Assembly: GCA_947463915.1 (NCBI GenBank)
Contig: CANHVO010000018.1
Coordinates: forward strand, 1 to 41,696
From: Planctomycetaceae bacterium
GTDB taxonomy: Bacteria; Planctomycetota; Planctomycetia; Pirellulales; Pirellulaceae
Direction: 5' to 3'
Length of the DNA stretch: 41,696 nt
The notes beneath the pieces were generated by a model. The model had not been told where the DNA came from. It ran no database searches and saw nothing but the letters and a program-made list of their open reading frames with translations. Positions within the stretch are counted from its first letter, which is position 1, and each line of letters starts with the position of its first letter. Position numbers and translations under genes: made by a program. This document shows, piece after piece, positions 1 to 41,696 of the stretch.

Positions 1-1
1 C

Positions 2-1129
2 GCGTTGGTCTCACGAATCGACGACTATGCCCTCGCAAGTCGACTTAGCTATCTTCTTTGGGGTGCACCTCCTGACGAGGAATTGATGAAGATTGCTGCC
101 GCAGGAACATTGCACGACAAAATCGCAGAGCAATTTGATCGCATGACCGCTCAAGACTGGCGGCTGCAGCGCGGCATCGAAAACTTTGTTGGACAGTGGC
201 TGCGAACGAGAGATGTTCAGGAAACACAGGTGGATGTGAAGCAGATATTGCGGCTGCGAAGAGACGATGAAGCTGATCGAATGTTCAATTGGAAAGTTCG
301 CGATTCGATGGCCAAAGAAACCTACCGCTTGTATCAGTACTTGCTAACAGAAAATCGCCCTGCAGAGGAACTCATTAGTGCCAGATACACGTTCTTGAAC
401 GAATCTCTAGCCAAGTTTTATGGCATCGAAGGGATTCAAGGCGACGAAATGCGGAGAATGGATTTGCCGCCGGAGTCCCATCGACGTGGACTTCTCTCCC
501 ATGGATCGGTATTGCTCGTTACCAGTAATCCCACACGAACCAGTCCCGTAAAGCGAGGCTTGTTTCTCCTCGACAACTTGCTCGGCACACCAGCGCCACC
601 AGCTCCCCCGAACGTGCCAGCACTTGAAGCCTCCAAGTCAGGGCCCCTCAAGAGCGCTTCGTTGCGTCAGGTACTAGAGTTTCATCGCCGCGATGCCGCT
701 TGCGCTGCTTGCCATCAGCGTATGGACCCTTTGGGGCTAGCTATGGAAAATTTTAATGCGATAGGACAATGGAGAGATGTCGAAAAAGGTCGACCGGCGT
801 TTGGCAATCGTGAGGAAGAACCCGACCAGCCGATTGATCCGGCCGGAAAACTCATGACTGGCGAAACATTCGCAAGCGTCGACGAATTGGCCGGAATTCT
901 AGCGGACAAACGGAAAGAGGACTTCTATCGATGCCTAACCGAAAAAATATTTACGTTCGCGTTGGGACGCGGTATCACTTATCGTGATTCAACCGCAATC
1001 GACCTTGTGGTCGACCAAGTGAAGAAAGACAATGGCAGTCTGAGAACCCTCTACAAAGCGATTGTCACCAGCGTTCCATTTACGCATTGCCGCACACCTG
1101 ACGCGCCCCCGACATTGACAAGCAAATAA
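2..1129 (+). CDS. Planctomycete DUF1592/DUF1588/DUF1585 haem-motif protein, C-terminal part
   Basis: The reading frame is open at the left edge, so this is the 3' part of a longer gene. The visible start-like TTG at base 5 is not taken as the start. The protein begins inside a DUF1592 region (SRIDDYALASRLSYLLWG). It continues with DUF1588 (RRGLLSHGSVLLVTSNPTRT and the TPAPPAPPNVP stretch), which carries a CAACH haem-c motif at bases 701-715. It ends in DUF1585 (from about GETFASVDELAGIL). These modules occur together in large secreted planctomycete proteins that usually have an N-terminal cytochrome-like domain, which would lie outside the window. The next gene downstream is a DUF1552 protein, the usual partner. 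The biochemical role of the pair is unknown. Family assignment is firm; function is not. Confidence 0.9.
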   Translation, partial: ALVSRIDDYALASRLSYLLWGAPPDEELMKIAAAGTLHDKIAEQFDRMTAQDWRLQRGIENFVGQWLRTRDVQETQVDVKQILRLRRDDEADRMFNWKVRDSMAKETYRLYQYLLTENRPAEELISARYTFLNESLAKFYGIEGIQGDEMRRMDLPPESHRRGLLSHGSVLLVTSNPTRTSPVKRGLFLLDNLLGTPAPPAPPNVPALEASKSGPLKSASLRQVLEFHRRDAACAACHQRMDPLGLAMENFNAIGQWRDVEKGRPAFGNREEEPDQPIDPAGKLMTGETFASVDELAGILADKRKEDFYRCLTEKIFTFALGRGITYRDSTAIDLVVDQVKKDNGSLRTLYKAIVTSVPFTHCRTPDAPPTLTSK

Positions 1130-1163
1130 GCACTCCTAAGGTGAGAGCTAGAAGAACAACTAC

Positions 1164-1219
1164 CGTAGCTGGATTCGCCAGAATTCAGAACTCACTGAAT
1201 TCTGGCGAATCCAGCTACG
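1164..1219. repeat. Perfect 25-bp inverted repeat, paired REP-like hairpins
   Basis: Bases 1164-1188 and 1195-1219 are exact reverse complements separated by a 6-base loop (AACTCA). Each arm starts CGTAGC and contains its own smaller hairpin, GGATTC-GCCA-GAATTC. The element sits between the DUF1592-type gene and the DUF1552 gene. It could act as a terminator or mRNA stabiliser, but no T-tract follows. The GTAG head plus hairpin is the layout of REP elements. Confidence 0.85.
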
Positions 1220-1271
1220 AATCGTGGTATGTTTTTCTTGCCAATCATCAAAACGACTAACCAGCAGACTC

Positions 1272-2624
1272 ATGATGAAATCAGCTCAGCACCGACGACA
1301 CTTCCTCCGATCCACGGGATTGGCACTCGCGCTCCCTGCCCTGCCTAGTTTGTTTCGAACGACCGTCGCAGCCCAGGCTGCCGGCATGGACGTGGCTGAA
1401 ACTCCACTTCGATTGTGCTACCTCTATATACCGAATGGGGTCAACATGGAGCACTGGCGGCCGGGAAGCGAAAACGGTTCTCTGAAACTAAATCGCTCAA
1501 CCGCTTCCTTGGAACCCTTTCTACCAGACTTGCGATTTGTCTCTGGCCTAACACATCAGCACGCCTTTGCTGGCAAGGATGGTGGTGGGGATCACGCTCG
1601 AGCTAACGCTTCGTTTTTGACTGGAGCCCGTGCCTATAAGACCGCAGGTGCAGACATCCACTTGGGTGTGTCCGCTGACCAAATTGTGGCCAAGAAGTAC
1701 AACAACTTGACACGGCTTCGATCGCTTGAATTGTCTTGCGATGGGGTTCGACAATCGGGCGGATGCGATTCTGGATACGCTTGTGCCTATCAGTTCAACA
1801 TTGCTTGGGCAGATGAAAAGACGCCGGTTGCTCCTGAGTCCAATCCCCGCTTGATCTTTGAACGCCTATTTGGAAGCGGAACTCACGGAGAACGTCGAGA
1901 CAACTTTGCTCGCCGTCAAGCAAGCCAGTTGTCTATGCTCGATTTTCTGAAAGACGAAGTCAAGCAAGTCAATCGACAAGTCGGACGCGAGGATCGAGCA
2001 AAGCTAGAAGAGTACTTTACCGGTATTCGAGATATCGAATCCCGCATCGAAAAGGCCGAACAATTTGGGTTACCTCAAGACCCAAACTTCACAACTCCGG
2101 CCGGCATTCCAAGCAGTTATGGCGAACACATTCGTCTGAACGCAGATGTACTGGCACTCGCATTCGAAACTGACTCAACCCGAGTTGCTACATACATGTT
2201 TGCCCACGACGGTAGCAACCGAGCCTTCAAGGAAATCAACGTGGGTGATGGGCACCATGATCTATCGCACCACAAGAAAGACCCTGAGCGACTCGAAAAG
2301 ATCGCGAAGATCGATACGTTTTATTGTGAGCAATTTGCCTATTTTTTAGGTGCGTTAAAGAACCGCAAAGATGCAAATGGACAATCGCTTCTCGATAGCA
2401 CCATGGTGGTCTATGGCAGCGGTATTTGCGATGGCGATCGCCACAATCATGATGACCTGCCCATCATTGTCGCTGGCGGCAAGGCGGCCGGCCTCAAGGG
2501 CGGTATCCTGCACAAGGTCGAGGACAAAACACCGATGGCCAATCTCCATCTCGATCTAATTCACCGGATGGGCCTCGAAATCGATAGCTTCGGAGACTCA
2601 ACGGGGCGACTGGACGTCGCCTAG
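1272..2624 (+). CDS. DUF1552 family Tat-exported protein
   Basis: This is a planctomycete DUF1552 protein of about 450 residues. The chosen ATG (1272, with another at 1275) puts a twin-arginine signal RRHFLRSTGLALALPALP near the N-terminus. A GTG at 1224 would add 16 residues ahead of this signal and begins only 5 bases past the perfect inverted repeat, so it is less likely. Family-like segments include LRLCYLYIPNGVNMEHWRPG near the start, the FLTGARAYKT region, and GDGHHDLSHH with STMVVYGSGICDGDRHNHDD toward the end. DUF1552 proteins are usually encoded beside DUF1592/1588/1585 proteins, as here, and the two are probably exported and act together. Their substrate is not known. The TAG stop lies in the first bases of the next inverted repeat. 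Confidence 0.9.
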   Translation: MMKSAQHRRHFLRSTGLALALPALPSLFRTTVAAQAAGMDVAETPLRLCYLYIPNGVNMEHWRPGSENGSLKLNRSTASLEPFLPDLRFVSGLTHQHAFAGKDGGGDHARANASFLTGARAYKTAGADIHLGVSADQIVAKKYNNLTRLRSLELSCDGVRQSGGCDSGYACAYQFNIAWADEKTPVAPESNPRLIFERLFGSGTHGERRDNFARRQASQLSMLDFLKDEVKQVNRQVGREDRAKLEEYFTGIRDIESRIEKAEQFGLPQDPNFTTPAGIPSSYGEHIRLNADVLALAFETDSTRVATYMFAHDGSNRAFKEINVGDGHHDLSHHKKDPERLEKIAKIDTFYCEQFAYFLGALKNRKDANGQSLLDSTMVVYGSGICDGDRHNHDDLPIIVAGGKAAGLKGGILHKVEDKTPMANLHLDLIHRMGLEIDSFGDSTGRLDVA

Positions 2625-2668
2625 CACGGCGTGCAACTTCAAAACTCACTTGCGCGTCGTGCTAAGTG
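2622..2668. repeat. Inverted repeat between convergent genes, terminator-like
   Basis: TAGCACGGCGTGCAA (2622-2636) pairs with TTGCGCGTCGTGCTA (2650-2664), giving 15 pairs with two G-T wobbles. It overlaps the stop codon of the DUF1552 gene and lies 21 bases from the 3' end of the opposing GNAT gene. It may stop transcription from both sides, although no long T-run follows. The sequence resembles dispersed planctomycete repeats as I remember them; that is recall, not a search. Confidence 0.6.
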
Positions 2669-2689
2669 TTTGTCTCGCTGCAGCTTGAC

Positions 2690-3652
2690 TTAAGACACGC
2701 TCGGAAAACAAATCCAAGCTTGAACAAATCGTTGGGATGTGAATCCGAAGGCTTGATACAGGCGAATCGCCGGCAAGTTCCTTAAATCCACAGCCAACAT
2801 CATTCCATCTGGTGCATTTTCGAGAGCCCAATCACGAGCGAAGTTCATGATGATCTTCGAAATGCCCTCGCCTCTCCACTCTGGCTTGATTCCGACATAA
2901 GTCAATTCGCAGTACCCAGGCGCTGTCGGTGTCAATAGCAAGCAACCGATATCGGTATTGTTGCATCGAACGATCCACCACGATTGAGGGACACCGGGTA
3001 CCGTGGAAGCGTAACCCGCCAAGGTGTTTTCGACATTGCGCAACCCGTTTAGCTCGGGGACGTCGAGGGTATCGATGTAGGTGCTTTCCACGAGTTGCCC
3101 CCAGCTCACCGCCGGGATCGTATAGTGTGGAATGAACTCGAGCGGGCCAAATTGCAATGACGATTCGGACACCAAGAGCCTTGGAGTGTTCTGCATTCCG
3201 ATGCACTCCATCTGCACGAGCTTGGCCATTGGAATCATCCCTGCCGCCTTCAAGATCAGGTCGCGTTTCGTGTCCGTGGAGATGAAAGCGGCATTAACAA
3301 TGTTCGGGGATCGATCCGCGATTAGAAGCGAGATTGCTTGAATCATCTCAGCGCCTTGTTCAAACGCAGCCGAGAACAGCTCTTTCGCAAGATTCGCTAA
3401 TTGGGGCAGGTCCTGTTCTTCGTTGTCGCTCGCCTCGCATCGAAGGTTGCCGATGGAGGCCAACGCACCTGGGTACAAAATGACATAGCCAGCCGCAATA
3501 CGACCGCCTACGTCGCAGATTTTCGTCAAGATTGGCGTTGCGTAGGTGGAGTGCAGACTAAGGTCCATCAAAGCTTCGACATACGCATCGACGACATCGA
3601 CGTCCTCGTTAAAATGGCACCATCGAACGCACGCCAACCATTCTGTGTTCAT
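2690..3652 (-). CDS. GNAT family N-acetyltransferase, two-lobed
   Basis: The C-terminal third (about residues 225-310 of 320) is a clear GNAT fold. A beta strand (CELTYVGIKPEW) is followed by the acetyl-CoA pyrophosphate loop RGEGIS at 260-265, then ALENAPDGMMLAVDLRN and the AIRLYQAFGF motif. The N-terminal half has a weaker GNAT-like pattern (RIAAGYVILYPG, LILKAAGMIPM), so the protein may be a tandem GNAT with a degenerate first lobe. The substrate cannot be told from sequence. It is the last gene of a tight leftward operon, starting 12 bases after the lipoprotein gene stops. That spacing suggests coupled expression with envelope proteins, although the protein itself looks cytosolic. Confidence 0.8.
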   Translation of the reverse strand: MNTEWLACVRWCHFNEDVDVVDAYVEALMDLSLHSTYATPILTKICDVGGRIAAGYVILYPGALASIGNLRCEASDNEEQDLPQLANLAKELFSAAFEQGAEMIQAISLLIADRSPNIVNAAFISTDTKRDLILKAAGMIPMAKLVQMECIGMQNTPRLLVSESSLQFGPLEFIPHYTIPAVSWGQLVESTYIDTLDVPELNGLRNVENTLAGYASTVPGVPQSWWIVRCNNTDIGCLLLTPTAPGYCELTYVGIKPEWRGEGISKIIMNFARDWALENAPDGMMLAVDLRNLPAIRLYQAFGFTSQRFVQAWICFPSVS

Positions 3653-3664
3653 GGTCAGACAGCC

Positions 3665-4570
3665 TTACCGGAGAAGCGTGGTTGGTGTTGCTTGCGCTGC
3701 AGATGGCCTTGTAAAGGCGCTGTCAGAATTGGCTTCACTCAGCCGAACAAGCAACAGCACAGGCTGGGTCTCACCCTTTTGCGTTTTGGTATGAAAGAAA
3801 TGTTCTCCCAGACCACGTGACTCGGCAGTTGGACCAATCACGATGTAGTCCCCTTTTTGAATGCGAAGGTCGATTGAAAGCTGTTTCCAAGCAATCGATT
3901 CACGACGCGTATCGGTCCGTACAGCGGATTCGCGTGCAATCATTTTTTTGACAAGCTCGCCATGCTGCATTTCTGGGGTCAACTGAATGGTCGCGGAGGC
4001 GTCGCCATGTGGCGTCGCTTGGATGGCGTACTGGAAGTGTGGTGCTTCGTACACATGCCCTTTGGATGCAACATCATGATAAAAGACACAGAGATTCTCT
4101 TCTTGGAAATTCCGAATCGAAAGTTCTTTTCGCACATCCGCTCGGCATCGCCAAAGTTGAGAAAACGAAGATACATCTGCCGCAAAGCCGGCCTGCTCCA
4201 TCGGATCTTCTCCGATGCGCTGCACGGTCTGTCGGACCCACTCATCGAGCAGAGGCGGTGAGTTGCCCGAGATTTTCCCGGCACGCATCCCATTCTTATC
4301 CATCGCGATACGCAATTCGGGCTTCAACGCTTGCTCATCGATTTGCGCCCAGAGTTCGGGCAAACGCGCCGCCTGCGATGCATTGAGTCGGACCAGGATC
4401 GTTTCAACGCCGGCTGCATCGTTGGCAACCATAGCGGATCCAAAACCAGGCATTCCTTTCGGGGCTGCCGGTTCCTCTCCGCTAGGAAGCCATGTTGCGC
4501 AGCCAACCTGGAGCAGCAACGCTGCACAACAGCCCACCGTTAACAGAGGATTGAAACGCTTGAAACTCAT
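3665..4570 (-). CDS. Putative lipoprotein of unknown function
   Basis: The 301-residue product begins MSFKRFNPLLTVGCCAALLLQVGCATW, a signal peptide with a lipobox-like QVGC at Cys24. The -3 position is not ideal for signal peptidase II. The mature part is soluble, with charged and amphipathic segments (for example ILVRLNASQAARLPELWAQI and LSIDLRIQKGDYIVIGPTAE). I do not recognise a family. It lies 12 bases downstream of the TIGR03009 gene and 12 bases upstream of the GNAT gene, so the three form one transcription unit. It may be a cell-envelope partner of the TIGR03009 protein, which is inferred only from position. Confidence 0.75.
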   Translation of the reverse strand: MSFKRFNPLLTVGCCAALLLQVGCATWLPSGEEPAAPKGMPGFGSAMVANDAAGVETILVRLNASQAARLPELWAQIDEQALKPELRIAMDKNGMRAGKISGNSPPLLDEWVRQTVQRIGEDPMEQAGFAADVSSFSQLWRCRADVRKELSIRNFQEENLCVFYHDVASKGHVYEAPHFQYAIQATPHGDASATIQLTPEMQHGELVKKMIARESAVRTDTRRESIAWKQLSIDLRIQKGDYIVIGPTAESRGLGEHFFHTKTQKGETQPVLLLVRLSEANSDSAFTRPSAAQATPTTLLR

Positions 4571-4582
4571 CCGCCGCGACGA

Positions 4583-5950
4583 TCACTTTCGCAAGTTATT
4601 CGGGGAATTAGGTGCGCCGTTTGGTTGCGGAACCCCGGGGTTACTGGCAGCCCGAACGTTATCGACTCCTGGAGGAGCAAAGACTCTGTCCTCAACCTTC
4701 CAGTCGCTCGGGATATCGAATGGGATAAAGGACTTGGCGAACACCTCTGTAAATTTCTGAAGCATGTTTCTTTTTGATCCTTGGATCGCCGGATCGCGAA
4801 AGTAAAAAATCTCTCGGCTGTCCTTTAGGATCTCGCCCGGCTTGTCGAGGTGCTCCGTATTGAACTTGACCAGTCGCGCAGGCAGGGACAATTCACGGTC
4901 CAAGTAAATTTGAACGTGGTCGTAGTTCACCGCGTCCGATTGCAATTTGGGATAGGCCTCAATTACCAATAGTTCTTTTCCCTGCTCGTCTTTGACAGGT
5001 GCAAGAGCTCTCACCCAATATCGAGCCCTTACCTTTTCTGCCTTAACGCCAAACATAAACGGCATCGGCGATTCCAAAATGCCGGCTCCCTTTAGTTCGG
5101 GAGGCATCGTGTATCGTGTGCATTGCTTAGCGCTGCGATCGTATTCGTAGACCTTTTCGCCATCGCAAAGCCACCATTCTCCAAAGGAGTTTTCGAAAGC
5201 CTTGTACTCAGGTTGGTTTTTTGCATCAAGTACCCCAGATAGCTTGAGAAGCATGTCGATCTTAAACATGCCCTTGTCCGGAGCCATGTACTTGAGCTCT
5301 CCGGAGGATGCGGAGACGTGAACCGTACGAATATCTCTTCCTACTTTTTTCGCCAACTCATCGACAAAGTTATCTGTGGAATTGTATTGCCATCGAGTAA
5401 ACAGGCAGGAATAGCGTTGGATATCCGCTGTCGAATTTTCCCAATGCTTTAGGATTTGATCCAAGTACGCTTCTGCTTCAGGGGTTGGAGGATTCTCCTT
5501 CCAAGGATTCTCGGTAACGATTTCGTTACCACTACCTCCGCTTGGAATTTGGTTCCCAACAGGGCGTTGATTGAAGGCAGGATTGAGTACCTGCTGGTTG
5601 TTCATCGCCGGGTTACCAGCCCCGAGCCCTGGATTTCCTGGTGCTTGACCTTTGGGTTGAGCTTGGCCTTGTAGCGGCACCTGTCCTTGTGCTCCGCCAG
5701 GAACTTGCCCCTGTATTTGATTGGGTCGCCCCGCTGGATTGCCACCTGCTTGCGGACCTACTGGCTGTTGGTTGGTCCCAGCCGGACGATTGGTTGGCGA
5801 GGCTGGACGGGTTCCGTAGCCGTTTGCAGACGGAGCTACACCTTGTCCGACCGCCAGCGAGCCAAGGCCGATCATGCAAGCAGTGCTAGTAATGCATTGC
5901 AATGCAAAGCTTTTGTAGAACCACGTCCCGTGAGTCTTCATATTCATCAT
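4583..5950 (-). CDS. TIGR03009 (plancto_dom_2) secreted protein, LolA-like fold likely
   Basis: The C-terminal half, from ILKHWENSTADIQRYSCLFTR onward, matches the planctomycete TIGR03009 domain. The RYSC.FTRWQY segment, the KYMAPDKGMFKID strand, WLCDGEKVYEY and a late LDKPGEILKDSREIFYF region fit this family, which resembles outer-membrane lipoprotein-sorting proteins. The chosen start (ATG at 5950, others at 5947 and 5941) gives a signal peptide ending near GSLAVGQG. About 100 residues then follow that are rich in Gly, Gln, Pro and Asn and look disordered. The frame stays open to an ATG at 6091, which would add a second hydrophobic stretch (see the 15-bp repeat). I treat that as untranslated, with some doubt. 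It heads the operon with the lipoprotein and GNAT genes. Confidence 0.85.
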   Translation of the reverse strand: MMNMKTHGTWFYKSFALQCITSTACMIGLGSLAVGQGVAPSANGYGTRPASPTNRPAGTNQQPVGPQAGGNPAGRPNQIQGQVPGGAQGQVPLQGQAQPKGQAPGNPGLGAGNPAMNNQQVLNPAFNQRPVGNQIPSGGSGNEIVTENPWKENPPTPEAEAYLDQILKHWENSTADIQRYSCLFTRWQYNSTDNFVDELAKKVGRDIRTVHVSASSGELKYMAPDKGMFKIDMLLKLSGVLDAKNQPEYKAFENSFGEWWLCDGEKVYEYDRSAKQCTRYTMPPELKGAGILESPMPFMFGVKAEKVRARYWVRALAPVKDEQGKELLVIEAYPKLQSDAVNYDHVQIYLDRELSLPARLVKFNTEHLDKPGEILKDSREIFYFRDPAIQGSKRNMLQKFTEVFAKSFIPFDIPSDWKVEDRVFAPPGVDNVRAASNPGVPQPNGAPNSPNNLRK

Positions 5951-6016
5951 CCGTGATATTGCTGAATTTGGAGTTGGCCATTCCGTTCGGCCCGGTTTGA
6001 TACCGCACCCGACAGA

Positions 6017-6061
6017 CATGTTCAGTCCAAGCATGGCAAGTCCGATCATGGCAAGTCCGAG
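6017..6061. repeat. Three tandem copies of a 15-bp unit
   Basis: Copies at 6017-6031, 6032-6046 and 6047-6061 read CATGTTCAGTCCAAG, CATGGCAAGTCCGAT and CATGGCAAGTCCGAG. The last two differ at one base. The unit length is a multiple of three. On the minus strand it encodes five-residue repeats in frame with the TIGR03009 gene (LAMIG, LAMLG, LNM). It lies between the divergent TIGR03009 and GT4 genes. Confidence 0.8.
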
Positions 6062-6237
6062 TGGTATCGCTGGGCACGATAGCAACTCCACCCAAAACTA
6101 CCTAGACCGAATTCTCCAGTTGTAACGATTGGATCGCAAAAAACCTCGATAGGTTTCCCCAAAAGGTTAGCTATCAATGCCGTTTTGACCTAGGGTTCGA
6201 AAGCCAGTACAGTCGCAAGCCCATTCCGCCTATCATT

Positions 6238-7416
6238 ATGTCCACCGTAACACCCACATGCAGCCCAGCCGTCAGCGTTCCGTTTGTCGCTTCCCCGAGC
6301 AATAACGCCGCTAGCCCTCGACACGTTTCGTCGTTGCATTTAATCAACGGCGAACACTTTTCAGGAGCAGAGCGGGTTCAGCAAATCCTCGGTAAGCGGC
6401 TTCCCGATTTCGGCGTCTCGGCTCATTTCGCTTGCTTGAAGCCTGGCAAGTTTCCCGAACACTGTGGACTGGACGATGACTTGGTTCACTCCGTTTGCAT
6501 GAAAAGTCGATTTGATTTGAGTATCGTCGGGCGCATCACGGAGCTTGCGATGGATATCGATGCCGATGTCATCCACGCTCACACGCCGAGAACCGCTATG
6601 ATTGCCAGTTTTGTTGCAAAACAATGCAATCTTCCTTGGGTGTACCATGTCCATTCCCCGGCCGCACGCGACTCCACCCGAGGATTCGTCAATCGAATGA
6701 ACGATTGGGTGGAAGCCTATTCGCTCCGCTACTCGGATCACATCATAACGGTCTCCAAGTCCTTGCGGCGAGAAATGCTTTCACGTGGCTATTCCAGACA
6801 CAAAATCACGGCGGTGGCCAACGGTGTCGCAGAGCAGCCACCGATCGATCCAACAGAACGACTCAACCAACGACACTGGAAGCTCGGTATGGTCGCGCTC
6901 GTTCGCCCACGTAAAGGGATCGAAGTTTTGCTTGAGGCGATCGCAAAGCTTACGGGTGGCCAAAATTCGATTACGCTCGATGTGATCGGCGGATTCGAGA
7001 CGCCTGATTACGAAGCGAACATTCGGGCTCTTATTCGTCGATTGCAGCTTGAAGGTATCGTCAACCTTTGTGGATTCACCAAGGATGTTCCGGCAGTGAT
7101 GCGGACACTCGATGCAATGGTTCTGCCCAGTTTGTTTGGCGAAGGGATGCCGATGGTCGTCTTGGAAGCCTTGGCCTGCGGTGTTCCAGTCATCGCAACA
7201 AGCGTTGAGGGAACCCCCGAAGTGATCCGTCATGGCAAAGAAGGGCTTTTGGCTCGGCCTCAAGACCCGGAATCTCTCGCGCAAGCGATTCAAGTTTTCA
7301 TTTCGGATCGAACCTCATGGTGCAACATGAGTCGATCCGCTGTAAAAAGACACCGCCAAGGTTTCTCCGATTTGAAGATGGCGGAACGTACAGCTAGAGT
7401 TTATCGCAAGTTATGA
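6238..7416 (+). CDS. GT4 family glycosyltransferase (GT-B fold)
   Basis: This 392-residue protein is a retaining glycosyltransferase of the group-1/GT4 type. The N-lobe starts with LHLINGEHFSGAERV, the acceptor-side glycine loop. A DVIHAHTPRT segment follows, then the C-lobe nucleotide-sugar site with MVALVRPRKGIEVLLEAIAKL and the conserved EGMPMVVLEALACGVPVIA. The E-x7-E pair is Glu302 and Glu310. It ends with a short C-terminal helix typical of the family. The likely role is transfer of a sugar from a nucleotide donor to a cell-surface glycan or lipid at the inner membrane face. No glycan operon surrounds it: the upstream genes diverge and the kinase downstream is convergent. The donor and acceptor cannot be read from sequence. 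Confidence 0.9.
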   Translation: MSTVTPTCSPAVSVPFVASPSNNAASPRHVSSLHLINGEHFSGAERVQQILGKRLPDFGVSAHFACLKPGKFPEHCGLDDDLVHSVCMKSRFDLSIVGRITELAMDIDADVIHAHTPRTAMIASFVAKQCNLPWVYHVHSPAARDSTRGFVNRMNDWVEAYSLRYSDHIITVSKSLRREMLSRGYSRHKITAVANGVAEQPPIDPTERLNQRHWKLGMVALVRPRKGIEVLLEAIAKLTGGQNSITLDVIGGFETPDYEANIRALIRRLQLEGIVNLCGFTKDVPAVMRTLDAMVLPSLFGEGMPMVVLEALACGVPVIATSVEGTPEVIRHGKEGLLARPQDPESLAQAIQVFISDRTSWCNMSRSAVKRHRQGFSDLKMAERTARVYRKL

Positions 7417-7468
7417 GACGACCAATGCCACTGCGATACAGCCGCAATGCGTTGAGTTAGCAAGTAAT

Positions 7469-7530
7469 GGAATCTCGTGAGAGTTCCTGCAGTGCCTGGA
7501 ACACCGGGAAGTTTTACAACTTCCGCTACG
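7469..7530. repeat. Inverted pair of REP-like hairpins
   Basis: The right hairpin GGAAGTT-TTAC-AACTTCC (7507-7524) is followed by GCTACG, so on the minus strand it reads CGTAGC then the hairpin. The left hairpin (7469-7487) is GGAA-TCTC-GT-GAGA-GTTCC with one bulged base, preceded by GTAAT. The two therefore form an inverted pair with related heads and different stems. They sit between the convergent GT4 and histidine kinase genes. Confidence 0.6.
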
Positions 7531-7544
7531 TGGTCAGGCTTGAG

Positions 7545-9977
7545 TCAGCTCGGCTGAGTTACTACTCCGCTCTTTTGTTTGGCGCCAAAGCCCCACGTAT
7601 GGCAAATCGATATCAAACTGGCTTTGTCAATTGGTTTGGATGCGTAAGCCTTAAATCCTGCGTTCAAACATTTCTGTAGTTCGTCACTCATCGCATGAGC
7701 GGTCAACGCAATGATAGGCAAACACGAGCCTTTGGCCGCCAATATCTTTGCGAGCGAATAACCGTCCACTTCGGGCATGTGAATGTCACTTAGAATCAAA
7801 TCGAATGGTTGCGGGAACAGCAGTTCGCCATCCATGGTTCCGCCTCGAGTGAGCATTCCGATTGCAACTTTGCCGTTCTCTGCCAGATCGACGGTCGCAC
7901 CCGCTTTTCGAAGAATGTGACAGATCAAGCGTTGATTGTCTGGGCCGTCTTCCGCCAGCAAGATATGCAGCCCAGAAAGCGAAACGGTGGAATTGGGTGC
8001 GGAATTGCGTGTTAACTTCGTTACAGCACTATCCGGATGAACGGAAGAGAGAGATGTCACTTCATAAGATGTTTTCTTGAGATGAAGCGTGAATGTACTG
8101 CCATGGCCGAATTCACTCTTGATCGAGATGTCACCTCCAAGCAATTCAGCTAGACGTTTGCTTATTCGCAGTCCAAGCCCCGTGCCACCGTACTTTCGCG
8201 TCGTCGACGCATCAGCTTGTTCGAATGCACCAAACATTTTTCCAATTTGTTCGGCAGTCAAACCAATGCCTGTATCTACGATGGCAATCAAAAGCTCTCC
8301 TAGTTCCCGATCAACACCGACACGGATACTGACGCTCCCTTGCTCGGTAAACTTGATGGCATTTGCAATTAGATTCACCAGGACTTGTCGCAATCGAACC
8401 GGGTCCGACTCAATGAAACTTGGAACGTCGGGCGCGATATCCAAGCTCAGTTCAATCCCTTTGGCTTTCGCTTTTACCTTCAGGGTTGTAACGATACCTT
8501 GAAGTAATTCCGACAAAGGCACAACCAATCGTTCTAAGCTTACCTTTTCGGCTTCGATTTTCGAGATATCTAAAATGTCATTGATCAGTTCTAGCAAGTG
8601 TTCGCCGTTTCGCTGAATCGTATCAATGTAGTCCAGTTTAGGGACGTTGTTGGAGGAGTCGCGTTCTTCAATTGCCAACAGTTCGGCAAACCCTAGAATC
8701 GCAGTCATAGGCGTTCGGATTTCGTGGCTCATGTTGGCGAGGAATTCGGATTTGGCTGCATTAGCGGCTTTCGCTGCCTCATTGGCTTCCAAGAGAGCAA
8801 TCTCAGCCAATTTGAGTTCATGGATATCGCGCAACGTTCCCGACATCCGAACTACAACACCTTGCTCGTTGAGTCGCACGTCTCCACGAGCGACAAACCA
8901 ACGGTACGTTCCGTCTTGCAAACGCAACCGGTATTGGTGCTCATAGTGCGAGCCTTCAAGACGGCTTTTTCGGATAGCGTTTCTCGTAGCTTCGACGTCA
9001 TCCAAGTGTAGGTGATCGACAAAACTTTGATGTGTATTTGGAGGAAAAGGACCGTCGTCTGCATAACCTAGTAGCGTCCAAAATCGGTTGGAATACCACT
9101 CCTGGTCCAATTCGAAGTCGTGATCCCAGAGCCCGTCACTTGCACCTGAGATCGCAGCTTCGTATCGCTCCGCAAGAGTTCTCTGTTCTAGTTCGAGCCT
9201 CTTCGACTCCGATATGTCGATGTGGATACCGACCATTCTCTGGGCAGAGCCATCGACATCACGGGATATGACCCGTCCGACAGCAAGCACCCACCGGTAG
9301 GTTCCATCCCGATGTAAAAACTGTAGCTCGTTTCGATACTCGTCCGTTTGGCCTGATAGATGTTCTCGAACTTTGGCCCAGGCTTGGACACGCGACGCAG
9401 GGGTAAGGAATTTTTCCCACGCCTCAATGTCTGGTTCAATTTCAGACAAATCGTAACCTAGCATTCGGGCCCAATGCAGATTGTATTTCACCCTACCTGA
9501 GGGAATATTCCAGTCCCAAGTCCCCAACTTGGACGCGCCGACAATAAATTCCAAACTTCGGGATTGTTCGCGTTGAACTGTTACGTCTACGAAACTAGCG
9601 ACCACGTGTTCGAGATCACCTGATTCACCAAAGATTGGGTCCGTATTGACAGATATCCATCGACGGCCTCGGTCGCGGCCCCCAACCCCGAAAACGAAGT
9701 TGCGAATCGGCAGCCCAGTTCGCAGCGTGACCATTGCAGGATGCTCATCACCAGGCAGTGGGCGCCCATCGTCGTTCACGGAATACCAATCGAGATCCAG
9801 TGAAGTCTTGCCCTTCATTTGGTCTGCAGTTAGGCCTAGTATTCGCTCAGCTGCCGAGTTGCATTCAACAATCTGACCTGTTGCGTCCTGAAAGACTATC
9901 CCTTCAGAAACAACAGCCAACGCCGCCTTAAGTTGTCTTTCTAGCATGGTCCGTTCGCGAGCCCCTTGAAACAACAC
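7545..9977 (-). CDS. Hybrid sensor histidine kinase, three PAS domains plus receiver
   Basis: The 810-residue protein has no membrane segments, so it is probably cytoplasmic. Three PAS domains lie at about residues 15-135, 140-260 and 270-390. A short coiled linker leads to the dimerisation helix with SHEIRTPM (phospho-acceptor His418). The ATPase domain shows the N box around Asn539, DTGIG at 568-572 and GGTGLGL at 597-603. A C-terminal receiver follows (LLAEDGPDNQ, phospho-acceptor Asp731 in LSDIHMP, conserved Lys781). No HPt domain and no neighbouring response regulator are present, so phosphate must pass to proteins encoded elsewhere. The frame starts at a GTG (9977); an ATG at 9947 (residue 11) is an equally good start. 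The signal is unknown. Confidence 0.92.
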   Translation of the reverse strand: MLFQGARERTMLERQLKAALAVVSEGIVFQDATGQIVECNSAAERILGLTADQMKGKTSLDLDWYSVNDDGRPLPGDEHPAMVTLRTGLPIRNFVFGVGGRDRGRRWISVNTDPIFGESGDLEHVVASFVDVTVQREQSRSLEFIVGASKLGTWDWNIPSGRVKYNLHWARMLGYDLSEIEPDIEAWEKFLTPASRVQAWAKVREHLSGQTDEYRNELQFLHRDGTYRWVLAVGRVISRDVDGSAQRMVGIHIDISESKRLELEQRTLAERYEAAISGASDGLWDHDFELDQEWYSNRFWTLLGYADDGPFPPNTHQSFVDHLHLDDVEATRNAIRKSRLEGSHYEHQYRLRLQDGTYRWFVARGDVRLNEQGVVVRMSGTLRDIHELKLAEIALLEANEAAKAANAAKSEFLANMSHEIRTPMTAILGFAELLAIEERDSSNNVPKLDYIDTIQRNGEHLLELINDILDISKIEAEKVSLERLVVPLSELLQGIVTTLKVKAKAKGIELSLDIAPDVPSFIESDPVRLRQVLVNLIANAIKFTEQGSVSIRVGVDRELGELLIAIVDTGIGLTAEQIGKMFGAFEQADASTTRKYGGTGLGLRISKRLAELLGGDISIKSEFGHGSTFTLHLKKTSYEVTSLSSVHPDSAVTKLTRNSAPNSTVSLSGLHILLAEDGPDNQRLICHILRKAGATVDLAENGKVAIGMLTRGGTMDGELLFPQPFDLILSDIHMPEVDGYSLAKILAAKGSCLPIIALTAHAMSDELQKCLNAGFKAYASKPIDKASLISICHTWGFGAKQKSGVVTQPS

Positions 9978-10186
9978 CCCATGGGGTAATAGTTCACCTG
10001 CCTTGAATGAGTCTCACCCCGTCGATGTTTCACTCTGCAAAGTGTAGACAAACGGTGCAATCTTGTGTTGAAGCCAGATCAAAAAGATCAGTTGCTTATC
10101 GACGTGAATGAACAGACGAGCGCTTAATTGTCCCAATTTTGTTCGTCAATTTGCAACCGAGGCATCTTGAATTTCTCAACAGAACA

Positions 10187-11383
10187 TTACACGCGGTCCG
10201 GGCTATTCCCTACGAAGGGAACACCTGCAGATTTGACGTTCCACCAAGCTTTCAGACCGACCGCAGTCTGATAAGCCAAGTTGCGAACTTGAGACGACCA
10301 ACGCTTGGACGGGAGCATCCAGCGATGCTGAACGGCTGGAAAGCTCCCTAGCCGCTCTTTGTATTCTTCGTCGCCACGCAGAAAGTCGAATACGGAACAT
10401 CCCTGTTCGATCGCATACCGGATGAACGCGGCGTTGAGCATCCAACCTGGCCTATCCTCGGCGCAATCGGGATTCATTCCGACCAAGTACATTGCAACCG
10501 CGTTGCGATCTCGAAAGCAAATCGCGCCGGCCGCGACGACGCCGTTGATTCGCAACAATCCCACCAGCAAGCGTTGTTTTCCTGTCGGCGTTTCGCCCGG
10601 CGGATCATCCTTGACGATTGAGTCCTCGACCCATGTGTCTTGCCACATGCGTGCAACAGTACTATCCACAAAACCCGTGAACTCATGTGTTGAAAAACAC
10701 CCCTCAATACCGCGCTCCTGCCATCGCGATTGATGCATGTTTTCGATCTGTCTTGCAAATGCCAAAGCTTGCTCTTTAGACTGAGCGATCTCAAAAGTCC
10801 CATAGCCGGAGTCGAGGGCGGACTCCGCATCGCGGAATATTTTCCTGACCCGTTTTGATAGTCGGTTTTTGTATGCCTCCAAACCGCCATCCAAAGGAGC
10901 CGACCAGCAATTCGGGCCTTGCTTGCGCTCGACTTGCAATCCCGTGAGTTTCTGCAGTTGGGTGGCGAAACATTCCATTGCAAAATTGTTTTCGCGAACA
11001 CCATCCAGATTGAGATGATCCCAACGACAGCACTCCGGCGATTGAACAATCCAGGTAGCAAACGCCTCAGAGACGTCTTGTGCATCACTTGGCCCGACGA
11101 GAATACCGCAGTCGTCTGAACATACCTTGCCACTGCCCATAAAGACGAGTGATCGCCCAGTCAAAGGGGAAGTTGTCTCGGCCAAAGGCATGATACCGCA
11201 TACCTTTGCATCGCGATATGCAACAAGCACATGCAATAAATGCGTAGCTTGATAGGCGTTCCACCACGGAAGCAACCAGCTGAGTCGTCGCATTGCGTGC
11301 CCACCTGAAAGACAATCGAAATTCTGGTTAAGGGTTTCCAGAGTCGCGGCGTCTCGGACACACTCAATTCGAATAGAAGGCAT
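10187..11383 (-). CDS. CelD/BcsL-type GNAT acyltransferase (FemAB-like)
   Basis: This 398-residue protein resembles the CelD/BcsL acetyltransferase group, which shares a double GNAT fold with FemAB. Supporting segments are LSWLLPWWNAYQ near residue 40, HVLVAYRDAKVCGIMPL, the GSGKVCSDDCGILV stretch, a central basic KNRLSKRVRKIFRDAE, and a second half with LLVGLLRINGVVAAGAICFRDRNAVAMYLVGMNPD and FDFLRGDEEYKERLG. Relatives are often found with polysaccharide genes and are thought to acylate surface glycans or carry out amide transfer. The actual substrate here is unknown. The gene stands alone, with kinase and small secreted-protein genes as same-strand neighbours at distances too large for close coupling. 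Confidence 0.82.
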   Translation of the reverse strand: MPSIRIECVRDAATLETLNQNFDCLSGGHAMRRLSWLLPWWNAYQATHLLHVLVAYRDAKVCGIMPLAETTSPLTGRSLVFMGSGKVCSDDCGILVGPSDAQDVSEAFATWIVQSPECCRWDHLNLDGVRENNFAMECFATQLQKLTGLQVERKQGPNCWSAPLDGGLEAYKNRLSKRVRKIFRDAESALDSGYGTFEIAQSKEQALAFARQIENMHQSRWQERGIEGCFSTHEFTGFVDSTVARMWQDTWVEDSIVKDDPPGETPTGKQRLLVGLLRINGVVAAGAICFRDRNAVAMYLVGMNPDCAEDRPGWMLNAAFIRYAIEQGCSVFDFLRGDEEYKERLGSFPAVQHRWMLPSKRWSSQVRNLAYQTAVGLKAWWNVKSAGVPFVGNSPDRV

Positions 11384-11737
11384 GGGTAGATCGCATGGAA
11401 ATGAAACTAGGGATTTTGCACGTAGAACTCTAGTTTTCGAATTGCTTTCAATTCGATGGCGGCTTTGCTTTGCGGTTCTGTTAACTCGAATTCGAAGTCA
11501 ATCCTTGGTATAGTTGCCCTAACCGTTACAACCCCAATCGTCTTCGAGGACCGGGACGAGTGTCAGAAGTCAACGGTAGAAAATTGCATTGGCTGGCGTT
11601 ATTCCAAGGGCACTCGATTTAGCGGAGCAGCGCAAGCTGCCCGGTTACGAAGTGCTAGAAAACACAGGAACTTCTAACGCGACACCGAACGGCTCGCGCC
11701 GTTACCCTAACAAAGTGAGTGCCATAGGTCGTTACTC
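11384..11737. other. 354-bp intergenic region without a credible gene
   Basis: It lies upstream of the CelD-like gene and downstream of the small secreted-protein gene, both leftward. Short ORFs here have no recognisable protein features. Its right part carries two GTAAC-headed hairpins, listed separately. No convincing promoter was seen. Confidence 0.6.
11621..11706 (-). repeat. Two GTAAC-headed hairpin elements in tandem
   Basis: On the minus strand, GTAACGGC-GCGA-GCCGTT (around 11688-11705) has a 6-bp stem with a GCGA loop. A second unit has GTAAC followed by GCAGC-TTGC-GCTGC (stem at 11627-11640). Both start with the same head and face the same way. They look like REP-type units with unrelated stems. 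The first resembles a planctomycete repeat I have seen before; no search was made. Confidence 0.5.
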
Positions 11738-12574
11738 CTACTTGCTGGGCCGAAAGCCTTGGCCCGGCATCCACTTAATTTTTTCCCGAAACGAACGTTC
11801 CTTAGCATCGTCCCATACGGCTTTGTTTTCCTCATAGCCCTTATCGATCTCTCCCCACTCCGAAGGCATCATCAGTAACGCCTGCTTTCGGATCGACCGA
11901 ATCGAACCCACACGGTCTCTTTGTGGGAGCCGCCCCATTTTTTGACTTTCATTGAGTTGTTCCGCTGCAATAATCGGAGAGATTCTCGGGATAAGCGGCG
12001 TGTCGCGAATCACGCAATGCTTTCTCGCAAATTCGATATGGCTCGACGGATGTTCGGGCACGCCTGAATAATCCATTCCTCCACCGAAGAGCTTGAAAGG
12101 GATTCCTTCCACAATCTCGACCGGATTGAGTGGCCAATCCTGTTGCAGTTCTTCTCCATAGACTCGCCATTCGAAATTGGCCGGCGGTGGAAAACGCTTG
12201 CCATGTTCGTAAGGCTCAAACAGCACCCGCAGAATGACGAAAATGTGATTCGTGGCATTATGGTCGTAGGGCTCGTCTGGATCGAGAGAGTCCAAATACG
12301 ATTGCAACGCGGCCAAGGCTTTTTCCTTTCCGAGCGGCTGCAACGCATTTACGGCAATCAGAATTTTCGCCGGATTGTAGTCATGGCTCGACGAATAGCG
12401 AGCTTGGTTAATACTGCTCAGGATCGGATCAACTTTTGGATCCGGCGGTATGGTGATGAAGTCCGCGTTTCCGTCCTTGAGCACGCCTTGGGCATCCTGG
12501 GAATTTGCCGCCCCAGACAGAATCAACAACAAAATCCAGACCACCTTCGCAACGCAATTTGGAAACCACTTCAT
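11738..12574 (-). CDS. Small secreted protein of unknown function
   Basis: The 278-residue product starts MKWFPNCVAKVVWILLLILSGAANSQDAQG, a clear Sec signal peptide cleaved near ANSQ, with no lipobox. The mature protein has a short helical stretch (ILIAVNALQPLGKEKALAALQSYL) that recalls a single HEAT-like repeat, then an aromatic- and proline-rich region (FEWRVYGEELQQDWPLNPVEI). I do not recognise a family. Its ATG overlaps the stop of the HEAT-repeat gene by four bases (ATGA), and GGGAG lies just upstream as a ribosome binding site. Translational coupling and joint function with the HEAT protein outside the cytoplasm are likely. Confidence 0.78.
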   Translation of the reverse strand: MKWFPNCVAKVVWILLLILSGAANSQDAQGVLKDGNADFITIPPDPKVDPILSSINQARYSSSHDYNPAKILIAVNALQPLGKEKALAALQSYLDSLDPDEPYDHNATNHIFVILRVLFEPYEHGKRFPPPANFEWRVYGEELQQDWPLNPVEIVEGIPFKLFGGGMDYSGVPEHPSSHIEFARKHCVIRDTPLIPRISPIIAAEQLNESQKMGRLPQRDRVGSIRSIRKQALLMMPSEWGEIDKGYEENKAVWDDAKERSFREKIKWMPGQGFRPSK

Positions 12575-14832
12575 TTTGTTTCTCCCGGCCTTGGATTTTC
12601 AATTCGACGCATGACTTCTTTAGCTGCATCGCTAATGAGAGCATCCTCAGAGGACTGAAATTCTACAACTCGATTTCGAGCCTTATCCGAAGTCGTACGC
12701 AACGCGAGTTCCATCCAGCGTTTGTATTCGTTTGCGTCTTCCGGGAGGTTTGCCTCCCTCGTATCAATCACCCGTTCCATCTCCTCAAGGAACTCATCCA
12801 ACCACAGTAACGCATCTGGGCCAAGTTCGGCAATCGACTTAAGACCGCTTCGTCTGAGGTAGACTCGCATGCCTTTCAGGTCCGTCAACATGGGTGTCAA
12901 GATTTCGGGATTTCGTTCAATCTGGAACAATGCAACTCGCAAGGCAAATTCGAGTTCTCTTGTTTTCTGCTTCGAAGTAGAAATCGTTACAGAAAGGAGC
13001 GACCTAAGGCGGGAGGATTGAGATTTAGAATGCGATTTCCCTTTGCCAAGTGCTTGGATCGCGTAGAACTTTGTCCAATAGTCTTGGTCGGAAAGCACTT
13101 TCCCCAGAAAGTCCACAATCATTTCGTTGTAAATCCCTGTAGCCACCGTCGATTCGCAGATTGCGCGTGGCGAAAAATGGGATTCGTCTAGGAGGAACTT
13201 TGTTGCCTTGTTTTGATCCGGCGACAACTCCATCCAAGCGGAAACAACCTCGGTGGACGGGTATTCGTTATCTTCTTTAAGAGCTCGTTCAAGGAGCTCC
13301 AATGTCGATTGGCTTCGGAATTGCAACCTTCTCGCAACCGCAATGAATCTGCGTTGGTCCAACACTTTCGACTCTGCCAATTGGCACATTGTTGCTTCGT
13401 GTTCAGGCGTTTTGAAACTTAGGCAGCCAGCAAGAATCGCTGCAAATATCTTTTGCTCCTCAACAGATGCAGATTTTAATGCGTTAACCATTCGCAAGGA
13501 CAATGCTTCGTCCGGCTGAACAAAGTATGCTATCCTCTCGATGGCTTTCAGGTTGGACGTTTTGTCCGACCGATCCAGACAAGCCACTACCAACCGATTC
13601 GCCAAAAAGTCGCCGCCTCGTCTTTCAGGAAATCGCGAACTCTCGTGAGCGAAAAAATCATAGCCCGCAAAATACACCGTACCTTCGTCGAGAAAAGGTA
13701 ACAGCACCTCGATATCCTCAGAGACGCGATAGTGCGCGACGATGCAAGCATCCACGCTCGGATAATAGTTCGGCTGAGCTTGACGACGAACGTCATTTTC
13801 CTTTTCTTGCTTCCTTTGCTCAACAAGGAGACGGAGATCTTGGGCTGCCATTTCAAGAAGCTTCGGAGCCGCTTTCGAAGCGGCAGGACCAAGGTGAGCG
13901 ATTGCTTTTGCGGCCAATAGACGGGTCGTCAGATTCTCCGACCCCAGCAACTCGATCAGTTCGTCGAGAGCTCCGATGTCAGCTGGTCCTATATGGTTGA
14001 TCGCAACTTCCCCAACATCATCGAACCCGAAGCCACTTATCGTTCCTTCAGGTGAAGCGCGAACGATAGCAGGTATCGCGGACTGCGATCTTTTGCCCAA
14101 TCGAGCCAACGCGATACATGCGTCTTTCTTGAGAACTTCCCTTCCCAACGCTTTCGAAAGCGCTGCTACCACCTTGCTTGAGTCTTTAAGATCACGACTT
14201 AGTCGACTCACGATGGCCATCGCTTGTAAAGCGATCGCGGGTTCTTCGTCTTCAACGAGCGCAAGGATCTTGTCGACGGAGTTTAGATTGTGCTTCATCG
14301 CCTCAAGGGCTGCGTAACGAATTCGCGGGCTCGGGTCTCGCATCAACGCCATCAGCTTATCCGTACCCAATGCCTTCCATCGGCCCAAAATGACGATGGC
14401 AGCACTGCGTTGCAAATTGCTCGGACTCTCTAGAAGTGGTTCAACTTGGTCGATCGAAATCGGACCAAGGTGGATCAGACCGTCGGTGGCAGCGATTCGA
14501 TACGCCAGGTCCGGATGATCCAGCTGCTTGACGAAACATTTGATCGCCTTCACTTGTTCGGAAGGTTGCTTGATGTTCGTTTTCGCTAAGCGATTGATGG
14601 CCGTCCAAGCTACTGGATGCCGACTTGAGTCAACAATGGCTACCAATTCGGAAACGAATTTCCCCGCTTGCTCGTCGGTCAACTCTTCGATCTTTTGATC
14701 TACCACCTTGATCGAGGGCGACGCCAGATCGCTTCGGATCGATTTCAGTTCCGTAGGCTCATCTGCCAACGCAAAAGAGAATACGGCTAACGATGCCAGG
14801 ACGAACTTCAGCAGCCTGTCTTGGAATGGCAT
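12571..14832 (-). CDS. Secreted HEAT-repeat protein
   Basis: Using the ATG at 14832, the product has 753 residues and starts MPFQDRLLKFVLASLAVFSFALADEP, a signal peptide. A longer frame from 14865 adds 11 residues before this signal and is unlikely. Most of the protein is made of helical HEAT/PBS-type repeats, for example AYRIAATDGLIHLGPISIDQVEPLL, LQRSAAIVILGRWKALG, PRIRYAALEAMKHNL and TTRLLAAKAIAHLGPAASKAAPKLLEMA. Such solenoids serve as protein-binding scaffolds, and large exported ones are common in planctomycetes. There is no catalytic motif. It lies 71 bases after rsgA on the same strand and overlaps the next gene by four bases, so it may be read from the ftsH-rsgA unit or from its own promoter. 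Confidence 0.82.
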   Translation of the reverse strand: MPFQDRLLKFVLASLAVFSFALADEPTELKSIRSDLASPSIKVVDQKIEELTDEQAGKFVSELVAIVDSSRHPVAWTAINRLAKTNIKQPSEQVKAIKCFVKQLDHPDLAYRIAATDGLIHLGPISIDQVEPLLESPSNLQRSAAIVILGRWKALGTDKLMALMRDPSPRIRYAALEAMKHNLNSVDKILALVEDEEPAIALQAMAIVSRLSRDLKDSSKVVAALSKALGREVLKKDACIALARLGKRSQSAIPAIVRASPEGTISGFGFDDVGEVAINHIGPADIGALDELIELLGSENLTTRLLAAKAIAHLGPAASKAAPKLLEMAAQDLRLLVEQRKQEKENDVRRQAQPNYYPSVDACIVAHYRVSEDIEVLLPFLDEGTVYFAGYDFFAHESSRFPERRGGDFLANRLVVACLDRSDKTSNLKAIERIAYFVQPDEALSLRMVNALKSASVEEQKIFAAILAGCLSFKTPEHEATMCQLAESKVLDQRRFIAVARRLQFRSQSTLELLERALKEDNEYPSTEVVSAWMELSPDQNKATKFLLDESHFSPRAICESTVATGIYNEMIVDFLGKVLSDQDYWTKFYAIQALGKGKSHSKSQSSRLRSLLSVTISTSKQKTRELEFALRVALFQIERNPEILTPMLTDLKGMRVYLRRSGLKSIAELGPDALLWLDEFLEEMERVIDTREANLPEDANEYKRWMELALRTTSDKARNRVVEFQSSEDALISDAAKEVMRRIENPRPGETK

Positions 14833-14903
14833 TGGAAGACCTGTTTCTTTCCGATAGATAACCAATTCGAAGAATCGAATGATAGCCCATTCCGTTCGCC
14901 GAA

Positions 14904-16070
14904 TTACAGTTCGTCGAAATCCTCGCGAACTGCGTCGCCTGGGCTTTCGACCATTTGGCAGTAACTATCATATCGCCTCGCATCAAGCCGTCCGTCGGCC
15001 ACTGCATCTTTGACGGCGCATAGGTTCTCGTGAATGTGGGAGCAATTTGGATATCGGCAGTTCGAGGCAAACGGCCGAATGTCGCGAAACAAGCCTGACA
15101 TTTCACTAGCAACAATGTCCCAAAGCTGAAACTGCCTAACTCCCGGTGTGTCGACCATCGAACCCCCATAGCTGAGCGGGAATACCTCAGCCGTGGTGGT
15201 CGTATGCTTGCCCTTTTGGTTCTCTAAACTCACCGCCTGAACACGTTGCTTGAGCCCGGTATCCAATGCGTTCAGGATAGATGACTTGCCAACGCCGCTT
15301 TGCCCCACGACAACGCTGCTCCGGTTTTTCGTGATCGACCTGAGGCGTTCAATACCCCAGCCTTTGTACGCGCTCACCATGACAACACGGTATCCCATTT
15401 GCGCATAAGTCCCGATGAGGGGCTGCAAGGCCGATGCATCGATGAGATCGCATTTGTTGATGCAGATGCAAGCATCCAGGTGGTTTTGCTCCGCGGTCGC
15501 CAAGACACGATCGATCAAATTGGGTTTGATCGACGGCTGGGCGGCACTGGTTACGATGAGCAGTTGGTCCACGTTCGCCACCATGACATGACGACGCTGC
15601 TTGCTTGTCCGACTCAGCGTCGATCGCCTCGGCTCAATGCGAACAATCCAGCCTTGAGCTTCCCCCTCGGGCTGCAACATGACTTGGTCGCCGGCAACCA
15701 AAACGTGCCGTTGGTCCGTGGCCATATTTTTGAGGACACGACGAACGGCACAGCGAAAGATCCGTCCATCTGACAACTGCACAATCGATTCAACACCGTG
15801 CACCTTGAGAACCAAGCCACTGAGAGTTCGCTGGGCGTTGACGTCCAAGTCCACCTGTCCGAGCGCATCGGAACCTTCGTCAGCGATGAGATTGCCTTTG
15901 ACGGTTCGGTGCCTGGTCTGCTCCCCTTTTCCGCTGACCCGCTGCGAGGCAACGGTATCGATATCCTCGCGATCGGAAGCGTAATCGCTGGTGAGGTCCG
16001 CATCTCTGGCTTGAGACTGATGTTTCTTTCGAAATTCGATTCGGACCTTATTGGATTTTTTGCGAGCCAT
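14904..16070 (-). CDS. rsgA: Ribosome small subunit-dependent GTPase A
   Basis: RsgA (YjeQ) is a circularly permuted GTPase that helps mature the 30S ribosomal subunit. The order of motifs shows the permutation: G4 NKCD (205-208) comes first, then G1 GQSGVGKS (256-263) and G3 DTPG (307-310). An OB-fold precedes the GTPase domain (about 82-150, with LVLKVHGVESIVQLSDGRIFRCAVR). The C-terminal zinc site is Cys338, Cys343, His345 and Cys351. The protein is 388 residues, longer than many bacterial RsgA proteins. The first 80 residues are a charged, Lys/Arg-rich extension (MARKKSNKVRIEFRKKH) that probably contacts rRNA. It begins 5 bases after ftsH stops, so the two are co-transcribed. Confidence 0.96.
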   Translation of the reverse strand: MARKKSNKVRIEFRKKHQSQARDADLTSDYASDREDIDTVASQRVSGKGEQTRHRTVKGNLIADEGSDALGQVDLDVNAQRTLSGLVLKVHGVESIVQLSDGRIFRCAVRRVLKNMATDQRHVLVAGDQVMLQPEGEAQGWIVRIEPRRSTLSRTSKQRRHVMVANVDQLLIVTSAAQPSIKPNLIDRVLATAEQNHLDACICINKCDLIDASALQPLIGTYAQMGYRVVMVSAYKGWGIERLRSITKNRSSVVVGQSGVGKSSILNALDTGLKQRVQAVSLENQKGKHTTTTAEVFPLSYGGSMVDTPGVRQFQLWDIVASEMSGLFRDIRPFASNCRYPNCSHIHENLCAVKDAVADGRLDARRYDSYCQMVESPGDAVREDFDEL

Positions 16071-16075
16071 ACTTG

Positions 16076-18100
16076 CTAGGTCACGCTGACGACTTCCGTC
16101 GTGCTGGACTTCTTGACGTGGACACTTGGTCCGATCAATTCCGTGATCTCGTTTTCGTCGAGCTCTTCCCGTTCCATAAGCGCATCCTTGAGTCTCTCCA
16201 GTTCTTCTCGGCGTGAGTGGAGCATGTCAGCAGCCCGTCGATCGGCAGCTCGCAGTGTATCGCCAACTTCGGAATCGATGGTTTCCTGAGTGCGTTCGCT
16301 GAATTGGCGTTGCTGATGGATCTCGCGTCCAAGGAAGGGATCGCTGTCGGAGAGTTTGTACGACACTGGCCCTAGCTTGAGGCTCATGCCCCAGTGCGAA
16401 ACCATGCGTCGCCCTAGACTGGTCGCCCGTTCCAGATCGTTTTCAGCGCCAACGGAAGTCTCGTCGTAAATGATCTTTTCTGCGGCTCTTCCGGCTAAAA
16501 GAACGACCAGTTGGTCACGGATTTCGCTTTCCGACATGTTCATGCGGTCTTCGTTCGGCAAGATTTGCGTACTGCCTAGCGACTGGCCTCGAGGCACAAC
16601 CGTTACCTTGTGCACGCGCTGTGCACCAGGCAAGAACCAAGCTGTCAAAGTGTGACCCGCTTCGTGGTAAGCGGTCTTTTCTTTCTCGCTCGGCATCAAG
16701 ACTTCTTCGCGTTTCGCACCCATTAGGACCTTGTCGCGAGCATAATCGAAGTCGGACATACTGACACGCGTCTTGTCGTGACGAGCTGCCCACAAGGCCG
16801 CTTCGTTAACGATATTGCGGAGGTCGGCGCCGGTTAGGCCCACGGTGGCCTCGGCCATAGTGTGCAAATTGACATCGTCCGCCAAAGGAACTTCGCGGAC
16901 GTGAACTTTCAATATTGCTTCTCGGCCCTTGAGTGTCGGTCTTCCGACAGTAATCAGACGATCGAATCGACCTGGGCGCAGCAACGCTGGGTCAAGAACA
17001 TCTGGGCGATTGGTGGCAGCCATGATGATGACGGAGTCCGTTGGCGAGAAGCCATCCATCTCACCAAGAATCTGATTGAGGGTCTGTTCTCGTTCGTCGT
17101 GACCGCCGCCAAGTCCGGCGCCGCGTTGGCGACCAACCGCGTCAATTTCATCGATAAAGATGATCGCGGGAGACTGCTCCTTGGCCGTTGCAAAGAGATC
17201 GCGAACGCGCGATGCACCAACACCAACAAACATTTGAATGAACTCGCTGCCGTTGACCGAAAAGAACGACACACCCGCTTCGCCTGCGACAGCTCTCGCC
17301 AAAAGAGTCTTGCCGGTACCCGGAGGTCCGTTTAGCAAAACGCCTTTCGGAACACGACCACCAAGCTTTTGGAATTTTTCAGGAGCCTTCAAAAATTCGA
17401 CAATTTCTTGAAGGTCCGCTTTGACACCTTCGAGACCAGCCACGTCATCGAACGTAATGCTCTGGTCGGATGGCTCGAAGCGTTTGGCGGTGGATTTCGT
17501 AAAGCTTGTCAAGAATCCACCGCCCATCATCGAATCGCGACTACGACGGAAGAACATGAACAATGCGATGACGGTCGCAACCATCATGGCAAAAAAGATC
17601 AACGTCATCAGGTTGCTGCTTGTTGATCCCTGAACAATGTCGTACTTGAATGGCATTTGAGGCGAGGCGACGGCCGTTGGGTCATTCGGATCGATTGCTG
17701 TAGCCTTTTTCGATTTTTCACGGAGCGCGTTGAACTTCTCGAAAAGAGCATTTTGTGTGTCAGCACCGCTTGGGATGAAAACATCGAAGGACTTATTCAG
17801 CTTTTCTCGAGGCGGTTCTTGACCTTCCTTAGGTTTGTAGTTTGGCGGCAGAGGTTTATCTGGCGCAACCTTAAACTCACCCTGAATATACGAATCGTAG
17901 ACGGTCAGTTCCTGGATGTTTTCTTTTTCCAACTGTTCCAAGAAGAAGCTGTAATCAATTTTCGAGCTCAAGCCAGGGAGCAGGAACAGCATCAGGAAAA
18001 TAGCTAGCAATACGATTCCAACCATCCAGAAGCCTTGGCCTCGTCGGACTGGTTGAATGGTAGGTCCCTCGTTCTTTTCCTCCCGCGGAGATTTACTCAT
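16076..18100 (-). CDS. ftsH: ATP-dependent zinc metalloprotease FtsH
   Basis: FtsH is a membrane-anchored AAA+ protease that degrades misfolded membrane proteins and some regulators. The 674-residue protein has two membrane helices, at about 22-44 and 162-184. The periplasmic part between them is about 115 residues, with the Pro/Lys-rich stretch common in planctomycetes. The ATPase shows Walker A GPPGTGKT (258-265), Walker B IIFIDEID (313-320), and the second region of homology with [17 protein letters not shown]. The protease site is HEAGH (479-483), with a third zinc ligand likely at Asp555 in AENDLERAT. All catalytic residues are present. It is the first gene of the leftward ftsH-rsgA pair and is divergent from the FlgN-like gene. 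Confidence 0.98.
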
Positions 18101-18327
18101 ATTCCAATGCTATCCGTATTGCCTGTTTAGAAATGAAATTATTCAGCCCCAGTCGCTGGGACGTCCTCTCAAGTGCCTTGTTCGCTCTCGCACCGTTGCT
18201 ATTGTAGCGGGCTGCCCAATCTACCGGCAGTGCCACCAACTTTCCACCGGTTCTGTCTTGGCTTTCTCGGCGTTTTTTGGTATTTCCCTCAATAACCGCC
18301 AATATTATTTCGACTTCGAGAACCAAA

Positions 18328-18807
18328 ATGAACCAGGAAGCCATTCGTTCTATCGAACTCTCGACCGAATCGCTCTTCGAATTGATCGAATCCAAGCTGC
18401 ACCTGCTAAATGAGATGCAGGCCATGTCGTTGGCTCAAACCGACCTCGTTTCCCAACACGACATGACTGCATTAATGACGCTTCTTTCACGCAAGCAAGA
18501 ATTGATGGGAGCCCTCGGAGTTGTCCAGTCCCAGCTCGCGCAATTCCAGGGGCAAGACCCCGAGCAGCGGAAATGGTCGAGTCCCGCACGCCGCAAGACC
18601 TGCCAAGAGATGGTTGCGCGGTGCGATCAACTGCTGCAAGAGTTGATCGTTATGGAGGACCGCTCATTGGGAAACATGAATTTGCAACGCGACATTGTGG
18701 CTGCACAGCTGCAACAAAATATCGACGCAAGCACCATTCAAAACGCATACCAATCCAGCGACATCGATGAGTTGTCGTTCGAAAGTACGCTGTCCATTGA
18801 GGGGTAG
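18328..18807 (+). CDS. FlgN-like flagellar export chaperone
   Basis: With the ATG at 18328 the product is 159 residues, almost entirely alpha-helical and coiled-coil (FELIESKLHLLNEMQAMSLAQTDLVSQHDMTALMTLLSRKQELMGAL). This pattern of an N-terminal helix, a central 'DMTALMTLLSRKQELM' segment and a long second helix is that of FlgN chaperones, which keep the hook-associated proteins FlgK and FlgL unfolded before export. Sequence identity within the family is low, so the call leans on the adjacent flgB, 29 bases downstream. An in-frame ATG at 18277 would add 17 residues without helical character and is not favoured. Confidence 0.68.
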   Translation: MNQEAIRSIELSTESLFELIESKLHLLNEMQAMSLAQTDLVSQHDMTALMTLLSRKQELMGALGVVQSQLAQFQGQDPEQRKWSSPARRKTCQEMVARCDQLLQELIVMEDRSLGNMNLQRDIVAAQLQQNIDASTIQNAYQSSDIDELSFESTLSIEG

Positions 18808-18836
18808 TCGTTTGTTCCACTTCGAAGGAAAACCGG

Positions 18837-19286
18837 ATGTTTTCGAATCCAACACTCAAGAGCTTAGAACAAACGGTCGCCTTCACCGAGCGTCGGCACG
18901 CTATTCTTGCTGGCAACATCGCTAACACCGATACTCCAGACTACGAATCCAAGGATCTGTCGGTTGACAGCTTCCAGCGAAGCCTGCGCGATGCGATTCA
19001 AGCGGATCGGCAGCAGCGAGAAATGTCTCCTGGCCATCGATTGAGCTTGGCTGGTACCACAAATCCCGCCACGAATCCCTCCTTTGAAGACGCCAAAAAA
19101 GTCGCCATGGAAAGCGTTCGCGATTCCATGAAACAGATAGTTTATAATGACGGAAGCGACGACAGCCTCGAAATCCAGGTCACCCAAATCGCAAAGAATC
19201 AGTCGATGCACACCATGGCCGTCGCCATGATGAAATCTCAATTTCGCCAATTGCAAATGGCGATTACTGGCTCCGCGAATGTCTAA
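18837..19286 (+). CDS. flgB: Flagellar basal-body rod protein FlgB
   Basis: FlgB forms the proximal rod of the flagellum in the periplasm and is exported by the flagellar type III system without a cleaved signal. The 149-residue protein carries the rod signature AILAGNIANTDTPDYESKDL at about 21-40. Its C-terminal helix (SLEIQVTQIAKNQSMHTMAVAMMKSQFRQLQMAI) packs into the rod coiled coil. Length is normal for the family, and GAAGGA lies 7 bases before the ATG. In many bacteria flgB is followed by flgC and fliE. Here a repeat and then a helicase gene follow, so the rest of the rod operon is elsewhere or absent. Confidence 0.93.
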   Translation: MFSNPTLKSLEQTVAFTERRHAILAGNIANTDTPDYESKDLSVDSFQRSLRDAIQADRQQREMSPGHRLSLAGTTNPATNPSFEDAKKVAMESVRDSMKQIVYNDGSDDSLEIQVTQIAKNQSMHTMAVAMMKSQFRQLQMAITGSANV

Positions 19287-19332
19287 ATGCGTTTCTCAAG
19301 CAGACACATTCGCTGCGAAAAGCAGGGTTTTG

Positions 19333-19403
19333 TGTAGCGAAAGTCGTCAAGACTTTCGGTTGCATCGTCTAAACTAACGAGACTCTTGACGAGTTTCGCT
19401 ACG
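19333..19403. repeat. Inverted pair of GTAGC-headed hairpins with compensatory changes
   Basis: The left arm (19334-19358) and the reverse complement of the right arm (about 19378-19402) agree at 22 of 25 positions, both starting GTAGCGAAA. Each arm folds on itself around a GTCAA loop. The left has CGAAAGTC/GACTTTCG; the right has CGAAACTC/GAGTCTCG. Two of the three differences swap both sides of one base pair (G-C to C-G), which keeps the hairpin. It lies after flgB and may end that transcript. Confidence 0.75.
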
Positions 19404-19572
19404 AAATGCTTCACAGCGTTGAGGAGAAGGGGAAGAAAATCATGAGGACTGGCTCATGGTGTTGCTTCGCCGTTTTGAGGTGCCGATAACGAACTTCTTG
19501 CTTTACAATACGCTGCACGGTTTAGGGGAGTCGGTTCGCCCTATTCCAAGCTTTTTTAGGAAATGTCGTTTG

Positions 19573-21657
19573 ATGGGCGAGTTGGACATTAATGCGATCT
19601 TGGGCCCAAAGGGCAGCATTTCGCGTCGCATCAATAACTACGAACACCGCAACGAACAAATCGCGATGGCCGAAGCGGTCGGTGATGCACTTCGCAATCG
19701 CAATCATTTGATTGTCGAGGCAGGCACGGGCGTCGGCAAAAGTTTCGGTTACCTCGTCCCAGCCATTCTGCATGCGACTTCCGCCGAAAATGCCATGGCC
19801 AGTCCCAAACCCGACGCCCCCCCAAAGGAAAAACGCAAAGCAAACGGCGAGGAGGAGGACGACGATTCGGTCAAACGCATCATCGTCAGCACGCACACGA
19901 TCAGCCTTCAGGAGCAACTCATTTCGAAAGACTTGCCCCTTCTTAAAGCTGTCATCCCTCGCGAATTTACCAGCGTCCTAGTCAAGGGACGTGGAAACTA
20001 TCTGTCGAAACGGCGACTGGAGCTGGCGGAATCCCGGTCGGTTAGTCTTTGGAGCAATGAACAAGACCACGAACACCTTAACTACATCAAAGAATGGTCC
20101 CGTTCCACCAACGACGGTTCGCTCAGCAGCATGTCATTTCGTCCCCCCGGCAATGTCTGGGACGAAGTTGCAAGCGATTCTGGCAACTGCATGGGCCGCA
20201 AATGCAAACATCATGAATCTTGTTTCTATTACGCAGCCCGCCGCCGTGTCCAGAACTCGCAAATCCTAGTCGTCAATCACGCTCTCTTCTTTAGCGACCT
20301 TGCCTTGCGGGCGCAAGGCGGTGGCATACTTCCGAAATACGACTCTGTCATCTTCGATGAATGCCATACCATCGAATCGGTTGCGGGCGATCACTTGGGG
20401 CTTCAGATCAGCAACTCGCAAATCGATTACACGCTTCGCAAACTCTATAACCCAAGAACCGAGAAGGGGATTTTGGTCGCGTTGGGACTTAAGCAGTTAA
20501 CGCAGGACACCTACCGATGCATGGAGTCACTTGACGATCTCACGGCAGACCTTGCGGGCTGGCAATTAGGACAAGAAAAAACCAATGGTCGCGTTCGAGA
20601 ACCTTTGCAAATCAATTCGGTTCTCGGTGAGCGATTGCAAACGCTCTCAGAACAATTAGAACGTTATGGACAAGACCTTAAGGACGCAAACAGCCGCCTC
20701 GAAATGATGTCCGCCAGTCAGCGACTGAGTACCCTCGCGGCCAGCGTCGATCAATGGCTCCAACAAAAAGTCGAAGACTCCGTCTACTGGCTTGAACAAC
20801 AGACCAAGAGCATCCAATCGCGAAATGTAGTCCGAATCACCATGCGAAGCAGTCCGCTCGATATCGGAAGCCACCTGCGCGAACATCTCTTCCGAAAAGT
20901 TAAAAGCGTGATCATGGCTAGCGCGACGGTCGCCACTGGGCAGGCCAAAGGAAAGGGCTTTTCGTTCTTTCAAGGTCGCATTGGAGCAGTCGGTTCCAAG
21001 ACCTTGCAAGTTGGGAGCCCATTCGACTATCCCAAGCTTGCTGAAGTCCATTTGGTTACCGACATTGCGGATCCCTCGCTCGAAAAAGTCAAGTACGAAC
21101 AAGCCATTGTACCGGTGCTCAAGCATTTCGTGGGGCAAAGCGATGGCCACGCGTTCGTGCTCTTCACCAGCTACGATATGCTTCGCAAAACCTGCACAGC
21201 GTTGACCCCTTGGATGAACGAAAACAACTTGGCCATTTATTCGCAAGCAGACGGGGTTCCTCGCAACCAACTGCTGCAAGCCTTCAAAAAGAACCCTCGA
21301 GGGGTTTTGTTCGGGGCTGAGAGTTTCTGGCAAGGAGTCGATGTCCCGGGCGACGCGCTCCGATTGGTGGTCATCAGCAAACTCCCCTTTAGCGTTCCAG
21401 ACCACCCCTTATTGGAAGCCCGATTAGAAGCGATTCGCAAAGCGGGCGGCAACCCGTTCCAAGACTACCAACTGCCGGAAGCAGTAATCAAGTTCAAGCA
21501 AGGTTTCGGCCGATTGATTCGGACTGCTACCGACTCTGGTATCGTCGTGGTCACCGACCCTCGCATGACGACGAAAGCATACGGTCAGACGTTTCTGGAT
21601 GCTCTACCAGGCTGCCCTGTCCTGCGTGTCCGCGCTTCGCAACTCGTTCGCACCTAG
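19573..21657 (+). CDS. dinG: DinG-family (XPD-like) superfamily 2 helicase
   Basis: This is an ATP-dependent 5'-3' DNA helicase of the DinG/YoaA group, which acts in repair and removal of R-loops or damaged replication structures. With the ATG at 19573 the product is 694 residues. It shows Walker A AGTGVGKS (50-57), motif Ia IIVSTHTISLQEQL, the DEAH-type box DECH, and a late motif VI QGFGRLIRTATD. Between motifs Ia and II lies GNCMGRKCKHHESCFYYAARR, where clustered cysteines mark the expected iron-sulphur site. The acidic Lys/Glu-rich insert after about residue 75 (KPDAPPKEKRKANGEEEDDD) is unusual. An upstream in-frame ATG at 19456 would add 39 residues with no family match. The RNA methyltransferase gene follows by 10 bases. 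Confidence 0.88.
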   Translation: MGELDINAILGPKGSISRRINNYEHRNEQIAMAEAVGDALRNRNHLIVEAGTGVGKSFGYLVPAILHATSAENAMASPKPDAPPKEKRKANGEEEDDDSVKRIIVSTHTISLQEQLISKDLPLLKAVIPREFTSVLVKGRGNYLSKRRLELAESRSVSLWSNEQDHEHLNYIKEWSRSTNDGSLSSMSFRPPGNVWDEVASDSGNCMGRKCKHHESCFYYAARRRVQNSQILVVNHALFFSDLALRAQGGGILPKYDSVIFDECHTIESVAGDHLGLQISNSQIDYTLRKLYNPRTEKGILVALGLKQLTQDTYRCMESLDDLTADLAGWQLGQEKTNGRVREPLQINSVLGERLQTLSEQLERYGQDLKDANSRLEMMSASQRLSTLAASVDQWLQQKVEDSVYWLEQQTKSIQSRNVVRITMRSSPLDIGSHLREHLFRKVKSVIMASATVATGQAKGKGFSFFQGRIGAVGSKTLQVGSPFDYPKLAEVHLVTDIADPSLEKVKYEQAIVPVLKHFVGQSDGHAFVLFTSYDMLRKTCTALTPWMNENNLAIYSQADGVPRNQLLQAFKKNPRGVLFGAESFWQGVDVPGDALRLVVISKLPFSVPDHPLLEARLEAIRKAGGNPFQDYQLPEAVIKFKQGFGRLIRTATDSGIVVVTDPRMTTKAYGQTFLDALPGCPVLRVRASQLVRT

Positions 21658-21667
21658 CGCCGCACCT

Positions 21668-23047
21668 ATGAACTTAGACCAACTATTGCCTGCTAGCGAG
21701 CACGAGGCCTTTCATCAGGCGAGTCTCAGCTATAGCGATCGCTGTGTCCGCAAGCATGTTCGCCGCCTGGATTCGGAGTTGCCTTTTTCGGTAACCGAAG
21801 TTCCATGGTACGAATGGGGGCGCTTTCTCGTGGACTCCACGATTCGGCCCGCGTCGTTTCTCGAGTATGCAACCGCCGACTACTACATTCAAGATGCGGC
21901 ATCATTGCTGCCGCTCGCCTTGGTCGACCTGCAGGAAGACGACTTGGTATGCGATCTCTGTGCATCACCGGGCGGTAAGGCTTCGGCAATTGCAGAGCGA
22001 TTGGGACCAAATGGATTTCTGCTTGCCAACGAGAGCATTCGTTCGCGGGTCGATGTCTTAAAGTACTCCTTGGTCAAGACCGGCAATCCCTGTTTTGCCG
22101 TTTCATCGTACGATCCAGATGACTTGGCGAGCCATATGCCCAACGCATTTGACGTCGTGTTGGTCGATGCACCGTGTAGTGGTCAAACATTGGTCGCTCG
22201 CAAGAAGCGGGACGACAACGCTTATTCGGCCAGTCAAATCGAGCATTGTGCGCTTCGGCAGCAGCGTATCCTTGAGTCGGCCATTCGGATGCTCAAGGTT
22301 GGGGGCCGCCTTGTTTACTCGACTTGCACGTTCGCTACGGAAGAGAACGAAGCCCAAATCCAATGGCTACACAAGCGGTATCCTGACGCCTGGGAGCCGA
22401 TCGAGCCTATGGGCCTTGCACCATGGCGGTCACCAGTCCAATCCGGTTGCTATCGACTTTGGCCGCATCGCGATCATTGTTCAGGTGGCTTTGCAGCTGG
22501 CCTGCGACTAGTCAAGGAGCTCGACCTCGAACCGATCGTCAGCACTAATCGAGCGGCAAAAAAATGGGACGCAAGAGCCAGCAAGGGGGCCGACCGCAGT
22601 GAGTTGCTCAAACAGAAAAGTGCGCAAGAGTCGTTGTTGTCTTTGGGGGCATTCAACAATGTTACGACGGAATGGAAAAACGGTTTCTTGCAATGCATGG
22701 CGTCTGGCGTTCGGAACGCAGTCAAAGAATATCGGCAAGTTGCAATGGAGCCCATGGCGGTGTTGATCGAGTCGGGGAATCATTTTGTTCCGACGCAAGG
22801 CTTAGCACTATTGGACATGGGGATTTTTGTTCCCAATCGGACCGTCGAGCTAGAAACCGGTCAAGCGGTACAATTTGCAAACGGAGCGTCCATTCCACTT
22901 TCGACCCTCGAGGGCCAGTCGAGCACAAAGGGAGCCAGTGCATGGGCGGTAGCGAATTGGAATGGTCGACCACTGGGCTGGTGCAAGGCGTTAAGCAATC
23001 GACTAAACAACCATCTGCCACCATGGGCCCGATTGAATCTAAGTTGA
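21668..23047 (+). CDS. RsmB/RsmF/NOP2-type RNA (cytosine-5) methyltransferase
   Basis: The 459-residue protein has the class I SAM fold of rRNA or tRNA m5C methyltransferases. Motif I is CDLCASPGGKASAIAERLG, motif IV is DAPCSG, and motif VI is STCTFATEENE. The two catalytic-type cysteines (PCSG and TC) are both present. A C-terminal region (about 300-459), with FVPTQGLALLDMGIFVPN and AVANWNGRPLGWCKAL, resembles the RNA-binding tail of RsmF relatives. The target nucleotide cannot be assigned. The segment after PCSG (QTLVARKKRDDNAY) differs from the usual GEG-type loop in RsmF. The chosen ATG follows the helicase stop by 10 bases; a longer frame from 21599 would overlap the helicase gene. Confidence 0.87.
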   Translation: MNLDQLLPASEHEAFHQASLSYSDRCVRKHVRRLDSELPFSVTEVPWYEWGRFLVDSTIRPASFLEYATADYYIQDAASLLPLALVDLQEDDLVCDLCASPGGKASAIAERLGPNGFLLANESIRSRVDVLKYSLVKTGNPCFAVSSYDPDDLASHMPNAFDVVLVDAPCSGQTLVARKKRDDNAYSASQIEHCALRQQRILESAIRMLKVGGRLVYSTCTFATEENEAQIQWLHKRYPDAWEPIEPMGLAPWRSPVQSGCYRLWPHRDHCSGGFAAGLRLVKELDLEPIVSTNRAAKKWDARASKGADRSELLKQKSAQESLLSLGAFNNVTTEWKNGFLQCMASGVRNAVKEYRQVAMEPMAVLIESGNHFVPTQGLALLDMGIFVPNRTVELETGQAVQFANGASIPLSTLEGQSSTKGASAWAVANWNGRPLGWCKALSNRLNNHLPPWARLNLS

Positions 23048-23053
23048 GAGTGC

Positions 23054-23166
23054 ATTAGCCGAAAAAAACGAAAGGAGTCGAAAAAAGGCTTACGAAGAAT
23101 CACCCAATGGTGACTCAAAATTGCAACTCGATCTTTTTTCGCCTCTTTGCGTTTTATTCGGCTAAT
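23054..23166. repeat. Imperfect inverted repeat, TTAGCCGA family
   Basis: The left arm (23054-23086) starts ATTAGCCGAA and ends GTCGAAAAAA. The right arm (23134-23166) is its imperfect reverse complement, starting TTTTTTCGCCTC and ending TTCGGCTAAT. The arms agree at about 28 of 33 positions and are separated by 47 bases. A single arm of the same family occurs at 27856-27887. It lies between the RNA methyltransferase and the sulfotransferase genes. Confidence 0.85.
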
Positions 23167-23231
23167 AGAATTGATTAAATCAGCCAACATACGTTAGGCA
23201 GATCATCGGAACGATGCGAACACTACGACTT

Positions 23232-23249
23232 TGTGACAAAATGTGACAA
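23232..23249. promoter_or_regulatory. Two direct TGTGACAA copies, possible operator
   Basis: TGTGACAA occurs at 23232-23239 and again at 23242-23249, ten bases apart (one helical turn), right before the ATG at 23253. Direct repeats at this spacing can bind a regulator. If the sulfotransferase starts at the second ATG (23289) they would lie in its leader. Chance is possible. Confidence 0.3.
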
Positions 23250-23252
23250 GAG

Positions 23253-24098
23253 ATGTCTCGATCCCCTACTTCTTTTAGCCGAGAAACCATGCAGTCGCAG
23301 CAACCATTGTCGGTAAAGTCCATTTGGGACGGGCACACGAGGCCAACGGCAAAAAGTTTTTTGTCACCCGAACTTGATCAGCCAAAAAACTCCTCAGCCG
23401 TTCGCAAACTGCTGATCTGCTCCAGCCCTCGAACTTCGAGTAAGCGCTTGGCGCGATTGCTTTACTCCGCAGGAGTCGGCATACCGATGGAGTATTTCAA
23501 CCCGCTTAATTTGCCGATCCTTTCTCAACGATGGAGCCAGCAACGAGGAAGTGAATTGCTCGTCGAGGATTACACATCCGAACTTGTCGCAAGGCGTTCT
23601 ATCAACGGGATCTTCTCGGCAACGATTCAATTCGGTCAGCTTGAAAAATACCTGATGAACCCGTCTGGAAAAAGATTTTTCGAAGGTGCAATTTTATTGT
23701 TTCTGCGACGAACTGATTTAGAGAAACAGGCCGTTTCCCTTGCTGCAGCTTCGTTAACCAACCATTGGGGGTTTGAGGTTCCGGAAATCGAAAACCAATT
23801 CAGTGAGAAACAGATGCGGGACGCACTGGTCGCTGCGATCGATTTGATCCATCGAGAAAACTCGGGGTGGCTGCAGTTTTTTTCAGAACTCAAGATCAAA
23901 CCGGTGGAAGTAACAAGCGACGAAGTGAACCAACAGCATTTTTCGCTGATGCAAAGAATAGCTGAAATGATGAACCTTGTTGTTGATCGGACGAAACTGG
24001 AATTGATGGCTTGCGTTGATCATCCGTATGAAGGACAACGAACACTCAAGCAAGATTTATCGCGGATGCTAACGAAGGAATCTGGGGCTTTGAATTAG
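23253..24098 (+). CDS. Stf0-like sulfotransferase
   Basis: This 281-residue protein resembles Stf0, the trehalose 2-sulfotransferase family, which uses PAPS as donor. The 5'-phosphosulphate loop is at 56-70 (CSSPRTSSKRLARLL) and is followed by the family's VGIPMEYFNP motif at 75-84. The IFSATIQFGQLEKYL segment (120-134) matches the Stf0 'K.MW.QF' strand. The 3'-phosphate site is at 150-165 (FLRRTDLEKQAVSLAA), with the Stf0-style NHW following. The expected catalytic glutamate after the loop is present in MEYF. The acceptor is likely a sugar or glycolipid; this is unproven. It converges with the GT2/dioxygenase/pyruvyl-transferase operon. The start could be ATG 23289, since the first 12 residues carry no conserved feature. 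Confidence 0.82.
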   Translation: MSRSPTSFSRETMQSQQPLSVKSIWDGHTRPTAKSFLSPELDQPKNSSAVRKLLICSSPRTSSKRLARLLYSAGVGIPMEYFNPLNLPILSQRWSQQRGSELLVEDYTSELVARRSINGIFSATIQFGQLEKYLMNPSGKRFFEGAILLFLRRTDLEKQAVSLAAASLTNHWGFEVPEIENQFSEKQMRDALVAAIDLIHRENSGWLQFFSELKIKPVEVTSDEVNQQHFSLMQRIAEMMNLVVDRTKLELMACVDHPYEGQRTLKQDLSRMLTKESGALN

Positions 24099-24146
24099 AG
24101 GCCTTGATCGTTGACATCAAGCCCGGACATCGCGGCATCGTCGGCT

Positions 24147-25268
24147 TCAGAACACTTCTATCGAAGTACGGTATGTCGCTCCGCCGAGGTCCGCGAACCA
24201 GCATTCGCCATCGTTTACCATATCCCATTCCAACTGATAATTTCCCGCATCTCCAGGGGCGACGAACGTGCAGAGGAACGTGAGCGACTTTCCGGTGTCG
24301 ACGGGCCGCAATACCGCAAAGCGAGGATTATCGTAACTCACCATCGAACCTTGCATATCGAGTAAATGGTACGACAGACTTAAGCGTGGCCAAGATCCCA
24401 AACAAGGCGACCAGTAATGTCCTAAATTCTTAACTTCAATTTCCGCTTTGATCGTCCCGTTCATTTCTATTCGAGTGGGAAGGTTCTCGTTTAGCAGTTC
24501 AAATCGCCAGTCAGGATGTGGAGCCACTTTCAATTCGCGAATCTCGGAATGGACCAGTCCGCTTCGCTTTTTCAATGGCGGTTTCGGATTGCGAAGGACG
24601 GTTAGTCTGCGATTCGCGTCAGTGGGTGGATGATAGTAGACTTCATCTTGTTCGTTCGCACCTGCGCGGCGGTAGAAATCCATTTTTTCTTGCCTGCGAT
24701 CAGGGGAGCAATGCAATGATTCAAAGTGCAAGATCGAAACGCGTTCTTCGTGATAGCCCAGCCCCTGAATATAGGAATCGGTATGGACCCGTGGCGGCTT
24801 CCAAAACAAGCGGCGGTCATTTCGAAACAAGCGTTTGGTCCAATTGGGATTCCAGACGGAGTCGTACAAGTATTCGCAAGGTTGTAGATTTACGATGTAC
24901 TTTCGAGGAAAAAGATAGTGCGTTGGACGCGGATCACTGAGTAACTCCGGAATCAATTCATCGAACGATTCATCAATGCTTTCGTCGTCATCTAACGAAA
25001 GGATCCAATCTCCCGTCGCATAGTCAAACCGAAGAAAGCGAACGGGAGAAAAAATCCCAGGATGGCGAAACTTGTAAATGATATCGGCATTCGCAGCCGC
25101 TACTTCGAGTGTCCTATCGTCTGAATCCGCATCGACCCCGACAACAATTTCGTCGGCGAAAGAACCAACTTCTTCTAATAGTCGCCCAAGCCGTGACTCG
25201 GAGTTTTTAGTCTGGATACTAACGGTTAATCGTGGATGCTTGGGTTTCGATCGTCTACGCAGCCACAT
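24147..25268 (-). CDS. GT2 family glycosyltransferase with C-terminal beta-sandwich domain
   Basis: The N-terminal domain (1-220 of 373) is a GT-A fold of the GT2 type. It has LTVSIQTKNSESRLGRLLEEV, then VGVDADSDDRT and the metal-binding LDDDE at 92-96, then the acceptor-side WTKRLFRNDRR. From about residue 265 a separate beta-rich domain begins (GTIKAEIEVKNLGHYW to the end), with FVAPGDAGNYQLEWDMVNDG and CWFADLG. This shape recurs at the C-termini of some bacterial glycosyltransferases and probably binds glycan. The ATG at 25268 overlaps the dioxygenase-Rieske gene by 14 bases. A longer frame to 25442 would run through that gene and is rejected. It probably adds a sugar to the same product that its neighbours modify. 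Confidence 0.85.
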   Translation of the reverse strand: MWLRRRSKPKHPRLTVSIQTKNSESRLGRLLEEVGSFADEIVVGVDADSDDRTLEVAAANADIIYKFRHPGIFSPVRFLRFDYATGDWILSLDDDESIDESFDELIPELLSDPRPTHYLFPRKYIVNLQPCEYLYDSVWNPNWTKRLFRNDRRLFWKPPRVHTDSYIQGLGYHEERVSILHFESLHCSPDRRQEKMDFYRRAGANEQDEVYYHPPTDANRRLTVLRNPKPPLKKRSGLVHSEIRELKVAPHPDWRFELLNENLPTRIEMNGTIKAEIEVKNLGHYWSPCLGSWPRLSLSYHLLDMQGSMVSYDNPRFAVLRPVDTGKSLTFLCTFVAPGDAGNYQLEWDMVNDGECWFADLGGATYRTSIEVF

Positions 25269-26586
25269 GTACACTCGCCCTGTTGGTCGCGCGCATCCAA
25301 ATATCGCCTTGTCGTTCTTCGACTTCGTACATTCGCAATCGAAGCGCCGTGCAAGAAGAAAGACCTGACTGAAGGTTGAAAGCCAGTCCGTGCGCTGGAC
25401 AAAACAGTTGCTTTTCGTCGTGAAACCCGTCCGCCAACGCAACGCCTAAATGTGGACAGTTTGCTTGGCTGGCGTGAAGTTTCGCTGAAGTTCGAATCAG
25501 CAAGACGTTCTCGTTTCCAAAGCGAACGCGGAGCTTGCCGCCTTCCGCAATTTTCACGCTCTCGCACACTCGCTTCCACTCATTGTCGTGAGAATCGGCC
25601 TCTAATTCGATCAACTGGGGGAATTTAGGTGGAACTACAGAACGATCAATAGCAGGCTCCAAATTCTCGTTGCGTTCAAATCGGAGGACCCGATCAAAGT
25701 GTCCGGCTTCGATGTTGGTGCTGGAATGCCAAAACTCTCGAGCGTAAAAGCAGCTTGTTGAGAAACGCGGGCGAACTGGATTGATGCGTGCAGAGATCGC
25801 CAATCGCGTAACGGAAGTCGTATTCAAATGGGTAGCATGCAATACTTCAGGGTTAAAGACGAGCATCTCCCCCTTCCGCAACGACATTTTTACGGGCTTC
25901 GGAAGTGGATAGCCCTCGGCAAGATAAAGGGAACGCCGATCGGGTTCGAAATCCGCATTCAGTGTGCCAGGATAGAAGACCATCGAAGCTTCTTCGGGAA
26001 CGTTGTCGACCGCCCACCACAGGTTGACACCTAACCGCGAATGTCCAGTCCACGTATCGCGATGTGCCCCGTGTGCCCAAGCAGCGGGCGGTTCGTTGTT
26101 GTGATAGGCTTTGGGATTGTAATTGGGATCGACTACCTTGCTTGCGACACTTTGCTTCCGAGTGCTTTCGTCAACCCGCCCAATACCTGGATTCTCTGCA
26201 CTGCGAGAGGCTTCTTTGGCTACCAAGTAAGGGAAATTGATCCTCAAGATGGTATAGTCATCCACAAAGAACTCATCGTCGATGCCAAGCAGTCTTCCGA
26301 TGCTGCACACCATTTCAAGCAAAGCAGGACGTAGGGTGGGCATGACCAAATCACGCAAGGGTCCAATTTGTTCGGCCGCCAACACGTTGTGCAGCAGCGA
26401 CAAACCTTGCTGCTCAAGTTCCTGACGCGAAGCAGGCCCGTTTAGCTTCTCTACCCCTTCGAAGATCAGACTTCGGGCGAGAGTCAGCACCTGCTGCTGG
26501 CGTTCGAAATCCGAGAGAATCAGATAGCTGCCCTGATCCAAAATCGAACTCAGCATTCGGCTCCAAGGTTGTTTTGATTCGATCAT
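25255..26586 (-). CDS. PhyH-type 2-oxoglutarate/Fe(II) dioxygenase fused to a Rieske domain
   Basis: The N-terminal three quarters resemble phytanoyl-CoA dioxygenase (PhyH) enzymes. The iron ligands are probably His175 and Asp177 (HRD) and His250, with Arg261 as the 2-oxoglutarate contact. The region between contains LGVNLWWAVDN and SMVFYPGTLN. From about residue 345 a Rieske [2Fe-2S] domain follows. Cys377-Pro-His379 and Cys396-Pro-Ala-His399 are the cluster ligands, in NCPHLGVALADGF and LFCPAHG. PhyH enzymes hydroxylate with electrons from 2-oxoglutarate, so an attached Rieske centre is unexpected. It may recharge oxidised iron, sense redox state, or serve a different reaction. Substrate unknown; it is operonic with glycan genes, beginning 63 bases after the pyruvyl-transferase-like gene and overlapping the GT2 gene. 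Confidence 0.85.
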   Translation of the reverse strand: MIESKQPWSRMLSSILDQGSYLILSDFERQQQVLTLARSLIFEGVEKLNGPASRQELEQQGLSLLHNVLAAEQIGPLRDLVMPTLRPALLEMVCSIGRLLGIDDEFFVDDYTILRINFPYLVAKEASRSAENPGIGRVDESTRKQSVASKVVDPNYNPKAYHNNEPPAAWAHGAHRDTWTGHSRLGVNLWWAVDNVPEEASMVFYPGTLNADFEPDRRSLYLAEGYPLPKPVKMSLRKGEMLVFNPEVLHATHLNTTSVTRLAISARINPVRPRFSTSCFYAREFWHSSTNIEAGHFDRVLRFERNENLEPAIDRSVVPPKFPQLIELEADSHDNEWKRVCESVKIAEGGKLRVRFGNENVLLIRTSAKLHASQANCPHLGVALADGFHDEKQLFCPAHGLAFNLQSGLSSCTALRLRMYEVEERQGDIWMRATNRASVHVAA

Positions 26587-26649
26587 TTTTGTGTGACACC
26601 TTTTATTCTAGTCGCGATGAGTGTTTCTTGTTTCAAAATGGGGAGCTCG

Positions 26650-27717
26650 CTAGGCAACTGCAGCAAGTCGCCGTCCATCGATCCGTTCTGCAAGTCGAAC
26701 AAGAGAGTCTGTTGAAACGGATCGGAATTTTTCCCATTTGGGTTGGGCTTGTTCAACAAGATCATGGAATCGATCCAGGTTGTCCATTCGTTCGCGAATT
26801 TGATCTACAGCATTCTCGGATTGAATGTAGTCGATATCCCATTCGGACATACCGACGGTCTTGATAAGGCTCTTGGCTCGTTCGTCGTACGATAGATTGA
26901 TGCTTGGTGTTCCGATTGCCAAACATGGCAAGAATGCATGTAAGCGAAAAGTAATATTGAGAGACGCTCCGCGCAACCAAGCTAAGACGCGTCGCGGGTC
27001 TTCGCTGTATAGCAGTGGAACATCCGGGAAGCCATGTGCGAACGATAAATCTTGAATGTCGTGACACAGCAATCGAACGTCATCCCCTCGTTGACGAAAA
27101 TGCTCAATAAGTCCGCGTACATCTTCCCACACTCGACCTTGAGCCCGGTATGGAATGCTCATTCTCTGAGGATTTCGAAGCGATATTAAAACAGAACCGT
27201 TTGTCGTTGTGTCCTGGGGCAATGAAGATACGATTTCACCGAGGAAAAGAGTAGGACAGCCTGAAACACCAATTCCCTTTAGCCCCATCGAAGCCAAGTA
27301 GTTCTGAGTCGATTCGTCGCGAACCAGAAACTCGCCAGCAATTCGGCGAAGCAGTGCAATTTGTTCTGGCGGCAAAGAATCGGTACGTTGAACGAGTTGA
27401 CCATCCGCCGCATACACTCGCCCAGACGACGCTCCTAGCACGAGCATCGGAACGGTCAGCGATTCCAAGGCAAACGGGTCGATCGTCAATGCACCGTTCT
27501 CGAAGATATTTCCTAGCCCGACAATCAATCCATCGGCCAATTGATTCATTTCGTAAACGCCTTTTGGCGTGAACCCTCCATCAGTTCCGGCTGAATTCAT
27601 CGTTACAAGATTCAGTTCGTCTCCAAATACGCTCCGTAACAGACATTCATGGCCAAGCGCGATCAAGGCGTTACCAATATTAGGCGTGGTTTGACGCATA
27701 TTGATCAAGGTTCGCAT
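26650..27717 (-). CDS. Polysaccharide pyruvyl transferase family protein
   Basis: The 355-residue protein belongs to the PS_pyruv_trans family (CsaB/WcaK relatives), which ketal-link pyruvate from phosphoenolpyruvate onto sugars of surface polymers. N-terminal NMRQTTPNIGNALIALG is the usual opening loop. Later come VLISLRNPQRMSIPY, LLCHDIQDLSFAHGF and the diagnostic ITFRLHAFLPCLAIGTPSIN with SYDERAKSLIKTVGM. It may equally act in another nucleotide-sugar or phosphoester transfer, since the family is broad. GGAA lies upstream of the ATG as a ribosome binding site. It is the first gene of the leftward set. The spacer upstream (27718-27927) holds a TTAGCCGA repeat arm and no clear promoter. Confidence 0.85.
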   Translation of the reverse strand: MRTLINMRQTTPNIGNALIALGHECLLRSVFGDELNLVTMNSAGTDGGFTPKGVYEMNQLADGLIVGLGNIFENGALTIDPFALESLTVPMLVLGASSGRVYAADGQLVQRTDSLPPEQIALLRRIAGEFLVRDESTQNYLASMGLKGIGVSGCPTLFLGEIVSSLPQDTTTNGSVLISLRNPQRMSIPYRAQGRVWEDVRGLIEHFRQRGDDVRLLCHDIQDLSFAHGFPDVPLLYSEDPRRVLAWLRGASLNITFRLHAFLPCLAIGTPSINLSYDERAKSLIKTVGMSEWDIDYIQSENAVDQIRERMDNLDRFHDLVEQAQPKWEKFRSVSTDSLVRLAERIDGRRLAAVA

Positions 27718-27855
27718 TGAAGATTCCGTTCAATCCCATGTTTTGTAAATTCAAACTGGAATGCTACGCACGCCCTCTTGTCGGAGTCAACGTCACTTTG
27801 AGAACCAACCAATCGCGAAAGCAGCAAAATTTCTGCCATGGAAACTGCAAACTGA

Positions 27856-27887
27856 TTTTTTCGCCTCTTTTCGTTTCGTTCGGCTAA
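27856..27887. repeat. Single arm of the TTAGCCGA repeat family
   Basis: TTTTTTCGCCTCTTTTCG followed by TTTCGTTCGGCTAA matches the right arm at 23134-23166 at all but about three positions. Similarity continues a few bases to the left (TGCAAACTGA here, TGCAACTCGA there). It lies between two divergent genes, about 40 bases upstream of the gene at 27928. It has no inverted partner nearby. Confidence 0.75.
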
Positions 27888-27927
27888 AATACATGAGGAT
27901 GTCAGCCAAGTAACGGGAATAGTCTCA

Positions 27928-28641
27928 ATGCTAAAGTATCAATTCGATCAATATGTCGTCGATGGTTTTGACGAACTCGGTGCGTTTGTCTTGGTGATGG
28001 ATGGGTTTCCGCCTGAAGAAAGATATCAGCCCACAATTGATCTGCTCGAAGAGATCGGCTATCAACGGGTAGAAACGTCAGAATTGCGTGATGGCGAATA
28101 CAACATCAAGACGGCAGGTGGGGATGGAACCGAAGCTTCGATGAAGTCATTCTTCTGTGCATTCACAATGGGAAGATACTTGATTCAATACCAGCCGTCG
28201 AATCGGTTCATATTACGCGGAACGAGCTGCAAGCCGCACCGGCCCGAGTCTGACTTTCGTTTTGCCGACTGGTATCCTGTTAAGGGATCATCGCCTCGAG
28301 AGAGGGCAAAGAAGATTGAGGATCAACTGGCCGACGATTTCCCGAATGCGGCGATGGCGGCCCAGTTTTTGTATGATCTTGGCTTTGCTAGGAGCAACAC
28401 GTACAAAAAGTTGCCGAAGAACACGTACTTCGTCGCATCCCGACATGGCGACGGGCAACCATCCGGAATCGTATTTCGCGGCGCATCCAAGACCTATTTC
28501 TACGACTACTTCGAGGACGAGCGGTACGAAATGGGTTCGAGCGGCCTATTGAAAGACTTCTGCCCGACGAAACGACAACGCGAAGATTCCATGTCCATGG
28601 TGTTTTCTCAGTTCCCATCGCTAGGATTGCTCGATGAATAG
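27928..28641 (+). CDS. Hypothetical protein, 237 residues
   Basis: I do not recognise a family. The product is soluble, with no signal peptide or membrane helix. It begins MLKYQFDQYVVDGFDELGAFV and has a mixed alpha/beta pattern (PTIDLLEEIGYQRVETSEL, then KPHRPESDFRFADWYPVKG). A helical segment NAAMAAQFLYDLGFARSNTYKKLPKN near residues 153-178 and an aspartate/tyrosine-rich YFYDYFEDERYEMG follow. Codon use looks similar to the neighbouring genes. It begins about 40 bases after a dispersed repeat arm and is 47 bases from the next small gene on the same strand. It is divergent from the pyruvyl-transferase operon. No function is proposed. Confidence 0.7.
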   Translation: MLKYQFDQYVVDGFDELGAFVLVMDGFPPEERYQPTIDLLEEIGYQRVETSELRDGEYNIKTAGGDGTEASMKSFFCAFTMGRYLIQYQPSNRFILRGTSCKPHRPESDFRFADWYPVKGSSPRERAKKIEDQLADDFPNAAMAAQFLYDLGFARSNTYKKLPKNTYFVASRHGDGQPSGIVFRGASKTYFYDYFEDERYEMGSSGLLKDFCPTKRQREDSMSMVFSQFPSLGLLDE

Positions 28642-28688
28642 GTTGCCGTCACAACGCATTTGGACCACAACCAATAGGTGGAGGGGAC

Positions 28689-28997
28689 ATGAAGAAAGTA
28701 AGGAGTCAATTCCGCTTAGGGGATGAATTGCTCGACCGACTAAAGACGGAACAGGACCAGCTAGTGCAAACCTATATCGTCGATGCGATCGTCGGCATTG
28801 GCTACGGCATGGCCCCAACTATCGAAAAGCTGACCCAAATGTACGGTGACTTGAGCGACTTTAGAGTAGCTCGCTCAATTCGTCCCGTCACCAATTTGGC
28901 AGCGATGCCTGCCATTCCAAAAACGCCCGATAACCAATGCCCCATCGGGGCAAACCAACGCTTAAATCATATTGCCCCCTCCGGAGCAACGCTGTGA
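28689..28997 (+). CDS. Small hypothetical protein, possibly truncated by repeats
   Basis: The 102-residue frame has a strong ribosome binding site (GGAGG, 28680-28684) four bases before ATG, which supports translation. The first 65 residues (MKKVRSQFRLGDELLDRLKT, then VDAIVGIGYGMAPTIEKLTQMYGDLSDF) look like a helical protein. The last 30 or so (from about PDNQCPIGANQRL) are encoded by DNA containing a GCCCC/GGGGC palindrome. They may be a tail acquired when repeats replaced the original 3' end. I recognise no family. Confidence 0.5.
   Translation: MKKVRSQFRLGDELLDRLKTEQDQLVQTYIVDAIVGIGYGMAPTIEKLTQMYGDLSDFRVARSIRPVTNLAAMPAIPKTPDNQCPIGANQRLNHIAPSGATL
28938..28952. repeat. Palindrome TGCCCC-ATC-GGGGCA
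   Basis: A perfect 6-bp inverted repeat with a 3-base loop lies inside the 3' end of the small gene. It is the first of a series of palindromes that continues to about 29290. Confidence 0.6.
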
Positions 28998-29006
28998 ATC
29001 ATTTCA

Positions 29007-29033
29007 GGACGGATGGGGCTTGCCCCTCCGTCC
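29007..29033. repeat. Strong GC-rich hairpin, 12 pairs
   Basis: GGACGGA (29007-29013) pairs with TCCGTCC (29027-29033), and GGGGC (29015-29019) with GCCCC (29022-29026). One base is bulged and the loop is two bases. It starts 10 bases after the stop of the small upstream gene and could end its transcript. No T-run follows. Confidence 0.65.
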
Positions 29034-29094
29034 GCAGCTTTGGAGTTCTAAATTCACGCCGCCCGACTGCGCGCCTCCGGATTCGTCGCACAGT

Positions 29095-29118
29095 GTAGAG
29101 CGATTGTCTCAATCGCTC
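29095..29118 (+). repeat. GTAG-headed REP-like hairpin
   Basis: GTAG (29095-29098) leads into GAGCGATTG-TCT-CAATCGCTC (29098-29118), a perfect 9-bp stem. It faces the similar element at 29205-29230, and the two stems differ by a compensated base pair. Confidence 0.7.
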
Positions 29119-29204
29119 GGCGGGCACTTTAGGCCCCATCCCGCGAAACAAAGAAGCCACGACTTGAAGGTGCAATTGGAATGCGATTGTGGCCTGCACT
29201 TCCG

Positions 29205-29230
29205 AAACGATTGAGGACAATCGTTTTGCA
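29205..29230 (-). repeat. Inverted partner hairpin of the 29095 element
   Basis: AAACGATTG-AGGA-CAATCGTTT (29205-29226) is a perfect 9-bp stem. Read on the minus strand, its AACGATTG/CAATCGTT stem matches AGCGATTG/CAATCGCT of the 29095 element except that a G-C pair has become A-T on both sides. The head is GTGC in place of GTAG. Confidence 0.65.
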
Positions 29231-29261
29231 CTCACGCGTCCCATTAGAACACCAAAGCGAT

Positions 29262-29289
29262 GTCCGGTCGGGACAAGCCCGAGCCGGAC
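29262..29289. repeat. Palindrome GTCCGG...CCGGAC
   Basis: GTCCGG and CCGGAC (6 bp) enclose a second matched pair CGGG/CCCG around ACAAG. This is the last of the palindrome series before the DUF1501 gene. Confidence 0.55.
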
Positions 29290-29415
29290 GAAACGACAAA
29301 TATTAAAAGTCCCTGTCGGCAAAAGTGACTTGCCAAAATTCGTACTACGATTGAATTGCTTTAGCACAACAAGCATGTTGCGAATTTGGGCACGAGGCCC
29401 ACATTCGCTTTTGGG

Positions 29416-30861
29416 CTATGCAATCAGATCTCGCACCACGTTTCCGTGCACATCGGTCAGTCGATAATCGCGGCCCTGGAAACGGTAGGTTAGCTTGGTG
29501 TGGTCGAAGCCCAGCAGGTGCATCCATGTCGCTTGCAAGTCGTGGATATGGACCGGCTTGTCCACGATCGAGAAACCGAGTTCGTCCGTGCTTCCGTAGT
29601 CGAAGCCACCCTTGGCACCTCCACCGGCCATGAACATGGTAAAGCAATCGGGATAGTGATCGCGGCCCAGCTGAGCACCCGCTGCCGTTCGGCCTTCCCG
29701 GAACGGAGTCCGACCGAACTCGCCACCCCAGATGACCAGCGTATCAGCCAAAAGCCCACGTTGATCCAAGTCCTTGATCAATGCAGCCACGGGGCGATCC
29801 ATGCTCTCGCACTTCTTAGTTAGACCATCGCGAATATCTTCGGCTGGACCTGTACCGTGAAAATCCCAGCCCCAATCAAAAAGTTGCACGTACCGTACTC
29901 CCGATTCGACCAGTCGTCGCGCTAACAAGCAATTGTTTGCAAGGCTGGCCGCCCCGGCTTTGGCGCCGTATGCGTCGAGCGTTTCTTGCGTCTCCTTGGT
30001 GATGTCCATGACCTCGGGAACGCTGGTCTGCATACGGTATGCGAGTTCGTATTGCGAAATGCGAGTTTGCGTTTCTGGATGGCCAAGTTCTGCGGCTTGT
30101 ATGGCATTGAGTTCGCTGAGCGTGTCCAACGTCTTGCGTCGCAGCTTGCGATCCATACCTGCAGGATCCGACGCGAATAAGACCGGATCGCCTAGCGAAC
30201 GGCATTGAACACCTTGAAAAACGCTCGGAAGGAAACCGCTACCGAACGAGCTTCGGCCGCCGTTTGGCTGTACTCCGCTACTGATCAAGACGACGAAGGC
30301 TGGCAAATTTTCGTTTTCGCTACCTAAGCCGTACGATACCCATGAACCAAACGAAGGCCGACCGCTACGTGGCGATCCTGTGTAAATCAGCAACTCGGCT
30401 GGAGCATGATTGAACTGGTCGGTGTGCATGCTGTGAACCAAACAAAGATGGTCGGCCACCCCTTGCAAATGTGGCAAGCAGTCGGAAAGCAAGACACCGG
30501 ACTTTCCCGACGCAATGAATTTATGCGAGGTCCCGAGGAGCTTGGGCACCCCGGTTGTAAACGCAAACTCTCTACCTTTTAGCACGGAGTCCGGCGCATC
30601 TTGGCCATTGAGTTCTATCAGCTTCGGCTTGTAATCGAACAAGTCCAAGTTAGGTGGCGACCCCGTCATGTGCAAGTAGATCACCCGCTTTGCCTTTGGG
30701 GCAAAGTGTGCGACTTTGGCTGCAAGCGTATCACTCGCGGTAAGCGAAGCAGGGTTGCCTATGAGGTTGGACAAGGCAAGCGCACCAACGCCAGTTGACG
30801 CTTGGCCCAGAAAGTAGCGCCGCGTTCTAAGGGCCAGTTGTTGTTCGATGACAGAATTCAT
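29416..30861 (-). CDS. DUF1501 family Tat-exported protein
   Basis: This 481-residue planctomycete protein belongs to DUF1501, a family with an alkaline-phosphatase/sulfatase-like core. The N-terminus carries a twin-arginine signal (TRRYFLGQASTGVGALALS). The core shows KRVIYLHMTGSPPNLDLFDYKP, HSMHTDQFNHAPAELLIYTG, a late TLVIWGGEFGRTPF and HYPDCFTMFMAGGGAKGG. The C-terminus, with DLQATWMHLLGFDHTKLTYRFQGRDYRLTDVHG, is diagnostic of the family. No phosphatase or sulfatase activity can be claimed, since family members are uncharacterised as far as I know. It starts 15 bases after the PSCyt/DUF1553 gene stops. Such pairs are common in planctomycetes and are probably co-exported. Confidence 0.93.
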   Translation of the reverse strand: MNSVIEQQLALRTRRYFLGQASTGVGALALSNLIGNPASLTASDTLAAKVAHFAPKAKRVIYLHMTGSPPNLDLFDYKPKLIELNGQDAPDSVLKGREFAFTTGVPKLLGTSHKFIASGKSGVLLSDCLPHLQGVADHLCLVHSMHTDQFNHAPAELLIYTGSPRSGRPSFGSWVSYGLGSENENLPAFVVLISSGVQPNGGRSSFGSGFLPSVFQGVQCRSLGDPVLFASDPAGMDRKLRRKTLDTLSELNAIQAAELGHPETQTRISQYELAYRMQTSVPEVMDITKETQETLDAYGAKAGAASLANNCLLARRLVESGVRYVQLFDWGWDFHGTGPAEDIRDGLTKKCESMDRPVAALIKDLDQRGLLADTLVIWGGEFGRTPFREGRTAAGAQLGRDHYPDCFTMFMAGGGAKGGFDYGSTDELGFSIVDKPVHIHDLQATWMHLLGFDHTKLTYRFQGRDYRLTDVHGNVVRDLIA

Positions 30862-30876
30862 AGTGTTGTTTCGCGG

Positions 30877-33800
30877 TTACGGGGTCATCAAAAATTCATC
30901 GAGGTTTAGTACCACGTTGCAAATCGTAGTCCATGTTGCAAGCTCAACGGCATCGATACTTGGAGGCAACGGGCCGATAGGATCGGTTGCAAGTTTGTTT
31001 GCCCGATCCAACTCGGTCGAAAGTTCGGTTCGCGTTTCATGAAGCAGTTTCAACATGGCTTCGGTTTCGCGAGCGATCGGACGGCGCGAGAGAGTCAGTT
31101 CGAAAATGCGTTCGATTCGCTCCTCCTCTGTTGCGGTGGGCAGATCGTAAAGCACGATGCGTCTCGCAAGTCCCTGAGCAGCTTCCACGTAAGCAGGATC
31201 ATTGAGCGTGACGAGGGCTTGCAAGGGGGTGTTGGTTCGATCTCGTTTCAATACGCAGACTTCTCGATTCGGGGCATCGAATGTAGCCATCGAAGGGTAC
31301 GGATTGGAACGACGCCAGAGGGTGTAGAGTCCTCGACGGAAGCGATCTTCCCCTTTGCTCGTGTCCCAGTCGGTCTTGCCACCAAAGGCGGCCGTTAAGC
31401 CGAGGGAGGGTTGCGGCGGCCGAGCGGGTGGACCGTAGAGACGTTGAGAGAGCAGGCCAGCGGATGCGAGGGCCATGTCACGGACCTGTTCGGCAGTCAC
31501 TCGAAAACGCGGACCACGAGAAACGAAAACGTTGTCCGGATCCTCTTCGTAACGCTTCGGTGAGACGTACGATCGTTGCTGGTAGGCTGCAGAAAGAACG
31601 ATGTTGCGAATGAAGCGTTTGGTGTCCCAGCCGTTGCGAATGAGATCCATCGCCAAAAAGTCGAGCAATTCTGGATTGCTCGGCAAGTCACCCTGTGAGC
31701 CAAACTCCTCGCTGGTTCGAACGATGCCGACACCGAAGAAGTTCTCCCAATACCGATTGGCAATGACGCGAGCTGTGAGTGGGTTGTCGGATTGCATCAA
31801 CCATCGAGCGAACTCCAATCGGTCCATTTTTGGAGCACTGCCGCTCGCGTTCGTCGGCTTCCAAGCATGAAAGGCTTTCGGCACATCGGCGGAGACGAGA
31901 TCGCCTTTGACTTTGTAATTGCCACGAATCTGAACGTGTGTTTGTCGAAGTTTGTCCGGTTCTACTTCGCTCAGAATGGGAACGGTGGTTATCGGCTTGA
32001 TTTCAGCCAGCTTCTTGCTAAGCGAATCACGTGAGATACGAAGCGGTTGCCTACCGGGTGCAATCGTGGAAACGTAAAACAAATGCAACGAATCTTGATC
32101 GGCCTTGGAGAGAGACACGGGATCTTGAGAAAGGAGTCGGACGATGTTGGACGGCAAGCCAATCATGCGCTCGGCGCGATCGTCCGTTGTAAAGCCGATA
32201 CCGAAACTGGCCAAGACGGCTCGGCGGTACGTTGATTCGAACTTGAGCGTCAAACGCAGCGTCGCTCCGCCTGCCCACGCTTTTTCTTGGACGAGTTCTT
32301 TTAGTTTGCTAGAGTCGAGAGAGAGGTTCAGTTGATGTGGTTGATTGACGGCTCCGCCTACTGCCCACCCCGATTTGGCATCCGCATCGATTGCATTGCT
32401 TGCAGGAAAATTCTCTTGGGAGTAATCAGCGTTCGCGAGTTTGATTGGCAACATGATAGCAGGTTGAATGTCGATGGATTGACTTGCTTTGGGCTTATCC
32501 AATTGCGATTCCCAAAGAGTCTTTCGGTCCTCACTCAAGATGGATAACTTCGCGCCGTCCAGTCGGCCGCCAACGTCTCCATCGGTTCGATTCCAAACGA
32601 CGATTTTGTCGATGGTGACCGCTTTTCCGAGGTCCACTTCCCACCATGGATTGCTGCTAATGGCGGTGTGCGTGGTTGAGTTGTCGGGATACTTTCCTGA
32701 TGTGTTGCCATCGACGGCCCGTTCTGCTTTGCCTTCGAAGTCGGTGGTGCTTTGCGTGGCAGCGGCACCTTTTGAAACAACTTCATCGCGTGAAAAAACT
32801 TGCACTTCAGCGAGCGAAAGGATTTTGTTTTCACCAAACAATTCGATGCGAACGAATCTTCCGCTGGTCGATTGTTCGGCGGGGTTGAATAGGGATGCCG
32901 AGACGTTGGTCAGCACGAAGTTGCCATCGCCGATGGCGGCTCCTCCGTTTGGCAACGAAGGATCGGGGATGCTTTGAATTTGAAGTCCCGATAATGTATC
33001 GACGGGCACATTGCTTGGGACGGCCCATTCAAAAGTGTAGGTATCTTTGTCGGCGACGGTATCCACTTTGAGATTGCCATTTTCTTGGATTGCAATCGAT
33101 GATTTCGAAGTCGCAGCGGCGGATTCAAGTTTTGCGGGCTGCCATAGAATAGGCTCGCGAAGCGTTTGAGCCCAACCGAGTTGTTCAGGAAGAAGCGACT
33201 CGTCCGGAGTACCCAACGCTAACTCGACTTTGGAGAGTTCTTTTTGCCATTCTTGCTGATCGCGGCGTTGTTCGTGGGTATACCATTTGAGGGTTGGGCT
33301 CTCGTCACCTCGGTCCGCGTCTTTGGTTTGATTGAGAATAGCGAAGACTTGAAAGTACTCTTTTTGTGTGATCGGATCAAATTTGTGGGTATGGCATTGA
33401 GCGCATCCCATTGTGACTCCCATCCAAACGGCCATGGTCGTATTCACTCGGTCGATCACGGCAACGTTTCGAAATTCCTCGTCGTTCGTCCCCCCTTCGT
33501 TATTGGTCAACGTATTTCGGTGGAAGGCAGTGGCTACGAGTTGTTCATCTGAGGGGTTGGGGAGCAGGTCGCCAGCAAGTTGTTCGATCGTAAACTGATC
33601 GAATGGCATTCCGTCGTTGATGGCTTTGATAACCCAATCTCGATAGGCCCAAATGGTTCTAGGTGGATCGTCTGCATAGCCAGCTGAATCAGCGTATCGA
33701 GCCAGGTCTAGCCATTTGCGGCCCCAGTGTTCACCGAAGGCAGGTGACGCCAACAGCTCGTCGACTAGTCGCTCATAAGCCAATACCGTCGTGTCGGATT

Positions 33801-34428
33801 GAAATGCCTTTTGTTGCTCGAGGGTTGGCGGCAGGCCTGTTAGATCGAGTGAAAGGCGGCGGAGCAAGGTGTTGCGGTCAGCTTTCGGCGTAGGGGCCCA
33901 TCCCCTTTCTTCGAGCTTTTTCAAAATGTGCAAATCGATTGGTGAGCCTTGCCAATCGGGATAGAGATGCATCGAATCGCTGACCTCGAGTTTCGAGTCT
34001 TTGATTTGATCGAACGACCAATGTTTGGTGTATTCAGCTCCAGACGCGACCCATCTTTTGAACAGGTCGATTTCACGTTCCGTCAGTTTGGCACCAAAAT
34101 GAGGCGGCGGCATTCGCTCTGCTTCATCGGTGGAAGTGATCCGTCGAATCATTTCGGACTCTGAAAGGTTTTTAGGCACGATAGCTTTGGCGCCGGATTC
34201 GGCCGGGGCCGTAGCTAGCGAGAATTCGTGCAAACGCAATCCAGATTCAACATGAGCTTCATCAGGGCCGTGACAAGCGAAACAGCGATTCGAAAGGACA
34301 GGTCGGATTTCGGTTTTGAAATCAACGGCTGCTGCTGATTCAGGCGAATCGCATTCACCGAATTTGCCATAAGAGAATAGCAGTACCGTAACCAAAACAA
34401 GCTGAGAGGGAGGGAACGTGAGTCGCAT
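30877..34428 (-). CDS. PSCyt1/DUF1549/DUF1553 protein with F5/8-type discoidin domain
   Basis: With the ATG at 34428 the product is 1183 residues with a signal peptide (MRLTFPPSQLVLVTVLLFSYG). Domain order is a planctomycete cytochrome module with CFACH at 49-53 (PSCyt1), DUF1549 (DLTGLPPTLEQQKAF, ARYADSAGYADDPPR), a middle sugar-binding-like insert, and DUF1553 (NPLTARVIANRYWENFFG, RDMALASAGLLSQRLYGP, NTPLQALVTLNDPAYVEAAQ). The insert holds a discoidin domain (ATQSTTDFEGKAERAVDGN, then NPWWEVDLGKAVTIDKIVVW) that would bind carbohydrate. A second CxxCH-like site, CAQCHTHKF, lies in DUF1549. A longer frame to 34788 crosses the Wza-like gene end and is rejected. The partner is the DUF1501 gene. 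Confidence 0.93.
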   Translation of the reverse strand: MRLTFPPSQLVLVTVLLFSYGKFGECDSPESAAAVDFKTEIRPVLSNRCFACHGPDEAHVESGLRLHEFSLATAPAESGAKAIVPKNLSESEMIRRITSTDEAERMPPPHFGAKLTEREIDLFKRWVASGAEYTKHWSFDQIKDSKLEVSDSMHLYPDWQGSPIDLHILKKLEERGWAPTPKADRNTLLRRLSLDLTGLPPTLEQQKAFQSDTTVLAYERLVDELLASPAFGEHWGRKWLDLARYADSAGYADDPPRTIWAYRDWVIKAINDGMPFDQFTIEQLAGDLLPNPSDEQLVATAFHRNTLTNNEGGTNDEEFRNVAVIDRVNTTMAVWMGVTMGCAQCHTHKFDPITQKEYFQVFAILNQTKDADRGDESPTLKWYTHEQRRDQQEWQKELSKVELALGTPDESLLPEQLGWAQTLREPILWQPAKLESAAATSKSSIAIQENGNLKVDTVADKDTYTFEWAVPSNVPVDTLSGLQIQSIPDPSLPNGGAAIGDGNFVLTNVSASLFNPAEQSTSGRFVRIELFGENKILSLAEVQVFSRDEVVSKGAAATQSTTDFEGKAERAVDGNTSGKYPDNSTTHTAISSNPWWEVDLGKAVTIDKIVVWNRTDGDVGGRLDGAKLSILSEDRKTLWESQLDKPKASQSIDIQPAIMLPIKLANADYSQENFPASNAIDADAKSGWAVGGAVNQPHQLNLSLDSSKLKELVQEKAWAGGATLRLTLKFESTYRRAVLASFGIGFTTDDRAERMIGLPSNIVRLLSQDPVSLSKADQDSLHLFYVSTIAPGRQPLRISRDSLSKKLAEIKPITTVPILSEVEPDKLRQTHVQIRGNYKVKGDLVSADVPKAFHAWKPTNASGSAPKMDRLEFARWLMQSDNPLTARVIANRYWENFFGVGIVRTSEEFGSQGDLPSNPELLDFLAMDLIRNGWDTKRFIRNIVLSAAYQQRSYVSPKRYEEDPDNVFVSRGPRFRVTAEQVRDMALASAGLLSQRLYGPPARPPQPSLGLTAAFGGKTDWDTSKGEDRFRRGLYTLWRRSNPYPSMATFDAPNREVCVLKRDRTNTPLQALVTLNDPAYVEAAQGLARRIVLYDLPTATEEERIERIFELTLSRRPIARETEAMLKLLHETRTELSTELDRANKLATDPIGPLPPSIDAVELATWTTICNVVLNLDEFLMTP

Positions 34429-34540
34429 GAGGATGCTTGGGAGGGGCCTTGATAGCGTTAGGAGCAAAAAAGGTAGACCATCATTATAGCAACTGCGAAT
34501 GTCGAATACGCCATGAAATTGCCAGATCGCGCATGGGAAC

Positions 34541-34571
34541 AAAAAAAGGGCTCTCGTTTCCGAAAGCCCTT
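34541..34571 (-). terminator. Rho-independent terminator with GAAA tetraloop
   Basis: On the minus strand a 10-bp stem (AGGGCTTTCG with CGAGAGCCCT, one G-T wobble) closes a GAAA loop and is followed by seven Ts (34541-34547 on the plus strand). It lies 35-64 bases beyond the stop of the Wza-like gene, as expected for ending that transcript. The plus strand also ends in a T-run (34570-34574), so it may work in both directions. Confidence 0.88.
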
Positions 34572-34604
34572 TTTCTATTGATTCGCTGGAATTGGCAAGC
34601 TCTA

Positions 34605-35996
34605 CTAGCGTTGTTGGAAAAGCTGCGTGATTCCGTAGGTGAAGAACGCGAACATTCCGAAGTTGACGGCCTCTTCTACGGGCTTGTATCTGAGGATCAG
34701 CGTATCGCCTGGCTGAATGAGAGGTCGTTCTCGCGGGTCCTGAGCTGCTTTGGCTAAGTCGACTGCAATGGTGATTTGACCGTTGCATGGTGTCTTTCGC
34801 AGGATGAAGAGCTCACCTGGTGGAATCGTGTACTGCTGAATCCCGAATCCGCCACCACCAGCGCCACCATTGGCTTGACTTCCAATTCCTTGGCCTGCGA
34901 TACCCATCGCACCCAGGACATCCAGGTCATAGTCACGAGGAATCAACCATTCTCCGCCGTGAAGTAACCCACCAGTGTAGAAAACTTCTGCTTCACGCGA
35001 CTCGATGTAGACCACGTCACCTTCATCAAGAACAATGTCTTCTGTTCGGAAGGCTGGGATGACTCCAGCTGGTAATCGCATTGGAATCTTGAGAATGCTT
35101 GGGTCATCAGGAATTGGTGGTGGGCATCCGCAAGGATCAGGATTGGCATAGTACTGAGCATAGAACTGCTGAATGAACTCATCCCGCTTCTTTTGGTCAG
35201 CTTTACCTGCTCGAAGGATCTTGATCTCGTTCTTTGCATTGATTCCTGGCAAGCCACCAGATGCCATCAAGGCATGGAGAACGTCGTTCTTGTAAGCGTC
35301 AAGCTTGATCATACTGCCAGCAGCACTTTGGTCTGAGCCGCGTAGGTACGAGCCCTTTGCACCTCCGCCACCTTGCTGGGACTGTCGTTCCGCACCGACG
35401 TCTTGCCGCACAACAACAACATTGTATTGTCGTTCTTTCAGCATGGTAACGATAGGGTGAAGCTTTTCAGGATTGGTGATCACGCGAGCATCCAAGTATG
35501 CTTTTCGAATGAGCTCGGTGACTTGCTCCAGCGTCATCCCTTGGACCTTGACAGGTCTTATGGAGGGAAGCGCAATGGTACCATTCTCTTGAACAACGAT
35601 GGGATACCCAATCGATGGATCAAGAGTACTGTCTTCCTTGGGGAAGTTCACCGGTGGTGGCTCAGGAACCTTATCCGTGGACGAATACGGCAGTACGCCT
35701 TCGATATAGATACCGAGAATGTCACCCTTGTCGATCAAGTATTGACGAGGAGGTTCCTGTGTCAATCTCGATGGATCCAACGGTACCAGATTGTTCTTGG
35801 AGGCCGCGAGGAACTGTGGTGGCAATCGGCGGACCGGGATGCCAGCTAGGGGTTGAGTCAATGAAGTGCAGCCGACATTCATTGCGCCTGCAGCCATCAA
35901 ACTCGCCAGAGAGAACGATTTGAAGAGGCGAGTCAAGATGCGACCCCCCTTTTGTGTTGATTGGACGAGCGTCATTGGATTCCATTCCATAGACAT
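34605..35996 (-). CDS. Wza-like polysaccharide export outer-membrane lipoprotein
   Basis: This is an outer-membrane polysaccharide export (Poly_export/SLBB) protein of 463 residues. The ATG at 35996 has GAGG 8 bases upstream; the frame runs on to 36251 with no protein-like content. A signal with a lipobox-like NVGC places the acylated Cys at 43, with a non-ideal -3 residue. The export domain opens with YLIDKGDILGIYIEGVLP. An SLBB-like segment follows (GTIALPSIRPVKVQGMTLEQVTELIRKAYLD), then a second export-type region (ILDEGDVVYIESREAEVFYTGG). The C-terminus (EAVNFGMFAFFTYGITQLFQQR) fits the Wza helix that spans the outer membrane. A Gly-rich insert (ANGGAGGGGFG) is a local oddity. It probably forms the exit pore for the polymer made by the divergent genes. 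Confidence 0.88.
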   Translation of the reverse strand: MSMEWNPMTLVQSTQKGGRILTRLFKSFSLASLMAAGAMNVGCTSLTQPLAGIPVRRLPPQFLAASKNNLVPLDPSRLTQEPPRQYLIDKGDILGIYIEGVLPYSSTDKVPEPPPVNFPKEDSTLDPSIGYPIVVQENGTIALPSIRPVKVQGMTLEQVTELIRKAYLDARVITNPEKLHPIVTMLKERQYNVVVVRQDVGAERQSQQGGGGAKGSYLRGSDQSAAGSMIKLDAYKNDVLHALMASGGLPGINAKNEIKILRAGKADQKKRDEFIQQFYAQYYANPDPCGCPPPIPDDPSILKIPMRLPAGVIPAFRTEDIVLDEGDVVYIESREAEVFYTGGLLHGGEWLIPRDYDLDVLGAMGIAGQGIGSQANGGAGGGGFGIQQYTIPPGELFILRKTPCNGQITIAVDLAKAAQDPRERPLIQPGDTLILRYKPVEEAVNFGMFAFFTYGITQLFQQR

Positions 35997-36108
35997 GATA
36001 GTTACCTCGTTCGCCATTTGGCGTAGATACTTGATGAATGCAGTTTGTATTTGTATTTGTCTGTGCTTTCGCACATTCAAAAAAATTTTGAAGCGAATAC
36101 GGTTTGGT

Positions 36109-36816
36109 TTACTGAGGCGAATAAATGATTTCTGCGGGCCCCTGTTCGATAGAAACAGGAATTCCCGATGCGTCTCCAATGTAACTCTTCTCTCCCCCGT
36201 AGATCTCCGTCGGGAACCCTTGCGTCGACACAATTGCTTGTGGTCGGCCATTGGGAACAGCCGATTGTGCGATAGGATACATTCCGCTGCTGGACGTATT
36301 TAGCAGGCCGTGTTGAGCGTACTGCTGTTGAATGCTCGAAGAGGTCTGGATTTGAGTCCAGTTCCCAATCCCATCTTCTTCCGCAGCCCGCGCTCCATGT
36401 GGAAATCCTGAATACCATGCTGCCACGCGTGCTTGCCCCTCGCACGACTGGTACTTCCACCCCCAGTATTCACGAGGAGGGAAGGCTGGCGTGCAACCTG
36501 ATCCGCCATCAGCCACTTCCATGTAGCCTGCTTTGAATCCCTGCGAGAATTCTCGCAGATATTTTTCATTGCAAAAATGGTGCTTTCGGCGATGCCAAGC
36601 TTTCGCTGCCGCCGACTTGTTTCGATGCCCCATCATGGTCTCGTTCCAAAACCCGTTGTATTTCCAGGTATTGTTCAAGCCCGTGAAAGCTGAGCATCCG
36701 GCGAACGGCACGATCGCAGACGAAGCGAGCAATAACAAAGACAATCGTTTCTTAACAAGCTCGCGCCAGCCACGCTTTTTATGCGAATTTGCTGTATCAA
36801 TACGTTTGACGGACAT
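36109..36816 (-). CDS. Lipoprotein beside the Wza-like gene, function unknown
   Basis: The 235-residue product has a signal peptide and a good lipobox FAGC (Cys41), so it is probably anchored in the outer or inner membrane. GGGGGG lies 6 bases before the ATG. The mature part opens with NNTWKYNGFWNETMMGHRNKSAAAKAWHRRKHHFC, then has a Gly/Tyr/Trp-rich portion (EYWGWKYQSCEGQARVAAWYSGFPHGARAAEEDG). It ends in a Ser/Gln/Gly-rich, disordered tail. Similar small lipoproteins occur beside planctomycete export loci in my recollection, but I know no assigned function. It is 112 bases upstream of the Wza-like gene on the same strand and probably helps that pore. Confidence 0.78.
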   Translation of the reverse strand: MSVKRIDTANSHKKRGWRELVKKRLSLLLLASSAIVPFAGCSAFTGLNNTWKYNGFWNETMMGHRNKSAAAKAWHRRKHHFCNEKYLREFSQGFKAGYMEVADGGSGCTPAFPPREYWGWKYQSCEGQARVAAWYSGFPHGARAAEEDGIGNWTQIQTSSSIQQQYAQHGLLNTSSSGMYPIAQSAVPNGRPQAIVSTQGFPTEIYGGEKSYIGDASGIPVSIEQGPAEIIYSPQ

Positions 36817-37161
36817 TCCGATCCCCCCAAAATGTTTGCTAGATGTGGGAAGTTCTGTTCAAGCTAGACCGCTGGATAGTCCATCGATCCCGTGGCACAT
36901 ACTCCCTCTGTTGGTTATCGGATATGAGAGCGGTAGGAATTTAACGAATATACCCATAATGGCGGTTTCAACGGTTTTAGCCAGCGTTAAGATTGGCGCG
37001 AATATGCGTTTTACGACGGTCAACCACAAGTGCCTTTTTCAATCCATTGCGAATCGAATTGATTGTTTTCGATTTCAAGCTGCGAGCTAGTACAATCGGA
37101 CTAGCCGAGCTCCCCGGTTCGTTGGGGGATTTGTGGCGATGTCCCAAGTTCTAATGGTCGA
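36817..37161. other. 345-bp divergent promoter region of the export locus
   Basis: The region separates the leftward lipoprotein/Wza-like genes from the rightward polymerase gene, so promoters for both must lie here or start inside it. TATATT (minus strand, near 36950) and TACAAT (plus strand, near 37092) could be -10 elements, but neither has a good -35. No coding frame is credible and no repeat was found. Confidence 0.5.
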
Positions 37162-39981
37162 ATGTCTCCGATGCCAATTCGAGGGGAAGTAAAAACTGAA
37201 AAGCGGCTGAGTCTATGGGCTCCCTCACATTCAAGGGGCACCGAAAAACCTTGGCAGGCAAGCGACGTTTCTGAATGGCTCCTCCGATTCGGTGTTTTGG
37301 CTTTGATCGTCGCATTGCCGTGGCACTTCGGTAGCGTTCATTGGTATTCGCAATACGCTCTAGGATGGTCAGGAGTTGCACTCTGTATCGGAGTCGTTTT
37401 GCATTGCTTCGTCTGTTTTCTCAACAAGTCAGGAAACCTCAGTGTTCCGTGGTTGACTTGGGTGTTCATTGGACTTGGATTAGCGGCTTGGGTTCAATCT
37501 AGGCCAGCATTTACCTGGCAAGGGACTGAGCTAGCGCCCCCCTCCGTTCAAATGCAACGCTGGGCGCTAGGACTATCTGAAGCACCAAACGCAGCTCAAA
37601 GCTCGATGCCTATAACGGAACGTTCCAACCCTGATGACTCTTCCATAGGAGACTTGCCATGCGATCTCAAGGGCGTGCCGGAATCCGAGCGTACTTTGGC
37701 ATGGAGCATTGAGCCTTTGCATACACGCGGGGCTGCCATGTCTCTTTTCTTGTGTGGACTATTTGTATGGATTGGACGAATTGTCTTTTCTGATTCACAT
37801 AAACAGCTTTGGCTTTTTGGTACGTTAACTTTGGCTGGGATTTTGATTTCTTGCGTGGGTATTCAAGGAGCAATCTCATACAATTCGATCAACTTCCTGG
37901 GATTGAGAACAGGCTCGTCGTTTGCAACTTTTGTTTCGAAGAACTCTGCAGGCGGGTTTTTCAATATCTGTATTGCAGGTTGTTTAGGGCTTTTGGGGTG
38001 GACGTTTCTCAATACGCCTCGATCGAGCAAAGACATTCGTTATCGATTTCCTGACAGGAGCGTTGTTTCCAAAATACGAGGATTTGCTGAGGACACTTTG
38101 GCGGATCTCAACACGGCACAAATCGCAACCATGCTGTGCTTGATAGGTATTGTGTCAGCTCTATTGATTAGTCAATGCCGAGGAGCTGCAGTCAGTGCCT
38201 TGGGGGCGATTCTTATCGCCTCAACAGTGGCCAATTCCAAGAGCAACAGTCGTGGAAACTGGGCGATTGCCGTTGCTGTTGTCGCCATTTTTGTCACGTC
38301 TATGATCGTCTTTCAAGTGGATGAAAAAGCCTATGGCAGGCTTGAGAGTCTTTCCGAAATAAATATCGAGAGTGAACTGAGGCAGGGGAGAGCCTATATT
38401 TGGTCTATCGCATGGAAGTCCATGGCCTTCTATGGTTGGTTCGGAAGCGGACTCGGAACATTCCATTTCGCCTATTTGCCCTTCCAACAACCTTCTTCAC
38501 CTGGTTGGTTTTATCATGCCGAAAGTCTTTATGCTCAGTGTGGAGTAGAGCTTGGTTACTTTGGCCTATCGGTTCTGATGGTCGCAATCGCAGCTCTCCT
38601 TTCGAACTTGCAAAAAGCACCTCCACAAGAGAATTGGGGACTTGCCTTCCCCTCCAAACTAGCCGGGACTTACTTGGTCATCAGTCAGGCGCTCCATTCC
38701 TTCGTTGACTTTGCAATCATTTTACCAGCGCTCTTTGTGCCAGCTTGTGTACTCGTTGGGGCTGTCCAAGGGGCTCTATTCAACGCACAAATTACTCCCG
38801 TACGAAAGAGAAGTCGGAGCGGTAGCAAAGAACCAATCAAAGTACTAACGCCAAAGAATTCAAGTTGGCTTCGCAATGGAGTCATCGGCGTCGCAGTCGC
38901 GACAGGCTGTGGCGTAGCCATCGTGTCGCTTTTGGAATCAGTGAAGTCGCTGGCTCGCTCGGATGCAATGGTTGATTGGTCCAAAGAAGAAGAGAAAAAG
39001 TCTCTTGAAGTTCAGTCGCCAGATCGTACAGCGGAACTGGCAAAGATATGGGCTCGCGATACATTAGAGCTGAAGGAAAATCCTATCGCGATGGGGGCGT
39101 TTGCAGATTCCCTGTTATTCGAATACCGAATTGAACAAATGACTGCAACTCAGCCTACAGGTGCATGGGCTGCGTTTTGGAGCAACACATCTCCCGTCTT
39201 GCTCCAGATGGCGTTGGACAAGACTGAAGACCGAATGAAAAAAGGCCAAATCATTGAGTCGGTCGGGGGCGCAAAAGCGATAGAGACTTTAAGTCGTTCT
39301 GCCAATTGGTATGCGATGGGGCAAACCAAATCGCCCCTCGATTGGCGACTCCTGTGGGGAAGATGTTTGACCAACACCCAATGTGACCGAAGCGAGATGG
39401 CGAGATTATTGCCAGCAAGCCTGACTCTTGCTCAGCATAATGCTCAGCAATTGTTGGCTGCTGCGGTGATCTACCGTGACAAAATCGATCAAGTTCAGTT
39501 TGAAGCGGTCTTGGTGCAAGCCATGAAGACCAATCCGGGCTCCGCTATCAATGCAGCAAAACTTCTAGCATTGGAACGCAAGGACAATGAGGTTCCGATA
39601 ACCATGTTTCCACAGCGATATGACATTTTACAAGCGATCGCATCTGAGACATTTACCAAAGTCAATTTTCCAGAAACGCACCGTTTGCTTTGGACGAAAG
39701 CAGCGGAACTAATTGTCCTGGCTCCCATGACACCGCCACGACGAGAAATTTGGCTCGCAGACTGTGCCATCGCCCTCGAAGACGTTGATAAGGAAATTGA
39801 CCATCTTCAAAACGCCATCAGATTCGAATCGAACGACTTTAAACTCCATTTACGCCTAGCGAGTCGATTGATTGAACTTGGCAGAGCTGAGGAAGCAAAG
39901 AAAGTACTCTTGGCACTTCAGCGGATAGATCCGACAAGCAGTGACGTGAAAGCGATTGCTGACCGAATTTCGAAAATTTGA
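37162..39981 (+). CDS. O-antigen ligase/Wzy-like polymerase with TPR-like C-terminal region
   Basis: The 939-residue membrane protein starts with several hydrophobic helices (LLRFGVLALIVALPWHFG, GWSGVALCIGVVLHCFV, WVFIGLGLAAWV). The Wzy_C/O-antigen-ligase core follows, with SLSEINIESELRQGRAYIW then AFYGWFGSGLGTFHFAY and the family's HAESLYAQCGVELGYFG near 450-470. The periplasmic loop with conserved Arg and His typical of these enzymes is present. After the last helix (about 570-600) come some 330 residues of helical repeats of TPR type (AIALEDVDKEIDHLQNAIRFE, LRLASRLIELGRAEEAKKVLLALQRI). TPR-tailed members are known in related bacteria. The probable role is joining repeat units or ligating glycan at the periplasmic face. 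The start could also be the ATG at 37171. Confidence 0.82.
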   Translation: MSPMPIRGEVKTEKRLSLWAPSHSRGTEKPWQASDVSEWLLRFGVLALIVALPWHFGSVHWYSQYALGWSGVALCIGVVLHCFVCFLNKSGNLSVPWLTWVFIGLGLAAWVQSRPAFTWQGTELAPPSVQMQRWALGLSEAPNAAQSSMPITERSNPDDSSIGDLPCDLKGVPESERTLAWSIEPLHTRGAAMSLFLCGLFVWIGRIVFSDSHKQLWLFGTLTLAGILISCVGIQGAISYNSINFLGLRTGSSFATFVSKNSAGGFFNICIAGCLGLLGWTFLNTPRSSKDIRYRFPDRSVVSKIRGFAEDTLADLNTAQIATMLCLIGIVSALLISQCRGAAVSALGAILIASTVANSKSNSRGNWAIAVAVVAIFVTSMIVFQVDEKAYGRLESLSEINIESELRQGRAYIWSIAWKSMAFYGWFGSGLGTFHFAYLPFQQPSSPGWFYHAESLYAQCGVELGYFGLSVLMVAIAALLSNLQKAPPQENWGLAFPSKLAGTYLVISQALHSFVDFAIILPALFVPACVLVGAVQGALFNAQITPVRKRSRSGSKEPIKVLTPKNSSWLRNGVIGVAVATGCGVAIVSLLESVKSLARSDAMVDWSKEEEKKSLEVQSPDRTAELAKIWARDTLELKENPIAMGAFADSLLFEYRIEQMTATQPTGAWAAFWSNTSPVLLQMALDKTEDRMKKGQIIESVGGAKAIETLSRSANWYAMGQTKSPLDWRLLWGRCLTNTQCDRSEMARLLPASLTLAQHNAQQLLAAAVIYRDKIDQVQFEAVLVQAMKTNPGSAINAAKLLALERKDNEVPITMFPQRYDILQAIASETFTKVNFPETHRLLWTKAAELIVLAPMTPPRREIWLADCAIALEDVDKEIDHLQNAIRFESNDFKLHLRLASRLIELGRAEEAKKVLLALQRIDPTSSDVKAIADRISKI

Positions 39982-40194
39982 CCGAACATTTCGAATTCAA
40001 CAACGGAAAAACAGTCAAAAGCCCGCTATCCGCGGAATTCCACATTTACGTTCCAATCCGAACTTAAGCCATTGGCACCGTCACATTTTCTTAAATCTCC
40101 ATTAGAGTGGAGTGTTTGGCTGGAATGATTGCCTCGGTCGCTTAAGATATTAGGACATTGCTTTCGAACAACCTTATCTAATCAAGAAATTTCC

Positions 40195-41696
40195 ATGGAC
40201 GCGAACAGACCTTTTTCCGAGAGTAGCACCCCAATGCTCACTCAGGGTACACCTGCTAGCCCCGATCTCGTCAAAATCCTTTTGCGATGGAAATGGCTTC
40301 CTATTCTTGGTTCTGCCATCGGTGCAACTCTTGGATACCTGTATTACGGTCAACAAGCACCTCAGTACAAAGCCGTGGCGCAAGTTCAGGTCGTCACTCC
40401 CGGCAAAGAAATCAATATCTCAGCCTTCAACAACGGCCAGTTTGAACAACCGTCCAAGAACGACGAATTGGTCGTTGTCCAAAGTCCCGTCGTCTTGCGA
40501 AATGCGGTCGAAATTGGTGGGCTGACTCAACATCGGAGCTTGTCAGGCCTGTCCGCGGAACAAATCGTTGCAAAAATTCGACATCCAAAGCTCTTGGATG
40601 TCCGTCTTGGTTCGAAAGACGCCAATAGCAACATCATCAATATTGGTGTTACCACGGACGACGCGGATTTGTCGGGTGACATCGTTCGCGCTATCGTATT
40701 AGGGTACGAAGACTTCGTCACCCAAAAATTCAAGGGTTTTTCAGGGGACGCAATTGCAGCTCTCTCCCGGTTTGGCGATCTATACGAAAAAAAATACACC
40801 AACGCGAAAAACGAACTTGCCAACCTAAAGAACAAATCCGGTTTGATCTTTGTGGACGGAAAGCCTAGAGACACGGTCAGCGAGAACATCCTGAGCTTCA
40901 ACGAGTCGATTCTTGCGATCGACAACAAGATGAAGAATATCGAATCGGTCCTTGAGGAGATAGCGAGGGGGCAAGAACGCAAGGCTCCCATCGAGGTTTT
41001 GCTCAAGATGATCGCGATCTCGACCTTTGATAGCGGAATAGAGGGGAAAGTCGACTTGGACGGCAATACCCTTAAAGCGGCCCGCAGCGCTAAAGTGGCG
41101 CTAGTGGATAGCTTTGAAGATGAGCGAGTCATTCCAGTCCGAGCCAGACTTACCCTCTTGAAAGAACAGGATAAAGGGGAGTCGCACCCGGAGTACGTTG
41201 CTGTACGACGAGAACTTGCGAATCTTGAGGATGAGCTTCAGCGTCGTAAGAACAGGCTCAAAATTGATGAAGAAGAGTTAGAAAAGGAGTCCGGCAACAC
41301 GGTAAAAGATGCTCCGACTCTAGAAAGCCGCCTGGCTGTTGCCGTTGGTGGGCTGCAGGCGACCCTTGCAAAGCTCTCCCTAGAAAAGGGCCGCTACAGT
41401 GAAGAAGCCAGAAACTTGCAATCAAAGATGAAAGAGAATCAGGCTGCAATCGGCGACTATCTGTTCAATCTTGCCGAGCTCGAATCCGTCGGTGTGCTCA
41501 AAGAGCAGATCAGCGAGAACTTGCGAAAACTCAACTTGGGTGCTGAATATGGTCAAAAGACCGTAACACGGCTTGACCTCCAAACGACCGGAACATTTGT
41601 TGGACCTTATTGGTCCCGTTTCCTCGGTATTGGTGCTCTTCTCGGATTCGTCGCCTTCTGTGGTCTCGCTTATTTGCTGGAAATGGCGGACCGTTC
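40195..41696 (+). CDS. Wzz/GumC-type polysaccharide chain-length protein, 5' part
   Basis: The frame is open from ATG 40195 to the window end (500 codons, no stop). It begins MDANRPFSESSTPMLTQG and has a first membrane helix at about residues 38-55 (WLPILGSAIGATLGYLYYG), then a long periplasmic part. That part is rich in coiled coil (RLTLLKEQDKGESHPEYVAVRR, LANLEDELQRRKNRLKIDEEEL). A second hydrophobic helix lies at about 474-495 (FLGIGALLGFVAFCGLAYLLE). This is the Wzz/GumC/Wzc arrangement. A cytoplasmic tyrosine-kinase domain, if present, lies beyond the edge. It controls polymer length and contacts the export pore, here the Wza-like protein. It is 213 bases downstream of the polymerase gene on the same strand. 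The intervening gap shows no clear promoter or terminator. Confidence 0.88.
   Translation, partial: MDANRPFSESSTPMLTQGTPASPDLVKILLRWKWLPILGSAIGATLGYLYYGQQAPQYKAVAQVQVVTPGKEINISAFNNGQFEQPSKNDELVVVQSPVVLRNAVEIGGLTQHRSLSGLSAEQIVAKIRHPKLLDVRLGSKDANSNIINIGVTTDDADLSGDIVRAIVLGYEDFVTQKFKGFSGDAIAALSRFGDLYEKKYTNAKNELANLKNKSGLIFVDGKPRDTVSENILSFNESILAIDNKMKNIESVLEEIARGQERKAPIEVLLKMIAISTFDSGIEGKVDLDGNTLKAARSAKVALVDSFEDERVIPVRARLTLLKEQDKGESHPEYVAVRRELANLEDELQRRKNRLKIDEEELEKESGNTVKDAPTLESRLAVAVGGLQATLAKLSLEKGRYSEEARNLQSKMKENQAAIGDYLFNLAELESVGVLKEQISENLRKLNLGAEYGQKTVTRLDLQTTGTFVGPYWSRFLGIGALLGFVAFCGLAYLLEMADR

Follow-up and report, generated by a model that had tools for sequence, protein, structure and literature searches.

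A PhyH-Rieske fusion gene and its neighbours

The window, i.e. the whole stretch of 41,696 nucleotides that was analysed, carries on its minus strand an open reading frame (25255..26586) for a fusion protein of 443 amino acids, in which a PhyH domain is followed by a C-terminal Rieske domain. The frame starts with ATG and holds 443 codons' worth of amino acids with zero internal stops; the plus-strand reading of the same stretch is broken by stops. The initial annotation had described a single protein joining these two domains, and this description is borne out. Both Pfam profiles exceed their curated cut-offs within the one frame, with 43.2 bits against 22 for PhyH (PF05721, E 7.1e-11) and 50.7 bits against 20.3 for Rieske (PF00355, E 1.7e-13), so neither domain is rejected by its profile. 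Additionally, every ligand residue that had been named, i.e. His175, Asp177, His250, Arg261, Cys377, His379, Cys396 and His399, is found at its given position. The genome of the window holds six PhyH and six Rieske matches, and both domains occur together only in the fusion protein.

The fusion gene is flanked by two genes on the same strand. Upstream, 63 bases before the fusion, lies a polysaccharide pyruvyl-transferase-like gene (26650..27717, minus strand; PF04230, 7.6e-17). Downstream follows a family 2 glycosyltransferase gene (GT2; 24147..25268, minus strand; PF00535, 1.5e-7) whose product has a C-terminal Ig-like region; its reading frame probably opens at 25268 with an ATG placed within the final codons of the fusion gene. 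A Stf0-type sulfotransferase gene (23253..24098, plus strand; PF09037, 5.5e-11) converges on this cassette. Genes for a polysaccharide export protein and a Wzy_C protein are located 8-13 kb from the fusion. Neither the strand nor the gene neighbourhood was covered by the initial annotation, and the same goes for the assignment of the Rieske domain to the ferredoxin type and for the His-to-Cys variants in relatives, the last of which are described below.

The two halves of the protein

In the case of the PhyH half, the Pfam match covers residues 163-261 (25804..26100, minus strand). It includes His175-x-Asp177 (26056..26064, minus strand), the predicted first two ligands of a 2-His-1-Asp iron site, and a stretch (25804..25839, minus strand) from His250, the predicted third iron ligand, over Thr252 to Arg261, the putative 2-oxoglutarate (2OG)-binding residue. 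Thus, the half shares the HxD...H triad, the HxT/S...R 2OG motif and the Pfam match with PhyH-type oxygenases of PF05721 such as human PhyH/PAHX, SnoK, HygX and SyrB2, which are among the best fold matches of the model. To our knowledge, none of these enzymes has a Rieske domain, and the fusion differs from them in its C-terminal Rieske ferredoxin module. It is also distant from the solved members: by sequence profile, the best E-value to a solved relative was a weak 0.72, and it is at this weak level that the His250...Arg261 stretch aligns with its counterpart in human PhyH (2a1x).

Structural models gave a similar picture. When the model of the PhyH half was compared to solved structures to look for the double-stranded beta-helix fold, the best matches were of PhyH type and 2a1x came first (E 9.5e-6), but the TM-scores were 0.42/0.50, the rmsd was 10.2 Å and pLDDT was low around the iron site. 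A viral fold library likewise returned 2OG-type matches with low TM-scores. In the full-length model, pLDDT is below 50 at residues 133-181 and 212-226 and the Rieske half is usable; with the PhyH half modelled alone, values below 50 persist at 155-181 and 214-226. The models are poor around His175/Asp177, and no iron-to-cluster distance was obtainable. Altogether, the PhyH half has a loose resemblance to 2OG oxygenases, with human PhyH as the best match. The sole NCBIfam 2OG-oxygenase model matched was TIGR04324 (SpoChoClust_2, sporadic carbohydrate cluster 2OG-Fe(II) oxygenase), at 30.1 bits far under its cut-off of 150 and over positions 113-215 of 248 model positions. This match is below cut-off in the window and in six of the seven other members scanned, and membership in that family was rejected.

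The Rieske half could be assigned more closely. Its Pfam match spans residues 336-408 (25363..25581, minus strand), and the predicted cluster ligands Cys377-x-His379 and Cys396-x2-His399 lie at 25390..25458 on the minus strand. The Rieske fold of the model matches target 4nbc_F with a Foldseek E-value of 6.5e-8 and a TM-score of 0.83. Both by fold and by sequence, the best matches are Rieske ferredoxins that feed oxygenases, CarAc first, and the C-x-H-x16-C-x2-H motif is shared with CarAc, BphA3 and the ferredoxin of naphthalene dioxygenase. These ferredoxins are separate small proteins feeding another enzyme, whereas the fusion carries the module in one chain with a 2OG-type oxygenase. All NCBIfam matches on the fusion are below cut-off, and the Rieske-bearing models among them fall on the C-terminal part.

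Two known classes combine a Rieske cluster with catalysis in one protein. Rieske non-haem iron oxygenases, e.g. CntA, carry the cluster and a 2-His-1-carboxylate iron in one chain, but in these enzymes the Rieske domain comes first and the catalytic fold is different, whereas the Rieske domain of the fusion stands C-terminally, behind a 2OG-type site. We rejected an assignment as an alpha subunit of this class: the only families scoring above cut-off are PhyH and two Rieske families, a PhyH domain forms the catalytic part and stands N-terminally, and the NCBIfam models of Rieske-oxygenase type cover the Rieske part only. The CMP-Neu5Ac hydroxylase CMAH is a sugar hydroxylase in which a Rieske cluster is combined with a metallo-beta-lactamase-like catalytic domain instead of the usual Rieske-oxygenase one. 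The fusion is likewise Rieske-bearing and has a PhyH domain in that place; membership in the CMAH class was rejected, as a metallo-beta-lactamase-type Pfam match is absent at E up to 10.

Recurrence, gene context and history of the fusion

The initial annotation had proposed a domain search across genomes to see whether the fusion recurs. Proteins with a PhyH domain followed by a Rieske domain were found in 11 further genomes; all 11 rows scanned with Pfam match both families at E <= 1. With the window protein as query against GTDB contigs, four near-full-length relatives were found (390-424 of 443 residues, 44-47% best-segment identity). Fusion relatives lie in Alphaproteobacteria SO-S41 (L004, complete genome, AP024629.1), Anaerolineae (L002), Solirubrobacterales (L003) and Candidatus Eremiobacterota (L005), the latter three on MAG contigs of 9 to 27 kb, for which mis-binning is possible. 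Carriers are thereby spread over four named phyla plus that of the window, a probable planctomycete, three of the four being represented by MAGs on short contigs.

Profile searches with the PhyH half were carried out on larger genome sets, scoring few first-look candidates per genome. At E <= 1e-20, matches were found in three of 396 genomes of the window's order, its own included (G000, G644 and G437), and in five of 289 genomes in the class of L004's genome, again with its own. The corresponding searches in the phylum of L005 (149 genomes), the class of L002 (298) and the class of L003 (199) each returned only the genome of the respective locus. A wider profile (E <= 1e-12) matched two of five genomes in the order of G1444, that genome included, and in another search one of one, the query genome itself. 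As the profiles were built from members that were later found again, the E-values are partly self-matches. Pooled, these matches come from 12 different genomes including that of the window, and all 12 proteins carry a Rieske domain. The window protein as query at 1e-20 retrieved only itself among 392 genomes of the phylum; at 1e-8 among 60 relatives, own genome included, it gave 10 matches, namely itself, the fused protein of G437 and eight matches to the Rieske region only.

Since the fusion is rare and scattered among the genomes searched, horizontal spread is suggested. A phage origin was rejected, with no relative in the viral contigs scanned and none in a phage collection for the member of L043, the only one queried there. 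A plasmid origin was also rejected: three members were searched against plasmids and no place covered 80% of the query. The best plasmid match of the window protein comes from Halorussus, and this Rieske protein shows no match to PhyH.

Two genes joined by a frame error or a misassembly would be a trivial explanation, and the window genome is indeed a draft of 618 contigs, with L002, L003 and L005 on MAG contigs as well. Yet the fusion is found in 11 other genomes including the complete one of L004, the reading frame is uninterrupted, and motif spacings are constant: His250 to Arg261 is 11 residues and His379 to Cys396 is 17 in all 11 proteins examined (His175 to His250 varies from 73 to 75 in the same number). 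On these grounds the artefact was rejected, and we consider its probability practically negligible.

The gene context recurs as well. Pyruvyl-transferase-like and GT2 genes of the same families adjoin the fusion in six of 12 loci, i.e. the window, L002, L003, L004, L005 and L023. Only L023 stood outside profile building, and its partners match at 4e-152 (pyruvyl-transferase-like) and 3.6e-157 (GT2). The cassette genes are 6 bases apart in L002 and show 4-base overlaps in L003. The trio looks self-contained, because L023 has no further polysaccharide genes among its listed ORFs (by eye). A Stf0-type sulfotransferase occurs in three of the six cassette loci, the link to L003 and L004 resting on 24-33% identity; the contigs of L002 and L005 break off close to the cassette, and a missing Stf0 gene carries no meaning there. 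Neighbours named without a family search are readings by eye. Outside the six, most members are surrounded by sugar-related ORFs. Near the fusion of L024 lies a pyruvyl-transferase-like gene of more distant kinship (5.6e-7), and a GT2 match is absent. L043 lies in a pseudaminic-acid-type cluster, amid PseC (above cut-off) and two sub-cut-off genes, one PseG-like and the other a PseI-like fragment, and L045 amid ORFs resembling glycosyltransferases (by eye). In the case of L044, a DAO-type FAD enzyme adjoins and no clear sugar genes are in view. L042, L052 and L024 form a subgroup adjoining GMC-type oxidoreductase ORFs (by Pfam in L042 only, with only weak NCBIfam matches in L024, otherwise by eye). 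A cytochrome b561 adjoins the fusion in L042 and L052; in L024 there is none downstream, and the ORF there reads as a glycosyltransferase (by eye).

At the residue level, His175, Asp177, His250, Arg261, Cys377, His379 and Cys396 are invariant in all 12 aligned fusions, and Thr252 is kept in 11 and replaced by Ser in one. The exception is position 399, which is His in the window and nine others and Cys in L004 and L005, so that the motif reads CxH...CxxC in these two and CxH...CxxH in the other ten. The Cys399 pair forms one clade (support 100/98 in the Rieske tree and 99/100 in that of the PhyH part). According to the available part of the source, an engineered archaeal Rieske ferredoxin with the corresponding His-to-Cys swap retains a low-potential [2Fe-2S] cluster (PMC2946596). 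As the natural swap is the tolerated one, this argues that the cluster would be kept in L004 and L005.

The same swap bears on a redox gate, which the initial annotation had raised. Here, the cluster would act as a redox or O2/ROS sensor switching the oxygenase, or as a dock to a membrane electron carrier, without feeding the iron. Given the low potential of the archaeal variant, the potential in L004 and L005 may have been tuned, and the cytochrome b561 beside two members would fit a gate or dock. On the other hand, sequence and fold are those of ferredoxins that donate electrons to oxygenases. Moreover, the ligand set alone leaves the potential unfixed, because mitoNEET, with three Cys and one His in a different fold, has a potential near 0 mV in the part of the source available (PMC9737848). 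We therefore regard a gate or dock as unlikely.

Regarding the history of the fusion, the 12 fused Rieske domains fall on one side of a branch and 14 further Rieske domains from the retrieved loci on the other (support 96/94; 92% of 200 bootstrap trees). Distances of the PhyH and Rieske parts correlate across the 12 proteins (Mantel r 0.77, p 0.0001). These trees and distances suggest a single joining event as the simplest reading. The Rieske part diverges faster, with 30 and 42% identity between the window and L002 and L003, respectively, against 53 and 53% for the PhyH part. Such divergence could be expected of a structural or oligomerisation module that serves only to hold the chain together or to bind a partner, but with such a role loss of the cluster ligands would be expected too, and across the 12 proteins three of them are invariant and the fourth is swapped only for another metal ligand. 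A purely structural role thus appears very remote.

One homologue complicates the single joining event. An Embleya plasmid encodes a protein of 345 codons (L047:7824-8858) that keeps the PhyH motifs including the 2OG Arg and the T/S (read by eye), and no Rieske domain was found in this ORF or within 8 kb on each side. On the PhyH tree, which has flagged long branches, it groups with two fused proteins (93/96), and the tree demands two changes of the fused state instead of one. A loss of the Rieske domain in Embleya would explain this placement. Because this homologue lacks the module, the Rieske half is probably dispensable in some relatives, which is evidence against an absolute need for it.

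Finally, the conserved residues bear on a chemistry driven by the Rieske cluster without 2OG, in which cluster electrons would activate O2 and the PhyH fold would replace the usual catalytic domain. A His-His-Asp iron is also found in Rieske oxygenases (CntA, in the part of PMC7948474 available), and the module accompanies the PhyH half in all 12 genomes matched by its profiles. Against this stand the invariant 2OG Arg, the T/S kept at +2 and their presence in the unfused Embleya homologue (by eye). No reductase gene was recognised in the cassette, and none of the 20 window ORFs scanned with Pfam belongs to a reductase family; this speaks against 2OG-free chemistry and also against the explanation we prefer. 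We judge the 2OG-free reading decidedly improbable.

A possible role for the Rieske module and its meaning

Good support for a natural and intact fusion that forms a unit comes from its recurrence, the kept ligands, the seemingly shared history of both halves and the cassette in half of the loci. Our preferred explanation, to which we give slightly less than an even chance, is a PhyH-type Fe(II)/2OG oxygenase that tailors glycans or sugars and has a built-in Rieske module feeding its active-site iron. Its parts differ in strength: both glycan tailoring as the role and 2OG-dependent activity are quite probable, and electron transfer from Rieske cluster to iron is marginally favoured over its absence.

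In detail, His175, Asp177 and His250 would bind Fe(II) and Arg261 would bind 2OG. The PhyH half would hydroxylate or otherwise oxidise a sugar or a lipid-linked glycan intermediate, a substrate class that we infer, presumably the one on which the adjacent glycosyltransferase and pyruvyl-transferase-like enzymes also act. Single electrons would reach the Rieske half from a general reductase of the cell or, conceivably in one subgroup, from the neighbouring cytochrome b561, and would be passed on to the active-site iron, most likely so that Fe(III) from uncoupled turnover is returned to Fe(II). In other 2OG enzymes, this step is performed by ascorbate. Transfer may run between subunits, as in Rieske oxygenases: in CntA, according to the part of the source available, cluster and iron are 44 Å apart within a chain and 12.2 Å across subunits (PMC7948474). 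Since that distance is short only across subunits, a monomer model would not settle cluster-to-iron transfer.

Besides redox gating, the initial annotation had offered self-repair of oxidised iron and a reaction new to both classes. Self-repair is the option that we favour. An ordinary 2OG mode of working is suggested for the oxygenase half, because the 2OG-binding Arg and the Thr/Ser at +2 are kept and one PhyH homologue has no Rieske domain. A reaction new to both classes finds no positive support, and these same features would speak otherwise. A more far-reaching variant would be an electron-fed oxygenase of a new class, whose own Rieske centre supplies the PhyH iron in each cycle, so that O2 activation would be partly or wholly freed from 2OG, with one branch retuned by the three-Cys-one-His set; we consider it rather improbable. 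Points against the preferred self-repair reading come, beside the missing reductase gene, from the Embleya homologue with no Rieske domain fused or within ~8 kb, from L024 without its downstream cytochrome b561, and from L044, whose neighbours are not clearly sugar genes.

In our search of the open-licence literature, we found no description of a PhyH-Rieske fusion, and no paper on ferric reactivation of 2OG enzymes or on the fusion/pyruvyl-transferase/GT2 gene set. The available part of one paper mentions operons in which an oxygenase-cupin gene stands together with a separately encoded Rieske protein, and no PhyH-Rieske fusion (PMC2922099). A 2025 perspective on Rieske oxygenases states, in the part available, that no self-sufficient Rieske oxygenase system has been identified so far (PMC12445004). 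The fusion has no reductase domain, and hence is not such a system on present showing. The architecture is genuine and conserved, and it is apparently undescribed.

2OG oxygenases and Rieske systems are the textbook alternatives for O2 activation at a His-His-carboxylate iron. The fusion makes it testable whether, and to what end, a 2OG enzyme can be coupled to an electron supply of the iron-sulfur type. In 2OG biocatalysis, it could take the place of ascorbate as a genetically encoded substitute. The branch of L004 and L005 would be a natural counterpart of the engineered three-Cys-one-His Rieske cluster, and the cassette suggests that an oxidised glycan not yet described is made.

Surroundings of the cassette

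From its polysaccharide export (Poly_export) and Wzy_C proteins (34605-36251 and 37162-39981), the window is in or near an exopolysaccharide region. DUF1501 and PSCyt1/PSCyt2/PSD1 genes lie at 29416-34788 and point to a planctomycete as the probable source of the DNA. Upstream of the cassette, divergent from it, lies an ORF of 237 aa (27928-28641) for which no Pfam match was found. At the C-terminal end of the cassette GT2 proteins (24147-25268 in the window) an Ig-like region could be detected, the matches to PF16158 being weak and below the cut-off.

Neighbours of homologues at other loci

At two loci with a fused homologue, the PhyH-Rieske gene is followed immediately downstream by a cytochrome b561 (PF01292; L042:6597-7355, L052:7126-7887), possibly a membrane electron donor. 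In a third (L043:901-10679), a pseudaminic-acid-type cluster, with PseC above the cut-off, encloses the fusion gene, and a second, unfused PhyH gene follows immediately. An Embleya linear plasmid carries a PhyH homologue without the Rieske domain (L047:7824-8858); downstream, glycosyltransferase-like and sulfotransferase-like ORFs were read by eye.

Ligand variants of the Rieske domain

In the fused homologues of Alphaproteobacteria SO-S41 (L004:7899-9209) and Candidatus Eremiobacterota (L005:553-1836), CxH...CxxC replaces CxH...CxxH. These Rieske domains form one clade and are candidates for a natural three-Cys-one-His cluster.
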